This document shows, in pieces, positions 1 to 64,000 of a DNA stretch of 64,000 nucleotides. How positions within the stretch are numbered: the stretch's first letter is position 1; every line of letters starts with the position of its first letter. A program made the translations under genes and the position numbers. The notes under the pieces are model-generated. The model had not been told where the DNA came from. It ran no database searches and was given only the letters and a program-made list of their open reading frames with translations. This DNA comes from Candidatus Kryptoniota bacterium (lineage in GTDB: Bacteria; Bacteroidota; Ignavibacteria; Kryptoniales; JAKASW01), in assembly GCA_036567965.1 (NCBI GenBank), contig DATCTN010000006.1, positions 62,001 through 126,000 of the forward strand, read 5' to 3'.

Positions 1-1576
1 TCGGCTCGGCGGTATCGATCAGGTTTCCAAGTTCGATCGCTTCCATGAGATCGGTGTTAAAAATTTTACCGTGATCGTCTATCGCGATGTCCTGATATCT
101 TTCACGGAGAGTCCTTATTTCGGTGGTCATCTCTTTAAGATCTTTTTCGTTTCGGAAAATCCCGACCTTTTCCATCATCTTTTCCTGAAGCTCCACGCGG
201 AGAGCGCCGACTCTTTCCTTTCCCCTGGAATTCATTATCCTGTCGATCTTCTCAAGCGAACGATCCGCTGCATCGGCCGGGAGAGGAGCTAACTCGGCGT
301 CCTTAATGAAATTGGCGATGGCTTTTCCCCCTCTGCGTCCGAACACTATGAGGTCGAGAAGTGAATTAGTGCCGAGCCGGTTGGCGCCATGGACAGACAC
401 GCAGGCCGCTTCCCCAGCGGCGTATAGTCCGGGCACCACTGTGTTCTTTTTGTCTTTCGTTACTTCTGCATCTACCGTCGTCGGGATTCCGCCCATCGCG
501 TAGTGACAGGTTGGTTGTATCGGGATGGGTTCTTTCGTGGGCTCCACGCCTAGATAAGTCCTGGCAAATCCCGTAATCTCCGGAAGCTTATCTTTGATGA
601 CCTCTTTTGACAGATGAGACACATCGAGGTGAACATAGTAAGTTCCGTCGCTTCCTTTGAACCCGCGGCCTTCCCTGATCTCGGTGAGAATCGCTCGCGA
701 TACCATGTCGCGCGGCGCAAGATCTTTCACAGTCGGGGCGTACCGTTCCATGAAGCGTTCGCCTTTGCTGTTCAGAAGTATTCCGCCTTCACCTCGCGCT
801 GCCTCGGAGATTAAAATTCCGAGTTTCCAGAGACCGGTCGGATGGAATTGCACGAACTCCATGTCCTCAAGTGGAAGACCGTTGTTGTAGATGAAAGAAA
901 ATCCGTCCCCTGTCCCGACGTGAGCATTGGATGTTATCCTGTAGACTCTGCCGTAACCGCCGGTTGCCAGCATGACGGCTTTGGCATGGAAGACATGTAC
1001 TTCACTTGTGGCAATATCGACGGCAACGATGCCGGAGCAAACTCCACCGCTCATCACCAGATCGGTGACGAAATATTCCGAGAAGAAGTGGACTTTCTGC
1101 TTGATGCAATTCTCATAGAGCGTATGGAGCATCACGTGCCCGGTCCTATCTGCCGAATAGCACGATCTACGAACGGCGACTCTTTTGGAATCCGGATCAG
1201 AAGGATTCTCGGGTCGTGTGTGTCCTCCGAAACGGCGTTGCGCGATCTTACCTTCATCGGTTCTTGAGAACGGCATTCCCATGTGCTCCAGCTCGATAAC
1301 CGCCCTGATTGCGTCCTTAGTCATGATTTCTATAGCATCCTGGTCGCCGAGGTAATCGCTTCCCTTCACCGTGTCGAACATATGCCATTCCCAGCTGTCT
1401 TCCTCCTCGTTTCCGAGTGCGGCACCTATTCCACCTTGCGCGGCGCCCGTATGTGATCTGGTCGGAAAAACTTTTGAAAGGACGGCGCATGTAAATCCTT
1501 CCGGGACTTCAATGGCCGCGCGAAGGCCCGCTCCACCCGCTCCCACAATGATTACATCGTACTGATGCTTTACCAT
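1..1576 (-). CDS. sdhA: Succinate dehydrogenase/fumarate reductase flavoprotein subunit (partial)
   Basis: FAD-binding catalytic subunit of complex II, which oxidises succinate to fumarate. About 525 codons are present; the C-terminus lies beyond the left edge. The N-terminus MVKHQYDVIIVGAGGAG is the FAD dinucleotide-binding fold. The stretch SHTGAAQGG (about residues 40-48) is typical of the flavinylation region, followed by the HTRPENPSDP loop and, near residue 370, the capping and active-site motifs CHYAMGGIPT and GEAACVSVHGANRLG. The start at 1576 is preceded by GAGG eight bases upstream and lies 18 nt after the sdhD stop. The order sdhC-sdhD-sdhA suggests that sdhB follows outside the window. 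The reading frame was followed by hand on the minus strand and shows no interruption. Confidence 0.95.
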   Translation of the reverse strand, partial: MVKHQYDVIIVGAGGAGLRAAIEVPEGFTCAVLSKVFPTRSHTGAAQGGIGAALGNEEEDSWEWHMFDTVKGSDYLGDQDAIEIMTKDAIRAVIELEHMGMPFSRTDEGKIAQRRFGGHTRPENPSDPDSKRVAVRRSCYSADRTGHVMLHTLYENCIKQKVHFFSEYFVTDLVMSGGVCSGIVAVDIATSEVHVFHAKAVMLATGGYGRVYRITSNAHVGTGDGFSFIYNNGLPLEDMEFVQFHPTGLWKLGILISEAARGEGGILLNSKGERFMERYAPTVKDLAPRDMVSRAILTEIREGRGFKGSDGTYYVHLDVSHLSKEVIKDKLPEITGFARTYLGVEPTKEPIPIQPTCHYAMGGIPTTVDAEVTKDKKNTVVPGLYAAGEAACVSVHGANRLGTNSLLDLIVFGRRGGKAIANFIKDAELAPLPADAADRSLEKIDRIMNSRGKERVGALRVELQEKMMEKVGIFRNEKDLKEMTTEIRTLRERYQDIAIDDHGKIFNTDLMEAIELGNLIDTAEP

Positions 1577-1594
1577 TCAGATTGCCTCTTCGAT

Positions 1595-1945
1595 TTAGAA
1601 AGAAAGTATCGTGTTGACGCCGAGAACCCAGAAAGCAACTCCCGACATTATTATTATCCCGTATATCGTGAGACTGACGGCGGGTTTCATCTCATAGTCG
1701 CGGAAGATCCCCCACGTGCCGTTCAGTCCATGCCACAACCCGACAGTTATAAAAGTAAGGTCGAACATTTTCCAGAAGGGGTGATGCATTCTCTCAAGCA
1801 CAGCAGCATATGAATGACCGCTCTCGGGATTTGCGTGCATGACAAAATAATGTGCGAGCAGGACGACTACGAGGAGGACTCCAGTAATTCTCTGGAGCAC
1901 CCAACCTGGAGCGCCGCTGCCTCTAGAGCCCGAATGTTTATACAT
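1595..1945 (-). CDS. sdhD: Succinate dehydrogenase membrane anchor subunit SdhD
   Basis: A 116-residue membrane subunit of complex II that helps bind haem b and quinone. It has three hydrophobic helices, at about residues 15-37, 59-80 and 90-112. The start MYKHSGSRGSGAPGWVLQR resembles the HSGS...R entry motif of small SdhC/SdhD anchors. A His in the first helix (LLAHYFVMH) and one after the second (GLWHGLNG) are haem or quinone ligand candidates. A strong ribosome-binding site (GAGGTGAT) lies just before the ATG. It starts 3 nt after the sdhC stop, so the two are co-translated. Family assignment rests on position next to sdhA and topology. Confidence 0.88.
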   Translation of the reverse strand: MYKHSGSRGSGAPGWVLQRITGVLLVVVLLAHYFVMHANPESGHSYAAVLERMHHPFWKMFDLTFITVGLWHGLNGTWGIFRDYEMKPAVSLTIYGIIIMSGVAFWVLGVNTILSF

Positions 1946-1948
1946 AGA

Positions 1949-2365
1949 TCACCTCGATGAAGCAAACATGTTTGCGATTGGTTCACGGAACATCAGATAT
2001 CCCATCGCGAAGAATAATATAATTCCGAGTATGTACACGGCTGACAAAATCTTCTTGTGGTACCTTGCACCGTTTGCCCAGTCCACGAGCACGATCCTGA
2101 TCCCGTTGAAAGAATGATACAATACGAGGATGAAGAGAAGCCACTCGAGTATTCTGAAGACGGGAGACATGAATAGTTTCATCTCGTCGTCGAAAGCCTT
2201 CTCACCCTGGGTAAGCGTCGTCAACGCGTAGATGTGCAAAAATATGTACGCCGTCAATCCGAGTCCGGTAACGCGATGAAGAATCCACGCCCAGCTCCCG
2301 CTATGCTTGTAGTAATTCAGATTTGTCTTTAACCATCCCTCTGGTGGTTTGGGTTGGTAAGCCAT
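1949..2365 (-). CDS. sdhC: Succinate dehydrogenase cytochrome b subunit SdhC
   Basis: First gene of the sdh operon, a membrane cytochrome b subunit that anchors SdhAB and passes electrons to quinone. The signature HSGSWAWILHRVTG lies near residue 21, followed by three membrane helices. His in LHIYAL and in VLYHSFNG are the expected haem-b ligand positions. The second in-frame ATG (MAYQPKPP, 2365) is preferred to the one six bases earlier at 2371, because GGAG sits six bases before it whereas it abuts the upstream ATG. This gives 138 residues. A promoter with a large inverted repeat lies directly upstream (2396-2446). Confidence 0.9.
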   Translation of the reverse strand: MAYQPKPPEGWLKTNLNYYKHSGSWAWILHRVTGLGLTAYIFLHIYALTTLTQGEKAFDDEMKLFMSPVFRILEWLLFILVLYHSFNGIRIVLVDWANGARYHKKILSAVYILGIILFFAMGYLMFREPIANMFASSR

Positions 2366-2395
2366 GGTCATCTCCTATTGAAGATTAATGTACGA

Positions 2396-2446
2396 AATTT
2401 AAACAGGGGCGTGTTTTTATGCAATGTTAAAATCACAACACGCCCC
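2396..2446 (-). promoter_or_regulatory. sdhC promoter overlapped by a 10-bp inverted repeat (putative operator)
   Basis: On the minus strand TTGCAT (2424-2419), a 17-nt spacer and TAAATT (2401-2396) form a plausible sigma70-type promoter about 30 nt upstream of the sdhC start. A perfect 10-bp inverted repeat, GGGGCGTGTT at 2406-2415 and its complement at 2437-2446, has one arm inside the -35/-10 spacer and the other upstream of the -35 box. This is where a repressor or activator would bind. It lies in the 268-bp divergent region shared with sucA. The boxes and repeat are seen directly; the regulatory role is inferred. Confidence 0.45.
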
Positions 2447-2633
2447 ATCCCTCCGTGAAAAAGTTGAGGTTTCTTGCTATTTTGTTTGCGGACGAAAGCG
2501 AATGGAACCGAAATCAGAGAACACCTGACCGATGTTTTGCGTTTAGTATTTGCGCCCATTTGTAAAACATCTCCGTCAAAGAGGTAAGGTGTGCTCGATC
2601 GGCCAATAAATGAACATCCAAATAAAATCTTAA

Positions 2634-5426
2634 ATGAATACTATAAACGATTTCTTCGGACCAAACGCCGGCTACGTACTCGAGTTATACGATAGATTCC
2701 TGAGGGACCCTTCCTCAGTCGACGCCGTCACAAGAGATTTTTTCCGAAACTGGAAACCGGAGGGAGTTGAGACTCCTGTCATCGGCAACTGGGGAACGAT
2801 TGTCGCAGCCGTGACTCTTGCCAGAAACCTGAGGCAGTCGGGTCATCTCGCCGCACATATCGATCCGCTCGGCTCACTCCCTTCGGGCGACGCGACATTG
2901 ACTAAGGAGCATTACGGACTGACGGACGCTGTACTCGCAGAGCTCCCGGCAAGTGTGGTCGGTGGACCGCTGACAGAAGTAACCGGCTCTGCGCTGGAGG
3001 CGATCGGAGAGCTCGCGTCGATTTACATGTCAAGCATCGGTTTCGACTTCGAGCATGTTCATTCTCATGATGAAAGAGAATGGCTGCGCGACGTCATCGA
3101 GGGGAAACAGTTCATTCCCCCGAAGATGCCTTTCGACGACGAAGGGATTCTTGAAAAACTTACCGCGATCGAAGTCCTCGAACAATTTCTTCAGCGGTCG
3201 TTCCCGGGAAAATTCAGATTCTCGATCGAGGGCGTCGACATGCTTGTCCCCATGCTGAGCGAGCTGGTCGCACTCACTTCGAGGCTGTCGATGCGGTCGA
3301 TCGTAATAGGAATGGCGCATCGTGGACGTTTGAACGTCCTTGCTCATATCCTGCAGCTTCCTTACCAGGCGATATTTGCGGAATTCAAGGATCCGGCCAG
3401 GAACAGGAATTCTCGTGCGGACCTCGACTGGACGGGAGACGTGAAATATCATAGAGGCGCATATAAGATACCGAGCACCGATTCGACGGAGGGACTGAGC
3501 ATTTTCCTCGCGCCAAATCCAAGTCATCTCGAAGCCATCGGCCCCGTGATTGAAGGAATGGCACGCGCCGCGGGAACGTCTGTAGAGGGCGGTGGCAAAC
3601 CCGGGTTCGATGCGGACGTAACGCTGCCGGTTCTTATCCACGGCGACGCTTCCTTCCCAGGCCAGGGAATTGTGGCAGAGACTCTGAACATGTCCAGGCT
3701 TGACGGGTATTCGACCGGCGGCACTATTCATATCATCACGAACAACCAACTCGGATACACGGCGGTGCCGCATGAAACGAGAAGCACCCGATACGCAAGC
3801 GATCTGGCAAAGGGATTCGAGGTCCCGGTCATTCATGTCAACGCCGATGATCCGGAAGCATGCATCGAGACGATAAGGATTGCGTCCGCATACCGTGCAA
3901 AGTTTCACAAAGATTTTTTGATCGACCTTGTCGGATACAGGCGTCACGGTCACAATGAGAGCGATGAGCCGACGTTCACTCAACCATTGATGTATGATCG
4001 GATCAATAAACTTCCGACGGTTCGGCAGAAATGGGCGGAGACCCTGGCCAGGCGGGGATTGATATCGCAAGCTAAGGCGGATGAACTCGTCGCTACAAAC
4101 TTCGGGAAATTACAATCGGCATTGGCGTCGCTAGTCCCTGAAAACGCGCTAATTGAGCAGCGCGCCTCGGTTCCACCGTTCGGTGCGGCTAAGAAAGTCA
4201 AGACGAGCGTCGATGTTGATAAGCTGAGGAGCTTGAACGCAAAGCTTTTGTCGTTTCCTCAAGGCTTTTCCGTTCATCCGAAATTGGAACGAGTCGCCGA
4301 GAAGCGCAGACATGCCTTCGACAATCCCGACTCGGCTACCATCGATTGGGCCACAGCCGAAACGCTCGCCCTTGCTTCGGTCCTGGACCAGGGAATCCCT
4401 GTAAGGCTGACCGGCCAAGATTCGGACCGGGGTACATTCAGTCACAGGCATATTACCTATCACGATGTCGGGAACGGCAGTCAGTACACGCCACTTCAAT
4501 CCATCACCGAATCTCAAGCCGCATTCGAGATCCACAACAGCCCGTTGACTGAGAACGCTGCAATCGGATTCGAGTACGGATACAATGTTCAAGAGCCAGA
4601 ACGCCTCGTCATATGGGAGGCACAGTATGGAGATTTCATTAACAACGCACAGATCATGGTCGACGAATTTATAACATCGGCGCGGGCGAAATGGGGTCAG
4701 ACTCCTTCTCTTGTTTTGCTCCTCCCCCACGCTTACGAAGGTCAGGGTCCCGATCATTCGAGCGGTAGGCTGGAACGTTTTCTCGAATTGGCAGCTGAAA
4801 CAAACATAAGGATCGCTAACTGCACAACTGCCGCACAATATTTTCATCTTCTCAGGAGGCAAGCTCTTCTGCTGAAAACCGATCCGCTTCCTTTGATCGT
4901 AATGACACCCAAGGGACTTCTGAGGCATCCGCGCACTGCGTCCGTCCCTCGTGAACTGTTCGAGGGGAAATGGCAGCCAGTTATTGACGACCCGAAATCC
5001 GATTCGCTTACCAAGACCGCGGAACGCCTCATACTTTGCAGCGGAAAAATATTCGTCGATCTGATCGACAGCACATACAGGCAATCGAACGAATCGAACG
5101 CAATAATAAGAATTGAACAGCTCTATCCGTTCCCTGCGGAGGAACTGGAAGATCTTTTGACCAATTACCAGGGTATCAAGGAACTCAGATGGGTTCAGGA
5201 AGAGCCACTGAACATGGGTGCGTGGACATATGTGCAGCCTCGTCTCATCGAACTTGCGGGTGACGAGGTGCGAGTCACTTGCGTGGGACGTGAAGCGAAT
5301 GCGAGTCCCGCCGAGGGATCCACCGCACTCCACGCCGCTCACCACGCGGAACTTGTCAGCAGAGCGTTTAAACTCGAAGGCAACATGGTACACGATACGA
5401 CACTGAAATCCGAGGATAGCATATGA
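2634..5426 (+). CDS. sucA: 2-oxoglutarate dehydrogenase E1 component
   Basis: Thiamine-diphosphate-dependent E1 of the 2-oxoglutarate dehydrogenase complex, which decarboxylates 2-oxoglutarate and passes the succinyl group to the E2 lipoyl arm. The 930 residues match the usual length. The N-terminus (DFFGPNAGYVLELYDRFLRD) is the short E2-binding segment. HRGRLNVL is at residues 229-236. The ThDP motif begins GD at residues 337-338 and ends in TNNQLGY about 30 residues later. GYRRHGHNESDEPTFTQP and the C-terminal pyrimidine-binding half (YGDFINNAQI) follow. It lacks the acyltransferase-like N-terminal domain of the actinobacterial fused Kgd. sucB starts 22 nt downstream. The start is the first ATG; no clear ribosome-binding site precedes it. 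Confidence 0.96.
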   Translation: MNTINDFFGPNAGYVLELYDRFLRDPSSVDAVTRDFFRNWKPEGVETPVIGNWGTIVAAVTLARNLRQSGHLAAHIDPLGSLPSGDATLTKEHYGLTDAVLAELPASVVGGPLTEVTGSALEAIGELASIYMSSIGFDFEHVHSHDEREWLRDVIEGKQFIPPKMPFDDEGILEKLTAIEVLEQFLQRSFPGKFRFSIEGVDMLVPMLSELVALTSRLSMRSIVIGMAHRGRLNVLAHILQLPYQAIFAEFKDPARNRNSRADLDWTGDVKYHRGAYKIPSTDSTEGLSIFLAPNPSHLEAIGPVIEGMARAAGTSVEGGGKPGFDADVTLPVLIHGDASFPGQGIVAETLNMSRLDGYSTGGTIHIITNNQLGYTAVPHETRSTRYASDLAKGFEVPVIHVNADDPEACIETIRIASAYRAKFHKDFLIDLVGYRRHGHNESDEPTFTQPLMYDRINKLPTVRQKWAETLARRGLISQAKADELVATNFGKLQSALASLVPENALIEQRASVPPFGAAKKVKTSVDVDKLRSLNAKLLSFPQGFSVHPKLERVAEKRRHAFDNPDSATIDWATAETLALASVLDQGIPVRLTGQDSDRGTFSHRHITYHDVGNGSQYTPLQSITESQAAFEIHNSPLTENAAIGFEYGYNVQEPERLVIWEAQYGDFINNAQIMVDEFITSARAKWGQTPSLVLLLPHAYEGQGPDHSSGRLERFLELAAETNIRIANCTTAAQYFHLLRRQALLLKTDPLPLIVMTPKGLLRHPRTASVPRELFEGKWQPVIDDPKSDSLTKTAERLILCSGKIFVDLIDSTYRQSNESNAIIRIEQLYPFPAEELEDLLTNYQGIKELRWVQEEPLNMGAWTYVQPRLIELAGDEVRVTCVGREANASPAEGSTALHAAHHAELVSRAFKLEGNMVHDTTLKSEDSI

Positions 5427-5448
5427 ACACAAAGGATCTGGAGACGAG

Positions 5449-6708
5449 ATGAAAAGCACGATAACCGTACCAACTCTCGGAGAGTCCGTGGTTGAAGCGA
5501 GGATTACCCGATGGTTGAAGAAAGAGGGCGACAGCGTCGAAATCGGCGACGGCCTCGTTGAGCTGGAGACTGAAAAAGTAAACGTCGATGTCTCAGCTCA
5601 ATCGGCCGGAATTTTGAGCAGGATTTTGGTCGGCGAAGAACAAACTGTCCACATCGGAGACGTCATAGGAGAGATGGAGTCTTCACCGACGGCAGTGGTA
5701 GACACAACTGCCGAGAAAACCAAAAGCGAAGTGCTCCCTCAGGAAAAGGAGACAGATACAGCATCGCGTCCGATCGAAGAAGGAAGAGAACCGGAACTTC
5801 AAAGGCAGCAGCACGACAAGGCGACACCCGTGGCCAGGAAAGTTGCCGATTTGACCGGACTGAACGTATCGGAAGTCTCGGGAAGCGGGACAGGCGGGAG
5901 GGTTACGAAGCACGATGTAGAATCCTTTATTCGATCAAGGGATCGATCTCCGGAACCGGGCAACGGTAAATCGGCCGGCAACCAGCCGATATTTCACGGA
6001 AGAGACAGCCAGCGTCGTGAAGAGCGCATGAAGATGTCCCTTCGAAGAAAGACGATCGCGCGCAGGATGGTTGAAGCCCAACAGTCAGCTGCGATGCTTA
6101 CAACATTTAACGAGATCGATATGAGCCGCGTAATGGAATTGAGAAAGAAGTACAAAGAGCGGTTCAACGAAAAATACGGGATTAACCTCGGCATCACTTC
6201 GTTTTTCGTGGAGGCGGCAGTCGGAGCATTGAAGGAATTCCCCCGCTTGAATGCCGAGATCGACGGCGACGACATTATCTACAAATACTACTACGACATC
6301 GGAGTCGCAATCGGCGCTGAGGAAGGACTGGTGGTGCCTGTAATTCGTGACGCGGAATCGCTATCGTTCGCGGAAATTGAATTGTCGATCAGAAACTTCG
6401 CAGATAAATCGAAGAACGGCACACTCACACTTGACGATCTTCGTGGCGGAACGTTCACGATAACGAACGGGGGAGTCTTCGGTTCGTTGATGAGCACTCC
6501 GATATTGAATCCGCCGCAGGTTGGGATCCTCGGTTTGCACAAAGTTGCTGACAGGGCCGTCGTTGAGGAAGGACAGGTCGTCGTGAAGCCTATGATGTAC
6601 GTCGCGCTCACTTATGATCATAGAATTGTCGACGGCCGTGAGTCCGTGCAGTTTCTAACCAAGGTAAAGGAATTCATCGAAGACCCCGCTGCAATGGTGC
6701 TCGGCTAA
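5449..6708 (+). CDS. sucB: 2-oxoglutarate dehydrogenase E2, dihydrolipoamide succinyltransferase
   Basis: Core acyltransferase of the 2-oxoglutarate dehydrogenase complex, moving succinyl from lipoamide to CoA. It has one N-terminal lipoyl domain (residues 1-77) with the lipoylated lysine K43 in ETEKVNV. A charged linker, a peripheral-subunit-binding domain (about 124-165, starting ATPVARKVAD) and a catalytic domain (about 195-419) follow. The catalytic motif YDHRIVDG is at 389-396 (His391, Asp395). Length and order are as in classical SucB. It lies 22 nt behind sucA and ends 28 nt before the converging galT. No E3 (lpd) gene is nearby, so E3 must be encoded elsewhere. Confidence 0.96.
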   Translation: MKSTITVPTLGESVVEARITRWLKKEGDSVEIGDGLVELETEKVNVDVSAQSAGILSRILVGEEQTVHIGDVIGEMESSPTAVVDTTAEKTKSEVLPQEKETDTASRPIEEGREPELQRQQHDKATPVARKVADLTGLNVSEVSGSGTGGRVTKHDVESFIRSRDRSPEPGNGKSAGNQPIFHGRDSQRREERMKMSLRRKTIARRMVEAQQSAAMLTTFNEIDMSRVMELRKKYKERFNEKYGINLGITSFFVEAAVGALKEFPRLNAEIDGDDIIYKYYYDIGVAIGAEEGLVVPVIRDAESLSFAEIELSIRNFADKSKNGTLTLDDLRGGTFTITNGGVFGSLMSTPILNPPQVGILGLHKVADRAVVEEGQVVVKPMMYVALTYDHRIVDGRESVQFLTKVKEFIEDPAAMVLG

Positions 6709-6736
6709 GTCGAGACGATCGGTCGTTCTTCGCCTC

Positions 6737-7738
6737 TTATCCAGGCAGCGCTACATCTCTCAGGAACCCAGCACTCTCCTCCGGTAAGGCGGTGTTAACA
6801 TACATTCCGCTTCCCAACTCAAACCCTGCGGTCTTTGTCACTCGCGGTATTATGGTCAGATACCAGTGAAAATACTCCACATGAAGCTCCCTGGTCGGAA
6901 TTGACCTGATCGAGTAATTGTAGTCAGGATTTCGCAGTCCGTGATAAAGTTTCGCCAGGACTGTTCTCAAGCATCGCGCGAGGTCTTTCACCTCCACATC
7001 GGTTATCTCGTCGAATGACGATGCATGTCTCAGAGGAAATATCCATGTATGAAAGGGAGACAGCGCAGCATACGGAATGAACGCGACAAAATTTCTCGTC
7101 TGAAAGATTATTCTCTCTTTTGCTTTCAATTCGTCCTGGACGGTCCTGCAACACGCGCATTCCCCTGTGTCGTCAAAATACCTGATCGCTTCATCCATCC
7201 TTATCCTGACCTGCTGAGGCACGACAGGTGTCGCGACAAGCTGTGAATGCGGGTGAACGAGCGACGTCCCGGCACCTTCGCCATGGTTTTTAAAAATAAT
7301 AATTGCCTCGACGCGGTCGTCTCTTCTTACGGTGCGGTATCTTTGCCGGTAGACTTTCAGGATGTCCGTAACCTGGTCGTCCGTCATGAGCGCCATGGTC
7401 ATGTTGTGCGCCGGATGTTCCACAACGACCTCGTGAAACCCGACCGCTGTCATAGAACGATAGATGCCGTCTACTTTTCTTACCCTGTCACCAGATCCCG
7501 ACAGGGCCGGAAATTTGTTCGCGATCACCCTGACACTCCACCCGTTGCCCGTCGAGACCCTGTAAGACTCGTCGAGAGTATACTTCTCATTCCCTGCACA
7601 GAACGGACAATCCGACACGTAATCCGGCATTCGAGGCCGCCGATCCTTCTCGCCGGCGAATTGATCCGGACGCTTTGACCTCTCTGGTGTGATGATTACC
7701 CACTCCCGGGTGATTACGTTTTGTCTAAGTTCCGCCAT
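6737..7738 (-). CDS. galT: Galactose-1-phosphate uridylyltransferase
   Basis: Leloir-pathway enzyme that swaps UMP between UDP-glucose and galactose-1-phosphate; member of the HIT superfamily. It has 333 residues. The zinc-site pair CPFC is at residues 44-47, and the active-site motif HPHSQ is at 162-166, with His164 as the expected UMP-carrying nucleophile. FKNHGEGAGTSL just before it is also characteristic. C-terminal histidines (FHWYLTIIPR) fit the second half of the fold. No galK or galE is adjacent, so it is transcribed alone on the minus strand and converges on sucB. A related nucleotidyltransferase activity cannot be excluded. Confidence 0.92.
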   Translation of the reverse strand: MAELRQNVITREWVIITPERSKRPDQFAGEKDRRPRMPDYVSDCPFCAGNEKYTLDESYRVSTGNGWSVRVIANKFPALSGSGDRVRKVDGIYRSMTAVGFHEVVVEHPAHNMTMALMTDDQVTDILKVYRQRYRTVRRDDRVEAIIIFKNHGEGAGTSLVHPHSQLVATPVVPQQVRIRMDEAIRYFDDTGECACCRTVQDELKAKERIIFQTRNFVAFIPYAALSPFHTWIFPLRHASSFDEITDVEVKDLARCLRTVLAKLYHGLRNPDYNYSIRSIPTRELHVEYFHWYLTIIPRVTKTAGFELGSGMYVNTALPEESAGFLRDVALPG

Positions 7739-7858
7739 TGCTGCCTCCTGACTTTCGTTCTCGTCGGACCTCTCAAGGCGACGATTTCAGAAGAATATAA
7801 TCACTAACCCCTCAAGAACTAACGACCTTCTCCGAGTTATCCGACTGATTTCTCTGAA

Positions 7859-8545
7859 TCATTTCTTCAGTCTCGTCAGAACTGCTTCCCCCGTCAGTTC
7901 CCGCAGCGCGTCCGACGCGATCCACTTTGCGGACTTCGAATCCAACCGTTGAATTTCTTTTGCAGTCTTCACAGCGGCCCGGTTTAGCTTCAAGTTCCTC
8001 TTCCCTATCTGTCGAAGCGCCCAGTTGACTGCCTTCCTCACAAAATTCCTGTCGTCCGACGAACCGCGTTTGATGATCGGAAGAAATGAAAGAAAGAGTT
8101 TATCGTCAGCTTCTTTGTTATGCACAGCAAGTGCTGCCATGAGGACGAAACCCGCCCGTTTAACAAATTCTGCATCTTTCTTGCTCCACTCGATCACCTT
8201 CTTCGTTGCGAGTCTTGTCTCGTCGAAAAGACTGCTGCACACTTGATCGCAAACGTCCCAGGAGTCGAATGACTTCACCCACTTTTCCATCTGCGCGTTT
8301 GTAACCCGTTCGGGATCGTCGACGAATCCGGCCAGCAACCTCGCTTCATGAATCCCCGTCTCCCAGAGTTCGAGTGCCAGAGAATGATTGGTGCCGATCT
8401 TCCGGGCGACATCGCGTATGACAGGGATCGATACTCCGAGAGTGTTCGTTTTACTGATTCCAAATCGCGCCATGCCCGCCACATTTTCCGGACTTGAGAA
8501 CCTCCTCAGGTAAGAAAGTATTTCACTCGCATTCGTCAAATCCAT
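7859..8545 (-). CDS. AlkD-like DNA alkylation repair protein
   Basis: DNA glycosylase family built from HEAT-like helical repeats, which excises N3- and N7-alkylated purines without base flipping. The 228-residue protein carries the family hallmarks SWDVCDQ around residue 105 and NFVRKAVNWALRQIGKRN in the C-terminal third. An in-frame GTG at 8566 and an ATG at 8551 are possible starts. The ATG at 8545 is preferred because AGGGGA lies six to seven bases before it. It is a single gene, divergent from carB. The family call is strong. Whether it is an active glycosylase is not certain, as many AlkD-like proteins are untested. Confidence 0.85.
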   Translation of the reverse strand: MDLTNASEILSYLRRFSSPENVAGMARFGISKTNTLGVSIPVIRDVARKIGTNHSLALELWETGIHEARLLAGFVDDPERVTNAQMEKWVKSFDSWDVCDQVCSSLFDETRLATKKVIEWSKKDAEFVKRAGFVLMAALAVHNKEADDKLFLSFLPIIKRGSSDDRNFVRKAVNWALRQIGKRNLKLNRAAVKTAKEIQRLDSKSAKWIASDALRELTGEAVLTRLKK

Positions 8546-8725
8546 TTTCATTCCCCTAACCTGCACGTTCTTGGTTCAGCAAGAATATTTGACATTTGAA
8601 AACGGAAACATCTCAACATTCAAAAGTTAGTACATACAGGCGCATCGGACAATCAGACGCACGGTCGATGCAATTCATGTTAGCCCTTTAAACTTTTCAT
8701 AAATGCTTGATTAGACCTCCGGTGA

Positions 8726-10246
8726 ATGTTAACTTTTACCCCGACAAGTAATGAGCAGTCCTTATTGCCTAAGCGCACAGATATAAGATCCATCCTGATA
8801 ATCGGGAGCGGTCCGATCGTAATCGGGCAGGCTTGTGAATTCGATTATTCCGGAACTCAGGCATGTAAAGTCCTCCGCAAACTCGGCTACAAAGTAATCC
8901 TCGTCAACAGTAATCCCGCGACCATCATGACAGATCCGGAACTTGCCGATGTCACGTACATCGAGCCGCTCACGCCTGAATTCGTTTCCAAAATTATTGT
9001 CAGAGAAAAACCCGACGCAGTCCTTCCCACGATGGGAGGTCAGACGGCGTTGAACATCGCCGTGAGTCTTGCAGAATCAGGCCTCTTGAAGGAGTATAAT
9101 GTCGAGATGATCGGCGCTAATCTTGAAGCGATTAATAAGGCTGAAGACCGAGAGTTGTTCAAGAACACCGTTACTTCTGCCGGACTCGATGTGCCCCGGG
9201 GCGGATTTGTCAGGACAACGGAAGAAGCGATGGCAATCGTTGACCACGTGGGGTTCCCGGCGATAATCAGGCCGTCGTTCACACTGGGCGGCATGGGCGG
9301 CGGTGTAGCATACAATGTCGAGGAATACCGCGAAATTACAGAACATGGCCTATCAGTCAGCCCGATAAGCGAAATCCTGGTGGAAGAATCTGTTCTCGGT
9401 TGGAAGGAATTCGAGCTCGAAGTAATGAGAGACAAGAAGGACAATGTGGTCATTGTTTGTTCAATCGAGAATTTTGATCCGATGGGAGTCCACACCGGCG
9501 ATTCGATAACCGTCGCGCCTGCACAGACACTGACCGATCGTGAATACCAGAAGATGAGAGATTGGGCAAAGAAGATAATCCGTGCGGTGGGAGTTGAGAC
9601 CGGAGGATCGAACATACAATTTGCGGTCGATCCGCACAACGGGAGAATGGTTGTAATTGAGATGAACCCGCGGGTGTCGAGGTCCAGCGCCCTTGCATCG
9701 AAGGCAACGGGTTTCCCTATCGCGAAGATCGCGGCCATGCTCGCGGTCGGTTTCACGCTCGACGAGATTCCTAACGACATCACAAAGAAGACGCCCGCTT
9801 CTTTCGAGCCGGCAATAGATTACGTGGTCGTGAAGATTCCGCGGTGGGATTTTGAGAAGTTCAAGGGAGCCGACGATACGCTCGGTGTCCAGATGAAGTC
9901 CGTGGGCGAAGCTATGTCGATCGGAAGTACATTTAAAGAATCCCTGCAGAAAGCGCTGAGGTCATTGGAGCAGGGTCGTTTCGGACTTGGGAGTGACGGC
10001 AAAGATATTTACGATTTTTCACGGATGAAACCCGCAGCCCTGAACGAGGCCAAGCGAACGATCACAAATCGGCTCAAGAGACCCAAACCCGATAACATTT
10101 ATTATCTCAGGTACGCCATGCAGGCCGGACTTTCGGTCGAAGAAATTCATGGGCTTACCAAAATCGATCTCTGGTTCCTTAAGAATCTGAAGGAGATCAC
10201 AGATTTCGAACACGAACTCCGCGATGGATACTTCGTCGGGCCGTAA
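8726..10246 (+). CDS. carB1: Carbamoyl-phosphate synthase large chain, N-terminal half
   Basis: This encodes the carboxyphosphate-forming half of carbamoyl-phosphate synthase, which supplies carbamoyl phosphate for pyrimidines and arginine. The 506 residues cover the first biotin-carboxylase-like fold: [17 protein letters not shown] near residue 33, [10 protein letters not shown] near 98, an ATP-grasp region with [12 protein letters not shown] near 187 and [18 protein letters not shown] near 310. They also cover most of the oligomerisation domain (up to [14 protein letters not shown]). The chain stops at a TAA where the usual ~1,070-residue CarB continues. The second half starts 43 nt later in another frame. 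carA is not in the window. Confidence 0.93.
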
Positions 10247-10289
10247 GGCTTATGAGAAAAAAGAAAATGGATTTTCGCGAAATAAATAG

Positions 10290-12086
10290 ATGATGAAGAA
10301 GAAACAGCTTGACCGCGACACGCTGCTAAAAGCGAAGCAGCTCGGTTACTCCGACAGGCAGCTCGCCGACATATTTGGTAATACCGAATCGGCGATCCGC
10401 GAACTCAGGAAGAGGCTCGGAGTTGTGCCGGTTTACAAAACTGTCGATACGTGTTCCGCGGAATTCGAAGCTGAGACACCTTATCATTTTTCGACTTACC
10501 AGGAAGAAGATGAGGCGGTCCGCAGCGAAAAGAAGAAAGTGATAATTCTCGGAAGCGGACCCAACAGGATCGGCCAGGGTATCGAATTCGACTACTGTTG
10601 TGTACACGGAGTCATGGCTGCGCGTGAAGAGGGCTTCGAAGCAATTATGATCAACTGCAACCCCGAAACGGTCTCCACAGACTACGACACGGCAGACAAA
10701 CTTTATTTTGAACCGCTGACTTTTGAAGACGTTATGAACGTGATTGAAGCTGAGCAGCCTCACGGCGTAATCGTGAGCTTTGGTGGGCAGACTCCTCTGA
10801 AACTCGCGAAACCACTTGAAGAGGCGGGCGTCAGGCTGCTCGGGACGAACTCAGAGGGAATTGATATAGCCGAAGATAGAAAGCGCTTTGGCGAGCTGTT
10901 AAGGAGATTGAAAATTCCCCATCCGGAATTCGGCACGGCTTATTCCGTCAATGAAGCGGTCGATGTGGCTTCGCTTATCAGATATCCCGTGCTCGTGCGG
11001 CCGTCTTACGTACTCGGCGGACGCGCGATGGAGATTTGCTACAATGAAGAATCGCTCAGCCATTACATGCAGACCGCAGCGGACGTTTCTCCCGACAAGC
11101 CGGTCCTTATCGATAGGTTTTTGGAAGACGCTTTCGAATTCGATGTCGACGCGGTTGCCGACGGAGACGACGTGGTGATCGGCGCGATCATGGAACACAT
11201 CGAGGAAGCAGGGATTCATTCGGGTGACAGCGCAGCCGTTATTCCTCCGTATATGATTACCGAAAAGTGTCTGAAAGAGATCAAAGAATACACCGTCATG
11301 CTCGCAAAAGGTTTGAAGGTAGTCGGGCTGATGAATATCCAATTCGCGATGAAGGAAGATGTCGTTTATATTCTCGAGGTCAACCCTCGCGCCAGCAGGA
11401 CCGTTCCGTTCGTCAGTAAAAGCATGGGGCTGCCGCTGGCAAAGATCGCCGCAAAGATCATGCTCGGAAAGAAGATCAAAGAGCTCAACCTCACTGGCGT
11501 GAACAACAACTTTCACCACATCGCGATTAAAGAAGCAGTGTTCCCGTTCAACAGGTTTTCCCGCGTGAAGGTATTCCTCGGACCGGAGATGCGTTCGACA
11601 GGGGAAGTGATGGGTATCGACTCCAACTTCGGTTCCGCTTACGCGAAATCGCAGGCCGCCGCCGGCAACCCCCTGCCGAAATCCGGAGGAGTTCTTTTCA
11701 GCGTGAACAACAACGATAAGAACAAGACGACACGCGATCTCGTCAAAGACTTCATCGACCTCGGATTCAGTATCATCGCAACAGAGGGAACGTCCAGATT
11801 CCTGACGGAAAACGGAATAGAGAACGAAAAAATATTCAAGGTTAGCGAAGGCAGGCCGAACATAGTCGATTACATAAAGAACGGCAAGATTCAATTCATC
11901 GTGAACACGCCGTACGGTGAAGAAGCGAGGTATGACGAATACGCGATCGGATGGGCCGCGATAGAACACAGAGTGTCGTTTGCCACGACTCTCTCCGCAG
12001 CATCGGCAGCGGTGAAGGCAATAAGAGAACTCCAGGCCGGCGAGATGGACGTCAAACCCCTTCAGGATTTTCACTCCACTCACTAA
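10290..12086 (+). CDS. carB2: Carbamoyl-phosphate synthase large chain, C-terminal half
   Basis: Carbamate-phosphorylating half of the large chain. It begins with the tail of the oligomerisation domain (LGYSDRQLADIFG, residues 19-31). The second ATP-grasp synthetase domain follows (GSGPNRIGQGIEFDYCCVHG near 90, RPSYVLGGRAMEI near 235, EVNPRASRTVPFVSK near 365). The C-terminal MGS-like allosteric domain (about 460-598) ends with NTPYGEEARYDEYAIGWAAIEHR. An in-frame TAG immediately precedes the ATG, so the frame cannot be entered from upstream and the gene needs its own initiation. No obvious Shine-Dalgarno is present, and translation may be coupled to carB1. Together the two halves account for a complete CarB. 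Confidence 0.93.
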   Translation: MMKKKQLDRDTLLKAKQLGYSDRQLADIFGNTESAIRELRKRLGVVPVYKTVDTCSAEFEAETPYHFSTYQEEDEAVRSEKKKVIILGSGPNRIGQGIEFDYCCVHGVMAAREEGFEAIMINCNPETVSTDYDTADKLYFEPLTFEDVMNVIEAEQPHGVIVSFGGQTPLKLAKPLEEAGVRLLGTNSEGIDIAEDRKRFGELLRRLKIPHPEFGTAYSVNEAVDVASLIRYPVLVRPSYVLGGRAMEICYNEESLSHYMQTAADVSPDKPVLIDRFLEDAFEFDVDAVADGDDVVIGAIMEHIEEAGIHSGDSAAVIPPYMITEKCLKEIKEYTVMLAKGLKVVGLMNIQFAMKEDVVYILEVNPRASRTVPFVSKSMGLPLAKIAAKIMLGKKIKELNLTGVNNNFHHIAIKEAVFPFNRFSRVKVFLGPEMRSTGEVMGIDSNFGSAYAKSQAAAGNPLPKSGGVLFSVNNNDKNKTTRDLVKDFIDLGFSIIATEGTSRFLTENGIENEKIFKVSEGRPNIVDYIKNGKIQFIVNTPYGEEARYDEYAIGWAAIEHRVSFATTLSAASAAVKAIRELQAGEMDVKPLQDFHSTH

Positions 12087-12098
12087 CCCCCTGAACCG

Positions 12099-12138
12099 AA
12101 GAATTGCCTGTCTCTTCTCCCCCACAATTCTTATTTTT
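12099..12138 (+). terminator. Possible intrinsic terminator after carB
   Basis: AAGAATTG (12099-12106) and CAATTCTT (12125-12132) form a perfect 8-bp stem with an 18-nt loop, followed by ATTTTT. It lies between the carB2 stop and the Omp85 start. The stem is AT-rich, so it may be a weak terminator that allows some read-through. Confidence 0.4.
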
Positions 12139-12146
12139 CATAAGCA

Positions 12147-13907
12147 ATGAAGTCTCCATATTTCTTTCTCTTCATCCTGATTTTCATCGGAGAGTACGCG
12201 ATAACGGATGCCCAGCCGAAAATATCGCGAATCAGGATCGTCGGTGCGGAGGCGTTCAGCGAAAACAACCTAACTGATAATTTCAAGCCTCTGGGTTATC
12301 AAATCGCCGATACCTCACGGATCAGCACCGGCATCTCGAACCTCGAGGAAGAATACTTCTCGCAAGGCTACTTCCTCATCAGGTTAGATTCCTCACGGAT
12401 CCAGATAGACCCCGACTCATCGGAAGCAACCCTCATTCTGTTTCTGCACGAAGGTCCGCGGCTACTCGTCGGAGAAATCCTGACTGAAGGGAACGAGTTT
12501 TACAGCAGATCCGACTTGTTGAGCGATTTCAACACCATACCGGGCCGGACCTTCAACCAGGGCGAGCTCGAAGACGATATCAATTTTATCCTGAAGAAGT
12601 ACAACGATAGCGGTTTCCCCCTTGCAAGGATCAGAATAGACAGTATATTTATTTACGGCGGCAATAATACGGATTCTCTCGGCGTTGCGTTGCGTATTGA
12701 AGAGGGAAAAAGAGTGAAGATTGAAGCCGTGCGCGTGGAAGGAAACACGAAGACTAAGGATTATGTTATCATTAGAGCGTTGAAAATCCCTGCGAATACT
12801 TATTACAGTGAAGATGAAATACAATCCGCCAGACAGCGTCTGCTCAAACTCGGTTTCTTTCAATCGGTCGACGAGCCGGAAATTTTTGCCAGCGGCGATA
12901 CTACGGGGTTACTTGTGAAAGTTGCCGAAGGAAACACCAGTACATTTGATGGAGTAATCGGATACGTGCCGTCGCAGGTCGGACAATCAGGGTACTTTAC
13001 AGGCATGATTGACATTTCAATATCAAATCTGTTCGGGACCGGTCGGAAATTCCGCGCGATGTGGCACCAGGAAACGAACCTCACACAAGAGCTTGAGGTC
13101 GGGTATGCCGAACCATACATATTTGATTCCCCGGTGAACGCGGAATTCGATTTTTCACAACGTCAGCAGGACACGACTTCAGTCACAAGAAATCTCGCAG
13201 CCACAGGCACGTTCACGTTCAGCGACAATTTCAACGCGAACCTTTCGGTCGGCAACTTATCGACCACTCCCCTTCTCAACGCGAACAACAACTACTTTGT
13301 TTACGAAAGCAGCATTCTGAATTTAGGTGCGGGGATAACATACGATACGCGGGATGATATCTACAGTCCGAGGTATGGCGTATTATACCAGACACAGTTT
13401 CAACTTGGACTGAAAAAGATTTATGGACCCGCTCAATTGATAAAGCAGAACACGAGACTCTCGAATTATACTCAACATCTAAGTGTGGATCTATCCTTCT
13501 TCCACGAACTGTTTCCGAGACAAATCGTTGCTCTGGGATTTCATGGCGCACAAGTTACCGGAACCGAGCTGGATCAGACGGATATGTACCGTCTCGGAGG
13601 CACCAATACTATACGAGGGTACATCGAGAATCAATTTATCGCCACCAGAGCCGCCTGGACAAGCATCGAATACAGGTTCGCGAGCGGGCGCGAATCCTAT
13701 TTCTTCACCTTTCTGGACGCGGGATATATTTACCGACAAAGCGACCCGGTCGCCAACGTCCCCCAGATTATTCTCTCGGTCTATGGATATGGGGTCGGCG
13801 CGCAAGTCGAAACCGGAATAGGAATCCTGAAGGCAAGTTACGCACTGGGAAGAGGCGACTCGTTTGTCGAGGGAAAGATTCATTTCGGAATCGTGAACCA
13901 GTTTTGA
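12147..13907 (+). CDS. Omp85-family outer-membrane protein (BamA/TamA-like)
   Basis: Outer-membrane protein of the Omp85 superfamily, which inserts or translocates proteins at the outer membrane. The 586 residues start with a signal peptide (about 1-22, ending ITDAQ). About three POTRA-type repeats follow (about 24-265; KIEAVRVEGNTKTKDYVIIR is a typical POTRA start), then a 16-strand-type barrel. In the barrel, LGGTNTIRGY at about 483-492 matches the conserved loop-6 motif of the family, and ITYDTRDDIYSPRYG is a common Omp85 strand. The chain ends in Phe (VNQF), as outer-membrane barrels do. It is shorter than BamA (~800), so it is more like TamA or a patatin-free Omp85. The UbiA gene starts 18 nt later. 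Confidence 0.85.
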   Translation: MKSPYFFLFILIFIGEYAITDAQPKISRIRIVGAEAFSENNLTDNFKPLGYQIADTSRISTGISNLEEEYFSQGYFLIRLDSSRIQIDPDSSEATLILFLHEGPRLLVGEILTEGNEFYSRSDLLSDFNTIPGRTFNQGELEDDINFILKKYNDSGFPLARIRIDSIFIYGGNNTDSLGVALRIEEGKRVKIEAVRVEGNTKTKDYVIIRALKIPANTYYSEDEIQSARQRLLKLGFFQSVDEPEIFASGDTTGLLVKVAEGNTSTFDGVIGYVPSQVGQSGYFTGMIDISISNLFGTGRKFRAMWHQETNLTQELEVGYAEPYIFDSPVNAEFDFSQRQQDTTSVTRNLAATGTFTFSDNFNANLSVGNLSTTPLLNANNNYFVYESSILNLGAGITYDTRDDIYSPRYGVLYQTQFQLGLKKIYGPAQLIKQNTRLSNYTQHLSVDLSFFHELFPRQIVALGFHGAQVTGTELDQTDMYRLGGTNTIRGYIENQFIATRAAWTSIEYRFASGRESYFFTFLDAGYIYRQSDPVANVPQIILSVYGYGVGAQVETGIGILKASYALGRGDSFVEGKIHFGIVNQF

Positions 13908-13925
13908 TACCAAATTGAAAATTAA

Positions 13926-14747
13926 ATGAATGCATACCTGAGACTATCGAGAATCGGAAACGTAATCATCGCGTTCTTAAGCGTGGAATGCGCAGGCATA
14001 TTGACTGGAGTAAACATCATTTCAAGCCTGCCGGTGTTTGCGGCCGCGATTGCCGCTTCATTAATAACGGCGGGAGGGAACGCGGTGAACGACCTGTACG
14101 ATATCGACATTGACACAATCAACAGGCCTGAGCGGCCACTTGCTTCCGGAAGCCTGACCATAGTCGAGGCAAAGGCATTCTACATTGTGGTTACACTTGG
14201 CGGGCTCGTAATCTGCTTTTTCATCAACCTCAAAGTTCTCGCAATAGCTGTTGCAGCAGTTCTGCTAGTGTTTCTTTACAGTTTCAAATTCAAGAGAATG
14301 GTATTCGTCGGAAATTTCGTCGTCGCAATCGTCACCGGGCTGGCCTTTGTCTTTGGAGGTGCCGCGGTAAATAATTTCTCCGATGTTTACCCGGCAGCCA
14401 TTTTCGCCTTCATCACAAATCTGATCCGCGAAATCATCAAAGATGCTGAAGATGTTAAGGGGGACGGGACAATCGGCATCCGAACCATTGCCACGAAGTT
14501 CGGAACACGAACTTCTGCCGGCATCTCGATCGCGCTGGCATTCGTACTTCTCGTTATGGTGAGTGGTGCTTACTTGCTTCACATCCTCCCGATACAGTTC
14601 CTCACTGTCTGCGGTTTGACGATCCTTCCGATAGGCGTCTACGTTACTTATCTTCTTATTTCGCGCCGGGGATTCTCCGAGGCAAGCTTCGGCTACAAAC
14701 TCATGATGATCTTCGGTTTGATCGCCCTGATCGTCGGTAAAGTCTAG
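13926..14747 (+). CDS. UbiA-family prenyltransferase, geranylgeranylglycerol-phosphate geranylgeranyltransferase-like
   Basis: Integral-membrane prenyltransferase of the UbiA superfamily. The 273 residues have eight to nine hydrophobic helices. The first Asp-rich motif, NDLYDIDID at residues 55-63 followed by NRPERPLASG, and the second motif REIIKDAEDVKGD binding Mg-diphosphate are both intact. The NDxYDxxxDxxNRPxRP pattern is the one usually annotated as (di)geranylgeranylglyceryl-phosphate synthase in FCB bacteria and archaea. A quinone or haem prenyltransferase role is the main alternative. It starts 18 nt after the Omp85 gene, with the AT-rich spacer AAATTGAAAATTAA directly before the ATG. 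Confidence 0.78.
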   Translation: MNAYLRLSRIGNVIIAFLSVECAGILTGVNIISSLPVFAAAIAASLITAGGNAVNDLYDIDIDTINRPERPLASGSLTIVEAKAFYIVVTLGGLVICFFINLKVLAIAVAAVLLVFLYSFKFKRMVFVGNFVVAIVTGLAFVFGGAAVNNFSDVYPAAIFAFITNLIREIIKDAEDVKGDGTIGIRTIATKFGTRTSAGISIALAFVLLVMVSGAYLLHILPIQFLTVCGLTILPIGVYVTYLLISRRGFSEASFGYKLMMIFGLIALIVGKV

Positions 14748-14789
14748 AACCTCCTCTAGTAATGAAATAGTAAAAGGAGATGTCATTAG

Positions 14790-17210
14790 ATGAAGGCTCT
14801 TGTCTTCCCACTATTGTTGTTCTTCGGACTGATGGATGCGGATGCTCAGACTCCTCCCCCTTTGCGTCATGCGCCCGACAGAGAGTTCCATATGTCCAAC
14901 ATCGTACTGAACTTAAAATTCGATATTGCCGGCAAGACCGTCAGAGGTCAGGCAATAGAAACGATCATTCCGTTACGGGCCTCGTTGGACTCGCTTCATC
15001 TGGACGCGGTAGGTATGCAGATCGGCGGAGTCTCAATTGGCGGCAAAGCTGCGGGATACCGGTACGATGGCAGAATTCTGACCTTCGCACTCGACAAACA
15101 CTACGGCCTGCAGGACAAAGTGACATTCACGATATCGTATTCCGCTCAACCATCACGCGGACTGTTTTTCATTTCGCCTGACAAGGCTTACCCTAAAAGA
15201 AATCCTGAAATTTGGAGCAATAATGAACCTGAAGACGCCCGGTACTGGTTCCCTTGCCACGATTATCCCGATGATTTCACGTCCAGCGAGATAATCGCGA
15301 CAGTCCCGTCCAACTGGACCGTAATCTCAAACGGCGTCCTGAAGAGTACTGTTCCGTCTCCGAACGGACGGACTAAGAATTACGACTGGGTGGAATCTCA
15401 ACCACATGTCGTCTATCTGATTTCCATTGTCGCGGGGATATTCAACTCGTTCCAGAGCAGCTACGGGAATATTCCGATTTACTATTATTCCGATCCATCT
15501 TTCCGAAACCAGATCAAGCAGAATCTTTCTGCCATGCCTGACATCCTGAAATTTTACTCCGACATCACCGGGCAGCAGTACCCATGGGAAAAACTCGCAC
15601 TGACGACCGTTACCGATTTCACATGGGGCGGCGAGGAAAATGTTTCCGCCATCACCCTGACGGACCGAACGCTCCATGACGCGAACTCGGAACCTCAGGT
15701 GTCGAGTGTTGGTCTCATCGCGCACGAGACCGCGCACCAGTGGTTCGGAGATCTCCTGACCACGCGCAACTGGAACAACATATGGCTCAACGAAGGGTTT
15801 GCAACTTACTTCGAGGCACTCTACCGCGAACACGCTTACGGCGAATCTGAGTTTCAATTCGAGATGAGTCAAAATCATGCGGACGTTATCAAGGCAGACG
15901 ACATTGAACGCCGTCCTACTGTGTATGATCGATATTATGATCCGGTCGAAATGTTCGGCGCATACGTTTACCCTCGCGGGGCTTCGGTGCTTCACATGCT
16001 AAGGTTCGTTCTGGGTGACGATGAGTTCGACAAAGCCATCCAACATTACGTCGCCGAGTTCACGCACAGTAACGTGGACACTCGCGATTTTTCAAACTCT
16101 GTCCGCGAAGCGACAGGCATTAACGTCGACCAATTCTTCAATGAATGGCTGTACATGGGCGGCCATCCTGATTTCAGAATAAGCTATCAATACGTCCCCA
16201 CTGCACACAACTTGCTCCTTCACGTCGAGCAGACTCAAAAGGTCGACAGTCTCACGCCAGTGTACCATACGCCTGTAAACATTTACATAGTTACGCCGAC
16301 AACCAAGGAAACAAAACGAATAACCATCGACTCAACTTCCGGTACCTTTTCAATTCCGGTGCCCGACAAACCGTTGATGGTCAATTTCGACGAAGGTCAT
16401 TGGCTGCTTGACGAGGTTGATTTCAAAAAAACAATTGACGAGCTGGCTTACCAGCTTCAAAACGATCCTGATGTTGCAGGAAGGATCTGGGCAGCCCATC
16501 AACTCTCTGGCTCCAGCGATCAGGATGCGGAATCTTATATCATCTCCGGATTAACCCACGACTCTTTCTGGGGAGTCCGAGAGGAGTGCGCGAAGCTTCT
16601 TGGAAATTATTCAAATGAAGATTCGAAGAACTCGCTGGCGTCAGCCACTGACGACCGGGACAGTCGGGTCGCGACTGCGGCAATCCGGTCGCTTGGTAGA
16701 TTCAAAAAGGACAAAAGTATCGAAAGACTCCTCACTCATATCTTCTATTCAAGGGCAAATTACTTTGTGAGGGCCGCCGCGGTCACGTCGCTCATCGATG
16801 TGGATTCGACGAAATCTGTTCATGTGCTGTACACGGCGCTGGACAGGAATTCATACAACGAGGTCCTGCGGACAGCAGCATTGAACGCGATGGCGAAAGC
16901 AAGACCTGCAATGGCTTATCGGATCGCAATGAATTATTCAAAGTACGGTCAGCCGGGAAATCTCAGGACTGCGGGCATTGCCGTGTTGGCAAAGCTGGAT
17001 CAGGACAAGGATCAAACGATATCGGTCCTGACAAAATATTTGAAGGATCCGTATATCTGGGTCCGCGCAAGCGCGATAAACGCGCTAGGGAAAATCGGAG
17101 ACAAAACAGTGCTCCCTCTTCTGGAGCAATGTGTAAAAAATGAGCCGGACGGCCGTCTCGTAGAGATGGCGAGGCGAGCTATGGAAACGATCACAAAAAG
17201 AAAAAGTTGA
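14790..17210 (+). CDS. Secreted M1-family zinc aminopeptidase with HEAT-repeat tail
   Basis: Zinc metallopeptidase of family M1, probably exported to the periplasm or surface. A signal peptide spans about residues 1-20 (ending DADAQ). The substrate-anchoring motif GGEEN is at 280-284. The zinc motif HETAH is at 312-316, with the third zinc ligand Glu335 in NEGFATYFE. The N-terminal beta domain holds NNEPEDARYWFPCHD (about 144-158). The last ~240 residues contain several HEAT-type helical repeats (for example VRAAAVTSLIDVDS and IWVRASAINALGKIGDKT). AAGGAG lies about ten bases before the ATG. Substrate specificity cannot be read from the sequence. Confidence 0.92.
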   Translation: MKALVFPLLLFFGLMDADAQTPPPLRHAPDREFHMSNIVLNLKFDIAGKTVRGQAIETIIPLRASLDSLHLDAVGMQIGGVSIGGKAAGYRYDGRILTFALDKHYGLQDKVTFTISYSAQPSRGLFFISPDKAYPKRNPEIWSNNEPEDARYWFPCHDYPDDFTSSEIIATVPSNWTVISNGVLKSTVPSPNGRTKNYDWVESQPHVVYLISIVAGIFNSFQSSYGNIPIYYYSDPSFRNQIKQNLSAMPDILKFYSDITGQQYPWEKLALTTVTDFTWGGEENVSAITLTDRTLHDANSEPQVSSVGLIAHETAHQWFGDLLTTRNWNNIWLNEGFATYFEALYREHAYGESEFQFEMSQNHADVIKADDIERRPTVYDRYYDPVEMFGAYVYPRGASVLHMLRFVLGDDEFDKAIQHYVAEFTHSNVDTRDFSNSVREATGINVDQFFNEWLYMGGHPDFRISYQYVPTAHNLLLHVEQTQKVDSLTPVYHTPVNIYIVTPTTKETKRITIDSTSGTFSIPVPDKPLMVNFDEGHWLLDEVDFKKTIDELAYQLQNDPDVAGRIWAAHQLSGSSDQDAESYIISGLTHDSFWGVREECAKLLGNYSNEDSKNSLASATDDRDSRVATAAIRSLGRFKKDKSIERLLTHIFYSRANYFVRAAAVTSLIDVDSTKSVHVLYTALDRNSYNEVLRTAALNAMAKARPAMAYRIAMNYSKYGQPGNLRTAGIAVLAKLDQDKDQTISVLTKYLKDPYIWVRASAINALGKIGDKTVLPLLEQCVKNEPDGRLVEMARRAMETITKRKS

Positions 17211-17371
17211 CAAGTCCATTCGCGTCACAGGCGGACACCTCTGGATTTACCTTTGCCTAAGAGAGCAAATGCTGACCTGCGCGAAAAATGGGAAGCGTGA
17301 AATTCCGGGGTTGTAACCTGTAACGATTCTTCCACATCCCCGTATTTCAGTCGAAGAGATGGAGGAGCACA

Positions 17372-19612
17372 TTGAATAACGCACTACAAGTTGTTGTCAC
17401 AACCCTGACCCTCTTGCCCCAAGTTGCAGCCGCCGTTTCCGATTCCACAAACGCAACCAAGTACGTCATCAAAGCCGCGAAAATTCAGGGCGATATCTCC
17501 CTCACAGGGAAACTCTCGGATCCAAGGTGGGCACACGCCTCACCCGTTCATCTCGGATTCGAAGTGCAACCCGGCGACAACCTCCCTGCCACACAAAGAA
17601 CTGACGTGCGTGTCCTTTACAATGATGAGACCTTGTATCTGGGGTTCATGTGTCATGATACAGACCCGAGCCGGATCAGAGCGCACATTGCAGACCGCGA
17701 CAATATGTTCGATGACGACTACGTCGGAGTCATACTCGATACTTACTCAGATCACCAGCGAGCATACGAATTCTTCGCAAATCCATACGGCATACAAGGC
17801 GACGGCATTCGAGATGCGAACAACGAGGATATGAGCTGGGATGCAGTCTGGCATACGGCAAGTTCGATTATCGACAGCGGGTATATTGTCGAGATGGCGA
17901 TCCCTTTCAAAAGCATCCGGTTCCCCGCACTGCCGATCGAGAATTGGAATCTGGATTTCCTGCGAAATCTGCCGCGGCAAAGCCGCTATCAGTATTCCTG
18001 GGTCAGACTTGATTTGAATGACCCATGCCTATTGTGCCAGGGCGGAACTCTCGAAGGACTGACGAGCATAGATCCGGCGGGGACATTCGGACTACTTCCA
18101 TATGCAATGGCCCTAAAGAGCGATGGAAAAAGTGATCCCTCCGATCCAAACTCATCCTTTAGCAACGGTCGAGTCACGGGAAGACTCGGACTTGGGATTC
18201 AATACAATCCTAATCCGAGTCTCACAATCGAAGGAGTAGGAAATCCCGATTTCAGCCAGGTGGAATCCGATGCGGCACAGATAAGCGTCAACTCTTCATT
18301 CGCGCTCTTTTATCCGGAAAAGCGGCCGTTCTTCATGGAAGGTAACGATTTGCTGACGACCAAGACGCAAGCGTACTATTCACGCATGATAAACAATCCG
18401 TTGGGAGGAATGAAGCTCATGGAGAACAGCGGCGGATTTTCTCTCGGATACATTGGCGCCGAGGATAGGAACACACCTTTCATCGTAGCGGGCGAAGAAG
18501 CCAGCAGCACGTTAGCGAGTTCACATCAATCAGTCTCAAACATCCTCAGAGGAAAATACAATTTTGGGAATCAATCATTCGTTGGCTTTCTGGGAACGGC
18601 AAGGAATTTTTACAACGCACATAACTATGTCGAAGGCGTGGACTGGAATTATTTTTTCAGCGGCAATTATACGTTCGATGGGCAGGTGCTCTATTCCAAC
18701 ACTAAGGAACTAAACGATACCAATCTCATATCCGACACGTCGCATTTCGGAAGCACGAGATTCACTCGCGCTTTTGACGGCGAGGAATACGGAGGCATGG
18801 GATCGGTCGTGGAATTCCGCAGGGATGCGAGAATCTACAGCTTCCGCCTGACATACCGAGACTTCTCACCCACATTCCAGGCCCAGAACGGATTCGTGTT
18901 TCAGAACGACCTCCGAACTCTGGACATGGACCACAATGTGGAGTTTTATCCGAACACCGCTCTGATCGACTGGTGGGTCTTCGATGTAGAATCCTTCCTG
19001 CACTTCAATTATGACAACAAGCGAAAAGAGCGCTGGATCGTCCCCACTGTCGTCGCTCAACTGAAAGGGCAAACGCAGCTCCAGGCAACTTACTTACTTT
19101 TGAATGATGAGCTCTTCCGGTCCGTTGATTTTAGAGGCGTACATCGCTGGATCTTCAATATGTACGCGCGACCCTTCAGCGCAGTAACGTGCAGTCTCAA
19201 CGTGCAAACCGGCAGGTTCATCTATCGCGCCGACACTGCGAGGCTCGGCACAGGGTATAACATCTCGGCCGAATTAGTTCTCAAGCCCACTGACAGATTA
19301 TCTCTAACCGCCGACTACTCAGTGTCAAAACTTTTGGACATCGTCGGCGGGACTCTTTTTTATGATGGATATATCGGAAGACTTTCGACGATCTACCAAA
19401 TCAACAAACGAATCTTCATAAGATTGATCGGACAGTACGACCAATTCAACCAGGCAATTGAGATCGATCCGCTTTTCAGTTATAAGCTTAATCCGTTCAC
19501 AATCTTTTACGCCGGCTCAACACACAGCCTGACGGACTACGGTGAACCGTTTGGGATCGAACAGACATCGCGAGAGTTCTTCATTAAACTGCAATATCTC
19601 CTGAGGGATTAG
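17372..19612 (+). CDS. DUF5916 outer-membrane protein with CBM9-like N-domain
   Basis: Family of large FCB proteins with an exported N-terminal carbohydrate-binding-9-like domain and a C-terminal predicted outer-membrane barrel (DUF5916). The function is unknown. The 746 residues begin with a weak signal peptide. Residues about 35-215 form the CBM9-like part (KIQGDISLTGKLSDPRWAHA; DDDYVGVILDTYSDHQRAYEF; VEMAIPFKSIRFP). The rest is rich in alternating aromatic strands and includes NPDFSQVESDAAQISVN and YPEKRPFFMEG, a conserved DUF5916 stretch. The start is a TTG with GGAGG eight bases upstream. It stands alone after a 161-bp gap in which no clear promoter was found. Confidence 0.82.
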   Translation: MNNALQVVVTTLTLLPQVAAAVSDSTNATKYVIKAAKIQGDISLTGKLSDPRWAHASPVHLGFEVQPGDNLPATQRTDVRVLYNDETLYLGFMCHDTDPSRIRAHIADRDNMFDDDYVGVILDTYSDHQRAYEFFANPYGIQGDGIRDANNEDMSWDAVWHTASSIIDSGYIVEMAIPFKSIRFPALPIENWNLDFLRNLPRQSRYQYSWVRLDLNDPCLLCQGGTLEGLTSIDPAGTFGLLPYAMALKSDGKSDPSDPNSSFSNGRVTGRLGLGIQYNPNPSLTIEGVGNPDFSQVESDAAQISVNSSFALFYPEKRPFFMEGNDLLTTKTQAYYSRMINNPLGGMKLMENSGGFSLGYIGAEDRNTPFIVAGEEASSTLASSHQSVSNILRGKYNFGNQSFVGFLGTARNFYNAHNYVEGVDWNYFFSGNYTFDGQVLYSNTKELNDTNLISDTSHFGSTRFTRAFDGEEYGGMGSVVEFRRDARIYSFRLTYRDFSPTFQAQNGFVFQNDLRTLDMDHNVEFYPNTALIDWWVFDVESFLHFNYDNKRKERWIVPTVVAQLKGQTQLQATYLLLNDELFRSVDFRGVHRWIFNMYARPFSAVTCSLNVQTGRFIYRADTARLGTGYNISAELVLKPTDRLSLTADYSVSKLLDIVGGTLFYDGYIGRLSTIYQINKRIFIRLIGQYDQFNQAIEIDPLFSYKLNPFTIFYAGSTHSLTDYGEPFGIEQTSREFFIKLQYLLRD

Positions 19613-19626
19613 GGGAATATCCCTAA

Positions 19627-19647
19627 CCTGATTTCCGGAAAATCAGG
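19627..19647. terminator. Hairpin between convergent genes
   Basis: CCTGATTT (19627-19634) and AAATCAGG (19640-19647) form an 8-bp stem with a 5-nt loop. It sits between the DUF5916 stop and the stop of the converging pspC, and overlaps the pspC stop. No T-run follows on either strand, so it could be a weak bidirectional terminator or an mRNA 3'-end stabiliser. Confidence 0.3.
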
Positions 19648-19840
19648 CCTGTCCGTAGTTCGGCGGAACGACCCACCATGCGATAAGATACGTCACGACG
19701 ACTGGGAACACTCCCGTTATGAAGCAAAGGAAAATGAGACCGAGCCGCACCAGCGTGGGATCTACATCGAGCATTTCTGCGACACCGCCACAGAGACCTG
19801 CAATCTTCTTTTCGCGCATCGACCTGTAGAACTTCTTCAT
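19643..19840 (-). CDS. PspC-domain small membrane protein
   Basis: Small envelope protein of the PspC family, related to phage-shock and stress-responsive membrane proteins. The 65 residues contain the conserved start KKIAGLCGGVAEMLDVDPTL followed by one long membrane segment (about 30-58) ending in AWWVVP. An in-frame ATG six codons earlier (19858) is possible. The ATG at 19840 is preferred because AAAGGAG lies eight bases before it. No pspA or other psp gene is nearby. It is last in a minus-strand series after the receiver protein gene, from which a 160-bp gap separates it. Confidence 0.85.
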   Translation of the reverse strand: MKKFYRSMREKKIAGLCGGVAEMLDVDPTLVRLGLIFLCFITGVFPVVVTYLIAWWVVPPNYGQA

Positions 19841-20000
19841 GACTCCATCTCCTTTCATATGAAAGACGACGCATCGTTAACGCGTTAGTTACAACAGATT
19901 TTATGACGGGAAACTACATGAGCTGCATGAGCGCGCCGCGCACAAACCATTCCCGGGCTTACGTTTTGCAGACTTCAATAAGAGATATCCTAAGGGCGGG

Positions 20001-22091
20001 TTAATCACTCTCTCTGAGAGAGCGATATTTCTTCAGCTTGCCTTCGACAACGGCTGCAAGCATATCCGGGTCGACCGGTTTTGTGAGGTAGTCATCCACA
20101 CCAAGCTGAATGCCCGTGCGGACAAAGAAACTCTCATGCATTCCACTCATCAGGATAAACGGGACCTTCTTCAGGTGCGGCACCTTCTGCACTTTCTCAA
20201 AGAAGGAGAATCCGTCACCTTCAGTTCCGGAAAACATGACATCGGAAATGATGAGATCGACGTGAGTGGTCTCGAGAAGTTTCAGACCATCTGACGGGCT
20301 GAGTTTGGTCAAAACGCTGTAGCCATATCCTTCCAGGACGGCGCGGACAGTCTCGAGAAACGACGGCTCGTCGTCCACCACCAATATTACAGCTTTCATT
20401 ACCGCGCGCTGGAAAGCAGCGAGAATATGCGGCTCGAGTTTTGTCGACTCCTCCTGTGTTATCTGGAACCGATGCTTCAAATCCTCCAGGGCGCTCTGGT
20501 CGTTCGGTTTGATCTTCCCTTTTCTAATTTCCTTCTCGACTTCCGTCACATAAACCTGGAGCCTGATATCGCTTTCGCTTTCAAGATGGTCCTCAAAAGT
20601 AAGACCAAGCACATCTCGTAACTGCATTAATTCCCTTGCCAGCTCCGGAGTTACGGGCGGTGTTGCCCACGCTTCGCGCAACCTCGTCATGTATAATCGG
20701 AGCTTCTCCTCACGTGTGTCGGGAAGCTTAACGCCAAGGAGTTTCAGCCGCTCTTCATAGTCAGCTTCAGCTATGGACTTTGCGTCAAGGATCCGCTTCT
20801 CAAGCTCTTTGTCCATCTCTCCACGAAGGTGGTATCTTCTCTCGTCGAGTTTCTTTTGCTCCTCCTCGACAACCTTCTTCCGATCGCCTTCGATTCGTGA
20901 CTGATGCTCTTTGAGCTCTCTTTCTATTCTACTTTCTACCTTTTCGCGTTCGGCGGCGAGTTCCGACGAGAGCTTGTCCCTGTATTCCAATTCGAGTTGT
21001 CTCCGAAGCTCAGATTGTTTCTGCTCGAACTCCCTCCGCTCGTTGTGCCTCAGTTCGTCTAGCCGTTTGTCCAACTCCGACTGGGTCTGTTGTTCCAGCT
21101 TCCGGTAACGGTCTTCGTAAGTCCTTTCAATTTCCCTTTGACGATATTCTCGTTCTTCTTCAATTCTCCGCTGGTTTGCCGCGAGCTTTTCCTCGTATTC
21201 CCTCTGAAGCCTTTGACGGATCACCTCCGTGTGTTGGTCGCTCTCCTTTTCCTTTTCCACAACGCCGCTGGCTTTCATCTTTTCAACTTCCGTCGAGACT
21301 CTCTTATCGAGTTCCGCTTCCATTTGCCTACGGCTATCCTCTATGGCCGTGCGCTCCTTGTCGAGAAGGCTCTTCTTTTCCCTTACTGCGGATTCCTTCA
21401 ATTCGAGCATGGATTTTTCGTAGAGGGCGCTCATTTCGGAACGCGTCTCTTCTTCGGCCTTCTTCCTTTCTGAAGCAAGTTGCTGCCTGTAAGTGGCCTC
21501 CATTTTGCCGATTTCCATCTCGAATTTTTCTTTAGACTGCTTCTCGAGCTCTCTCCTGAATTTCTCTTTTTCCTTCTCGAGGTTTGCAATCAGAGATGCT
21601 CGTTCTGCTTCCTGCCACTCGCGTTCCTTCTTTAGGGCTTCGGCGATTCGCTGCTCGGCTTTCCTGATTTCATCTGTGAAACGTTTATTGTACTCGCTCT
21701 CAAGTCTCTGCTCGATCTCGGCACGTATGGCCGATTCGCCAAGGACTTCCTTCGCAAGTTCAGGCGGCTTCACCTGGGGAGCTTGGGCGGGAGTCTCTAC
21801 GATGACTTCTGGTTTGGTTTCCAGTTCTTCTGGAGTGGGAGGTGCTTCTGCAGCCGCTGCAGTCTTCAGTGCTGCTGATTCAAGGGCTGTTCTGCGTTCT
21901 TCCAAAGCTAGCGCATAAACGTTGTTCGGATCAATTGCCCTGACAGCGTCTAATTCCTCTCTGGCATCAACGTATTTCCCCTCTTTGATGAATTTGTCGG
22001 CAAGACGCAAATGAGACGCGATCTCTTGCCGTGCATTCTCGGAGGCTGTTGGTGCCGAAGATTTGATGTTCTGAGTTTTTTTGAACAGCAT
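20001..22091 (-). CDS. Long coiled-coil protein with C-terminal response-regulator receiver domain
   Basis: Predicted cytoplasmic, 696 residues. Residues about 18-70 look like a TPR-type helical hairpin (ADKFIKEGKYVDAREELDAV). A Pro/Glu-rich linker (about 78-112) follows, then ~320 residues of highly charged, nearly unbroken coiled coil (about 115-440). A helical segment of ~110 residues (RLYMTRLREAWATPPVTP onward) precedes a complete receiver domain (566-690). In the receiver, the acidic pair D573-D574, phospho-acceptor D617 (DLIISDVMF), S649 and K671 (DYLTKP) are all present. There is no output domain after it. It follows phoBRU on the same strand after a 135-bp gap. The partner kinase and role are unknown; a phosphorylation-controlled filament or scaffold is only a guess. 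Confidence 0.8.
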   Translation of the reverse strand: MLFKKTQNIKSSAPTASENARQEIASHLRLADKFIKEGKYVDAREELDAVRAIDPNNVYALALEERRTALESAALKTAAAAEAPPTPEELETKPEVIVETPAQAPQVKPPELAKEVLGESAIRAEIEQRLESEYNKRFTDEIRKAEQRIAEALKKEREWQEAERASLIANLEKEKEKFRRELEKQSKEKFEMEIGKMEATYRQQLASERKKAEEETRSEMSALYEKSMLELKESAVREKKSLLDKERTAIEDSRRQMEAELDKRVSTEVEKMKASGVVEKEKESDQHTEVIRQRLQREYEEKLAANQRRIEEEREYRQREIERTYEDRYRKLEQQTQSELDKRLDELRHNERREFEQKQSELRRQLELEYRDKLSSELAAEREKVESRIERELKEHQSRIEGDRKKVVEEEQKKLDERRYHLRGEMDKELEKRILDAKSIAEADYEERLKLLGVKLPDTREEKLRLYMTRLREAWATPPVTPELARELMQLRDVLGLTFEDHLESESDIRLQVYVTEVEKEIRKGKIKPNDQSALEDLKHRFQITQEESTKLEPHILAAFQRAVMKAVILVVDDEPSFLETVRAVLEGYGYSVLTKLSPSDGLKLLETTHVDLIISDVMFSGTEGDGFSFFEKVQKVPHLKKVPFILMSGMHESFFVRTGIQLGVDDYLTKPVDPDMLAAVVEGKLKKYRSLRESD

Positions 22092-22226
22092 TATGGCTCC
22101 GGAAGATCTAGAAACAAGTTATTAAAGGGAACCTTCATTAGCAATAAGCCAAGAACCCCCTTCCGGGTAGAATTCCCCCTGCGTACAAAAAATCGAGCCG
22201 CTAACCGACTGAAGTGAGTGCCGGTT

Positions 22227-22901
22227 TTACTCCTGTTCACCCGCATGGTGTTTGATGACCTTCGCGTCGACAAGGAACACTACATCTTCAGCGATGTTCG
22301 TCGCATGGTCGGCTACGCGCTCTGTATGCTTGAGTGCTACAATAAGGTGCGCGCCCGGCTCAACCAGGCCGGAGTCCTTTTTCATCTCGCCCACTACAAA
22401 ATGAAACTTGTCCCTGTTCATGTCGTCGACGACATCGTCCTCTTTGCAGACACGCCGGGCCAATTCCGCGTCGCCATGGATGAAAGAATCGAGGCTGTCA
22501 TGAACCATACTTCTGGCCACATCGCCCATTTCCAGAATTGCGGTTCGCCGGACGAAATCTTGAAAGTTAAGAAGCGGTTCGACTCGCTGCGCTATGTTCA
22601 CCGCCACGTCGCCGATTCGTTCGAGTTCATGGTTCATTTTAATTGCAGATACAACAAGCCTAAGATCAGCTGCGACGGGCTGTTCAAGTGCTATTATATC
22701 GTCAACCTGCTGATCAAGCAGGTTATCGAAATCGTTGACCTTTTTTTCATTCTCATACACCTTCTTGACCGCCTCCATGTCACTGTCATGCAGCGCCCGG
22801 AAAGCGCGCTCCAGCTGACTGTCAACAAGGCTTCCCATCTTGATCAGGTTCGACCGCAAGTCTTCAAGCTGATCTTCAAAATGTCTATGCATTCTCCTCA
22901 C
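22227..22901 (-). CDS. phoU: Phosphate-signalling regulator PhoU
   Basis: Cytoplasmic regulator that restrains the PhoR-PhoB phosphate response and phosphate uptake. The 224 residues form two repeats of a three-helix bundle. The metal-binding signatures are MNHELERIGDVAVNIA (about residue 93) and LKHTERVADHATNIAEDV (about 191). The GTG at 22901 gives MRRMHRHF; the ATG three codons later (22892) has GAGGAG almost touching it, so the exact start is uncertain. It lies 47 nt behind phoR. No pst transporter gene is nearby. Confidence 0.93.
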   Translation of the reverse strand: MRRMHRHFEDQLEDLRSNLIKMGSLVDSQLERAFRALHDSDMEAVKKVYENEKKVNDFDNLLDQQVDDIIALEQPVAADLRLVVSAIKMNHELERIGDVAVNIAQRVEPLLNFQDFVRRTAILEMGDVARSMVHDSLDSFIHGDAELARRVCKEDDVVDDMNRDKFHFVVGEMKKDSGLVEPGAHLIVALKHTERVADHATNIAEDVVFLVDAKVIKHHAGEQE

Positions 22902-22948
22902 TCCGTTCTGACGATTTACTATTTCTTGTCACGAGATACTCCTCAAAT

Positions 22949-24001
22949 CTATTTCTTTAAGGTGAAGCTGAACTCCGAGCCTTTACCGGGCTCGCTTTTC
23001 ACTTCTATTCTGCTTTTATGTGCCTCGACAATGTGTTTAACAATAGCAAGCCCCAACCCCGTTCCGCCCACACTCCTGCTTCTGTCCTTGTCGACTCTGT
23101 AGAATCGCTCGAAGATACGCGCAATGTGCTCATCTCCAATCCCGCAGCCGGTGTCTTTCACAAAGACCCTGACATGGTCGGGCGTATCAGTGTAACCGAC
23201 CTCGATCTTCCCGCCCTCGTCGGTATACTTCACCGAATTATCAATCAGGTTCCACATTACCTGTCGCAGCCTATCCCTGTCGCCAAGGACCAGAATTTCA
23301 TCGGGTTTCATGCATACCGACAGCGTGAGCGATTTTCTCTCCGCCTTGGGTTTCAACTCCTCTATCACATTCGCGAGGAATTCAGTTATATCGAAATACC
23401 GGAAGCTCATCCTCATCTCACCGCTCTCAATCCTCGATATTTCGATCAGATCGTTGAGCAATGTGTTAAGTCTTTCCGAATGCTGGTACGCCTTCATCAG
23501 GAATTCCCTGTTCACTTTCGGGTCATCCATCGCCCCATCGATCAGAGTCTCAATGAATCCCTGTATGCTGAAGATAGGCGTTCTGAGCTCATGAGAGACA
23601 TTAGCCAGGAATTCGCTCCGCACTTTCTCTAGTTTCTCAAATCTGGCAATGTCGCTCTGCAGGTTTCGGACTATCTGATTCGTGAGCTTACTGATTTGTT
23701 TCAGATCGTCAGCACCGGTTTCCGGAAGCTGAACGGACAGGTCGCCCGCACTTATCCGGCGTAATGCCTCGACGATCGTGTTCAGGATATTTGATTGCCT
23801 CTTCCGAATTGAAGCAAACGATTCAAGAAATATATAGGTCGCCAAGCCGCAAACCAGTGCGATCACAAGCACATGGTTTTCCTGCAGAGCGGACCGAACC
23901 GAAATGAATGCCTGGATCGAAATGAGAACCATATATATCAGAATGCCCGTGACACAGGCAAATACAATCCTTGACTTATACGAGATCAATAGCCTTCTCA
24001 T
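22949..24001 (-). CDS. phoR: Phosphate-regulon sensor histidine kinase
   Basis: Membrane-bound sensor kinase that phosphorylates the adjacent PhoB-type regulator. Two membrane helices (about residues 12-32 and 43-62) have almost no periplasmic part between them. A HAMP-like linker (about 68-118), a HisKA dimerisation domain with phospho-acceptor His137 in NVSHELRTP and a HATPase_c domain follow. The ATPase motifs are the N-box (WNLIDNSVKYTDEG), G1 (DTGCGIG), the F-box (IFERFYRVDKDRS) and G2 (GGTGLGLAIVKHI). It lacks a PAS domain. Its start overlaps the phoB stop by 4 nt (ATGA), showing translational coupling. The PhoR assignment rests on phoB and phoU flanking it. Confidence 0.9.
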   Translation of the reverse strand: MRRLLISYKSRIVFACVTGILIYMVLISIQAFISVRSALQENHVLVIALVCGLATYIFLESFASIRKRQSNILNTIVEALRRISAGDLSVQLPETGADDLKQISKLTNQIVRNLQSDIARFEKLEKVRSEFLANVSHELRTPIFSIQGFIETLIDGAMDDPKVNREFLMKAYQHSERLNTLLNDLIEISRIESGEMRMSFRYFDITEFLANVIEELKPKAERKSLTLSVCMKPDEILVLGDRDRLRQVMWNLIDNSVKYTDEGGKIEVGYTDTPDHVRVFVKDTGCGIGDEHIARIFERFYRVDKDRSRSVGGTGLGLAIVKHIVEAHKSRIEVKSEPGKGSEFSFTLKK

Positions 24002-24681
24002 TCAACTTTCAGTTTATAACCCACTCCCTTTATTGTCTCGATCATATCTGCGTGGTCGCCAAGTTTTTCTCTGATCTTGCGGATGTGGACGTCGACTGTC
24101 CTGTCGCCGACATAAACATCGGAGCCCCACACGCGGCTCAAGAGAGTTTCCCGCGATATGACTTTCCCTTCGTGAGCGGCGAGGTAGTATAGTATTTCGA
24201 ACTCCTTGCGAGGGAAGAAAACCTGTGCCCCCCCAACCCTCACCACGTAGCTTTCCCGATCTATGATTACTTTTCCAAGATCGATGTTCTTACCTTCGCC
24301 TCCCTTTGTCCCTTCGGCTCTCCTGAGAACTGCACGGATTCTTGAGATCAATTTCCGCGGACTGATAGGCTTAACGATATAATCGTCCGCACCAAGTTCA
24401 AGACCAAGCACCTCATCAAACTCCGCGCTCTTCGCAGTCAGAAAGATGACCGGAATGTTTGCAGTCCTCTCTGACTGTCCAAGGGACTTCATGACTTCGT
24501 AACCATCTTTGCCAGGGAGCATAATATCCAGGAGTATGACATCGGGCTTGATGTCGGATGCTTTGACCAGAGCCTCGTTCCCATCGGATGCGGACTCGAC
24601 TCTGAATCCCTCGCGCTCCAGATTATACTTTATGAGCTGCACGATGTCCTGTTCATCATCAACCACTAAGACGGTCTTCAT
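23998..24681 (-). CDS. phoB: PhoB-type response regulator
   Basis: OmpR/PhoB-family transcription factor. The receiver domain (residues 1-118) has D8-D9, phospho-acceptor D52 (VILLDIMLPGKDG), T82 (FLTAK) and the K of DDYIVKP. The winged-helix DNA-binding domain (about 130-227) ends with the recognition-helix signature SDVYVGDRTVDVHIRKIREK and the wing GVGYKL. A purine-rich AAAGGAGATCTC ribosome-binding site lies before the ATG. It is first in the phoB-phoR-phoU operon, 66 nt downstream of the tRNA-Cys gene. Confidence 0.92.
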   Translation of the reverse strand: MKTVLVVDDEQDIVQLIKYNLEREGFRVESASDGNEALVKASDIKPDVILLDIMLPGKDGYEVMKSLGQSERTANIPVIFLTAKSAEFDEVLGLELGADDYIVKPISPRKLISRIRAVLRRAEGTKGGEGKNIDLGKVIIDRESYVVRVGGAQVFFPRKEFEILYYLAAHEGKVISRETLLSRVWGSDVYVGDRTVDVHIRKIREKLGDHADMIETIKGVGYKLKVE

Positions 24682-24747
24682 TGAGATCTCCTTTCGTTGT
24701 CCACAGGGACTCTTCGGGCGGGAGCAAGAGAATGGGGGCGTATCGTG

Positions 24748-24820
24748 AGGCGACGGGCGGATTCGAACCGCCGCATAAAGGTTTTGCAGACCTCTCCCTT
24801 AGCCACTTGGGTACGTCGCC
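24748..24820 (-). tRNA. trnC: tRNA-Cys (GCA)
   Basis: A 73-nt cloverleaf on the minus strand. The acceptor stem GGCGACG pairs with CGTCGCC, the anticodon loop CTGCAAA gives anticodon GCA, and the T-arm is GGCGGTTCGAATCCGCC. The discriminator is U and no CCA is encoded. Confidence 0.95.
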
Positions 24821-24898
24821 GTGTAGAACCCGCCGACTAAATCCTCGAGGCACTCCGGCGGGTGCAACATCCATACTTGTTTAGTTACACTGAAGTTG

Positions 24899-24971
<73 letters not shown>

Positions 24972-24982
24972 GTTGCGCTGAA

Positions 24983-25011
24983 AATATAGCCGTGAACGGA
25001 AAGAAAGTCAA
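24983..25011 (-). promoter_or_regulatory. Promoter of tRNA-Gly
   Basis: On the minus strand TTGACT (25011-25006), a 17-nt spacer and TATATT (24988-24983) end 11 nt before the tRNA 5' end. The downstream tRNA-Cys may be co-transcribed. Confidence 0.7.
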
Positions 25012-25183
25012 GGTTGGCGTGGCTGAGCGAGATTGACCATTTCAGAAATCGCTCACACATGTTCGTTGTTGCAGGAGATGTGCTAGCACCACTGAGGTCT
25101 GTTTGGGGAAACGTTGCTTGTTCTGGTCATATGTTCCACAATAGTGCGATCGACATGAACCGGAATCTTCGACCCTCTATTTG

Positions 25184-25321
25184 TAGGAGCGGTAGGATTC
25201 TCCGCCCGAGGCGGATCCTCCGAAGGAGTCTCCCGAAGGGATCCCTTCGGGACTTCGGACCTTCGGGAGAACCCACGACCTTGGCACCTAAAGCGTCACG
25301 CTTTAACCGAACCACATCCTT
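25184..25321 (-). pseudogene. Degenerate tRNA-Pro copy interrupted in the T-loop
   Basis: Read on the minus strand, this stretch aligns with the intact tRNA-Pro next to it. The D-arm side GTGGTTCGGTTAAAGCG matches the GTGGCTCAGTCCGGTTAGAGCG region with a short deletion. CCAAGGTCGTGGGTTC matches the variable and T-arm left side with two bases missing. GAATCCTACCGCTCCTACA matches the T-arm right side, acceptor strand and trailer at about 16 of 19 positions. The anticodon stem-loop is wrecked. Between TTC and GAAT of the T-loop lies a 68-bp palindromic block. It cannot form a functional tRNA and is best read as a decayed duplicate that received an insertion. Confidence 0.7.
25201..25268. repeat. 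68-bp palindromic block inserted in the tRNA-Pro copy
   Basis: GC-rich block of nested inverted repeats. A 6-bp stem TCCGCC/GGCGGA with loop CGA (25201-25215) is followed by CTCC/GGAG with loop GAA (25218-25228). A perfect 22-bp palindrome centred on GATC (25231-25252) comes next, and TCTCCCGAAGG (25229-25239) can also pair with CCTTCGGGAGA (25260-25270). It splits the T-loop exactly between TTC and GAAT. No second copy was seen in the window. It resembles small non-coding palindromic elements (REP/BIME or RPE type), but its family is unknown. Confidence 0.65.
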
Positions 25322-25323
25322 TG

Positions 25324-25398
25324 TCGGGGCGGTGGGATTCGAACCCACGACCTCTTGGTCCCAAACCAAGCGCTCTAACCGGACTGAGCCACGCCCCG
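25324..25398 (-). tRNA. trnP: tRNA-Pro (UGG)
   Basis: A 75-nt cloverleaf on the minus strand. The acceptor CGGGGCG pairs with CGCCCCG, the anticodon stem CTTGG/CCAAG encloses loop TTTGGGA (anticodon UGG), and the T-arm is GTGGGTTCGAATCCCAC. The discriminator is A and CCA is not encoded. Confidence 0.95.
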
Positions 25399-25435
25399 TG
25401 ATCGACATACGTCGGCAGGATTGCCGCAACCGTTC

Positions 25436-25465
25436 AATATAACAGCGAAGGTGCCATTGCAGCAA
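25436..25465 (-). promoter_or_regulatory. Probable promoter of tRNA-Pro
   Basis: On the minus strand TTGCTG (25465-25460), an 18-nt spacer and TATATT (25441-25436) lie 37 nt before the tRNA 5' end. Confidence 0.45.
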
Positions 25466-25565
25466 GACGATCATGTCCAAATTGGAAATCTTAGACGGGT
25501 ATAATAACTTTTTCAAATAAACCCGCCTTTCAATCGTCGAAGAGGAAGGCATCTTCAAAACGATC

Positions 25566-26942
25566 ATGACGCACGATTTTCTCAATAAATTCGAAAGATT
25601 CGTCAGGAAGCACCAGCTCATTTCAACGGACGACAAGCTGGTGATCGGCGTATCGGGTGGAATTGATTCGTCAGTGCTCCTCGATCTGCTCATGGAACTA
25701 CGCGAGCGGCTTGGTCTTGAGATCGCGGTCGCGCATATCAACCATAAACTCCGTGCAGAGGAATCTGAGGAAGACGAGAGATTCGTGAGGGAGACAGCTG
25801 ATCACTATGGAGTTGAATGTTACGTCCATGCGGCGAACGTAAAGGCGTTTATGGTGGAGCAAAAAACTTCACTCCAGGTGGCGGCAAGAGAGATCAGGTA
25901 CAGATATTTCGAGACAGTGAAGGTTCTAAAGAATTACGATAAGATCGCAACCGCCCACAATGCAAACGACAACGCAGAAACCGTCTTGATCAATCTGCTT
26001 AGAGGAACAGGAGTGGACGGGCTCGGTGGAATCCCGTTGAAGCGGGGAGATATTGTCCGCCCCCTCCTCTTTGCCGACCGGCGCGAGATCGAGAACTATG
26101 CAAGGTCAAAGGGGCTGAAGTTCAGGGAGGATTCATCAAACACGAAAGAGTACTACACGCGCAACTTCGTCCGGCTCTCACTTATCCCGCTCATCCAGGA
26201 AAAAATAAATCCGGGTGTGGTGAACACCTTGAACCGAAACGCGACAATCTTCCAGGAACTAAGCACGTTTGTCAATAATGAAGTCCGCATCCATTACTCG
26301 AATCTTGCGCGGGAGTTTGACGGCGAAAGACTTGTCCTCGACATTTCGAAACTGAAAAATGCTCTTCTCTTCATTCAGGAAAACATTCTCATTAATTCGT
26401 TGAGACAATTCGTTCGAGGAGAAATCGACCATCATAAAGTGGACGCGATAATCGATTTGTTAAACTCTGAGTCCGGGACTTCTATCGAAGTAGGGAACGA
26501 AGTGGTAGTTTACAGAGACAGGCATAACCTGGTCTTTATCAGGAATCCCAAGGAGGCTCCGGAATTCGTTGCCGAGATAGTCCCCGGCAAGAAGTACGAA
26601 TTTGACGAATTCTATATCACAAGCGAAGAGACAAGCCGCCAGGACGTGCACTTTTCACTCTCCCCTGTTGTTGAGTTTATTGATGCTGAACTTGCAGGAG
26701 AGGCGTTGACATTAAGGAGTTGGCATCCTGGAGACTGGTTTACACCGCTCGGAATGCAGGGGCGAAAAAAATTAAGCGATTTTCTTGTAGACATGAAAAT
26801 TCCGGTCTATCAAAAGAATAACGTTATGGTTCTGACCAACAAAGACGGCATAATCTGGGTTTGTGGATTGAGAGTTGACGACAGGTTCAAGTTAACTGAA
26901 AACACAAGGAGAGTTTTAAGAATTGAATTCGGCTATAAATGA
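25566..26942 (+). CDS. tilS: tRNA(Ile)-lysidine synthase
   Basis: Converts C34 of the CAU-anticodon tRNA-Ile to lysidine, using ATP and lysine, so that AUA codons are read as isoleucine. The 458 residues begin with an N-type ATP-pyrophosphatase domain with the PP-loop SGGIDSS at 30-36, followed by AHINHKLRAEESEEDERFV. HNANDNAETVLINLLRGTG near 140 and REDSSNTKEYYTRNFVR near 197 are family signatures. The C-terminal part carries the TilS substrate-recognition domain (LRSWHPGDWFTPLGM; GRKKLSDFLVDMKIP). hpt overlaps its 3' end by 20 nt. Confidence 0.95.
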   Translation: MTHDFLNKFERFVRKHQLISTDDKLVIGVSGGIDSSVLLDLLMELRERLGLEIAVAHINHKLRAEESEEDERFVRETADHYGVECYVHAANVKAFMVEQKTSLQVAAREIRYRYFETVKVLKNYDKIATAHNANDNAETVLINLLRGTGVDGLGGIPLKRGDIVRPLLFADRREIENYARSKGLKFREDSSNTKEYYTRNFVRLSLIPLIQEKINPGVVNTLNRNATIFQELSTFVNNEVRIHYSNLAREFDGERLVLDISKLKNALLFIQENILINSLRQFVRGEIDHHKVDAIIDLLNSESGTSIEVGNEVVVYRDRHNLVFIRNPKEAPEFVAEIVPGKKYEFDEFYITSEETSRQDVHFSLSPVVEFIDAELAGEALTLRSWHPGDWFTPLGMQGRKKLSDFLVDMKIPVYQKNNVMVLTNKDGIIWVCGLRVDDRFKLTENTRRVLRIEFGYK

Positions 26943-27486
26943 ACGGACACAAACTGTAACCGTAAACAACGAGCGCTTCAGGATGCTCATTGCCGAGGAA
27001 GAGATAAAGAAAAGGGTGAAAGAACTTGCCGCTAATATCAATAGGGACTTTGCCGGGAGGACTCCGACTTTTATCGGCGTATTGAACGGCTCCTTCATTT
27101 TCTTCTCGGATCTGATTCGGGAAATCACGATCGACTGCGAGATAGATTTCCTTAAGCTTTCAAGTTATGGTGACGCTAAGATTTCCACGGGGAATGTCCG
27201 CCTCATCAAAGACCTGAATTGCGAGGTAACTGGAAGAGACATCATTATCGTGGAAGATATAATTGATTCCGGTCTGTCGATGGATTTTATTAAGAGACTG
27301 ATCACCAAACAGAATCCAAAGACGCTCACAGTCGTCACCCTATTGTATAAGAGAGATTGCGTTAAAATCGATTTAGCGGTAGATTATATAGGTTTCGAAA
27401 TCCCTAATCATTTTGTCGTCGGATACGGACTGGATTACGCTCAAAAAGCTCGAAATCTCAGATCAATCTACGTTCTGGATAAATAG
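26923..27486 (+). CDS. hpt: Hypoxanthine phosphoribosyltransferase
   Basis: Purine-salvage enzyme making IMP or GMP from hypoxanthine or guanine and PRPP. Its 187 residues contain the PRPP-binding motif VEDIIDSG near residue 106, the early GVLNGSFIF and SSYGDA segments and the C-terminal VGYGLDY, all typical of bacterial HPRT. The start is a TTG inside the tilS 3' end; AAGGAG is 11 bases upstream. A nearby ATG is out of frame. tilS-hpt-ftsH is a common bacterial gene order, which supports both calls. Confidence 0.93.
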   Translation: MNSAINERTQTVTVNNERFRMLIAEEEIKKRVKELAANINRDFAGRTPTFIGVLNGSFIFFSDLIREITIDCEIDFLKLSSYGDAKISTGNVRLIKDLNCEVTGRDIIIVEDIIDSGLSMDFIKRLITKQNPKTLTVVTLLYKRDCVKIDLAVDYIGFEIPNHFVVGYGLDYAQKARNLRSIYVLDK

Positions 27487-27501
27487 TTAAGAGGAATTTG
27501 G

Positions 27502-29520
27502 ATGCCAAATTTGTCTAGCGATAAAAAAAATGGTTCACCTAAGAGAAGAGTAGGTCCGCCGAATCTGAAGCGGAAACCAAATCAGCCTCCTGAAGACGAT
27601 TTCAACTGGAGGACCGGTAGAATAATCATCGGCTGGGCCGCGATAATACTTGCGGTCTTTCTGGTGATGACACTTTTCCGCGGAAGCGACAATCAGGAAA
27701 CGGAAATAACATTTTCACAGTACCAGGCACTTCTTGATTCCGATCAGATAAAGGAAGCAATAATAAAGAAATCGGAAATTAACAATTACGATTTCCACGG
27801 AGTGTTGAAAGAGCCGCAGGAGATAACGACCGAATCGGGAAGCAGGAAGAAGATCGAGAAGTTCGTCGTATTTCTGCCGGAAGCTGCGGACCCTTCCGTC
27901 GTCGCTCAGTGGCAGAAGGCTGGCGTGAAATTCAATTTCGTGAAGGAAAGCGATCAGTGGCTAAATAGTCTCATAAGCGTTCTGCCGTGGGTCGCGCTCC
28001 TTGTGTTCTGGCTGGTATGGATGCGGCGAATGCAGGGCAACAATACGAAGGGGATATTCAGTTTCGGAAAGAGCCGTGCGAAACTGATGACCGAAAGCCA
28101 GATCAAGGTAACGTTCCAGGATGTTGCCGGCGCCGATGAAGCAAAAGAAGAGTTGAGTGAGATCATAGAGTTTCTCAGGGAGCCTGCCAAGTTTCAACGG
28201 TTAGGCGGAAAGATTCCGAGAGGAGTGCTTCTCCTCGGGCCGCCCGGAACCGGCAAAACGCTTCTTGCCCGCGCGGTTGCGGGGGAAGCAAGTGTTCCCT
28301 TCTTCTCGATAAGCGGCGCAGATTTCGTCGAAATGTTTGTAGGAGTCGGAGCCAGCCGGGTACGCGATCTTTTCGAAACTGCCAAGAAGAATGCTCCGTG
28401 TATCGTTTTCATAGATGAGATAGACGCAGTCGGACGCCATCGTGGCGCCGGCCTCGGCGGTGGCCATGACGAACGCGAACAGACGCTGAATCAACTCCTC
28501 GTCGAGATGGACGGCTTCGAGCAGAACAGCGGCGTGATTATAATCGCGGCAACAAACCGTCCTGACGTGTTGGATCCCGCCCTGCTCAGACCGGGAAGAT
28601 TCGACAGGCAAGTCGTCGTCGATCGTCCGGATGTAAAAGGAAGAGAAGGAATACTGAAAGTTCACACTCGCAATATTCCACTGTCTGCTGATGTGAATCT
28701 CGCAATAATCGCGAAAGAAACACCGGGCTTTGCGGGCGCAGAGTTGGCGAACCTCGTGAATGAGGCCGCACTTCTTGCGGCGAGGAGAAACAGCATGAGC
28801 GTCAGCATGCCCGACATGGAAGAAGCTAAAGACAAAGTAATGATGGGACCGGAACGGAAAAGTACCATAATATCGGACGAAGAGAAGAAGGTTACGGCTT
28901 ACCATGAATCCGGCCATGTCCTGGTGGCCCGGATGGTGCCTGAAGCTGACCCCGTTCACAAAGTCACTATCATACCGAGAGGCAGAGCTCTCGGCGTCAC
29001 TACATATCTTCCCATCGACGAGAAGCACACATATTCCCGGGAATACCTGCTGGCGATGATCACATACGCGCTTGGAGGACGTGCCGCAGAGAAAATCATT
29101 TTCAAGAAATTCACTACCGGTGCGGGAAATGATATCGAGAAAGCAACCACGATTGCCAGGAAGATGGTTTGCGAGTGGGGAATGAGCGAGAGGCTCGGCC
29201 CGCTGACATGGGGAGAAAATGAACAGGAAATATTCCTCGGCAGAGAAATCACCAAGCACAGAAACTATAGCGAGAAGACGGCGATCGAGATCGACGAAGA
29301 GATAAGGTCGCTTGTCTTAAAGAGCATGACGCGGGCAGAGGAAATCATCAACGAGCACCGCGATGCGCTGGACAGACTGGCGTCAGCGTTGCTCGAGCGC
29401 GAAATCCTCGACGCCGACGAGATTGAGAAATGCATCAAGGGCGAAGAACTCCCGCCGGTGGCAAAACCAAATGGCGACGGGAAGAACGAAGCTGTCTCTG
29501 TTCCGCAGGCAAAAGGCTGA
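27502..29520 (+). CDS. ftsH: ATP-dependent zinc metalloprotease FtsH
   Basis: Membrane-anchored AAA+ protease for quality control of membrane and regulatory proteins. It has 672 residues. A membrane helix (about 40-58), a periplasmic domain (about 60-155) and a second helix (about 157-173) precede the AAA+ domain. Walker A GPPGTGKT is at 246-253, Walker B is FIDEIDAVG near 303, the pore-loop motif is FVGVGA and the sensor region is [20 protein letters not shown]. The zinc-protease motif HESGH is at 468-472. The N-terminal 35 residues are unusually long and basic/proline-rich. AGAGGA precedes the ATG. It lies 15 nt downstream of hpt. Confidence 0.97.
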
Positions 29521-29598
29521 ATCTGAATCTATCGTGCGTCTAAATAAAATCTCCAGCTGCATAACGTGCGGCAACGGTCGGTTGAATAACGGAATTTG

Positions 29599-30273
29599 AT
29601 GGATCAGGCTCTGAGCGACAGCGTCGACTTCAAAAGCGAGCTCGTAAGAAAAGCCATCCACCTTTTCTCTCTCGCCATACCTGCCGTGTACTATTTCATT
29701 CCAAAGACACTCGCACTTGAGCTGATAATTCCGGTTACCGTGTTGTTTGTGACTGTGGACCTTGCACGTTATGAAATCCCGCAGGTGTCGGGAGTCTTCT
29801 ATCGGTTTTTCGGTTTTCTTCTCAGGAGACACGAAGTCGACGAGCGGCGGCACGCGCTCAACGGGGCAACTTACATGCTGATCTCTGCCGTGATTTGTAT
29901 TTGGGCGTTTCCAAAATTCATCATGATAAACAGTTTTGTTGTCCTCATACTTGCGGATACCGCATCGGCACTTTTCGGAAAAAGATTCGGGCGCCACAAG
30001 ATCTTTCTAAGCAGAGAGCTGCCCAAGAGTTTTGAGGGAAGCCTCGCGTTCATTATTGCAGGTATCGCTGCAGTCGCTCTCACGCCCAAGGTCGATTATC
30101 TCTTCGGGGAATACCTGCTGGGTGTGGTTGCCGCTCTAGTGGCCTCTGTCGCAGAGGTCTTATCCTATGAAATTGTAGATGACAATATTGCTATACCTAT
30201 CTCGTTCGGATTGAGCGCGTGGGCAATGTACATAATATTCCTTCCTCAGCTCAACGTCTACTTCCTGGGCTGA
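29599..30273 (+). CDS. Polyprenol/dolichol-kinase-like CTP-dependent lipid kinase
   Basis: Integral-membrane protein of the phosphatidate cytidylyltransferase-like/SEC59 group (dolichol kinase, phytol kinase, CTP-dependent diacylglycerol kinase). The 224 residues form about seven membrane helices. The family signatures are RKAIHLFSL at the N-terminus, LADTASALFGKRFGRHK (about 130) and KSFEGSLAF, equivalent to the KSxEGS nucleotide motif. Near the C-terminus, EVLSYEIVDDNIAIPI matches the conserved E...DDN segment. A TTG three bases earlier is possible but the ATG is preferred. The lipid substrate is unknown. Its 3' end overlaps the converging mpg gene by 16 nt. Confidence 0.75.
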   Translation: MDQALSDSVDFKSELVRKAIHLFSLAIPAVYYFIPKTLALELIIPVTVLFVTVDLARYEIPQVSGVFYRFFGFLLRRHEVDERRHALNGATYMLISAVICIWAFPKFIMINSFVVLILADTASALFGKRFGRHKIFLSRELPKSFEGSLAFIIAGIAAVALTPKVDYLFGEYLLGVVAALVASVAEVLSYEIVDDNIAIPISFGLSAWAMYIIFLPQLNVYFLG

Positions 30274-30899
30274 CGCCTGCTCAGAAACTCATTCCCTTTC
30301 AAGAAGAATCGCCACTTCAGGTTCTTCCCTTCCCGTATACCGATTCTCGGCGAACTCTCTATTGCGTCGCTTTGAACTCTGAATCCGTCGTCACAAATAT
30401 AGAGCTCAGTCCCGTCGAGTCTCACGCCGTTGAGAGAGCGATCGATTCGCATCGCCTGACAGAGCCGTGCAGGCCCGTTTGTGAGATTTGTCGACCGACC
30501 GCCTCCCCTTCTATGTTTCATCTCCTTTAAGCCCGCCATCGGCTCGAGAGCACGAACCAGGAAAGCGGCAGCCGAGCCTTCGGCCTCGGTGACGATATTG
30601 AAACAGAAGTGCATACCGTACGTGAAATAGACATACGCTACCCCACCTCCTTCGAACATCACCTTGTTCCGCTCGGTCATTCCGCGAAATGCGTGGCTCG
30701 CCGGGTCGTTGCTGCGATACGCCTCGATCTCCACGATACGGCCGGCGAGAATCTTACCTCGTATGTTTCTCACCAGAATTTTCCCAAGGATGTCAGGTGC
30801 CAGGCTCAACGTTTCCCTTCTGTAATATGACAATGGCAGCGGCTTGAGCTTCGCCACACGCGCCGATTCATCTCTCCAAGGTTTAATGGACTGGGTCAT
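30258..30899 (-). CDS. mpg: 3-methyladenine DNA glycosylase (AAG/MPG family)
   Basis: Monofunctional base-excision-repair glycosylase removing alkylated purines. The 213 residues contain GRIVEIEAYRSNDPASHAFR (about 53-72), in which EIEAY holds the catalytic Glu. GGGVAYVYFTYGMHFCFNIV follows, then FLVRALEPM and NGPARLCQAMRID. All are diagnostic of the AAG family and intact. It is 45 nt downstream of ruvB, so it is probably the last gene of that operon. A second alkylation-repair enzyme of a different fold (AlkD-like, 7.9 kb) is encoded in the same window. Confidence 0.92.
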   Translation of the reverse strand: MTQSIKPWRDESARVAKLKPLPLSYYRRETLSLAPDILGKILVRNIRGKILAGRIVEIEAYRSNDPASHAFRGMTERNKVMFEGGGVAYVYFTYGMHFCFNIVTEAEGSAAAFLVRALEPMAGLKEMKHRRGGGRSTNLTNGPARLCQAMRIDRSLNGVRLDGTELYICDDGFRVQSDAIESSPRIGIREGKNLKWRFFLKGNEFLSRRQPRK

Positions 30900-30944
30900 T
30901 TGCAGAGACCGCAGCGACTTCGCCGGGTTGATGATTCCACCCGG

Positions 30945-32057
30945 TCAAGAGTCCGGTTTCGTCCCTCCGTTGGTAGGATCGCCCGAATTTGAATTGTCAA
31001 CTGGAAGTTCTATTTGCATCGAGCCAGGTTTCTTCGATTTCCCCAATAGTTCGTACGCGCGCTCCGTAGCTTCCCTTCCACGCAACGTGCGCCGCAGATA
31101 ACCCTTCTGAAGGAGGAACGGCTCGTAGACTTCCTCGATCGTGCCGCTGTCTTCGCTGACGACTGCCGCAATTGCTCCCACTCCTACGGGCCCGCCGCCA
31201 TAGTAGTCAATTATCGTGGAGAGAATCTTCTTGTCCATTTCGTCTAGACCGGTTTTGTCGACCTCGAGCCTGTCCAGCGCGTCCCTGGCTACAACCAGAT
31301 CAATGGAGTCATTGCCCTTGAATTCAGCGAAGTCACGAGTACGACGCAGGAGCCGGTTTGCAATGCGGGGAGTGCCGCGGCTTCGCTTGGCAATTTCAAC
31401 TGACGCGCTTTTCTCCACTCTGGTTTTGAGAATAGAAGCGGATCTGACGACAATTTTCTCCAGGTCCTCGTCGTCGTAATATTCGAGTCGCTCGATGATT
31501 CCGAACCTCGACCTGAATGGGTTGCTCAGGAGTCCGGCGCGGGTAGTTGCCGCGACAAGCGTGAACGGATTAATGTCAAGTTGCACGCTTCGCGCACCCG
31601 GTCCCCTGTCTACCACAATTGAAAGTTTATAATCTTCCATCGCGCCGTACAAGATTTCTTCGACTGCGGCTGGTATTCGATGAATCTCGTCGATGAAAAC
31701 GACTACGTCTTTTTGAACCGATGTCAAAATACCCGCCAGGTCGCCGGGTCTTTCCAACGAGGGACCTGTTGTCGAGACTATTTCTGTCCCGAGCTCATTT
31801 GCAATAATATTCGCAAGTGTGGTCTTGCCAAGTCCCGGCGGTCCCATAAGGAGAACATGGTCGAGAGCTTCCTTTCGCTTCTTAGCGGCGCCGATAAAGA
31901 CTTTCAGCTTGTCTACAATCTTCCTCTGGCCGACAAATTCGTCGAGAACCTTCGGCCGCAGAGCTCTATCAAACTTTGCATCGTCCGATACTTGCTCGGG
32001 TGCGATTTTCCTTTCCTTGCGGACTTTTTCGGTGGGGATCGATTTTCCCTTTTTCAT
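30945..32057 (-). CDS. ruvB: Holliday-junction branch-migration helicase RuvB
   Basis: AAA+ motor that with RuvA drives Holliday-junction branch migration. It has 370 residues. Walker A GPPGLGKT is at 72-79, Walker B is VVFIDEIHR near 120, the arginine-finger region is GPGARSVQLDINPFTLVAATTRAG, and a winged-helix domain ends EPFLLQKGYLRRTLRGREAT. A basic 28-residue N-terminal extension and a ~35-residue polar tail (from about 335) are longer than in E. coli RuvB (336). It lies 62 nt behind the adenylate cyclase gene. ruvA and ruvC are not adjacent. Confidence 0.96.
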   Translation of the reverse strand: MKKGKSIPTEKVRKERKIAPEQVSDDAKFDRALRPKVLDEFVGQRKIVDKLKVFIGAAKKRKEALDHVLLMGPPGLGKTTLANIIANELGTEIVSTTGPSLERPGDLAGILTSVQKDVVVFIDEIHRIPAAVEEILYGAMEDYKLSIVVDRGPGARSVQLDINPFTLVAATTRAGLLSNPFRSRFGIIERLEYYDDEDLEKIVVRSASILKTRVEKSASVEIAKRSRGTPRIANRLLRRTRDFAEFKGNDSIDLVVARDALDRLEVDKTGLDEMDKKILSTIIDYYGGGPVGVGAIAAVVSEDSGTIEEVYEPFLLQKGYLRRTLRGREATERAYELLGKSKKPGSMQIELPVDNSNSGDPTNGGTKPDS

Positions 32058-32119
32058 TTCAACAATTTAATCCTGCTCGAAGTGAAACTCAATTTGGCGA
32101 TAAATCTCCCGGCGGGATG

Positions 32120-34321
32120 CTACTTTGTCTTCATTATAAATACGCCGTCCCAGTCGGCCGAGGGCGGCTCAAGCGCGTACAACCTGCTTCTCTCGAGATA
32201 GACCCTGGATGGAACATCGGCGGGTTTGACAGAGAGGGCTTTTTCGAAATGACCCGCCGCAGCTTCCCAATCCCTTGAGCGGTATTTTTTCAAGGCGTCG
32301 TCGTACAAACCCACAAAGACCTTGACCTCTTCCGCGACCATCGCGGCGTCATCCGAGATAAGCTCGAAAATCTTCACGGGCTTCGTCTTACCCTTGACTA
32401 CGATCAGGTCGAGCTCACGGGCGAAGACCCGCCCCTTGACCAGCTCATACGTAAATTCGCTCAACATGATCCGCGTACCATACACTTTGTTGGCTGTCTC
32501 GAGGCGTGAGGCAAGGTTCACGTTGTCGCCGATGACCGTGTAATCGAATCTCTCTTTTCCCCCGACGTTTCCGACGATCATTTCGCCCGAGTTAATTCCG
32601 ATCCTGAAATTGAGGAGCGGTTTCTTTTCTTCAGTCCATTTCGTGTTGAGTTTGTCAAGTTGCCGGGTCATCTCCATTGCGGCCTGGCAAGTCCGGTACC
32701 CGTGGTCCTCGAGTTCCAGCGGCGCACCCCAGAATGCGATTATCGCGTCTCCGATATACTTGTCAAGAGTCCCGGCGTGTCTGAACACGACTTCTGTCAT
32801 AGATGTGAGGTACTCGTTCAAATGGGCCACGAGCTCTTCAGGTGCCAAGCCTTCGCTTATGGTAGTGAAGTTCGCAATATCCGAAAACAATACGCTCATC
32901 TTCTTTCGTTCACCGCCGAGTCTCACAAGTTCAGGATTATCGACAAGCTCGTTTACGACAGATGGGTCGACATACCTACTGAATAGGGACTTTATCGCGG
33001 TTTTCTGCCTCCGCTCCGAGACAAATTGATACACTACCGTCAAAACGTAACTGAACGTAAATGCCATCGCCGGGTAAACGATGTTCAGTATGAGTCTCTT
33101 ATTCGCAAAGAGAATGAATGCTGATTCGAATGATGCGAATATGACTGCAACCGTAATCAGGAACGGTACAAATATAACGAGGATCATTCTGGGATGCTGT
33201 GCCGATTTGAAAAAGAAAGATGTAAGAGAGATCAGTAGAGCGCCGATCAACATTTCGAGGAAGTCCTGCCAGGCACTCGTGGGGACGAGAAATTTTTCGT
33301 CGAGCACAGTCTCGATCGCGCTGCCGTGTATTTCGACTCCATAAGCCAGGCTGCCGGTTTTCGAGCCCCTGTCCCCCGTAAACGGAATCGGCTTCAGATC
33401 GTTCGACTCCGGATAGGCGGCACCGACGAGAACGACTTTATCCTTGAAGACGCCGGCACTTTTCAAATCATAGTAGCCGTTTATTTCGACGCCGTTGTCC
33501 TTTTCGTCCCGCGTCTCAAAAGAAGAATCATCGAGGACCTGCCAAACGTCGTACACGGGAAATTCTCCAGTCGGACCCGAATAATTAATGAGCATCGACG
33601 TTTGATCATACTTCGGTATCTCGACGCTTCCGAGCTGGAAGGATGAACTGAGATCCTTTGCAATCGCGTTGCCGAGTCCAAGGTATTGTGACAGGACCGC
33701 GAAACCGAATGAAGGGATCGTCCTGTACTCGTTGGGGCCGGTCTGGAAAGCGTTGAATGGCATGTAGCGTCTGTACACACCGTCGAGGTCGTTTCCGACA
33801 AGAACTATTCCGATCGCACTGTCGACACTCAGAAAAACATTGTGGTAATAGTCTTCACTTTTCAAAATCTTGTACCGGCCGGAAAGGTCGATATCGTTTC
33901 GTCCCGCGAGCACGACCGATTTATACTTCCGCAACGCGGAGGACAAGGCGCTGTCTTCCTTGGGTGACTCCGATGGTTCATCCATTATGATATCGATCCC
34001 GATCGCTTTCGCGCCCGCGGCATAGAGGTTTCTGATAAGCCTGGCGTAATAACTCCGAGGAAAAGGAAAACTCACCGGGAGGACTTGGTTGGATTGGTCC
34101 GTTATCCCGACGATGACGACTTTCGATTTGTCCTTAATGTTCTCTGCGCCGCGGTACTCGAACCGCTGATCGAGAGTTTTTAATTGCGCAGTTCTCAGAA
34201 AACTTACTTCTGCCGGAATATTCCTGGAAAGAAGGAAGGCAATTATCGCGGAGAGGAACCCGATAACAAGCGGCACGATGAGATTGTTCAGTCTGGAAAG
34301 TTTGCCGCGGACAGCTTGCAT
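32120..34321 (-). CDS. CHASE2-domain adenylate cyclase (class III) with helical tail
   Basis: Transmembrane receptor-type nucleotide cyclase of 733 residues. An N-terminal helix (about 14-31), an extracytoplasmic CHASE2 sensor (about 40-345), three membrane helices (about 354-372, 379-397 and 411-433) and a class III cyclase domain (about 470-655) are followed by a TPR-like tail (about 670-715). Both metal-binding aspartates are present: D481 in LFSDIANFT and D525 in KYIGDAIIAFWG. Adenine-selecting K521 and D599 (VIGDNVNLASR) and the transition-state Arg606 are also present. It is therefore predicted to be an active adenylate cyclase. It follows the outer-membrane barrel gene by 25 nt and the FecR gene is next upstream, so it probably senses envelope state together with them. 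Confidence 0.88.
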   Translation of the reverse strand: MQAVRGKLSRLNNLIVPLVIGFLSAIIAFLLSRNIPAEVSFLRTAQLKTLDQRFEYRGAENIKDKSKVVIVGITDQSNQVLPVSFPFPRSYYARLIRNLYAAGAKAIGIDIIMDEPSESPKEDSALSSALRKYKSVVLAGRNDIDLSGRYKILKSEDYYHNVFLSVDSAIGIVLVGNDLDGVYRRYMPFNAFQTGPNEYRTIPSFGFAVLSQYLGLGNAIAKDLSSSFQLGSVEIPKYDQTSMLINYSGPTGEFPVYDVWQVLDDSSFETRDEKDNGVEINGYYDLKSAGVFKDKVVLVGAAYPESNDLKPIPFTGDRGSKTGSLAYGVEIHGSAIETVLDEKFLVPTSAWQDFLEMLIGALLISLTSFFFKSAQHPRMILVIFVPFLITVAVIFASFESAFILFANKRLILNIVYPAMAFTFSYVLTVVYQFVSERRQKTAIKSLFSRYVDPSVVNELVDNPELVRLGGERKKMSVLFSDIANFTTISEGLAPEELVAHLNEYLTSMTEVVFRHAGTLDKYIGDAIIAFWGAPLELEDHGYRTCQAAMEMTRQLDKLNTKWTEEKKPLLNFRIGINSGEMIVGNVGGKERFDYTVIGDNVNLASRLETANKVYGTRIMLSEFTYELVKGRVFARELDLIVVKGKTKPVKIFELISDDAAMVAEEVKVFVGLYDDALKKYRSRDWEAAAGHFEKALSVKPADVPSRVYLERSRLYALEPPSADWDGVFIMKTK

Positions 34322-34346
34322 TTAGCTTAGGTTAAGCCATCACGAT

Positions 34347-36779
34347 CTAAAAATCCACCGCGTAAACGAGCGAGCCGACAAAATCGCTCGACCCGGACAG
34401 CGCAAAGTAGTTGAGATTGAGATTGATGGATTGCGACTTGGCAACTCGATAGCTGGCGACGAGACCGTAACCAATCCTGGAGAAGTCTCCGAACGTGGGA
34501 GTAAAATTGACCCCGACGGTAAAATTATCGTTGAGAAGTCCGTACGATGCGCCGATCGTGAGAAATGTGTAATCGAACGTTTGGATTTGCTCTACTACTG
34601 CCTGAGTGCTATCGAGCCCCTTCTGGGAATTCTTGTTCCCGTTGATGTTAAACCCGAGTGTTGTCCTCAAGGGGATATCGACGAAATCGGAGTTTACGAG
34701 GAATGCAAAATTAAAATTGTTGAGGTTGGTGCCCAGCTGAGTGCGATCGTTCGTGTTGCTGATCCCGAAATTCAGTGAGATGTTGTGCCTGATGATGTAA
34801 GTGAAGGCGTAACTCGATTCTACGTAATACCGCAGTGTAGAATTGTCAATCGCCTGGTGGAGAGTATCCTCCGTTGTAGGTATTGAATTGGAGTTGGAGT
34901 ATGTCGCGAACCCCAGTGTGAAGGTAGGCATACTGACCATCGGGAAATATGATGCAGCAAGATTCGTGTTGATGAAATTGGTCGTAGCATACTTGTTCTT
35001 TTGCAGGTTATCAAAGAGATTCTCGTAGGAGAGCGTGAGGAGAACTTGATTGCTCAACAGCCGCGGTCTCAACAGGAAATTAAAGCCGCGGATGTCAGTT
35101 CTGATATATTGCTGGCCGAAAGAAGTGTAGTCCGGTCCGCGATAGACATATCCCACTTTCGCGTAGGTGTTGAAGTAATTTAAGTTCACTCCCACGTCCC
35201 ATGACAGAGATGAGAGTTTGGTAGGATCAAGAGGAACAAGGAACTCGTTGATCGTGATGATCTTCGAGAGAGTCGACAACGGGACCACTTTGTCGATCTG
35301 GTCGCCCGCATCCGAGTGCGATATGGAATCTATGTCTGCAGCGGTTCTGTTGCCGACTGCAGTATTCTGGTTCAACATGCTTACCGCCGATTCGGCGAGG
35401 AAGTTTATATGATGGTTGTCGAAGTTCATCGAGAAGTCGGTCCCAAGCACCACATTTTGATTCGGATCGCTCCCAAGACCGATGGAGCTGATTGCGTCAG
35501 ACGACTTGAGGTATGTAAATCCCAGTTCGACGTGACTTCCGAAGTCGAATGAGGGCCTCACGGCAAACAGGTTTCGAGTGTATGTACCGTAGTTGAGGTT
35601 GACGTAAGTTGAATCGTTAAGCTTAAGATAATTCGACCCGATCAATCCTTGCGTCTGCTGCGAGACGATGACTGTGTCGAGATACTGCCCATCGATTCCA
35701 CGAATAGTTTGGCCGTAAGCGGCTTCAAGGTTGAAGAACCCCGCGGAGAGTTTCCCTGAAATTCCGCGCACTCGCATTCCGTTCATGATCAGGGGACTGA
35801 ACGTCGGGTAGCTGTCGCCAAGCTTCACGCTCAACCAGGAAGTTCCTAAGAGAAACCCGTAGCGGTCCTGCGGCTGCCTGTAAGTCTTTTCCTCGGAGGT
35901 CAAGTCCAGATTTGCGCCTAGAGTTATGCCGTACACCGTGCTGCCGAGATTCAGGTATCCACTGTTGTACCACACCGAACTCCCCGCCAAGTTCTCGTTG
36001 CGGAGCTCCAGCTGGCCGTTGCCGCGATAGGAAAAAGTCTCTGCGGCCGCCTGCTCACCGGCGGTCACAATATAGAAACTCCATTCGAGGCTTCGATATT
36101 CCGATCCGTCGGTCTTGTACAAGACTATTTTCGCTGTGTGAAGTCCGCGTGAGATCTCCCGCGGAAAACTCGCCGGAGAATACACGATAACGTCACCGCT
36201 CACGACAGCGTTTGAGGTGACGTCCAATCCATCGAAGTAGACTTCTGTCTTCCTGCGGTCCACGAAGTCAGGCGCGTATAACATTGAAGCAGCTATCATC
36301 AAATCGTCGACAGTCAGCTTCTGATCCCGTTCCGGACTTATGACTATAATGTCTTGCTGCTCGGGTGATGAATTCACGGCTATCCTCACAGGATTTTCGG
36401 TAGGATTCTCTACAGGATAGGTCTCGCTTGTTCCGTCTCGCTTGATGAGTCTGATGTAGACTTCTATGAACGGACTCACGACATAGGCACCCGGGACCGT
36501 TCCGTTCAGGCTCATCGATGATTCGTCAAGTGTTAGGTCCGCCTGCTGAAAATCCGAAGATAGGTCGTTTCGATAAAAAAGAATCCCCTGTGAGATGCTC
36601 GCAAAACTTCTCACATCCGCCTTGATCGTGACGGGTTGGTTCTCGATCACCGTGGAAGTTGCGGAAACGTTAATCACAAGCCCTTGCTGGGCGTATAGTG
36701 AGGATAGAGAGGGTATCAGGACCACCAGCAGCGCGGACGCAAATCTCCGCCCTGCCTTCCCTCCAAGTCGCTTTTTCAC
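34347..36779 (-). CDS. Predicted outer-membrane barrel protein with N-terminal Ig-like domains
   Basis: No named family recognised. The 810 residues have a signal peptide (about 1-30, ending SLYAQ). Residues about 33-245 contain two Ig/fibronectin-like beta segments (VSATSTVIENQPVTIKADV; FDGLDVTSNAVVSGDVIVYS). From about 260 to the end there are many amphipathic strands rich in Tyr, Phe and Asn, and the chain ends VYAVDF with the terminal Phe typical of barrels. It lies 39 nt behind the fecR-like gene and 25 nt before the CHASE2 cyclase, in the same transcription unit. It may be a surface sensor or porin that informs the inner-membrane cyclase; that role is inferred only from context. Confidence 0.7.
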   Translation of the reverse strand: MKKRLGGKAGRRFASALLVVLIPSLSSLYAQQGLVINVSATSTVIENQPVTIKADVRSFASISQGILFYRNDLSSDFQQADLTLDESSMSLNGTVPGAYVVSPFIEVYIRLIKRDGTSETYPVENPTENPVRIAVNSSPEQQDIIVISPERDQKLTVDDLMIAASMLYAPDFVDRRKTEVYFDGLDVTSNAVVSGDVIVYSPASFPREISRGLHTAKIVLYKTDGSEYRSLEWSFYIVTAGEQAAAETFSYRGNGQLELRNENLAGSSVWYNSGYLNLGSTVYGITLGANLDLTSEEKTYRQPQDRYGFLLGTSWLSVKLGDSYPTFSPLIMNGMRVRGISGKLSAGFFNLEAAYGQTIRGIDGQYLDTVIVSQQTQGLIGSNYLKLNDSTYVNLNYGTYTRNLFAVRPSFDFGSHVELGFTYLKSSDAISSIGLGSDPNQNVVLGTDFSMNFDNHHINFLAESAVSMLNQNTAVGNRTAADIDSISHSDAGDQIDKVVPLSTLSKIITINEFLVPLDPTKLSSLSWDVGVNLNYFNTYAKVGYVYRGPDYTSFGQQYIRTDIRGFNFLLRPRLLSNQVLLTLSYENLFDNLQKNKYATTNFINTNLAASYFPMVSMPTFTLGFATYSNSNSIPTTEDTLHQAIDNSTLRYYVESSYAFTYIIRHNISLNFGISNTNDRTQLGTNLNNFNFAFLVNSDFVDIPLRTTLGFNINGNKNSQKGLDSTQAVVEQIQTFDYTFLTIGASYGLLNDNFTVGVNFTPTFGDFSRIGYGLVASYRVAKSQSINLNLNYFALSGSSDFVGSLVYAVDF

Positions 36780-36818
36780 GTTCCCTCCGACGAAAGCGGA
36801 TATTTCCGAAACAAAAAC

Positions 36819-37508
36819 CTAGCGCTCAGTCTCTATAATTATCTCGTGTAATTTGCCGTCGCTCCCTCTGAACCACATTTCGAGCTTGTGTTGCTGCTGA
36901 TTGAACTGGTTATCGAGTTGCGTCAGCTTGTTGAGTTCATCCTGGGTCGATTGGTGGATTGACATGTCGCCGTTCTTGGAAGATTCGCCGGTCTGACCTG
37001 CACTTACATCGATCCCTTTATTGGAAATCTTATTAGCAAGATGGACAAGACCTTCGACGATCGTCAGAAAATCGGTTCCGTCAACTTGAACACTAAGTAT
37101 TCCCCCTGTGCCGCGGATCGACGCAACGCTGGTTGGCGTGGTAAACTCAAACTGACCGGTCGTTCTCTTGGTCATGGTAAAACCCACGTCGCCGCCATTG
37201 ACCGCTGTACTTTGTGGGTTCTTTTCGCCGTATACCTGCACCTCGGCGTTTGATCCGAGCCGGAGTGTGCTCGCATCGTTAAATTTTATGAGCGTGAATG
37301 ACTCTTGCTGGGTCCGCACATAATCGCCCCCGTAGATAAAATCACCCTTCTTAGCTTTCGTCCAGTCTTTGTCCTGCTTCTTTACCTCGACGCTGTTCTT
37401 GATCACCCAAAACAGCGCGATATTATTCGGAGCGGCCGCCATCTTGAAAGCGACAGACGCCGCAAACGCAAAGAGTGCAAACAACAGAACTTTTTTTCGC
37501 ATCTTCAT
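36819..37508 (-). CDS. FecR-domain periplasmic protein
   Basis: The 229 residues have a signal peptide (about 1-25) followed by a FecR domain (about 55-165). That domain carries the usual features: KKGDFIYGGDYVRT, LIKFNDASTLRLGSNAEVQV, FEFTTPTSVASIRGTGG and FLTIVEGLVHL. The C-terminal ~45 residues are Gln/Asn-rich and charged. Classical FecR proteins are membrane sigma-factor regulators. This one has no cytoplasmic or membrane part besides the signal peptide and no sigma-factor gene nearby. It lies 10 nt behind the Ig-like gene and 39 nt before the barrel gene. A scaffold or ligand-binding role in the same envelope unit is likely but unproven. Confidence 0.85.
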   Translation of the reverse strand: MKMRKKVLLFALFAFAASVAFKMAAAPNNIALFWVIKNSVEVKKQDKDWTKAKKGDFIYGGDYVRTQQESFTLIKFNDASTLRLGSNAEVQVYGEKNPQSTAVNGGDVGFTMTKRTTGQFEFTTPTSVASIRGTGGILSVQVDGTDFLTIVEGLVHLANKISNKGIDVSAGQTGESSKNGDMSIHQSTQDELNKLTQLDNQFNQQQHKLEMWFRGSDGKLHEIIIETER

Positions 37509-37518
37509 GGCTGGCTCC

Positions 37519-38586
37519 TCACTGTATGGTGACGTTTATGATTTTTGACTTGTCCAGTCCCTGCAAAATATCGATCAGGTCCTGCGTTCCGATAGACGAC
37601 CCGTCGAACGAGGCTGTACCATTTAACGAACTAATTTGTGAGAGGAGTCCCTGGTATTGCGTTCCTGTAAGAAGATTTATGAGAGCTTTTGTCGCAACGT
37701 CGTTCAAGTTGGCAGAGTTGCCGGAGGTCGTGTCGGTACCTGAGACCGTAAAACTCCAGATGTCGCTTCGAAGACCGGCTCCCCGGGTTGCTGAAGACGG
37801 GATGTCCACAAACCAGTAATAGGTTTGTCCCGTCGCGAGAAGTCTGACACCTGGTCCGGATGGCGGATAGTTGAATGAACCACCAACCACACTTTGCTGG
37901 AGGAACGGCACGCCTGATACGACGTCCTGTGGGCTCGTCTGGTTTGGAAGTTTTTGGTAGACCGACAGCACGACGGAATCCACATTTGCCGACCACTGGA
38001 AATGAGGAAACAAGGTCGTAATGTTCCCGCCGTCCATCGGAAGGACAAGATCGATTCGGCTCGGATTGGTTACGACGATTTGACCTTGAGCAGAATTGGA
38101 GACAGGGGTATTATTCACATCGACACAATTCAACATGAACGCATAAGTTCCAGCTGGCGCTTTCCCGGTCGCGAGCGCTACATTCTTTATTTTGTCAAAC
38201 TGTTCCTGGTCGTAGCTGTATGATTCCAGGTGAATGGGCGGATTGTCACCCGACAAATCGACATTTGTAATTACCTTCATTTGTCCCGGCTCCAAAGTCA
38301 GCGGTGTACTTGTAGCTTGCGCGATCTGGAAGGGCGCCTGACCTACAAGCGTGATCACAACCGAAAGCGTCAGCTTAATGTGAATCTCAGTCGGAGCGAG
38401 CGACTTCAGAGCCGCACTGAATAATACTCCTGTGCTCTGAGCATGCTGGATGTCGAGGTCCGCGACATATATCTGATTGTATTGTGGTACTGAAATCGAG
38501 AGGTTGACGAGGTTCTGCTGCGCCTGCGACGAACCGGCGAAGGACAGTATTATTAGCGCCAGGAGCGTTTTGCTGATTTGATTCAT
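37519..38586 (-). CDS. Secreted protein with Ig/FnIII-like domains, unknown function
   Basis: No known family recognised. The start at 38586 is chosen because GAGGAGG lies six bases before it; an in-frame ATG 12 codons earlier (38622) has no such site. The 355 residues have a signal peptide (about 1-23, ending GSSQA). A beta-rich first half (about 25-170) and a fibronectin/Ig-like module (about 175-285) follow; LFPHFQWSANVDSVVLSVYQ and LATGQTYYWFVDI are typical of that module. A short Asn/Ser/Leu-rich C-terminal segment ends NVTIQ. It is first of a tight four-gene set (gaps 10, 39 and 25 nt) with FecR, the barrel and the CHASE2 cyclase. Confidence 0.7.
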   Translation of the reverse strand: MNQISKTLLALIILSFAGSSQAQQNLVNLSISVPQYNQIYVADLDIQHAQSTGVLFSAALKSLAPTEIHIKLTLSVVITLVGQAPFQIAQATSTPLTLEPGQMKVITNVDLSGDNPPIHLESYSYDQEQFDKIKNVALATGKAPAGTYAFMLNCVDVNNTPVSNSAQGQIVVTNPSRIDLVLPMDGGNITTLFPHFQWSANVDSVVLSVYQKLPNQTSPQDVVSGVPFLQQSVVGGSFNYPPSGPGVRLLATGQTYYWFVDIPSSATRGAGLRSDIWSFTVSGTDTTSGNSANLNDVATKALINLLTGTQYQGLLSQISSLNGTASFDGSSIGTQDLIDILQGLDKSKIINVTIQ

Positions 38587-38690
38587 AAATCCCTCCTCTT
38601 TCACAGCTAATTTAAGCCTCATTCCGGAACTCCTACTTTGACCACTATCACCAACGACACCGGTACCAAGATAAGGACAAGCGGATCAAC

Positions 38691-39995
38691 TCAAAAATGG
38701 GCGATGTCGTTATAAATAACGAATGCCATGAAGAGCAGAAGGAGCGCGAAGCCGAACTGTTGGGCATACAGTTTAATCTTTGTCGGAACTTCTTTTCGAA
38801 AGATCGATTCATAGACAAGAAAAGCCAGATGCCCGCCATCAAGCGCGGGAATAGGAAGTATGTTCAGTACGGCAAGACTTATGCTGAGCAACGCCATGAA
38901 ACCCAGAAAACTGACAAGTCCCAATTCAGCACTTTGAGTCGCAAGTTGAGCAATCTTGATCGGTCCGCCCACAGATTTTGTAAAAGAAACTTGTCCTGTG
39001 GCGATTCTAGCAATCGATTCGATGAGAAGCTTTGTCGCGCCGACTGTCTGGTCGTAGCCGGCGGGAATGGCACTTATAACATTGTAGCTGAAAGTCTGAA
39101 CTGGTCCCGTATACTCGCCTCCGATACGTATCCCGATCAATCCATCGGAGTTAGGTGTAACGCTTATTTGCTTGGTCTCCTTTTGACGCTGCACCTGGAT
39201 AGAGACCAGTCTCCCTTTGTTCTGCTTGATCATCTCGGCAAGTTGACCGCTTGAAGTAATCGCCTGGCCGTTTATGGAGCTGACGATGTCACCCGGTTTC
39301 ATGCCGGCCTTCGACGCGGGCATCGCAAGATCGACCGCGTCGATCACCGCCCGCATGTGTGCAGGAAACAAACCGATTGGTTCTTCAGGCTTGACGGCGC
39401 CTTTCGCAACGGTCAACGCCACCGGGTTTCCGTTTCGAATGACGCGGACGGCCAGCGGAGATGCCACGTCCTCAAGATAAAATTGGGATTCAACATCTTC
39501 CCAGTTACCTACACTCTTCCCATTTATTGAAACCAGACTGTCACCCGACAGAAACCCGGACTTTCCTTCGACCGATTCGGGGTTGACATAACCAACGACA
39601 GTAGTCGAGTGAAATATTTTTCCGTTCGAGAGGTTTATCCCGTAGAAAACTGCGAAGGTCAACAGGAAGTTCATGAACACTCCGGCGCTCACGACGATCA
39701 TACGCTGGTACATCGGTTTCGATCGAAACTCGTTCGGTTGGGGCGGATTGTTCATGAAATCGGTGTCGAAACTCTCATCGACCATCCCTGCGATTTTTAC
39801 GTATCCTCCGATTGGAATCCACGATATGCAGTAGTCTGTCTCGCCTATCTTTTTCCCGAACGCACGTGGAGGGAATCCGATGGAGAATGTGTCCACCTTC
39901 ATCCCAAAGCTTTTAGCGGCAATGAAATGGCCGAATTCATGGACAAGGACTAGAATTCCAACTGTTATAATGAAGTACAGGATGTATGTCAGCAT
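38691..39995 (-). CDS. rseP: RIP-family site-2 zinc metalloprotease RseP
   Basis: Intramembrane protease that cleaves membrane-spanning regulators such as anti-sigma factors. The 434 residues begin with a first helix carrying the zinc motif HEFGH at 19-23. Two PDZ domains (about 130-215 and 220-295) follow, and the second metal-ligand motif LDGG is at 385-388 within NILPIPALDGGHL. GYVKIAGM after the first helix is also typical. It lies 22 nt downstream of dxr. dxr-rseP is a common bacterial order. It is also just upstream of the FecR/CHASE2 set on the same strand (104-nt gap). Confidence 0.95.
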   Translation of the reverse strand: MLTYILYFIITVGILVLVHEFGHFIAAKSFGMKVDTFSIGFPPRAFGKKIGETDYCISWIPIGGYVKIAGMVDESFDTDFMNNPPQPNEFRSKPMYQRMIVVSAGVFMNFLLTFAVFYGINLSNGKIFHSTTVVGYVNPESVEGKSGFLSGDSLVSINGKSVGNWEDVESQFYLEDVASPLAVRVIRNGNPVALTVAKGAVKPEEPIGLFPAHMRAVIDAVDLAMPASKAGMKPGDIVSSINGQAITSSGQLAEMIKQNKGRLVSIQVQRQKETKQISVTPNSDGLIGIRIGGEYTGPVQTFSYNVISAIPAGYDQTVGATKLLIESIARIATGQVSFTKSVGGPIKIAQLATQSAELGLVSFLGFMALLSISLAVLNILPIPALDGGHLAFLVYESIFRKEVPTKIKLYAQQFGFALLLLFMAFVIYNDIAHF

Positions 39996-40017
39996 ACTAT
40001 GATTTCAACACCTTTTG

Positions 40018-41193
40018 CTATTTGGATTGTTCCAATTTTGCGTGCACGTAATTTCTCGCCGCACGGTCGGCTTCAAATATCTCCTCGATTTCAGGCGCAT
40101 GCTTCGGCTCTATCGCGTTGAGGGCGCCATCAACCATCTCGGCGATGCCGGTAAACCTTATCTTTTTCTGGAGGAACAGTTCCACCGCGGTTTCATTCGC
40201 AGCGTTTAAGACAGCGGGAGCCGTTCCACCACAGCTCAACGCGTTGTACGCCGACCTTATCAGCGTGAATTTGTCAAGATCCGGTCGCATAAACGTCAGC
40301 TGTGTCAGCTTGCCGAAATCAAGCCGTTGATAATTCGACTGCACGCGCTCGGGATAAGTAAAGGCATATTGAATCGGGATCTTCATATCGGGAACCCCGA
40401 GCTGAGCTTTTATCGAACCGTCTATGAATTCAACCATCGAATGGATGATGGATTGCGGATGGACAACTATTTCGATTTTCTCAGGCGGCAGATCGAACAG
40501 GTAGTGAGCTTCAATAACCTCCAGCCCTTTGTTCATAAGAGTTGCCGAATCTATCGTGATCTTGTTCCCCATTTTCCAGTTCGGATGATTCAGCGCTTCT
40601 TCCACCGTGACTTTCCCGAGTTCCGATTTGTCCTTATTGAGAAACGGTCCACCGGACGCCGTGAGAATCAATTTCGCGATAGAAGTTTTGTCTTCTCCTG
40701 AGAAGCATTGGAGAATCGCGCTGTGCTCACTGTCTATCGGCACCAGCGGCGCTCCATGTTTCTTCGCTGTCTCATTTACGATTTCACCGGCGACGACAAG
40801 CGTCTCTTTGTTAGCAAGTGCTACCGTCTTTCCAGCACGCAATGCCTCAAGAGTCGGACGGAGTCCGACAAATCCCACGAGTGAACTCACCAGGACATCA
40901 AACTCGCCGCGCGCCATAACTTCCATCAATCCCTTCTCTCCCGAGAAGATCTTGAGATTTTCACCATTCATGAGTGAGCGGAATTGCACCGCACGTTCCT
41001 CGTCTATTATCACGACTCCGCTCGGCTTGAATTCCTTAGCTTGCTTGTAGAGAAGCTCGATATTTCGGTTAGTGACGAGATATGAGACGGAATAGTCTTC
41101 GCCATTCTGATTCATGCTCGTCACAACGTCCAATGTGCTCTTCCCTATCGAACCGGTCGAGCCCAGGATTGCAATACTCTTCTTGTTTCTCAT
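40018..41193 (-). CDS. dxr: 1-deoxy-D-xylulose-5-phosphate reductoisomerase
   Basis: Second enzyme of the MEP isoprenoid pathway, NADPH-dependent. The 391 residues start with the nucleotide-binding fold GSTGSIGKSTLDVV. Substrate and metal motifs include ALANKETLVVAGE, PIDSEHSAILQC, LTASGGPF, NHPNWKMGNKITIDSATLMNKGLEVIEA (given here by its landmarks NHPNWKMG and NKGLEVIEA) and VHPQSIIHSMVEF. The presence of dxr shows that isopentenyl diphosphate is made by the MEP route here. A promoter lies directly upstream. Confidence 0.96.
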   Translation of the reverse strand: MRNKKSIAILGSTGSIGKSTLDVVTSMNQNGEDYSVSYLVTNRNIELLYKQAKEFKPSGVVIIDEERAVQFRSLMNGENLKIFSGEKGLMEVMARGEFDVLVSSLVGFVGLRPTLEALRAGKTVALANKETLVVAGEIVNETAKKHGAPLVPIDSEHSAILQCFSGEDKTSIAKLILTASGGPFLNKDKSELGKVTVEEALNHPNWKMGNKITIDSATLMNKGLEVIEAHYLFDLPPEKIEIVVHPQSIIHSMVEFIDGSIKAQLGVPDMKIPIQYAFTYPERVQSNYQRLDFGKLTQLTFMRPDLDKFTLIRSAYNALSCGGTAPAVLNAANETAVELFLQKKIRFTGIAEMVDGALNAIEPKHAPEIEEIFEADRAARNYVHAKLEQSK

Positions 41194-41210
41194 TTGGTGT
41201 GCTGATCATT

Positions 41211-41239
41211 AATTTAAACAAGGCGCTATGCCAAATCAA
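41211..41239 (-). promoter_or_regulatory. Promoter of dxr-rseP
   Basis: On the minus strand TTGATT (41239-41234), a 17-nt spacer and TAAATT (41216-41211) lie 17 nt before the dxr start. It may also serve the FecR/CHASE2 genes, as no stronger candidate was found before them. Confidence 0.55.
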
Positions 41240-41410
41240 GAAATGCTGAGCCCCTACTGAGATGCCGAATCAGCGTGAACTCATTGAGATTCTCGAGAAT
41301 TGAAAATCAGTCGCGCCTTTTTGAAATTGAATTCAGAAATCGTCCTTGAACTGAAGCGTGTCAGATATTGAAGGAGAATATGCATCCGGAAGACTATCCA
41401 TAATGATCGT

Positions 41411-42085
41411 ATGAAAAGAATAACGGCTGTATCGATATACGCGATCGCGATGGGATACCTTGAGGCGGCAGTTGTAATTTACCTGAGGCTGATGGAATTT
41501 GGTGACCCCGCCCATGTCTTTCCTATGAAGCTGCTCGGCTCCCAGACCGGCATCATAGAGCTCGGGAGGGAGATTGTGACTATCGTAATGCTCGGTGTGA
41601 TCGGCTTACTGGCCGGGAAGTCGCGTCTGCAAAAATGTATGTACTTTATTTTTTCGTTCGCGATCTGGGACTTAACGTATTACATTTTCCTCAGGATGCT
41701 GACCGGCTGGCCGCCATCACTTTTTTCATTCGATGTATTGTTCCTTGTTCCGGTTGTTTGGATCGGGCCTGTTGCCGCACCAATTCTAATTGCGATCCTT
41801 CTTTTGGTTTTCTCGTCAAGCATGATTCTCATATCCGAAAGAAATTTGGAGTTGAAAATCGGGATCGGGAACATCTCGATCTTCGGCCTTAGCTGCATCA
41901 TAATTTTGTTCTCGTTTACACGGGAGATTTTTCATATTTTGTTATCCGACGGCCCAAAAGGCCTCGATAATTATTCACCTCGGTCTTTCGAGTGGATGAC
42001 TTTTGGAGTAGGATTCGTTCTGATGTGCTTTTCAGCCGGAAAGATTGTCATGGATTCTTATCAAAAATGGTATCCGAAAAGGTGA
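41411..42085 (+). CDS. Multi-pass membrane protein of unknown function
   Basis: No family recognised. The 224 residues form about six to seven hydrophobic helices (about 5-25, 50-68, 75-90, 100-125, 128-145, 155-175 and 195-213). Conserved-looking features are [11 protein letters not shown] in the first helix and [18 protein letters not shown] in the middle; the latter has charged and aromatic residues inside the membrane. No signal peptide or enzymatic motif is visible. It ends 4 nt before the mutase gene, so the two are probably co-transcribed. A functional link to the mutase is not evident from sequence. Confidence 0.7.
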
Positions 42086-42089
42086 CAGA

Positions 42090-43751
42090 ATGAAAGACGA
42101 TATAAAAGAAATATCTGAACGGAAGTCAAAATGGACGCGAGAGGCATCCAAAGGTGCGGTTCGACCGGTAAAGTTCACGACAGTCAGCGGTGAACCGATT
42201 GAGATACTGTACACCCCCGATGACATTCAGCATATAGATTTTGAGAATGAGATCGGTTCGCCTGGAGAATTCCCTTTCACTCGTGGAATTCACCACACAA
42301 TGTACCGTGGCAAACTTTGGACGATGCGCCAGTTCGCAGGTTTCGGAACTCCGGAGGATTCTAACAAACGCTATCATTACCTCCTTGAGAACGGTCAGAC
42401 CGGTCTGAGTGTGGCGTTCGACCTTCCGACTCTTATGGGACTCGACCCGGACGATCCGGCTTCACAAGGAGAAGTCGGAAACTGCGGAGTATCTGTAAGC
42501 TCTCTTGCCGATATGGAAATACTATTCAAGGGGATTCCGCTCGGCAGGGTTTCGACTTCAATGACAATCAATGCCCCCGCGGCAATGATGCAGGCGTTTT
42601 ACGTTGCCGTCGCTGAGAAGCAGGGCGTAAAACCGGATAAGCTTCGCGGGACGATTCAAAATGATATACTTAAAGAGTACATCGCTCAGAAGGAATGGAT
42701 CTATCCTCCCTTGCCGTCGATGAGAATTATTACAGACATGTTCGAGTACAGTGTAAAGGAGATGCCGAAATGGAATCCGATATCGATAAGTGGTTACCAT
42801 ATTCGGGAGGCCGGCTCGACTGCCGCTCAGGAACTGGCTTTCACGCTGGCTGATGGATTCGCATATGTCGAAGCAGGACTTGCCGCAGGATTAGACATCG
42901 ACGAATTCGTGCCACAGCTATCGTTCTTCTTCAACTCACACTTAGACTTCTTCGAGGAGATAGCGAAGTACCGTGCCGCAAGAAGAATTTGGGCGAGAAG
43001 GATGCGAAACAAGTACAGCGCAAAGAGCAAGCGGACATGGATGCTGAGATTTCATACCCAAACCGCGGGATGTTCACTGACCGCGCAGCAACCGGAAAAC
43101 AACATTGTACGGACCGCGTATCAGGCTCTAGCAGCAGTACTGGGCGGTACGCAATCACTTCACACGAATTCGATGGATGAGACACTGGCGCTTCCCAGCG
43201 AGAAAGCTGCTACCATTGCTCTTCGTACCCAACAGATACTCGCCTACGAGACAGGCGTAGCGAACACCGTGGATCCGCTAGCCGGAAGTTACTTTATAGA
43301 AAACCTGACAAGCAGGCTGGAAGAAGAAGCCGAGCGATATTTCGAGAAGATTGACTCACTCGGTGGCGTAATTCCCGCTATTGAGCAAGGCTTCTTTCAG
43401 CGAGAGATTGCCGACGCCGCTTACAGGTACCAACGAGAGCTCGACAAGCGCGAGAAGATTATCGTCGGGGTGAATGAGTATGTACAAGAAAACGAGCAGA
43501 TATCGATCCCGATCCTTGAAATTGCCAAAGATGTCGAATCTAGGCAGCAGAAGAGACTGGCTGAAGTCAGATCCAATAGGAGCACTGTCACGGCGAAGAG
43601 CGCAATCGATCACCTTCGAGAGGCCGCTGAGGACGGGACAAACCTAATGCCGCGACTTCTCGAAGCAACCAGAGCGTATGTAACTCTTGGCGAGATGTGT
43701 GAAGTGCTCAAAGAAGTCTTCGGGGTATACGAAGAGCCGGTGGTATTCTAG
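42090..43751 (+). CDS. Methylmalonyl-CoA mutase large (catalytic) chain without B12 domain
   Basis: Acyl-CoA mutase catalytic chain, probably interconverting methylmalonyl-CoA and succinyl-CoA. The 553 residues cover the TIM-barrel substrate domain: [79 protein letters not shown] and [24 protein letters not shown] carries the Arg that contacts the substrate carboxylate, and SGYHIREAG the active-site His. The chain stops where a fused C-terminal cobalamin domain would begin, so a separate small subunit is needed. None is in the window, nor is a MeaB chaperone. The ATG at 42090 is chosen over an earlier start because AAAAGGTG precedes it. A related mutase (isobutyryl- or hydroxyisobutyryl-CoA) cannot be excluded. 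Confidence 0.88.
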
Positions 43752-43844
43752 TTCCGGCTCCCTCTGTTCCACCTTAGCCTTCCCATTCTTCTAAGGGTAA
43801 GTTGTGATTTATCCGACAGTTTCATGGGACATTTAAACTTTTAC

Positions 43845-43873
43845 TTGACAAATCTCGAGTATGGCCATATATT
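43845..43873 (+). promoter_or_regulatory. Promoter of the lytic transglycosylase gene
   Basis: Perfect TTGACA (43845-43850), a 17-nt spacer and TATATT (43868-43873) lie 32 nt before the start codon. This is the best consensus promoter in the window. Confidence 0.75.
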
Positions 43874-43905
43874 AATAGTTGCTTTTCACGAAATAACAGA
43901 GGCAA

Positions 43906-46071
43906 ATGCGACAACTTAACATACAATCTCTCCTTCTGGTTGTCCTTGTTTCGGCAATATCATTTTCTTGCAGTTCGAACAAGGGGACCTTGAAATCGGA
44001 AGAAATAGCGTTAGCAGGTCGGAACGCGAACGAGCAACCGGATTCCGCCAGTATCAGCAGCTCTATTGAGAAGAGCAGAGCAGAAATCAGCAGGCCGTCC
44101 AGCCTCACCATGCTGGATGGAGTGGACTCGATCCTCACTGACGGCGAAGCGGTTTCGAAGCTTATGGAGTCAGCGAGAAAGCATTACGCGGCGGCGATCA
44201 AGTTGCAGAAGGAAGGACAGCAAGATTCTTCCGCGATCGAATTTGAGAACGCGATCGACGTAATGAATGACCTCAGCTACTATCCCGATATTGAGGAGAA
44301 TAAAGACTTTGTAGCGCTGAGCCAGAGCATAATTAGCGATTACGAGAAATATATTTCGTCCGTCCAGAACCTTGGACCGGGCACCTCAGTATTTGCCCTT
44401 GAAGAGAAGCTGTCTCAGATTGTCGATACGATAAATGTTTCGGGCACAAATTTCCCTACCGCTCAGATCCCAAAGACAACCGTTCCTCTAGTTATGAACA
44501 GGTATGTTGAACAGAATATTGAGTTCTTCACGACTAAGGGAAGATGGCATATGCAGGACTGGATTCGCAGGTCCGGCTTATACATCCCTCTGATGAAGAA
44601 GGTATTCCGAGATGCGGGTTTGCCTGAGGAAATCGCGTACCTGTCTTTGCCGGAAAGCGGTTTGCATCCCACAGCACGTTCATGGGCGCGAGCCGTAGGG
44701 CTGTGGCAGTTCATCCGATCAACTGGCAATCTGTACGGCCTTCACTCGAATTGGTGGTATGACGAGCGGAGGGATCCTGTAAAGGCCACCGAGGCGGCGG
44801 CAAGCCATCTTAAAGACCTTTATGAGTACTACAACGACTGGTATCTCGCAATCGCCGCGTACAATTGCGGGACAAGACATATTGACCGCGCTATCCGTCG
44901 AAGTCACCACATAAGAGATTTCTGGAAGATCAGACGACTGCTTCCGAGGGAAACGCGGAATTATGTGCCGCAGTATATTGCGGTGACCCTTATAGTCACA
45001 AATCCGAAGGAATATGGATTTAACGATGACACAGAGACGTCGACTGTCACATGCGACACGGTTAAGATCCCTGACAGTGTTGATTTGAAAGTTCTAGCAG
45101 ACGCCACAGGAGTGGATCTCGACACTTTGCGTGATTTGAATCCACAGCTGGTGCACGCAGTTACACCTCCGAGTTTTGACGGACAAGAATATCCTCTCCT
45201 CGTTCCGGCAGGCACAGGACCTGCATTTGAGGCAGACTATCAGAAACTCCCCGAGACGGTGAAACTCACATGGACCTTCCACAGAGTCATACGCGGGGAA
45301 ACCATTTACGGGATAGCAAGGCGATATCGGGTAAGCATGGCGTCGCTCAAGTTTGCGAACGACCTCTCACGTCGAACCCGTCGCGTGCGTCCGGGAACCC
45401 TTCTCATTATTCCGGTGAAAAGCTCTTACTATGCCTTGAGCGGAAAGAGCAAAACATCTGCGATTGATATCGGATCAAACATTGCGGAGACCAGATACGA
45501 CAGTTCTCCAATTCACGTCGTCAGACGCGGCGAGACATTGAGTGAAATCGCAGAGGAGCATGGGACAACGGTTCGTACATTGAAGAGACTGAACAATCTG
45601 AGCACCTCGAGAATCAAACCCCGGATGAGGCTATTCGTTACATCCGCCGACACTGATAACCATGCGTCTGCACCGCGGTCAGCAGTGAAAGTTGCAGCTA
45701 AAACTCCCTCGCCGGCGCCGTCTACCACCGGTTCCTATGTCTATCACAAAGTCAAGAGACACGAGACGCTCGGCAGAATTGCGACGATTTATGGAGTCAA
45801 CGTATCCGACCTGAAGAATTGGAACAATCTCCATTCAACTAGAGTCAGGCGCGGTCAGCTCCTGATGATCATGTCGCCATCGATAGGCAATCAGAAGGGC
45901 GACAATATGATATCGGAGACTTCCGACTCGAGGATGATTTACAGGGTCAGGCGAGGTGATTCGCTCTGGAGCATCGCACACAAGTTTGGAGTGACTATCG
46001 ACCGGCTCCGGAAGTGGAACACAACTGCGGAAGATCTTCGGCCGGGCCAGCGGATCATTATTTACAACTGA
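43906..46071 (+). CDS. mltD: MltD-like lytic transglycosylase lipoprotein with four LysM domains
   Basis: Periplasmic peptidoglycan-cleaving enzyme. The 721 residues begin with a lipoprotein signal whose lipobox ends in Cys22 (ISFSC). A helical, Ser-rich region and an SLT domain follow (about 195-380), with catalytic Glu250 in AYLSLPESGLHPTARS and downstream AVGLWQFI and AIAAYNCG motifs. Four LysM peptidoglycan-binding repeats follow, starting near HRVIRGETIYGIARR, HVVRRGETLSEIAEE, HKVKRHETLGRIATI and YRVRRGDSLWSIAHK. A further LysM-like stretch (DLKVLADATGVDLDTLRDLN) precedes them. A consensus promoter lies upstream. The LOG gene starts within 8 nt of its stop. Confidence 0.93.
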   Translation: MRQLNIQSLLLVVLVSAISFSCSSNKGTLKSEEIALAGRNANEQPDSASISSSIEKSRAEISRPSSLTMLDGVDSILTDGEAVSKLMESARKHYAAAIKLQKEGQQDSSAIEFENAIDVMNDLSYYPDIEENKDFVALSQSIISDYEKYISSVQNLGPGTSVFALEEKLSQIVDTINVSGTNFPTAQIPKTTVPLVMNRYVEQNIEFFTTKGRWHMQDWIRRSGLYIPLMKKVFRDAGLPEEIAYLSLPESGLHPTARSWARAVGLWQFIRSTGNLYGLHSNWWYDERRDPVKATEAAASHLKDLYEYYNDWYLAIAAYNCGTRHIDRAIRRSHHIRDFWKIRRLLPRETRNYVPQYIAVTLIVTNPKEYGFNDDTETSTVTCDTVKIPDSVDLKVLADATGVDLDTLRDLNPQLVHAVTPPSFDGQEYPLLVPAGTGPAFEADYQKLPETVKLTWTFHRVIRGETIYGIARRYRVSMASLKFANDLSRRTRRVRPGTLLIIPVKSSYYALSGKSKTSAIDIGSNIAETRYDSSPIHVVRRGETLSEIAEEHGTTVRTLKRLNNLSTSRIKPRMRLFVTSADTDNHASAPRSAVKVAAKTPSPAPSTTGSYVYHKVKRHETLGRIATIYGVNVSDLKNWNNLHSTRVRRGQLLMIMSPSIGNQKGDNMISETSDSRMIYRVRRGDSLWSIAHKFGVTIDRLRKWNTTAEDLRPGQRIIIYN

Positions 46072-46078
46072 TCCTTTG

Positions 46079-46645
46079 GTGGACCCGAAGCTCTCGATTC
46101 CCTCCAGAAAATCAAAAATTGTCACAATTTTCGGCAGCAGCCGACCTAAGGCAGGTTCTCCAGAGTACGAGGACGCGCTGCTTCTCGGCAAGAAGCTATC
46201 CTCCGCGGGAATTTCAATTTGCACGGGCGGTTACGGAGGAATCATGGAAGCTGCTTCGAAGGGAGCAGAGGGGTCAGGTGTCCAGATCATCGGCGTGACT
46301 ACCTCCATCTTCTCGCCCACACCTAATGAATACGTGAACGTCCAGGTCCACACGCAGTCACTTTATGAAAGACTGGAGAAGCTAGTACACTTCGGAGACG
46401 GCTATATCATACTAAAAGGCGGAACGGGTACACTCGTAGAGCTCTCGCTCGTATGGGAGTTAATGAACAAAAACATCATCAACGAAAAGCCCATCCTCAC
46501 GGTGAAAGATTTCTGGAAGCCGGTCATAGAGTTACTTGATAAAGAGCTTGCCTACGAAGGCAAAGAATCCTGTTCGCGATTTGTAAGAGTGGCGGCCGAT
46601 GCTGGGGACGCAGCGAATAAGATGATAGACGCACTCGCGGGCTAG
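46079..46645 (+). CDS. LOG-family protein (nucleoside-5'-monophosphate phosphoribohydrolase-like)
   Basis: Rossmann-fold protein of the LOG/'lysine-decarboxylase-like' family; characterised members cleave the N-glycosidic bond of (cytokinin) nucleoside monophosphates. About 188 residues. The signature pairs are ICTGGYGGIMEAASKGA (about residue 47) and LKGGTGTLVELSLVWE (about 111), the latter matching the PGGxGTxxE motif with Lys in place of Pro. The start is uncertain: GTG at 46079 or TTG at 46076; neither has a clear ribosome-binding site and the gene may be coupled to mltD. Substrate unknown. Confidence 0.82.
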   Translation: MDPKLSIPSRKSKIVTIFGSSRPKAGSPEYEDALLLGKKLSSAGISICTGGYGGIMEAASKGAEGSGVQIIGVTTSIFSPTPNEYVNVQVHTQSLYERLEKLVHFGDGYIILKGGTGTLVELSLVWELMNKNIINEKPILTVKDFWKPVIELLDKELAYEGKESCSRFVRVAADAGDAANKMIDALAG

Positions 46646-46681
46646 TATTTCATCCCTCTTCTTTGACGGGGCCCCGGAAAT

Positions 46682-47608
46682 TTATTCCGCAGAGTAGCTG
46701 CTTACAATTTCCTTCGCGACAGAAACGGGATCTCTTCCTGTCGACTCAATCCATATGATCCGTTTGTCTTTTCTGAACCAGGTCATCTGGCGTTTGGCGT
46801 ATCTTCTAGTATTCATTTTGATGAGGTCTACCATATCCTCGTACCTGATGTTTCCCTGCAGGTAGCGTATCGCTTCCTTGTAACCAACTGTTTGAAGCGA
46901 ATTGAGTTCAGGGTCGAACCCCTTCCTCAGAATTTCCTTAACCTCATCGAGAAGACCTGAGGTAATCATGTCGTCGACCCGCGCCTCGATCCGCCTGTAG
47001 AGGGTCGTCCTATCTACAAGAATTCCAAACTGTATAGTTTTAAAGTCAGGTCGAATTGGAGAATCAGTTCTCATTTCAGAAATCTTCCTGCCGGAGGCAT
47101 GATAGACTTCGAGCGCTCTGATAATTCGTTTGTAGTTCTGCGGTAAGAGTCCTTCAGCTGCTTCAGGGTCAACGTGTTTCAACTCATCGAGTAGTGCTTG
47201 CGGTGTCTCGGTATGAAGTCGATTGCGCAACCGAGTTTTGATTTCCCTGCCGACTTCAGGAGCGTCGAAAAGCCCGTCGACAATTGCACGTACGTAGAGA
47301 CCCGAACCGCCCACGATAATGGGTGTCAGATTTCTTGAGAAGATGTCTCTCGCGGCGTCCCAAGCGAGCTTGGCATATACGCCAGCACTTACCTCATCCT
47401 CGGGTGAGAGGATGTCGACTAGATGGTGCGGAACTTCCGCGCGTTCTTCGAGTGACGGCTTTGCTGTGCCGACATTTAGAACTCTGTAAATTTGTCTCGC
47501 GTCTGCCGAAATAATCTCGCCGTTTGCAAGTTTCGCGAGTTCGATCGCTATTTTCGTTTTCCCCGCGCATGTCGGTCCGACGACGGCGATCGCCAACCGG
47601 TCAGCCAT
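46682..47608 (-). CDS. miaA: tRNA dimethylallyltransferase
   Basis: Adds a dimethylallyl group to A37 of tRNAs that read codons starting with U. The 308 residues contain the P-loop GPTCAGKT at residues 12-19, SADARQIY near 34, the LVDILSPEDEVSAGVYA segment, IIVGGSGLYVRAIVDG and a C-terminal region ending RRYAKRQMTWFRKDKRI. All are MiaA landmarks. Its ATG overlaps the pcm stop (8-nt overlap). It is last in the folP-cdaA-GT2-pcm-miaA series. Its donor, dimethylallyl diphosphate, comes from the MEP pathway for which dxr is also encoded here. Confidence 0.95.
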   Translation of the reverse strand: MADRLAIAVVGPTCAGKTKIAIELAKLANGEIISADARQIYRVLNVGTAKPSLEERAEVPHHLVDILSPEDEVSAGVYAKLAWDAARDIFSRNLTPIIVGGSGLYVRAIVDGLFDAPEVGREIKTRLRNRLHTETPQALLDELKHVDPEAAEGLLPQNYKRIIRALEVYHASGRKISEMRTDSPIRPDFKTIQFGILVDRTTLYRRIEARVDDMITSGLLDEVKEILRKGFDPELNSLQTVGYKEAIRYLQGNIRYEDMVDLIKMNTRRYAKRQMTWFRKDKRIIWIESTGRDPVSVAKEIVSSYSAE

Positions 47609-48272
47609 TCGTGTCTCGCCAGCCTTCTTTCCCTATCAATGGCACAAATTTGAAATCGGCTTTGTCCACTAGTTCGAACTCATTGTTAGCATTGATCTTC
47701 GTGACCTGTTTCATTTGCTGGAAATCGTGCGAGCCGACCGGAATGATAAGTCTCCCGCCGATCTTTAGCTGCTCGACCAGCGGTTTCGGGATTTCAGGCG
47801 CGCCGGCCGTCACCACGATTCCGTCGTACGGCGAGAATTCCCTCCAGCCGATCGTGCCGTCACTTATTTTCGAAACAAATCTGACGCCCAGACTCTCAAG
47901 GACCTCTCGAGCAGACTTCAGGAGAGACGGGATTCGTTCGATCGTAAATACTCTGATTCCCATTGCAGAAAGGATGGCGGTCTGGTACCCGCTTCCCGTC
48001 CCGATCTCCAGAACTTTTTCGAGCGGCTGAACATTCAACGACTCTGTCATTACAGCCACCGTATAGGGCTGCGAAATAGTTTGCCCTTCTCCTATGGGAA
48101 GCGCTGCATCGTCGTACGCGTGATTCCTTAACGGAACCGGGACGAAGAGCTCCCGTTCGACCTCCGCCATGGCCTTAAGAACACGCTCGTCGGAAATTCC
48201 GCGCTCCTTGAGAAGTCTTATCATATCTTCTCTCGCTTCAGAATATTTGTCGAGCAGCTTCCGTTTAGCCAT
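47601..48272 (-). CDS. pcm: Protein-L-isoaspartate O-methyltransferase
   Basis: SAM-dependent repair enzyme that methylates L-isoaspartyl residues in damaged proteins. The 223 residues carry the SAM-binding motif VLEIGTGSGYQTAIL near residue 80. Upstream lie the family segments FVPVPLRNHAYDDAALPIGEGQ (landmark DDAALPIGEGQ) and QPYTVAVMTESL, and downstream DGIVVTAGAPEIP and GGRLIIPVGS. The protein has the expected length and all motifs. It overlaps both neighbours by 8 nt. Confidence 0.94.
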   Translation of the reverse strand: MAKRKLLDKYSEAREDMIRLLKERGISDERVLKAMAEVERELFVPVPLRNHAYDDAALPIGEGQTISQPYTVAVMTESLNVQPLEKVLEIGTGSGYQTAILSAMGIRVFTIERIPSLLKSAREVLESLGVRFVSKISDGTIGWREFSPYDGIVVTAGAPEIPKPLVEQLKIGGRLIIPVGSHDFQQMKQVTKINANNEFELVDKADFKFVPLIGKEGWRDTNG

Positions 48273-48936
48273 GACGGATCACGAAAGATTTAATAAACAC
48301 TTTTATGAAACGAAGGATGTCTACGACACGAATCGAGCTCTTCGAGTCGTTGTAAATTGTTTTAACCGGAACCGACCCGATTGAGAATCCTGCAATGGCA
48401 GCTTTGATCAGCATATCCGATTCGTACTCGAAGTATTTCGCGCGAGAATCGATTCGTTTCAGCACTCTCGATCTGTAAAGCCTGTAGCCGCACTGACTAT
48501 CGGCTATGGTTACTCCTGTGCGCCACGAGATCATCCTGGACGTTATCGAGTTCGACATGAACCTGTGGAACGGCATCTTGTCTGAAGAAATTGTTCGCCG
48601 GCCGACGACGATGTCATATTTCTCAGACGCGGAAATGAAATTAGGGATTTCGGATGGGTCGTGCTGCAAATCGGAATCCATCGTGATGAGGAGGTTATAA
48701 TCGAGGTCGAGTGCCTTTTTCACTCCGTCCCTGAGGGACACTCCCTTACCTTTCCTGCGGCCGTGGCGGAGGACCCATGCGCCGTGCTCTCGCGCCATGA
48801 GTTCCGTTTGATCAGAAGAGCCGTCATCCACGACAAAGATATCTTCCCGGGGAACATAATCCGACACCCTGGTGATTACATCCCCTATTGACCTGGCTGC
48901 GTTGTACGCCGGAATGACCACAGCGATTTTAGGCAT
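48265..48936 (-). CDS. Family 2 glycosyltransferase (dolichol-phosphate-mannose-synthase-like)
   Basis: GT-A fold glycosyltransferase, 223 residues, with no C-terminal membrane helices. VVIPAYNAARSIGDVI at the start binds the nucleotide sugar. VDDGSSDQT and MDSDLQHDP are the Asp-rich metal and catalytic motifs, and DSQCGYRLYRSRVL near 150 matches the acceptor loop of polyprenyl-phosphate glycosyltransferases. It probably transfers a sugar to a lipid phosphate; donor and acceptor are unknown. It is embedded by 8-nt overlaps between cdaA and pcm. Confidence 0.86.
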   Translation of the reverse strand: MPKIAVVIPAYNAARSIGDVITRVSDYVPREDIFVVDDGSSDQTELMAREHGAWVLRHGRRKGKGVSLRDGVKKALDLDYNLLITMDSDLQHDPSEIPNFISASEKYDIVVGRRTISSDKMPFHRFMSNSITSRMISWRTGVTIADSQCGYRLYRSRVLKRIDSRAKYFEYESDMLIKAAIAGFSIGSVPVKTIYNDSKSSIRVVDILRFIKVFIKSFVIRHG

Positions 48937-49744
48937 CCTCGGCCGCGTGCCTCAAAATAGATTTAGACTCCTTATCCGTAGGACCGGGGAGAGTTTCTTT
49001 GAGTCGTCTCCTGAGACCTTCCGGGGAGAGCCCGCGGGTGAGGACGCCGTTCTCTGCGACTGAGATCGTGCCGGTCTCTTCCGAGACTATCACAACGAGT
49101 GCGTCGGATTGTTCGGATATTCCGAGTCCCGCCCGGTGACGCATCCCCAGCACATAGCCGCTGATCTTGGTAGTGGAGCTCAATGGCAGGGTGCACCTCG
49201 CCGCGTCGATGATGTCGCCCCGCACGACGACTGCGCCGTCATGGAGCGGAGCCTTCGGATTGAAGATCGATACGAGGAGTTCCTTGGACACCTTCGCGCG
49301 GATCTCATCGCCGGTTTCGATTGTCGTTCTCAGCGCACTTCCTCTTGCTAGAACGATCAGCGCTCCGTGCTGCCTGTTGCTCAGCTCTGCCGCCGCATCA
49401 GCGATTTCGTCCACCGTCTCGCTAATGTCGATATGGATGAAGAATCTTACAAAACTGTTTTTGCCGAAATATAAGAAAAGCCGCCTCAGCTCGGGCTGGA
49501 ACAGAACTATGAAAGCGATAACCCAAATATTTGTCAAGGTACCGAGCAGCCATCCAAGAGCTCTCATACCCAGTGCCTGCGCGATAAATGAAAGGGCGAG
49601 TATCATCAGAAGGCCGATAAATATCTGTGCTGCGACCGTCCCCCTCATGACCTGGTACAACTTGTAGAAAATAAACGCAACAATCGCGATGTCGACGATG
49701 TCGAGGAGGGTTACAGTAATGAATCCGATTCTAAAAAGTTCCAT
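48929..49744 (-). CDS. cdaA: Diadenylate cyclase CdaA
   Basis: Membrane enzyme making the second messenger c-di-AMP from two ATP. It has 271 residues. Three N-terminal membrane helices (about 13-31, 39-58 and 66-84) are followed by a DisA_N/DAC domain (about 95-240). The catalytic DGA motif is at 169-171 (LHDGAVVV) and RHR at 202-204 (GMRHRAGLGISEQSDA). The folP-cdaA neighbourhood is frequently seen in Bacteroidota. No cdaR or c-di-AMP phosphodiesterase is in the window. It overlaps the glycosyltransferase start by 8 nt. Confidence 0.95.
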   Translation of the reverse strand: MELFRIGFITVTLLDIVDIAIVAFIFYKLYQVMRGTVAAQIFIGLLMILALSFIAQALGMRALGWLLGTLTNIWVIAFIVLFQPELRRLFLYFGKNSFVRFFIHIDISETVDEIADAAAELSNRQHGALIVLARGSALRTTIETGDEIRAKVSKELLVSIFNPKAPLHDGAVVVRGDIIDAARCTLPLSSTTKISGYVLGMRHRAGLGISEQSDALVVIVSEETGTISVAENGVLTRGLSPEGLRRRLKETLPGPTDKESKSILRHAAEDA

Positions 49745-49823
49745 CTGTCGATCTTATTCTACGACCAGCCTGCGCCGCAGACTCGAAGTGAATCGCCCGG
49801 GGCGATCGATGCTGAAAGTGAGG

Positions 49824-50681
49824 TCATAACCTTTGTCTTCTGATCGCGTCGGCTACGAGTGCTACGCGCCTCATCTCGCGCACATCGTGGACCCTGACAA
49901 CGTCGACGCCATTTAAAATGCAGGCAGCGACGGCCGCCGCCGTGCCTTCCAGGCGCGACTCCACGGGCGTTTCAAGTATCTTTCCAATGAAAGACTTTCT
50001 GGACACTCCTACCAGGATCGGCACACCGATTCTGCGAAACTCCGACAGCCGTCCGATCAGTTCAAGATTGTGGTCCGGAGTTTTGCCGAAACCGATTCCT
50101 GGATCGATCATAATCTGATTGATTCCCTTACCCTTGGCGAACGAAACGGCCTTCGACAGGTACTCGTAAATTTCTCCGATCAAATCATCATAATGCGGAT
50201 CGGACTGCATGTCCTTCGGAGTCCCTTTGATGTGCATGATGACCACGGACGCGCCGCATGACGCGACCGTGTCGGCCATCTTCGGATCGAAGTGGAGACC
50301 GCTGATATCGTTGACTATGTTCGCACCGGCTTTCAGCGCCTCGAGAGCGACCTGCGACTTATAAGTGTCGACGGATAATGCTACCCCGCTACGTTGGCGC
50401 AGCTTCGACACGACCGGGACAACTCTTCTAAGTTCCTCGTCGAGCTGGACTATGTCTGCTCCAGGCCGGGTCGACTCTCCGCCGATATCGATAATGTCGG
50501 CGCCATCTTTCAACATCTGGAATCCATGCAAGACCGCATCGGTTTGGGCAAAGTATCTTCCACCGTCGGAAAATGAGTCGGGAGTTATGTTCAGGATGCC
50601 CATGACAAATGTGCGCTTCCCGAATTCGAATGTAGTATCGCCGAATTTGTAGACTAAGTTTGCGGGAGTGGATTCAGTCAT
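49824..50681 (-). CDS. folP: Dihydropteroate synthase
   Basis: Folate-pathway enzyme that joins p-aminobenzoate to the pterin diphosphate; it is the sulfonamide target. The 285 residues show MGILNITPDSFSDGGRY near residue 26, DIGGESTRPGAD near 63, SVDTYKSQVALEAL near 101, MIDPGIGFGKT near 189 and GVSRKSFIG near 220. It is 79 nt upstream of cdaA on the same strand and diverges from rpsU. Confidence 0.96.
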   Translation of the reverse strand: MTESTPANLVYKFGDTTFEFGKRTFVMGILNITPDSFSDGGRYFAQTDAVLHGFQMLKDGADIIDIGGESTRPGADIVQLDEELRRVVPVVSKLRQRSGVALSVDTYKSQVALEALKAGANIVNDISGLHFDPKMADTVASCGASVVIMHIKGTPKDMQSDPHYDDLIGEIYEYLSKAVSFAKGKGINQIMIDPGIGFGKTPDHNLELIGRLSEFRRIGVPILVGVSRKSFIGKILETPVESRLEGTAAAVAACILNGVDVVRVHDVREMRRVALVADAIRRQRL

Positions 50682-50689
50682 TATGAGTA

Positions 50690-50718
50690 AATATAAGCAG
50701 AACAGTCGGTATTGTCAT
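50690..50718 (-). promoter_or_regulatory. Promoter of folP-cdaA operon
   Basis: On the minus strand ATGACA (50718-50713), a 17-nt spacer and TATATT (50695-50690) end only 8 nt before the folP ATG. If used, the transcript would have almost no leader. Confidence 0.5.
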
Positions 50719-50750
50719 CACTTACAAAGGCGGACTTTGCCGACCGAATC

Positions 50751-50779
50751 TTGTTTTTGGGGCTGCCGATGATTAGCTT
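50751..50779 (+). promoter_or_regulatory. Possible promoter of rpsU
   Basis: TTGTTT (50751-50756), a 17-nt spacer and TAGCTT (50774-50779) lie 38 nt before the rpsU start. The -10 box is imperfect. Confidence 0.35.
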
Positions 50780-50817
50780 ATTCGAAAGTTCATTTAAAAA
50801 AAAGGAAGGTGATACTA

Positions 50818-51012
50818 TTGGTCGGCGTCATTGTTCAAGAGAATGAGCCGATCGACAGAGCACTGAGGCGCTTCAAGAAGAAGTATGAGCGTTCCGGAAT
50901 TCTGAAAGAATTCAAAAAGCGAACTTACTTCACGAAGCCTTCGGTCCGCAAGCGGATGAAACGCGTAAAAGCTATACGCCGTTCCCAGAAGCTTGCATCG
51001 GAACTCGGTTGA
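50818..51012 (+). CDS. rpsU: 30S ribosomal protein S21
   Basis: Small basic ribosomal protein of about 64 residues. After the start it reads VGVIVQENEPIDRALRRFKK, the classical S21 N-terminus, and then FKKRTYFTKPSVRKRMKR. A TTG at 50818 is chosen as the start because it gives the family N-terminus and GGAAGG lies eight bases before it; a GTG nine bases earlier is the alternative. A strong terminator follows, so it forms a single-gene unit. Confidence 0.92.
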   Translation: MVGVIVQENEPIDRALRRFKKKYERSGILKEFKKRTYFTKPSVRKRMKRVKAIRRSQKLASELG

Positions 51013-51018
51013 TACGGA

Positions 51019-51063
51019 AACCGTCCCGGCAGATGAATTCACTACCGGGACGGTTCTTTTTTA
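51019..51063 (+). terminator. Intrinsic terminator of rpsU
   Basis: A perfect 11-bp stem, AACCGTCCCGG (51019-51029) with CCGGGACGGTT (51045-51055), encloses a 15-nt loop and is followed directly by CTTTTTT. Confidence 0.9.
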
Positions 51064-51205
51064 GGGGCACGTTCCAGAATAGCAAGATTGATTCTCTTCT
51101 TAGATCCAATCCCCCTGCAAGATTTCAATAATCAGCCAATGCTGTGGCGTACTCCGAATAAGTCAGTCGCTGAAACATGAATAGTTCCGCCCGGGGAAGG
51201 TGACG

Positions 51206-51523
51206 TTAATTCAAGATGTAGATCTGTACTGCGTCTGGCGTCACGGCTGCATAAGCTTTCACGTTCTGACGATTGTTTGAGCCGATCTCCACGCCGTAAC
51301 CAGAAATGTAGATGACTTGTGCAGGCGAAGCGGTGGAGGCAATACTTGCCCTAACACGGTCCGGGCCAGAAGGTTTCGTTGTGCCGACCGCATATGTCCC
51401 GTCGTCATTTTCCGCGTCAGCGATCGTTAGGCCGAAATTCTGGAAGTCCTCTCCCCCGCCCGCCATCGACTTCGGTGCACACACGATCATACTCGCGACT
51501 CTTTCTGGAAAAAGGAGAGACAA
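51206..51523 (-). CDS. Possible small hypothetical protein or gene remnant
   Basis: Open frame of 105 codons in the 550-bp gap between the rpsU terminator and nuoN. An internal ATG (51490; MIVCAPKSMAGG) is a more likely start than the first codon. No Shine-Dalgarno, signal peptide or family was recognised. Residues such as ADAENDDGTYAVGTTKPSG and VIYISGYGVEIGSNNRQN look like alternating beta strands and recall surface or tail-fibre beta domains. This could be a fragment of a larger gene. An overlapping frame on the other strand makes coding status doubtful. Confidence 0.3.
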   Translation of the reverse strand: MSLLFPERVASMIVCAPKSMAGGGEDFQNFGLTIADAENDDGTYAVGTTKPSGPDRVRASIASTASPAQVIYISGYGVEIGSNNRQNVKAYAAVTPDAVQIYILN

Positions 51524-51614
51524 TCACCACGCGTCGATTTAGAAAAGGATCTTAAGAGCTAGAAGGCGAGGAAAGTAACCGTCAGTTGCAGTTGAAAATT
51601 GAAATCCTTATTGG

Positions 51615-53111
51615 CTATCTCAGTCCAAACATGCTGACGGAGTATTGCGCCCAACTCAGGACCGGCGAGAAGTAGAGCATCAAACCGATATTGGGAATCA
51701 TGAGGATGCTCATGACAAGATTTGACGCGAAACCGAAATTCACGCGCGATGTGTCAGCCGGCTGGGCGAGATACATATTCCGGACAACCTTGACATAGTA
51801 GTACAGCGACACGACACTGTTCAAGACTCCAACTATGGCGAGCCAAATGTAATGACTGCTGATCAAAGCAGAGAAAAGATAGAACTTCCCGATGAAACCG
51901 AACGTTGGTGGAATACCGGTGAGCGAAAGGAGAAAAACGGTCAGCGCGAAAGCGGCGTACGGCGATCGGTACCCGAGTCCTCTATAGTCTTCGACATTCT
52001 CAGTCCGATATTTGTTTGCCACGAGCATCACCACGTAAAATGCCCCGAGGTTCATAAGGAGATAGGCGACAAAGTAAAGTAGCATCGCCGAAATTCCCTG
52101 GTCGGTCAGAGTAACGAAACCCATGAGGATGTAGCCTGCCTGCGCGATGCTCGAGTAAGCCAAAAGCCGCTTCATATTCGATTGCCACAGCGCGACGAGA
52201 TTACCCAGTGTCATGGTTAGGACGGAAAGTACAGCGATAATGTCGGTCCAATTGAGATTTTTGAAAACCTCCCACGTTCCAGTAACGACAGGCTGCGCTG
52301 AAACATCTATGAAAGCGATCTTGAAAAATCTGATCAGCATTGCGAAGCCCGCCGCTTTCGAGGTCACCGAGAGGAACGCGGTTACCGTAATCGGCGCGCC
52401 TTCGTAAACGTCAGGGGTCCAGAAATGGAACGGCACCGCGCTGATTTTGTACCCGAACCCGACAAGCATCAGGACAATCGCGAGAAGAATGGTAATCCTC
52501 GGCGCCCCGCCCGCGGCTATCGACTGGTTCAGGGCATAAATGTTCGTTTCACCAGTGAGACCGTAGAGGAGTGAGATGCCGTAGAGCATCAGTCCTGACG
52601 AAAACGCTCCGTATATCACGTACTTGAGCGATGCTTCGTCGGCCCGCGCGTTTTCTTTCGTGAAACCGGAAAGTATATACGATGAGATACTGACGAGCTC
52701 CAGCGAGAGATACATCATGAGGAGGTTTGTGGCGCCGGCCATGAAGAAAGCGCCAATCGTCAGCGAAATTATGAATCCGAAATACTCGGCATACTTTGTT
52801 GAGACTGTTTCGAGTTCTGTGCTCTGCAGCGAAAAAATTATGACGAGGACTCCAGTCGCAAGGAATATCACCTTGAAGAATTGGCTGAACGGGTCGACAG
52901 CATACATACCGCTGAATACCAGATCGTTCGAGCCGGCCTGCTTCGATACGAACCAACCTGCCAGCGCGAATCCTGCAAGTGCAGTTATGGCGGGAATGTA
53001 TTTGCTCCTCTTCCTTCCGAAAATGGAGGTAAGGAGAGTCAGGACGAAGAAAACGGAGAGCACCGTCTCCGGAATTACGTAGCCCAGACTCTCATATATG
53101 CTCTGTACCAT
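51615..53111 (-). CDS. nuoN: NADH-quinone oxidoreductase subunit N
   Basis: Antiporter-like proton-pumping subunit of respiratory complex I. The 498 residues form about 14 membrane helices. The family helix with LLMMYLSLELVSISSYILSG carries the key Glu of helix 5. A central Lys lies in AVPFHFWTPDVYEGAPITVT and in the SNMKRLLAYSSIAQAGYILM stretch. It is the last gene of the nuo operon in the usual position after nuoM, with a 79-nt AT-rich gap between. Confidence 0.95.
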   Translation of the reverse strand: MVQSIYESLGYVIPETVLSVFFVLTLLTSIFGRKRSKYIPAITALAGFALAGWFVSKQAGSNDLVFSGMYAVDPFSQFFKVIFLATGVLVIIFSLQSTELETVSTKYAEYFGFIISLTIGAFFMAGATNLLMMYLSLELVSISSYILSGFTKENARADEASLKYVIYGAFSSGLMLYGISLLYGLTGETNIYALNQSIAAGGAPRITILLAIVLMLVGFGYKISAVPFHFWTPDVYEGAPITVTAFLSVTSKAAGFAMLIRFFKIAFIDVSAQPVVTGTWEVFKNLNWTDIIAVLSVLTMTLGNLVALWQSNMKRLLAYSSIAQAGYILMGFVTLTDQGISAMLLYFVAYLLMNLGAFYVVMLVANKYRTENVEDYRGLGYRSPYAAFALTVFLLSLTGIPPTFGFIGKFYLFSALISSHYIWLAIVGVLNSVVSLYYYVKVVRNMYLAQPADTSRVNFGFASNLVMSILMIPNIGLMLYFSPVLSWAQYSVSMFGLR

Positions 53112-53190
53112 TCTTAAAATTCTCTGCTGTTAATTCTTGAATTCAAATTCCGCCTCTCGCAATTGACAAACTTAATCTCGCGATCGCTGC

Positions 53191-54795
53191 TCACTTCATC
53201 GCCGGCATTCCGGCACCGACTTTCTGGACGAAATCGACGAGGTGGTTAACTGTAGCGTTCATCGGGTGCAACAGGATGGACGGGAATATCCCGAGAAGTA
53301 TCACTACCACGATCAGCGGAACGAAGGCGACCATCTCGCGGCCGCTTACATCGGTTAGTCCCTTCCACTTTTCGGGAAGCTGACCGAGGAATACTCGCTG
53401 AAGTGTCCAGAGCATGTAGCCTGCCGTCAGGACAATTCCGACGCTCGAGAAAATCGTAATCCATCTAAAAGTCTGGAAAGCACCGAGATACGACAGGAGC
53501 TCGCTGACAAATTCGCTGAGACCCGGCAGCCCGATCGCCGCAAAGAATGCCACCGTCATCACTCCGGTGTAGACCGGCATCTGATTCGCAAGACCGCCGA
53601 AGTCATTGAGTCCTCTTGTGTGCGTACGATCGTAAATTACGCCCACGATTAAGAAGAGCATTGCAGTGACGACACCGTGGTTAAACATCTGAAGCACCCC
53701 TCCAGCCACGCCTTGAGTATTCAGGGCGGAAATTCCGAGAAGCACGACCCCCATGTGGCTGATGCTTGAGTAAGCGATCAACTTCTTGAAATCCGTCTGG
53801 GCCATCGCGCAGAGTGCGCCGTAGATAATGTTGATGAACCCGAGAACTGCCATCGGGAACGCATACTTCAGCATGGCATCGGGGAAAATCGGAAAGCTGA
53901 CCCTCAGGAGTCCGTAAGTTCCCATTTTCAGCAGGACACCTGCGAGGATCACGCTTATCGCGGTCGGCGCTTCCACATGAGCGTCCGGCAGCCACGTATG
54001 GAACGGGAACACTGGTACTTTAATCGCGAATCCGATGAAGAGCCCGATAAATGCGACATACCTCCAGTAGGTTCCAATTCCGCCCAGAAGAGAACCCGCT
54101 TCGTAATTCTTCGGATCCATCATCGCGAGCATGTTGAACGTGTGCATGCTCTGCCCGGAGGCCGGATCGGTCACCCGAACGCTGAAGTAAAGTCCTAGCA
54201 TGACAAGTAAAATCAGAACTGAACCGAGAAGTGTGTAGAGGAAGAACTTGATAGCCGCGTATTCCCTCCTGGGTCCGCCCCAGATCCCGATGAGGAAGTA
54301 CATCGGAAGAAGCATGAGCTCCCAGAATACATAAAAGAGAAACATATCAAGCGCGACAAAGACTCCCATCATGCCGGTATCAAGGAGAAGATAAAGTGTG
54401 AAGTATCCTTTCTGCGCTTTCTCGATGTTCCATGATGCGATAACGCCGACGAAGGAGATGAGAGCCGTCAGCATAACCATCGGGAGGCTCAGCCCGTCGA
54501 TGCCCAGGAAATAATCGACCGCGACGCGTCCAAACCATGTCACACCCTGAAGGTCAATCCAGCTCGTTTTCTCGACGAATTGGAAATTGTTAGGATCGTT
54601 GATCCCGGTGAGTGGCGCGCTGTAATTCATCCAGATAAGCGCGGCAAAGGTAAGCTGCAAAAGCGTCGCGCCAAGCGCCACCCACTTCATCACCTTCGTA
54701 CCCTTTTTTGGAATGAGTAGTACCACGGCCATTCCCAGGACGGGCAGGAATGTTATCCATGTCAGATACCCGATTCCAAGAAATTGATGAAACAT
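53191..54795 (-). CDS. nuoM: NADH-quinone oxidoreductase subunit M
   Basis: Antiporter-like proton-pumping subunit of complex I. It has 534 residues and about 14 helices. FYVFWELMLLPMYFLIGIWG contains the helix-5 Glu, FPFHTWLPDAHVEAPTAISV the loop and Lys helix, and AQTDFKKLIAYSSISHMGVV the second conserved Lys region. The gap to nuoL upstream (124 nt) holds AT-rich repeat sequence. Confidence 0.95.
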   Translation of the reverse strand: MFHQFLGIGYLTWITFLPVLGMAVVLLIPKKGTKVMKWVALGATLLQLTFAALIWMNYSAPLTGINDPNNFQFVEKTSWIDLQGVTWFGRVAVDYFLGIDGLSLPMVMLTALISFVGVIASWNIEKAQKGYFTLYLLLDTGMMGVFVALDMFLFYVFWELMLLPMYFLIGIWGGPRREYAAIKFFLYTLLGSVLILLVMLGLYFSVRVTDPASGQSMHTFNMLAMMDPKNYEAGSLLGGIGTYWRYVAFIGLFIGFAIKVPVFPFHTWLPDAHVEAPTAISVILAGVLLKMGTYGLLRVSFPIFPDAMLKYAFPMAVLGFINIIYGALCAMAQTDFKKLIAYSSISHMGVVLLGISALNTQGVAGGVLQMFNHGVVTAMLFLIVGVIYDRTHTRGLNDFGGLANQMPVYTGVMTVAFFAAIGLPGLSEFVSELLSYLGAFQTFRWITIFSSVGIVLTAGYMLWTLQRVFLGQLPEKWKGLTDVSGREMVAFVPLIVVVILLGIFPSILLHPMNATVNHLVDFVQKVGAGMPAMK

Positions 54796-54810
54796 TAGAC
54801 CTCCGACAGT

Positions 54811-54912
54811 AATTCTAAATTCTCAATTTTCAATTCAGTACTTCTCCTGCACCAACCTCCAGCGAAATTCATCCGATCCTTCAATTCAAAATTCGAAATT
54901 AACCATTCAAAA
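54811..54912 (-). repeat. AT-rich TTGAAAATTGA-type spacer between nuoL and nuoM
   Basis: On the minus strand the spacer carries several AATTGAA/GAATT units such as GAATTGAAAATTGAGAATTT (54836-54817), with a second cluster at 54879-54912. Similar units recur in other wide nuo gaps and elsewhere in the window. Confidence 0.45.
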
Positions 54913-54919
54913 TATTCTT

Positions 54920-57016
54920 TTAAAGTTGCCTGAAAGCAAAGAACAAAATTATCACACCAAGAAGTGCGAAGACGATGTAAGTCTGGACCTTTCCGGTCTG
55001 GATCTTTCGGATACCCGCGCCGAAAAGGCCGGTTATCCACGCCACAAAATTTACGATACCATCCACGATCACGTTGTCGAACTTTCCACTGAAAGTGGAC
55101 CAGCTTCTGGTAACAGAACCCGCGCCGTCGACAATCCCGTCTATGACGTGAGAATCGAACCACGCAGACATCCTGCTAATCAGAAGGGTTCCGCCGATCA
55201 CGGTCGAGTCGTAGAGCTCATCGAAATACCATTTGTTAAAAAGGAAATTGTAAACCGGTCTGACTCCCTGCTTCAGTTTCTCCCCGTCAATCTTCTTCCA
55301 CTGGTAAACGAGGAATGCGGCAAGAATCCCGAGAAGCGCCATCGTCAAAGAGAGTCCAATCCCCGGCAAATGCGTCTTTTCAAGGACGATATTGTAGGGA
55401 TTGGTATGAGTGACAGTACTCGCCTCGCCCGCTGCGTGGTTCTCCACAATCGTAAGCTGCAAATAATCCCACGGGTATTTCTGATAACCGGGCACAATCG
55501 TCGCAGGTTTTGGGACCGACTTCATAACCCAGCCATCTTCCGGACTGAACGGGTTGAAGCTGTAAAAAACAAAAAGGGACAGTGACGCAAGGACGACGAG
55601 TGGTATCGTCATTACAGCGGGCGACTCCTTCGCGTGCTCAAACTTTTGCTGGTCGCGCGGCTCACCGTGAAACGTCATGATAAGGAGTCTGAACATGTAA
55701 GCTGCAGTAAGGAAGACGACTCCGTACGCGACGACCGGTATCAGGTAATTTCCCGTCAGGAACCCGTAAGTAAGAGTTCCCGCAAGTATGCTGTCCTTGC
55801 TCAGGAATCCTGAAGTGAACGGTATACCGGATATTGAAAGAGTAAAGATCACGAAGCACAAATAAGTTATGGGCATCTTCTTCCTCAGCCCGCCCATCTG
55901 CCTCATATCCTGCTCGTGGTGCATTGCGAAGATGACCGAACCGGAGCCGAGGAACAATCCCGCTTTGAATGCGGCATGCGTGACCAAATGGAAGAAGCCG
56001 GCCGAGTACGCGCCCACTCCGAGTCCCATAATCATGTAGCCGAGCTGGCTTATCGTGGAATATGCCAGGACTTTCTTGATATCGTTCTGCGTGAGAGCAA
56101 TTGTAGCGCTGATGAAGGCAGTCGTCACGCCGATATAAGCGATCACCGTCAGCGCGTCCCCGGTAAGCATTGGGTAGACCCTGGCGACCAGGTAGACGCC
56201 TGCTGCGACCATCGTAGCCGCGTGGATCAACGCGCTGACCGGCGTGGGGCCCTCCATCGCGTCGGGGAGCCAAACATGGAGAGGAAATTGGGCGGACTTA
56301 CCGACTGCCCCGCAGAAAATGAGAATCCCGGCCGCTGTAAGCCACGTCCCCGAAAGTTGACCCCTCGCGATGCCGCTGAAAATATCTCTGAACAGGACGG
56401 TATGAAGCTGTGTAAAGAGGATCATGATTCCGATGAAGAATCCCATATCGCCTATGCGGTTGACGATAAATGCTTTCTTCGCCGCATCGCTCGCAGATTT
56501 CTTCTCGTACCAGTGACCGATCAAAAGATATGAGCAGATCCCGACAAGCTCCCAGAAGATGTACATCATCAGTATGTTGTTCGCCAGTACGATGCCGAGC
56601 ATTGAGAAACTGAAGAGCCCGAGATAGGCAAAATACCTTGAATAGCGAACATCGCCCCGCATGTACGCGAGAGAGAACATGTGAACAAGTGCGCTTATCA
56701 AAGTGACGACGACGAGCATTATGGCCGTCAAATTGTCTATCGCGATTCCAACATCAAGCACGAACCCCTTTACGCCGAGGACCGGGCTGAGGTCGATCCA
56801 ACGCAAAGTGAAATCGATGGTCGGAACAGCGAGCAAGAAAACCTTTTCGACCATTATAAAGACGGACAGCCCCAGAGCAACAAACATAATTCCCGTCTCG
56901 AAGATGTCCTGTCGCGGTATTGCTTTGCTGAAGAATATGAGCATAGCAAATCCCGCCAGCGGAAGAAGAAGTACCGCGAGCGCCAGGTTTATCAGCGTGC
57001 TTTCAATTGGAGACAT
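54920..57016 (-). CDS. nuoL: NADH-quinone oxidoreductase subunit L
   Basis: Largest membrane subunit of complex I, an antiporter-like proton pump with a long lateral helix. The 698 residues form about 16 helices. MMYIFWELVGICSYLLIGHW carries the helix-5 Glu, FPLHVWLPDAMEGPTPVSAL and TQNDIKKVLAYSTISQLGYM the conserved Lys helices, and HAAFKAGLFLGSGSVI a conserved His helix. A C-terminal amphipathic region with VRPVYNFLFNKWYFDELYDS matches NuoL and its lateral arm. Confidence 0.96.
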   Translation of the reverse strand: MSPIESTLINLALAVLLLPLAGFAMLIFFSKAIPRQDIFETGIMFVALGLSVFIMVEKVFLLAVPTIDFTLRWIDLSPVLGVKGFVLDVGIAIDNLTAIMLVVVTLISALVHMFSLAYMRGDVRYSRYFAYLGLFSFSMLGIVLANNILMMYIFWELVGICSYLLIGHWYEKKSASDAAKKAFIVNRIGDMGFFIGIMILFTQLHTVLFRDIFSGIARGQLSGTWLTAAGILIFCGAVGKSAQFPLHVWLPDAMEGPTPVSALIHAATMVAAGVYLVARVYPMLTGDALTVIAYIGVTTAFISATIALTQNDIKKVLAYSTISQLGYMIMGLGVGAYSAGFFHLVTHAAFKAGLFLGSGSVIFAMHHEQDMRQMGGLRKKMPITYLCFVIFTLSISGIPFTSGFLSKDSILAGTLTYGFLTGNYLIPVVAYGVVFLTAAYMFRLLIMTFHGEPRDQQKFEHAKESPAVMTIPLVVLASLSLFVFYSFNPFSPEDGWVMKSVPKPATIVPGYQKYPWDYLQLTIVENHAAGEASTVTHTNPYNIVLEKTHLPGIGLSLTMALLGILAAFLVYQWKKIDGEKLKQGVRPVYNFLFNKWYFDELYDSTVIGGTLLISRMSAWFDSHVIDGIVDGAGSVTRSWSTFSGKFDNVIVDGIVNFVAWITGLFGAGIRKIQTGKVQTYIVFALLGVIILFFAFRQL

Positions 57017-57018
57017 TA

Positions 57019-57047
57019 ATCAAATTCTCAATTGTTAATTTTCAATT
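57019..57047 (-). repeat. AT-rich TTGAAAATTGA-type spacer between nuoK and nuoL
   Basis: The minus strand reads GAATTGAAAATTAACAATTG and continues with GAGAATTTG, immediately upstream of the nuoL stop-side neighbour in the 111-nt gap. It is the same unit type as at 54811-54912 and 59691-59735. Confidence 0.4.
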
Positions 57048-57127
57048 CTGGTATCACAAATTTCATGCTGCAGTTACTTGATCTCACCGCATCAACTTCG
57101 AGACTCAGAATCAAGCGGTCCTCTCGT

Positions 57128-57442
57128 CTAGTTCTTGAGTTTGTCAACATCGTCGACATTGACTGTGTTTAGCTGCTGGAAAATGTTGAGCACGATCGCG
57201 AGGAGGATCGCAGCTTCAGCCGCCGCAAGTATTATGACAAAAACTGCGATAACCTGACCGGTTAAATTCATCATCCCGTATCTTGTAAACGCGACGAAAT
57301 TTATGTTCGCGGAATTGAGTATCAGCTCTATTCCCATCAAAACCATTATCGCGTTTTTTCGCGAGACCACTCCATATATCCCGAGCGAAAAGAGGATCGC
57401 GCTGACAACAAGGAAGTGGTAAAGCCCGACGTGAAGTGACAT
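57128..57442 (-). CDS. nuoK: NADH-quinone oxidoreductase subunit K
   Basis: Small membrane subunit of complex I, 104 residues, with three helices. The conserved Glu residues of the proton path are present in MVLMGIELILNSANINFVAF and in ILAAAEAAILLAIVL. Its start overlaps the nuoJ stop by 1 nt. Confidence 0.96.
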   Translation of the reverse strand: MSLHVGLYHFLVVSAILFSLGIYGVVSRKNAIMVLMGIELILNSANINFVAFTRYGMMNLTGQVIAVFVIILAAAEAAILLAIVLNIFQQLNTVNVDDVDKLKN

Positions 57443-57969
57443 TACTGCGCCCTCCTTTCTCCCGAGACTCTGGGGAGCTTCTCTCGCCGCGCAATGATTA
57501 CAGCACCGATAAGTGCGACAAGAAGAAGGATTGAGGCGAGTTCAAACGGCAGGACAAACTGCGTCATAAGCAGTGCGCCGATCGGCCTTGCGGTCTCTTC
57601 ATATGGTGCCATGTTGACGGTCGGCCATTTTGTCGTGGTCAGGATTCCGACGAGTGTTCCCGCAACGGCGCCAACAATCAGGACAGCCGGGATAGTCTGG
57701 AGGACGCCGCGTTTCATCTCGACATCGTACGCCCTCGAGGTCAGCATAACTCCGAAAATTATCAGAACCATGATGCCGCCGACGTATAATAGTATCTGCG
57801 TTATCGCGATAAAGTCGGCGGCGAGGAGAACGTACAACGCAGCAACACCGAAGAAAGCGAACAGCAGCGCGAATGCGGCGTAAAGAATATTTCTTGAAAA
57901 GACAACCCCCACCGCGCTGACGATCGTCAGCGCAGCGAATGCATAGAAAACGAGGTCGTACCAGTTCAT
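57442..57969 (-). CDS. nuoJ: NADH-quinone oxidoreductase subunit J
   Basis: Membrane subunit of complex I, 175 residues, with five helices. NILYAAFALLFAFFGVAALY and ITQILLYVGGIMVLIIFGVM (the pi-bulge helix 3 with its conserved Tyr and Gly) are characteristic. It begins 1 nt after nuoI ends and overlaps nuoK by 1 nt. Confidence 0.95.
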   Translation of the reverse strand: MNWYDLVFYAFAALTIVSAVGVVFSRNILYAAFALLFAFFGVAALYVLLAADFIAITQILLYVGGIMVLIIFGVMLTSRAYDVEMKRGVLQTIPAVLIVGAVAGTLVGILTTTKWPTVNMAPYEETARPIGALLMTQFVLPFELASILLLVALIGAVIIARREKLPRVSGERRAQ

Positions 57970-57970
57970 T

Positions 57971-58642
57971 TCAACTCGTCTTATTTTCGTTTTGATCGGC
58001 GGGTTTATCCGGTGCCGGTGGAGCGGGTTGAGGTGCCGGTGCTGGACTAGGCGGTGTTGCTTGAGGAGCAGGCTGTTGAGCTGCCTGAGCCGCTTTCTGT
58101 GCCGCTGCCGCTGCAGCTGCGGCGGCTTTCTTTGCGGCCGCTTCCCGCTCCGCTTCTTGAGCTTGCTTCAGCTTGGATGAGGCCTCCTCAGCCGTCAGCG
58201 TCGTAAAATTGTAATTGAGATTTGTCCTGTCATACTCAGAGAATTCGTAAACACTTGTCATGTAGATGCATTCGGTCGGACACGGCGGAACGCACAATCC
58301 ACAATAGCAACACTTCGCGAAATCGATGTCGAATTTCGTTACCCAAAGGCGTTTCTTCTGACCCGTGGAAGTCACACCAAGATCCTCGGTCGGAAGAGAT
58401 TTTGCGGTTTCGATCGTGATGCAGTTGACCGGGCATGCCATCGCACACTGGTCACAGCCGATGCAGTCGTCCATGTTGACGTACAGCCTGTTGCGCCCGC
58501 GCTCAGGGATGCCCATCCTCTCGTCGGGATATTGAATCGTTACAGCCGGAGTGAAGAGGTGTTTCATCGTTATCTTCATTCCGATGAGTACCGTCCAGAA
58601 ACCTTTTCCTATATTTTTAAAATACTCTGCCACCGAATTCAT
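57971..58642 (-). CDS. nuoI: NADH-quinone oxidoreductase subunit I with Ala/Pro/Gln-rich tail
   Basis: Peripheral-arm subunit carrying clusters N6a and N6b. Of its 223 residues, the first ~150 match NuoI. One 4Fe-4S motif has C60, C63, C66 and C70 (CIGCDQCAMACP) and the second has C111, C114, C117 and C121 (CCYCGLCVPPCP); C74 and C125 are extra cysteines after each motif. From about residue 152 a charged helix leads into an Ala-rich run and a Pro/Gln/Ala tail ending NENKTS, about 70 residues that standard NuoI lacks. The tail is probably a flexible extension. Confidence 0.94.
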   Translation of the reverse strand: MNSVAEYFKNIGKGFWTVLIGMKITMKHLFTPAVTIQYPDERMGIPERGRNRLYVNMDDCIGCDQCAMACPVNCITIETAKSLPTEDLGVTSTGQKKRLWVTKFDIDFAKCCYCGLCVPPCPTECIYMTSVYEFSEYDRTNLNYNFTTLTAEEASSKLKQAQEAEREAAAKKAAAAAAAAAQKAAQAAQQPAPQATPPSPAPAPQPAPPAPDKPADQNENKTS

Positions 58643-58656
58643 CTCGAGTTCTCCAT

Positions 58657-59682
58657 TTATCCGCCGAGTACCATCCAGAGACCCACTGCAAAAATATTTA
58701 CGAGCGCAAACGGGGTGAGGATCTTCCAGCTGAGATACATTAGCTGATCAACACGAAACCGCGGAAGGGTCCAGCGGAGCCACATCTGCACGAAGATCAG
58801 TACCATTCCCTTTGAAAGGAGCCAGAACGCGCCCCACACGGGACCCGACATGAAAGTACCGAACGGGCTGTTCCATCCGCCGAAAAAGAGGACGGACGCT
58901 ACGGCCGCAACGGTGAACATGTTCGCGTACTCGGCGAGATAAAAAATCGCGAACCTCATTCCGCTGTACTCGGTATGGTAACCGGCGACCAGCTCAGACT
59001 CAGCTTCTGGGATGTCGAATGGTGATCTATTCGTTTCAGCGAGCGACGCGATGAAATAAATAATGAACGTGATGAATAGAAACGGAAATTTCCCGAACAC
59101 AAACCAATTCCAGAACCATCCGTGCTGCGCCTCGCAGACGTCATTCAGATTGAAACTTCCGACCACCATTACAACTGCGAGCACCGCTAGAGCCGAAGGT
59201 ATCTCGTAGCTGACAAGCTGTGCCGCTGTCCTCATTGCGCCGAGGAGGGACCATTTGTTATTCGAAGACCATCCCGCCATCAGTATTCCGAGCACCACGA
59301 TCGCGCTTATGGCGATGATGTAGAAAACTCCGAGGTTGATGTCGGCGCCGATGTAAGCCGGGCTGAAAGGTATCGCGGCATAAGCTGCATACGAACCCAT
59401 GAACACCAGTATCGGCGCGAGAATGTAGAGCAACTTATCCGCTGCAGAAGGAATTATGTCTTCCTTCTGTAGAAGTTTTGTCATGTCCGCCAGTGGTTGG
59501 GCCCAGCCGTGCCACTTACCCGTGCGCATCGGGCCGAGCCGGTCCTGCATGTGTGCGGAGATTTTTAGCTCCAGCCAGATTGCCACCAGGGCGTAGGACA
59601 AGATCCAAACGAAAGGCAGGATGCTTGATATCAGCGATCCCCAGAATCCTGTCCCCAAATAATATGTAATGAAATTATGCAT
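58657..59682 (-). CDS. nuoH: NADH-quinone oxidoreductase subunit H
   Basis: Membrane subunit that forms the quinone chamber with NuoB and NuoD. The 341 residues form eight to nine helices. [20 protein letters not shown] near residue 47 and the signature [20 protein letters not shown] near 218 are diagnostic. [19 protein letters not shown] follows. Confidence 0.96.
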
Positions 59683-59690
59683 GTAAGTAA

Positions 59691-59735
59691 TTTTGAATTT
59701 TCAATTTCATATTTTCAATTTGAAATCCATTTCCT
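59691..59735 (-). repeat. AT-rich TTGAAAATTGA-type spacer between nuoD and nuoH
   Basis: The minus strand contains AAATTGAAAATATGAAATTG followed by AAAATTCAAAATTAC in a 75-nt gap. It is a variant of the unit seen in other nuo gaps. Confidence 0.4.
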
Positions 59736-59757
59736 GACAATTCAAAATTCATTTGCT

Positions 59758-60876
59758 CTACCTATCAACCTCCCCGAGGACTATATCGACGCTCCCTATA
59801 ATCGCTATCATGTCGGCAATAAGATATCCTCTGGAGATTTCCGGAAGGAGACTCAGATTAACGAAAGATGGGCCGCGCGCCTTCACCCGGTATGGGTTTC
59901 CCGATCCGTCGCTGATGATGTAGTAACCGAGTTCACCCCGAGCGGTTTCGCTTCTCACATAGACCTCGCCGGCAGCGGGTCGAATCCGTTTCGGGATCGC
60001 CGCTTGAACATTTCCGTCGGGTATAGCGTCGATAGCCTGCTCAATTATCCTGAGACTCTGTTCCATTTCCCAAACGTGTACCATATACCTGTCCCAGCAA
60101 TCGCCGACCGTTCCCACATCTCCTTTTCCCACCACGACTTCAAAATCGAACTTGTTGTAGATCGAGTACGGATCGTCCTTGCGAAGATCCCATTTCACAC
60201 CCGAACCTCTGAGGGTGGGCCCGCTTGCACCGTAGTTTATCGCGACATCAGCCGGGAGGACGCCCACATTCGCCGTGCGTTTTACGAAGATTTCGTTATA
60301 GCTGAGAAGATCATTGAGTTCTTTGATTGTCGGCCGAAAGTGCTTGATGAACGCCTTGGTTTTCTCGGCGAAACCAGGAGGAACATCATGCGACAGCCCG
60401 CCCGGCCACATATAATTGTAGAGCAGCCTCGCGCCGCAGGTCGTTTCAAAAATATCCAGGATCATCTCGCGGTCGCGGAAGCAATATAGAAACGGGGTGA
60501 ACGCACCGATATCGAGGCCGTACGTGCCGATCGCGACCAGGTGGCTCGCGATTCTCTGGAGCTCAGCCATTATGACGCGGATGTACTCGACCCGCTCGGG
60601 GATCTGAACGTTGAGAAGCTTTTCGACAGCGAGAACATACCCGAAGTCATTTCCCATTGAAGAGAGATAGTCCATCCGGTCGCAATACGGTAGTACCTGC
60701 TGGTAATTCATCGCTTCGGCATGTTTCTCGAAGCACCGGTGGAGGTACCCGATGTGTGGTACGGCATCGACGACCACCTCGCCGTCGACGACAAGCTGTA
60801 CCCTGAGGACGCCGTGCGTAGAAGGATGCTGCGGTCCCATATTGAGGACCATTTCTTCAGTACGCAGCTCTGCCAT
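59758..60876 (-). CDS. nuoD: NADH-quinone oxidoreductase subunit D
   Basis: Quinone-binding 49-kDa-type subunit derived from the hydrogenase large subunit. The 372 residues begin with the signature [20 protein letters not shown] near residue 12, whose His and the later Tyr in the quinone pocket are expected. [40 protein letters not shown]-type C-terminal half (landmark [11 protein letters not shown]) and [13 protein letters not shown] follow. It is not fused to NuoC. The gap to nuoC is 128 nt and contains a GGCGGC/GCCGCC hairpin (60940-60967). Confidence 0.96.
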
Positions 60877-61004
60877 TTATACCTCTAAATTTTCTTAATC
60901 AGAAAAATATGTTCAGCTACTCGCTCGGGGGGATATGCGGGCGGCATCAAAGACTTGCGTCGCCGCCAATTTTCGATTCTAATGGAAGTGCCTTCTGCTG
61001 CCAT

Positions 61005-61484
61005 TCAGTATGGCACTTTCATTCCCTGATAATATTCCTGTACTTTGTAATCCTTCCTTAGGGGATAGCCCTGCCAATCGTCCGGCAACAAGATCCTCCT
61101 CAGATCGGGATGATCGATAAAAGTAATTCCATAAAGGTCGAAAGCTTCCCGCTCGTGCCAGTTGGCCGTCTTCCAGATAGATTCGACGGAAGGGACCTCA
61201 GGCTTGTCTTTCGTAACTTTTACTTTCAAAACAATCTTGTGCTTGTGTGACATTGAAGCGAGGTGGTATACGACCCCGAGATTCCCGTCGTTGAAGTCGA
61301 CTCCTGACAGACACATCAGGTAGTCCAGCTTCAGCGATTCATCTGCTGCAACAAACCTCGAAATATCCTGGATGAGGTCGGGACGGACGTATATAAACGG
61401 CTGTATGACACCTTCAGATTTAAACTCGACAATCCCGTCGGGAAATTTCCCTTTTAATTTGTCGTGTATCTCGGACGCGTTCAT
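61005..61484 (-). CDS. nuoC: NADH-quinone oxidoreductase subunit C
   Basis: 30-kDa-type peripheral subunit of complex I, 159 residues. The C-terminal signature WKTANWHEREAFDLYGITF followed by HPDLRRILLPDDWQGYPLRK is diagnostic. Its start is 4 nt behind the nuoB stop. Confidence 0.95.
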   Translation of the reverse strand: MNASEIHDKLKGKFPDGIVEFKSEGVIQPFIYVRPDLIQDISRFVAADESLKLDYLMCLSGVDFNDGNLGVVYHLASMSHKHKIVLKVKVTKDKPEVPSVESIWKTANWHEREAFDLYGITFIDHPDLRRILLPDDWQGYPLRKDYKVQEYYQGMKVPY

Positions 61485-61488
61485 CGAC

Positions 61489-62007
61489 TCAGGCCGCCTT
61501 CACGGTTTCAGTAGGTGTAGTCTTCGGTCTCACCCTGCTCTCACGTCGTATCTTATCCTGGAGTTTCATTAATCCTTCGAGGAGTGCTTCAGGGCGAGGA
61601 GGGCATCCCGGCACATAGACGTCCACCGGTATCACTCGGTCCACACCCTTCAGGACATGGTAACCATGCTCCCAGTACGGTCCGCCGCAATTCGAACACG
61701 AACCCATCGAGATCACGTATCGCGGCTCGGCCATCTGTTCATAGAGTCTCTTGATTCGTGTCGCCATTTTCAGCGTCACAGTGCCCGAAATAATAATAAC
61801 ATCGGCCTGGCGAGGCGTCGCGCGCGGGATGACCCCGAACCGCATTATATCGAAGTGCGACGCTGAGGCGGCCATCATTTCTATCGCACAGCACGCGAGA
61901 CCGAAGTGCATCTGCCACAGCGAAGAGAGCCGCGCCCAGTTGAGAAGATTATCCAGAGAAGTGATTACAATATTACCGTCTTCGAACTGTTTATCGAGCA
62001 ATCCCAT
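61489..62007 (-). CDS. nuoB: NADH-quinone oxidoreductase subunit B
   Basis: Peripheral subunit holding the terminal cluster N2 next to the quinone site. The 172 residues have the adjacent cysteines C39 and C40 ([10 protein letters not shown]), C104 (MGSCSNCGG) and C134 (VPGCPPRPE), exactly the N2 ligands. The true start is the ATG at 62007 (MGLLDKQF), overlapping the nuoA stop in TAATG with GGAG eight bases before. The frame stays open for 65 more codons upstream inside nuoA, but that part is an out-of-frame reading of nuoA. Confidence 0.96.
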
Positions 62008-62444
62008 TATTTCACTCCGGCATGGACGGAAGTTGCCTCCGTCGTCCTGCTCCGCACATAATCGATGTAGCGCGGATGTGGTTTGTCCCAATCGAGATCG
62101 CCCTTCACCCAAACGTATATGTAACCGGCTACGAGCACGGCCAGAAAAATCATCATCTCTACGAACGCGAACATCCCGAGTTTCTGGTAGACGAGCGCCC
62201 ACGGAAACAGGAACACGACTTCAACATCGAATATGAGAAAGATGAGGGCGATTACATAATACCTGACGTTAAACTTTACCCAGCTCTCGCCAACCGGTTC
62301 TTCACCACACTCATATGTAGTGAGTTTCTCCGCGCTTGGTCTGTGTGGCCTCAGCAGTCCCGCAGCAAAAATGGCAACGGCAACGAACATCGCTGCAACG
62401 ATCAAGAAGAGAAGTATTATCCCGAACTGAGAGAGCATTAACAA
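62007..62444 (-). CDS. nuoA: NADH-quinone oxidoreductase subunit A
   Basis: Small membrane subunit of complex I, 145 residues, with three helices. [20 protein letters not shown] (about 39-58) is the conserved loop with the Cys involved in the quinone gate. [20 protein letters not shown] contains the conserved Asp-Glu pair. GGAG precedes the ATG by six bases and a promoter lies just upstream, so this is the first gene of nuoABCDHIJKLMN. Confidence 0.95.
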
Positions 62445-62883
62445 CTCCGAAAAATTTTCGCGTTCAATTTAAACCTCGATGGAAGGAAAGTCAAGGAAGG
62501 TCAGGCAGCAACAAAGATATTAAAGTTCCTGGATCGAGACTTACTCTAAACAATTTCGACGACACACAACCACATCGCTATCTATATCGGAATCCTTTGG
62601 CAACATTTGAGGGCGGTAGTGACTCAACTTATCGCAATGCATCATGCTTAACTTGGATCATCATTTATTTCTAGAGCCCGAAGCACGCCCGTACCGGAAT
62701 GTTCCTATCCAGTGTTCGGGGTGACACTAAGAATTGAAATTGAGTCCACCACTTTGAGGCCAGACATTTTCTCTTCCGATCATGACGTTTTGTAGTCATT
62801 AGCATTGCGGAGAGTAACGACAACGAGAACTATTTTCAAGTAAGTACCTCTTTGTGTCGCGCAGCAAGGCTTCACACCAACCG
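62445..62883. other. Intergenic region between nuoA and the edge gene
   Basis: 439 bp. The right end of nuoA's leader holds the nuo promoter. The rest has no supported gene; short open frames show no motifs or ribosome-binding sites. It marks the boundary between the core operon and the accessory-looking right end. The stretch 62680-62770 has the look of a decayed mobile-element end, but no inverted repeat or transposase was found. Confidence 0.5.
62466..62494 (-). promoter_or_regulatory. Promoter of the nuo operon
   Basis: On the minus strand TTGACT (62494-62489), a 17-nt spacer and TAAATT (62471-62466) lie 21 nt before the nuoA ATG. The -35 context CTTGACTTTCCTTCC closely resembles that of the tRNA-Gly promoter (CTTGACTTTCTTTCC). 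Confidence 0.65.
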
Positions 62884-63945
62884 CTAAGACGATTTGAGAC
62901 TGTTCGACTCTCTTAACTCTCTCAACGACGAAGAGAAGTTTTGAAAACCCACCTCGTGAACCATTCTGATTCCTTTGCTCATCCCAGTGACGTAGTAGCT
63001 GTCAGGAGTGGGATATTCAACGTGAGTATCTGGATGGATCATCTTATGAAGGTACAGTCCAACAGTCTGCATCTTACCTCCTGTCGCGGCGATGATTAGC
63101 CGTTCATGAAAGCCGTATACATCATAGACATTCTTGAGCACTTGAACCGTCTCACGATAATCCAAAGTGCTCACTGTCCTCGTCAACCTGCCTTCTTCAT
63201 CTAACGGATTGTCAACCGAATATTGCTCGATGAGCTTGGAGTGAATTTCCTGTGTTGCCAGCTCACGCCATTTGAAGTCTGCCCTCGCAGGTCGACCGTT
63301 CAGGAAGATGAGCCTGTGCGGCGTTAATGTTCCCAGCATATGTCTAACGAGTTGCTCATTGAAAGAAGTAAAAGCCACCATTGTGACGGGTTGACCCTGC
63401 ATCCTAATGCTGCTCAAGCATCTTGCTCTCAAGATTGATTCCGATCCGCGACTTGGAAACTTCGCGATTAGACCCATCTCGGATCTGGATTTTGTGTATT
63501 CGCTTTCTGAAGGGGCATATTCCTCAGCTTCTGAATAAATAATCCTTAAGGTCTTCTCATAAGGGGCAAGACCGCACAAAAGAACCAAAATTAGGAATTT
63601 AGTCATAGCGGTAATGTCAACGATAATCTCTTCAACATCTTGGAGGACGGCTGCCAATTTCTCCCCGATCGTGTCCTCTATACCCATCGGACTCAGCACA
63701 TCATATTTGATTTCACCGATTTGGGAACAGCCCAGACTTGAGAGAATATCCTTGACTTCGTTTACTCGATTCTTCCCTTTTGCATGTATATACCTAAACA
63801 TGATGGCACTGTTTAGAGGGATGGCATGATCCTTCGCCAGTTTAGGCCACCCGAGCGCGCGGTCCTCGAAGCCGTAAGCACCGATAAAAAGCCTGTTGAG
63901 TTTTGAAAAGTCCGTGGTAGCGGCAAGCAATGCTGGCAAATTCAT
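62884..63945 (-). CDS. Tandem Rossmann-like protein of unknown function, possibly CARF-like
   Basis: No named family recognised. The 353 residues appear to contain two alpha/beta halves. The first (about 15-145) has RLFIGAYGFEDRALGW near the start and EEIIVDITAMTKFLILVLL, with DITAMTK at 110-116. The second (about 185-330) has VTMVAFTSFNEQLVRHMLG, RLIFLNGRPAR and LIIAATGGKMQTVGLYLHK, with the Gly-rich motif ATGGKMQTVG at 287-296. Paired strand-loop motifs of the D-x-T-x-x-T-K and T-G-G-x-K type recall CARF/Csm6-like nucleotide sensors, but no effector domain is visible. Codon use looks less biased than in the neighbouring nuo genes. The upstream gene end overlaps its ATG by 4 nt. Confidence 0.7.
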   Translation of the reverse strand: MNLPALLAATTDFSKLNRLFIGAYGFEDRALGWPKLAKDHAIPLNSAIMFRYIHAKGKNRVNEVKDILSSLGCSQIGEIKYDVLSPMGIEDTIGEKLAAVLQDVEEIIVDITAMTKFLILVLLCGLAPYEKTLRIIYSEAEEYAPSESEYTKSRSEMGLIAKFPSRGSESILRARCLSSIRMQGQPVTMVAFTSFNEQLVRHMLGTLTPHRLIFLNGRPARADFKWRELATQEIHSKLIEQYSVDNPLDEEGRLTRTVSTLDYRETVQVLKNVYDVYGFHERLIIAATGGKMQTVGLYLHKMIHPDTHVEYPTPDSYYVTGMSKGIRMVHEVGFQNFSSSLRELRESNSLKSS

Positions 63946-64000
63946 TTTCTTTTCTTCTTCGACAATTGCAAACCAGCGATCTCAAGTTGAGGCGAGCGCT
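63942..64000 (-). CDS. C-terminal end of an unidentified gene (partial)
   Basis: On the minus strand an open frame enters from the right edge and ends SPQLEIAGLQLSKKKRK, stop TGA at 63944-63942. The stop overlaps the next gene's ATG in ATGA, a typical co-translated pair. Only about 18 codons are visible, too few to identify the protein. It implies that the tandem-Rossmann protein belongs to an operon continuing outside the window. Confidence 0.45.
   Translation of the reverse strand, partial: RSPQLEIAGLQLSKKKRK

Follow-up and report, generated by a model that had tools for sequence, protein, structure and literature searches.

A palindrome-split tRNA-Pro copy from a Kryptoniota genome as a probable relic of a tRNA-associated GIY-YIG element

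The decayed tRNA-Pro copy at positions 25,184–25,321 of the window, the stretch of 64,000 nucleotides analyzed here, is probably what is left of a mobile GIY-YIG element associated with tRNA genes, now devoid of its ORF. The proposed unit consists of a GIY-YIG ORF that starts just after an intact tRNA gene and ends at or in a second, truncated copy of that tRNA. In the window, the ORF would be gone, with the tRNA, the spare copy, and the plug in its T-loop left behind.

The tRNA-Pro locus of the window and its palindromic insert

The window is located on contig C6 of a host genome of 4,145,171 bases in 32 contigs. The intact tRNA-Pro(UGG) gene (25,323–25,398, minus strand; gene call for anticodon TGG, 72.9 bits) has a Pro(CGG)-like body, which differs from the Pro(CGG) gene of the same genome solely in the anticodon wobble base. 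The decayed copy lies immediately 3′ of this gene. Within 25,184–25,321, tRNA gene finding called no tRNA, and an Rfam scan of the whole window returned three intact tRNAs only. The preliminary description had nonetheless recognized a second tRNA-Pro here, and this is borne out: GAACCCACGACCT is identical in the decayed and intact copies (13/13), which establishes that the flanks of the insert are tRNA-derived, and the D-arm and 3′ end are also recognizable.

In minus-strand orientation, GGTTAAAGCG-TGACGCTTTAGGTGCCA-AGGTCGTGGGTTC of the decayed copy is followed by the 68-bp insert and then by GAATCCTACCGCTCC. By direct reading, the 5′ part (25,269–25,308, minus strand) comprises the D-loop GGTTAAAGCG, a replaced anticodon arm TGACGCTTTAGGTGCCA, and the T-stem GGTCGTGGGTTC, and the 3′ part (25,184–25,200, minus strand), GAATCCTACCGCTCC, comprises the 3′ strand of the T-stem and an acceptor remnant. 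The insert occupies exactly 25,201–25,268, where the minus strand reads GGGTTC-68 bp-GAATCC; the earlier placement of the split between TTC and GAAT of the T-loop is thus correct to the base. The anticodon arm has been replaced too, with TGACGCTTTAGGTGCCA where the intact gene has CTTGGTTTGGGACCAAG. This replacement, a point beyond the preliminary description, proved on comparison of the loci to be diagnostic of the element copies.

Between the two copies, at 25,308–25,322 (minus strand), a residual mobile-unit start, AAAGGATGT, is followed directly by the unit tail, as read against the ORF-bearing locus of genus mate G001 (AAAGAAGGATGTACACG ... CGGTTAGAGCG). The start of the window unit reads GAC-AAAGGATGTGG-TTCGGTTAAAGCG, which resembles a unit start fused to a unit tail, and the GIY-YIG ORF of this unit was therefore probably lost by deletion. 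In a by-eye count, the 3′ part of the copy, GAATCCTACCGCTCC, has two differences from the replaced tRNA body as opposed to four from the native body of sister genomes.

The 68-bp insert, resolved by direct reading and folding, is a composite of palindromes. It contains the perfect 22-bp palindrome noted previously, TCCCGAAGGGATCCCTTCGGGA, at 25,231–25,252, made of two 11-bp hairpins, TCCCGAAGGGA and TCCCTTCGGGA, as well as TCCGCCCGAGGCGGA and TCCTCCGAAGGA units. The insert-bearing minus-strand transcript folds with −65.9 kcal/mol, compared to −52.0 ± 4.1 for shuffled sequences, and surpasses all of them (0/200 shuffles as good). As would be expected of the mobile element envisaged in the preliminary description, the 22-bp palindrome is found at 12 places in the host genome with ≤2 mismatches, most of them outside tRNAs, and a reversed-pattern control yielded none. 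The core TCCCGAAGGGA (≤1 mismatch) has five matches in the window compared to 1.5 expected, so that the window is otherwise without notable copies. Elsewhere in the genome, copies of tRNA-Lys and tRNA-Met carry an almost identical 108-bp composite palindrome within differing tRNA flanks; by reading, the window composite corresponds to this type minus two inner palindromes. A tRNA-Ala copy carries another palindrome, of CTACGA type.

Interrupted tRNA copies and GIY-YIG units in the genus and beyond

Downstream, same-strand copies with an interrupted T-loop are found at 10/46 tRNA genes of the host genome. The tRNA set rests on a genome search with 46 matches over the cut-off and on ARAGORN, which called 46 genes in the fetched neighborhoods; copies were detected by aligning the tRNA halves that flank the T-loop to the surroundings and by reading, the Arg copy by reading alone. 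The genes concerned are Val(GAC), Pro(TGG), Lys(CTT), Pro(CGG) with two tandem copies, Val(TAC), Met, Ala(GGC), Leu(CAA), Ser(GCT) with several copies, and Arg(ACG), beside which an Arg(TCG)-type copy is located. Two generalizations were ruled out. Copies are not always downstream, since 5′ copies precede the intact tRNA at Ser(CGA), Pro(GGG), Ala, Arg, and further genes, and not every copy is split in the T-loop, since anticodon-loop and D-loop inserts are common.

A scripted list of 91 splits in tRNA copies places 39 in the T-loop, 24 in the anticodon loop, 17 in the D-loop, one in the variable loop, and 10 elsewhere; some rows are composites or mutual repeats, the 10 others are kept in the counts, and the window copy, whose 3′ half has decayed too far, is missed by the script. 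When only splits that lose or double no more than one tRNA base are considered, 21/22 in the T-loop follow base 3 of the seven loop bases, five of seven in the anticodon loop follow base 3 and two follow base 4, and all 11 in the D-loop follow bases 6, 8, or 9. Inserts range from 14 to over 100 bp. Their commonest ends are a TCC start and a GGA finish (34/91), and several are exactly two 11-bp hairpins. For Val(TAC), the anticodon arm is replaced in four copies from three genomes by hairpins that differ from one another and yet pair fully.

In relatives with the same layout, a GIY-YIG ORF of about 80–100 aa, coding for the catalytic domain only, lies between the intact tRNA and the spare copy. 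It starts 0–10 nt past the intact tRNA and ends at or inside the second, truncated copy. In the Pro-type units of G001 and G002 (L178, L187), the stop codon is the TAG within GGTTAG of the D-loop of the copy, so that ORF and copy overlap. Four of the proteins, three of them tRNA-linked, match PF01541 at 2e-14 to 6e-18, and the conserved Y, Y, G, R, H, and E are present, Y5, Y16, G18, R26, H30, and E62 being invariant in 14 sequences (A1). The nearest solved structures are those of UPF0213 proteins and SLX1, followed weakly by I-TevI. Given these neighbors, it is possible that the nuclease cuts tRNA loops in a structure-directed manner. A tblastn search of a phage collection with one nuclease protein returned nothing at E 1e-3. 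A T-loop pattern matched in 14 of 119 genomes (relatives, the host included), several of these cases being plainly of other kinds; the nuclease profile was used instead.

The PF01541 search gave 16 matches in the host genome and matches in 12/12 genus mates. From both searches, 46 loci were read, the best-scoring among the matches listed, with overlaps due to tandem ORFs (L126/L127, L149/L158, L150/L164). Profile A1 divides them into 26 loci at 72–123 bits, 15 at 37–69 bits, and five that are long or unrelated. An intact tRNA or a fragment is present in 25/26 loci of the high-scoring group: 19 have an intact tRNA and six have fragments only (initiator Met in L126, L127, L130, and L134, Asp in L161, Asn in L166), with L165 having neither. 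Intact tRNAs are found in 0/15 loci of the low-scoring group and 0/5 of the long or unrelated loci. This division is partly circular, as profile A1 was built largely from sequences of the high-scoring group, and the loci outside the genus provide the independent test.

Outside the genus, profile A1 matches 153/196 genomes of the class at E ≤ 1e-8 and 98/296 genomes of the phylum at E ≤ 1e-20. After removal of four places counted twice, an intact tRNA is present in 48/56 distinct nuclease loci, those read being the best-scoring among the matches listed; for comparison, positions no more than 1.5 kb from a tRNA make up 2.5% of the host genome. The adjacency of gene and target that characterizes homing endonucleases appears here as adjacency to tRNAs, the tRNA beside a GIY-YIG gene being the presumed target of the nuclease. 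By subset, the counts are 18/22 from the class search, 20/20 from selected regions (chosen from the match list at a stage when their tRNAs had yet to be called, with preference for tandem arrays), and 14/18 from new phylum loci. Five of the eight loci without a tRNA call are cut by contig ends (L225, L230, L264, L268, L270) and three are full-length (L229, L232, L261). The plugged-copy pattern also occurs in further families, both of the class and of the phylum.

Two loci within the genus are of separate interest. In G007 (L123, G007:C25, about 1122–1580), a second 3′ end of the tmRNA lies downstream of the first and has a palindrome in its T-loop, so that this type of element extends beyond tRNAs. 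In the host genome, which is G000 (L140, G000:C20:8000-20431), four GIY-YIG ORFs alternate with pieces of initiator tRNA-Met; the intact gene for this tRNA is located at the end of contig C2, and the assembly may therefore break at this array.

Pro loci across the genus

The Pro loci were fetched by DNA search over the 13 genomes of the genus. Pro(CGG) has ORF-bearing units in G001 (tandem), G006, and G010. Pro(UGG) has them in G002 (tandem), in G005 with a decayed ORF, and in G011, where the 420 nt read contain the ORF and no copy. ORF-less copies are found in G004, on contig C21 of the host genome, and in the window. On contig C86 of G002, three ORF-truncated units in tandem show a path to ORF loss. 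In all Pro copies, the anticodon arm has been exchanged for TGGCGCG-NNN-CGCGCCA or a decayed version of it: the motif is present in G001, G002, G006, and G010, and variants are present in G005, G004, the C21 copy, and the window. An arm replaced in the manner of the window is seen in the copies of eight other Pro loci of the genus. Internal copies of G001 and G002 and both copies of G006 have an uninterrupted T-loop and the anticodon-arm change instead.

Alleles with and without the unit are found at one and the same Pro locus. No copy is observed at Pro(CGG) in G003, G004, G007, G008, G009, G011, and G012. In G003 (L177, G003:C187), the 30–40 nt past Pro(CGG) resemble the start of a GIY-YIG ORF, ATGTTTCGGGTATACATCCTTTCGAGTAAGAAG, and fainter likenesses were read in G009 and G012; these three sites may formerly have been occupied by an element that has since been lost. 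At Pro(UGG), the empty sites that the preliminary description proposed looking for do exist in sister genomes: G001, G003, G008, G009, G010, and G012 have a native tRNA body and no copy. The Pro(CGG)-like body is found in G000, G002, G004, G005, G006, and G011; Pro(UGG) of G007 is absent from the loci compared. Element traces at Pro(UGG) are present in 0/6 native-body compared to 5/6 replaced-body genomes (G006 being without), a contrast among few, related genomes that is uncorrected for phylogeny. The order Pro(UGG)-Gly(GCC)-Cys(GCA) is shared by G000, G002, G003, G006, G008, G009, and G010. The exchange of the Pro(UGG) body for a Pro(CGG)-like one, which affects part of the genus, can be followed at 25,323–25,398 of the window and at sister loci L196, L198, L199, and L200. 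A public Bacteroidetes record (L061) has the same sequence at its Pro locus as G004.

Interpretation and relation to known systems

A homing-like element of tRNA genes would be the simplest reading of these loci. GIY-YIG homing nucleases make DNA breaks. Here, the nuclease would cleave tRNA genes that lack the unit, and repair of the break would import the unit together with adjacent tRNA sequence, that is, homing with co-conversion in which the tRNA is kept intact. More tentatively, the T-loop palindrome of the terminal copy might mark the cut or recognition site, and it might abolish both the tRNA identity and the cleavability of the spare copy. The intact tRNA of an occupied allele retains its own T-loop, so the plug by itself does not account for self-protection. 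The insertion point lies inside the T-loop motif GTTCSAWTY, the reverse complement of the SegB motif RAWTSGAAC; the SegB motif is present in the intact sister for only 13/21 gap-free T-loop splits. The closer likeness of the nuclease profile to UPF0213 and SLX1 than to I-TevI, the uninterrupted T-loops of some array copies, and the ORF of G011 with no copy in the 420 nt read also speak against the homing-like reading. The palindromes might have arisen as scars or plugs where loops were cut, or they might belong to a hairpin family of separate origin; the data favor, and do not prove, a link to the GIY-YIG units. A fuller scheme, possible rather than probable, is a bacterial class of mobile elements in which a minimal SLX1/UPF0213-like GIY-YIG nuclease recognizes, in DNA, the hairpin loops of tRNA genes, homes from one tRNA gene to another while rewriting tRNA bodies, and leaves spare tRNA copies behind, with small double-hairpin inserts, themselves mobile and growing by nesting, closing the cut loops at the apex.

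The preliminary description had attributed the split to a small palindromic mobile element. A recurring palindromic unit does exist; the palindrome is, however, the lesser part of the matter, the tRNA copy itself probably being part of a mobile unit that has a GIY-YIG gene in relatives. The more specific notion of a single RPE- or REP-like family entering a decayed gene is inadequate, because inserts differ by species at one tRNA position and several palindromes occupy D-, anticodon, and T-loops. In a broader form, the palindromes would form a small mobile family of their own, REP- or double-hairpin-like and perhaps moved by a Y1/RAYT transposase, that enters hairpin loops and finds tolerant targets in tRNA copies. 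The 12 genomic places of the 22-bp palindrome, mostly outside tRNAs, the near-identical composite in the Lys and Met copies, the nested growth at palindrome centers (the Met composite being the window composite plus two inner palindromes), and the Y1 transposases (Y1_Tnp) in 12/13 genus genomes are consistent with such a family. It is considered unlikely in view of the variation between species of inserts at one tRNA position and the location of plugged copies within GIY-YIG units or in relic-like settings.

A role of the plugged copy as a functional structured RNA, in which a tRNA-like 3′ structure would serve to process or stabilize a tRNA-GIY-YIG transcript, appears improbable. Pairing is kept despite sequence change in the Val copies (TCCCGATTC..GAATCGGGA, TCCCGACTTG..CAAGTCGGGA, TCCCGTCTC..GAGACGGGA), stems are intact with inserts confined to loops, and the ORF begins within 10 nt of the tRNA end, but the 5′ acceptor strand is often missing, many copies are ORF-less and decayed, and insert size varies between 14 and more than 100 bp. 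Integrases are known to use the T-loops and anticodon loops of tRNAs as crossover sites, and attachment scars typically include a duplicated tRNA 3′ end, both of which would suit the scar of a tyrosine-recombinase island at the T-loop. Such a scar is highly improbable given that the ORF between the copies is a nuclease of another kind, that 5′-half copies lie upstream of intact tRNAs, and that the tandem units measure about 100–310 bp. Random decay of a duplicated tRNA, which the preliminary description had argued against, with palindromes arising by chance, is barely credible: the copy is plainly degenerate and escapes tRNA calling, but the recurrence at 10/46 tRNA genes refutes this explanation, and the exact loop position and the occurrence in further families, at class and at phylum level, also contradict it.

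The features combined here have precedents, each known on its own: free-standing phage genes for GIY-YIG homing enzymes located near tRNAs, mobile ORFs that replace a gene end, and small double hairpins. The tyrT locus of Escherichia coli, in which 178-bp tandem repeats with tRNA-Tyr 3′ ends lie downstream of the tRNA, is reminiscent of the copies described here and differs, to our knowledge, in having neither a nuclease ORF nor a loop palindrome. T6 SegB is a GIY-YIG homing enzyme that cleaves in tRNA genes with a preference for RAWTSGAAC, the T-loop on the other strand, and substrates with a disrupted motif are cut less, yet still cut (PMC13096335). Such free-standing phage enzymes are, similar to the present nucleases, encoded beside tRNA genes and occur in tandem tRNA–nuclease repeats; SegB cleaves inside tRNA genes at the T-loop motif, as the present nucleases might (PMC13096335, PMC2988022). 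The units differ from the SegB-type enzymes of T-even phages in their location on bacterial chromosomes, their catalytic domain of about 80–100 aa alone, and their spare tRNA copies with loop palindromes.

In fungal mitochondria (Allomyces atp6; Glomus atp6, atp9, cox2, and nad3), endonuclease ORFs bring a replacement gene end, and a second end remains downstream; the duplicated 3′ end carried by the mobile ORF keeps the host gene usable (PMC3630166). This combination of endonuclease ORF and duplicated host-gene end is also encountered in the GIY-YIG units, where the host gene is a tRNA and sometimes the 5′ end is duplicated instead. In the fungal cases, the leftover end is the native one, whereas the spare copy in the window does not represent the native 3′ end of Pro(UGG). 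Mitochondrial double-hairpin and repetitive hairpin elements share small double hairpins with conserved stems, variable loops, and tandem composites; the inserts described here are bacterial, sit at the loops of tRNA copies, and are tied to a nuclease unit (PMC2800124). A literature search found no report of chromosomal bacterial tRNA-linked GIY-YIG units with palindrome-split copies. If the proposed element is real, many small GIY-YIG proteins of Bacteroidota could be explained as parasites of tRNA genes, and a mechanism for tRNA gene replacement, in which one tRNA body overwrites another, would be at hand.

The fixed loop positions of the palindromes in tRNA copies offer an experimental handle on the origin and spread of small palindromic repeats. 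In the host genome, the 22-bp palindrome is also observed inside a longer dispersed repeat (L012–L015, L007, L008), in CTTTTG..CAAAAG and GCGATTTTTTG contexts; in further copies of this repeat, the slot is filled by other palindromes, TCCGCCTGCGGCGGA or TCCCGAC..GTCGGGA. A larger field of nested palindromes of GTCGACGAAGCTCC..GGAGCG type lies 3′ of tRNA-Ser(GCT), besides the tRNA copies (L091, G000:C21:266200-267600), and nested palindromes of similar style are located in G017 at a site without a tRNA call (L112, G017:C3).

Follow-up and report, generated by a model that had tools for sequence, protein, structure and literature searches.

The ligands of CHASE2, a sensor domain common among bacteria, are unknown (PMC5192318). 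In S. meliloti the response to plant signals depends on the outer-membrane protein NsrA together with the CHASE2 cyclases CyaK and CyaD1/D2, and the cAMP activates the CRP-family regulator Clr (PMC7529298, PMC13001267). The first of these reports states that both NsrA and CyaK are required for the signal-1 response and assigns residues 600–1200 of NsrA to a barrel (PMC7529298). We checked the S. meliloti locus and found nsrA, which one record names as such, directly upstream of cyaK. The NsrA protein is 1190 aa long, with a FecR domain at residues 66–160, TPR at about 420–590 and a C-terminal barrel. In Campylobacterota a CHASE2 adenylate cyclase shares a gene cluster with a TPR protein, a phosphodiesterase and an outer-membrane protein that has a FecR domain (PMC9239204), and in Burkholderia the BiofilmReg operon places a periplasmic FecR-LysM protein beside a CHASE2 histidine kinase (PMC5192318).

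The window analyzed here, a 64,000-nucleotide stretch of Candidatus Kryptoniota DNA, carries a related cluster on its minus strand at 32120–38586 (Table 1). An earlier note on this DNA had described four same-strand genes separated by 10, 39 and 25 nt, and we found these gaps to be exact for the Ig-FecR, FecR-barrel and barrel-CHASE2 junctions, respectively. The neighbours of the cluster are rseP, dxr and ruvB; rseP was present directly upstream of the Ig gene as claimed, with a gap of 104 nt. The FecR protein had also been noted to lack a sigma factor, and the cluster indeed holds no sigma-factor gene, nor did we find an ECF sigma factor gene inside the cluster or adjoining it. The longest open reading frame of the Ig gene starts at 38622. 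The ATG at 38586, which was the start used in the earlier note, is the better start because it is preceded by a strong Shine-Dalgarno sequence (GAGGAGG) and corresponds to Met13 of the longer frame, which is nearly invariant across the family alignment.

Table 1. Positions of the four clustered genes and of the adjacent rseP homologue in the window.
Feature	Coordinates	Strand	Basis
Gene 1, exported Ig/FnIII-like protein, 355 aa	37519..38586	minus	ORF
Gene 2, exported FecR-domain protein, 229 aa	36819..37508	minus	ORF + Pfam
Gene 3, outer-membrane barrel protein, 810 aa	34347..36779	minus	ORF, family alignment, AF2 model
Gene 4, CHASE2 + class III adenylate cyclase, 733 aa	32120..34321	minus	ORF + Pfam
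rseP homologue, neighbour outside four-gene unit	38691..39995	minus	Peptidase_M50 + PDZ (Pfam)

The product of gene 2 has a hydrophobic signal at residues 7–25 by hydropathy and a FecR domain at residues 62–155 (Pfam, 37.2 bits against a cut-off of 24, 4e-9), and it is the only FecR protein in its genome. Like FecI-FecR-FecA, the cluster combines a barrel with a FecR-domain protein, and we propose that here too they carry a signal across the envelope. However, FecI-type FecR proteins have a cytoplasmic anti-sigma N-domain and a central transmembrane helix; the cluster protein has neither, and a signal peptide takes the place of the anti-sigma domain. Neither a TonB-dependent plug nor an STN domain was found in the cluster. 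Since both the sigma-factor gene and the anti-sigma domain are absent we dropped a FecI-type sigma-factor reading of the locus, and we propose that the gene 2 product is a periplasmic adaptor.

The barrel protein has a signal peptide-like segment by hydropathy and gave no Pfam match above cut-off, including no plug or STN match. An AlphaFold model built from 37 sequences (pLDDT 78.2, pTM 0.55) contains two beta-rich N-domains at about 35–121 and 131–238, followed at 249–809 by about 26 long strands with no plug domain; this strand count, read from the secondary structure, could be wrong by one. The model thus supports the earlier description of an 810-residue barrel with N-domains, and from their strand content we infer that these domains are Ig-like. 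The gene 1 product likewise had no Pfam match above cut-off. Its AF2 model (pLDDT 86.7) consists of two tandem beta-sandwich domains and a small C-terminal alpha/beta, helical part. The sandwich domains match Ig/FnIII pairs in the PDB with Z up to 9.7, and the first domain alone superposes at rmsd 2.6–3.3 over about 105 residues, which supports the Ig/FnIII-like nature ascribed to it. We did not accept a sequence kinship between this protein and the barrel N-domains, as the hhalign match (prob 25.6) lay mainly in the signal-peptide region.

The cluster has several features in common with NsrA-CyaK. In both, a FecR domain and an outer-membrane barrel are encoded directly upstream of a CHASE2 class III cyclase, and the FecR family profile matches the NsrA FecR (hhalign prob 98.1, E 1e-13). 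Among plasmids the window FecR matches only Rhizobiaceae records, and by coordinates the match lies about 3–4 kb from a CHASE2 cyclase in at least nine of them. In NsrA-CyaK the cAMP is read by a CRP-family regulator; the genome of the window encodes a CRP homologue, to which the search for CRP sites described below did not tie the cluster. The arrangement differs in that NsrA joins FecR, TPR and barrel in one chain, whereas here the FecR and barrel parts are separate genes of 229 and 810 aa with no Pfam TPR match between them. An extra Ig/FnIII gene stands in place of the TPR part. The barrel here has Ig-like N-domains, and its family gave no hhalign match to the NsrA barrel (prob 0.1) with an NsrA profile that is shallow, being made of three sequences.

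The Campylobacterota cluster likewise has genes for a CHASE2 adenylate cyclase and a FecR-domain protein; however, it includes phosphodiesterase and TPR-protein genes, neither of which lies among or between the four genes of the window, and there the name outer-membrane protein is given to the FecR protein itself (PMC9239204). BiofilmReg also has adjacent FecR and CHASE2 receptor genes, 10 bp apart, but its output is a histidine kinase and response regulator, its FecR is fused to LysM, and it has no barrel, whereas here the output domain is Guanylate_cyc. The earlier note had called the locus an uncharacterised route. This does not stand for the kind of system, since S. meliloti provides an established case of a barrel that acts through CHASE2 cyclases. 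It does stand for the four-protein version, of which we found no description in this phylum in the open-access literature, the scope of our search. Thus the kind is known from NsrA-CyaK, Campylobacterota and Burkholderia, and the composition and its phylum-wide conservation are the new part.

We examined gene order in relatives, labeling families with f and the loci of sampled relatives with L. A search of 61 relatives yielded barrel homologues, and in the loci fetched FecR and barrel, and mostly CHASE2, were adjacent. In the class sample (L040–L059) the order Ig-FecR-barrel-CHASE2 on one strand was found in 18 of 20 genomes, from ten families. In the other two (L049 and L052) the Ig, FecR and barrel genes are kept, and these genomes encode elsewhere a CHASE2 cyclase that groups with the operon type. 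A scan of named contigs gave 43 loci, 37 of which were not cut inside the operon, and 35 of these 37 were complete. The complete loci include Stygiobacter electus, Melioribacter, Ignavibacterium sp., a Candidatus Kryptoniota MAG of the window's own genus and one Calditrichaeota contig. Outside the class but within the phylum, the set was complete in f24 (4/4), f35 (5/5), f50 and f55. Scattering, which the earlier note had named as the observation that would count against it, was not found in close relatives, while certain more distant families in the phylum have the genes unlinked: f27, f42 and f54 have barrel relatives with no adjoining FecR or CHASE2, both of which occur elsewhere in the same genomes. 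Because the same order recurs in dozens of genomes, the cluster is not due to chance. The dxr-rseP flank is attached in f1, f2, f4, f6, f13, f17 and f20 and is not attached in f10, f12, f19, f24 and f35. This adjacency is lineage-specific, so the unit is the four genes and we dropped RseP as a member of the system.

The FecR and barrel families also go together by presence. When both were searched in the same relatives, the FecR family was found in all 30 genomes with a strong barrel and in none of the remaining genomes; these 30 genomes are related and so do not represent 30 independent events. The FecR proteins of sister families have gained, at their C-terminus, additional copies of the first N-domain of the barrel. 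We found one copy in f17 (L051 and L055, 1e-13 and 7.5e-16) and three in tandem in f4 (L050), with domain E-values overall from 7.5e-16 to 5e-10. Of the sequence evidence for a putative physical link between FecR protein and barrel, this module common to both is the best. The L050 FecR protein, at 10233–11939, is 568 aa long, and on its contig the barrel is found as two separate ORFs.

Gene 4 matches CHASE2 (162.7 bits, 1.5e-47) and Guanylate_cyc (89.5 bits, 2.5e-25) in Pfam, and its cyclase domain matches solved bacterial adenylate cyclases best (3r5g, 2w01). By hydropathy it has one N-terminal helix and further membrane segments after CHASE2, and it ends in a TPR-like C-terminal tail. All catalytic residues of a class III cyclase had been claimed for it, and all six are present: D481 and D525 for metal, K521 and T595 for adenine, and N602 and R606 for the transition state, by the known roles of these class III residues. 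The window's own genome (4.15 Mb, 100% complete) encodes three class III cyclases, gene 4 and two others; cAMP output is thus not exclusive to the four-gene cluster. It also encodes nine cNMP-binding proteins, two of which are CRP-like with an HTH. The earlier note had proposed a search for a CRP-family regulator, and this returned a CRP homologue of 227 aa with the motif GEMALLDGEARSASV, which resembles the cAMP pocket of E. coli CRP, and a RETVSR recognition helix. The E. coli CRP consensus, from which the host's own may differ, was not enriched: the genome contained 1 palindrome against 3 control matches, and the window 23 matches against 26 expected. The regulon is therefore not identified by this consensus. 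Several stand-alone proteins of 158–206 aa with a cNMP-binding domain and no HTH are encoded on contigs C31, C8, C21 and C4; they are possible non-transcriptional cyclic-nucleotide effectors.

Gene order, co-occurrence and domain sharing strongly support a dedicated, conserved trans-envelope unit ending in a cAMP cyclase. We consider it probable, with some reserve, that the products of the four genes form a single trans-envelope receptor of the same functional type as NsrA/CyaK, running from the surface to cAMP. The barrel, predicted to lie in the outer membrane, would take a signal at the surface or via its pore, possibly by binding a ligand, and its N-terminal Ig-like domains would hang into the periplasm. 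There the FecR protein may dock on these domains, a contact that the exported Ig/FnIII protein would help or gate. The FecR protein would then relay the state of the barrel inward to CHASE2, the periplasmic domain of the cyclase, and the cyclase presumably makes cAMP that would be read by a CRP-family regulator. By analogy, this relay appears to be a cousin of the plant-host-sensing relay of root-nodule bacteria. We counted in its favor the gene order, the co-occurrence, the domain copies, the intact catalytic residues, the operon type of the detached cyclases, the nsrA-cyaK precedent and the CRP homologue. Against it we counted the barrel's lack of detectable relationship to that of NsrA, the two other cyclases, the lack of CRP-site enrichment and the lone barrels of f27, f42 and f54.

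A further reading, which we put forward only tentatively and regard as somewhat doubtful, is that the locus is a separately evolved, ancient surface-to-cAMP receptor of Ignavibacteria-Kryptonia and their neighbours. A plugless pore of about 26 strands, unrelated to TonB receptors, would be its sensor, and Ig-domain docking among barrel, FecR and Ig protein would lead to CHASE2 with neither TonB nor a sigma factor.

The operon is a fixed partner set, kept across many families, that predicts the input of CHASE2 to be a periplasmic FecR protein attached to an outer-membrane barrel. Together with NsrA-CyaK this suggests that FecR is a general adaptor from outer-membrane barrels to CHASE2 receptors, in which both the barrel and the output can be exchanged. 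The activation of CHASE2 receptors thereby becomes a directly testable question, and the locus is a first candidate surface-to-cAMP route in this little-studied bacterial group.

Conservation in the barrel is higher in the long loops (e.g. 295–305, 324–336, 548–562 and 591–599) than in the strands, which is not the pattern of a typical ligand-diversified receptor. This would fit an envelope-integrity monitor, in which FecR and CHASE2 sense the presence or assembly of the barrel through free periplasmic N-domains, not an outside ligand, and cAMP adjusts envelope functions. The one dedicated barrel in each cluster and the linkage to rseP in seven families point the same way. However, the rseP adjacency is lost in the five families named above, and the S. 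meliloti precedent responds to an added protein signal (PMC7529298). We regard such a monitor as unlikely.

The best PDB match of the barrel was the Mtr-complex protein MtrB (6r2q_B, Z 20.8, rmsd 4.9, 445 aligned residues, 11% identity); the FimD/PapC ushers came next (Z about 16). No cytochrome is encoded among the four genes and identity is 11%, thus we read the MtrB match as one of size and fold and not of function, and did not adopt a relationship to MtrB. These matches, and the position of the Ig gene as first of the operon, could also indicate that the plugless barrel is an usher- or MtrB-like secretion pore for the Ig/FnIII protein, with FecR and CHASE2 reporting on export. Barrel size alone would explain the structural matches, however, and no Ig homologue was detected beside the barrels of f27, f42 and f54, which lack FecR and CHASE2. 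The latter indicates that the Ig protein goes with the signaling genes and not with the barrel. Export is improbable in our view, and the evidence favors the Ig protein as a signaling co-factor rather than secreted cargo; its role is the weakest point of the relay mechanism. That the four genes are co-transcribed yet functionally separate, as their scattering in some families of the phylum might suggest, is very unlikely given that FecR and barrel have domains in common and that the order is kept over families, classes and Calditrichaeota while the flanks change.

Several loci show related genes in other settings. In f27 and f42 (L061 7536–11032; L067 7103–10561) the barrel relative is about 880–915 aa long and is preceded by a 111-aa TPR protein and a HIT-domain protein, not by FecR or Ig genes. 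This context suggests that the barrel family also serves another purpose. In f10 (Melioribacteraceae; L045 11813–13370 and equivalents) a TPR protein of about 386 aa and a DUF3467 protein of about 108–117 aa precede the operon, so that a TPR protein is found near the FecR/CHASE2 set as in NsrA and Campylobacterota. The window's own genome has a second CHASE2 cyclase locus on contig C26 at 272000–290000 (L139: 1141–9572), with neither FecR nor barrel. It encodes on one strand a TPR/caspase-like protein, an LPP20+DUF4384 protein, the CHASE2 cyclase and an SH3+M48 protease, and this cyclase groups in a different clade, common to the f27 and f42 genomes.
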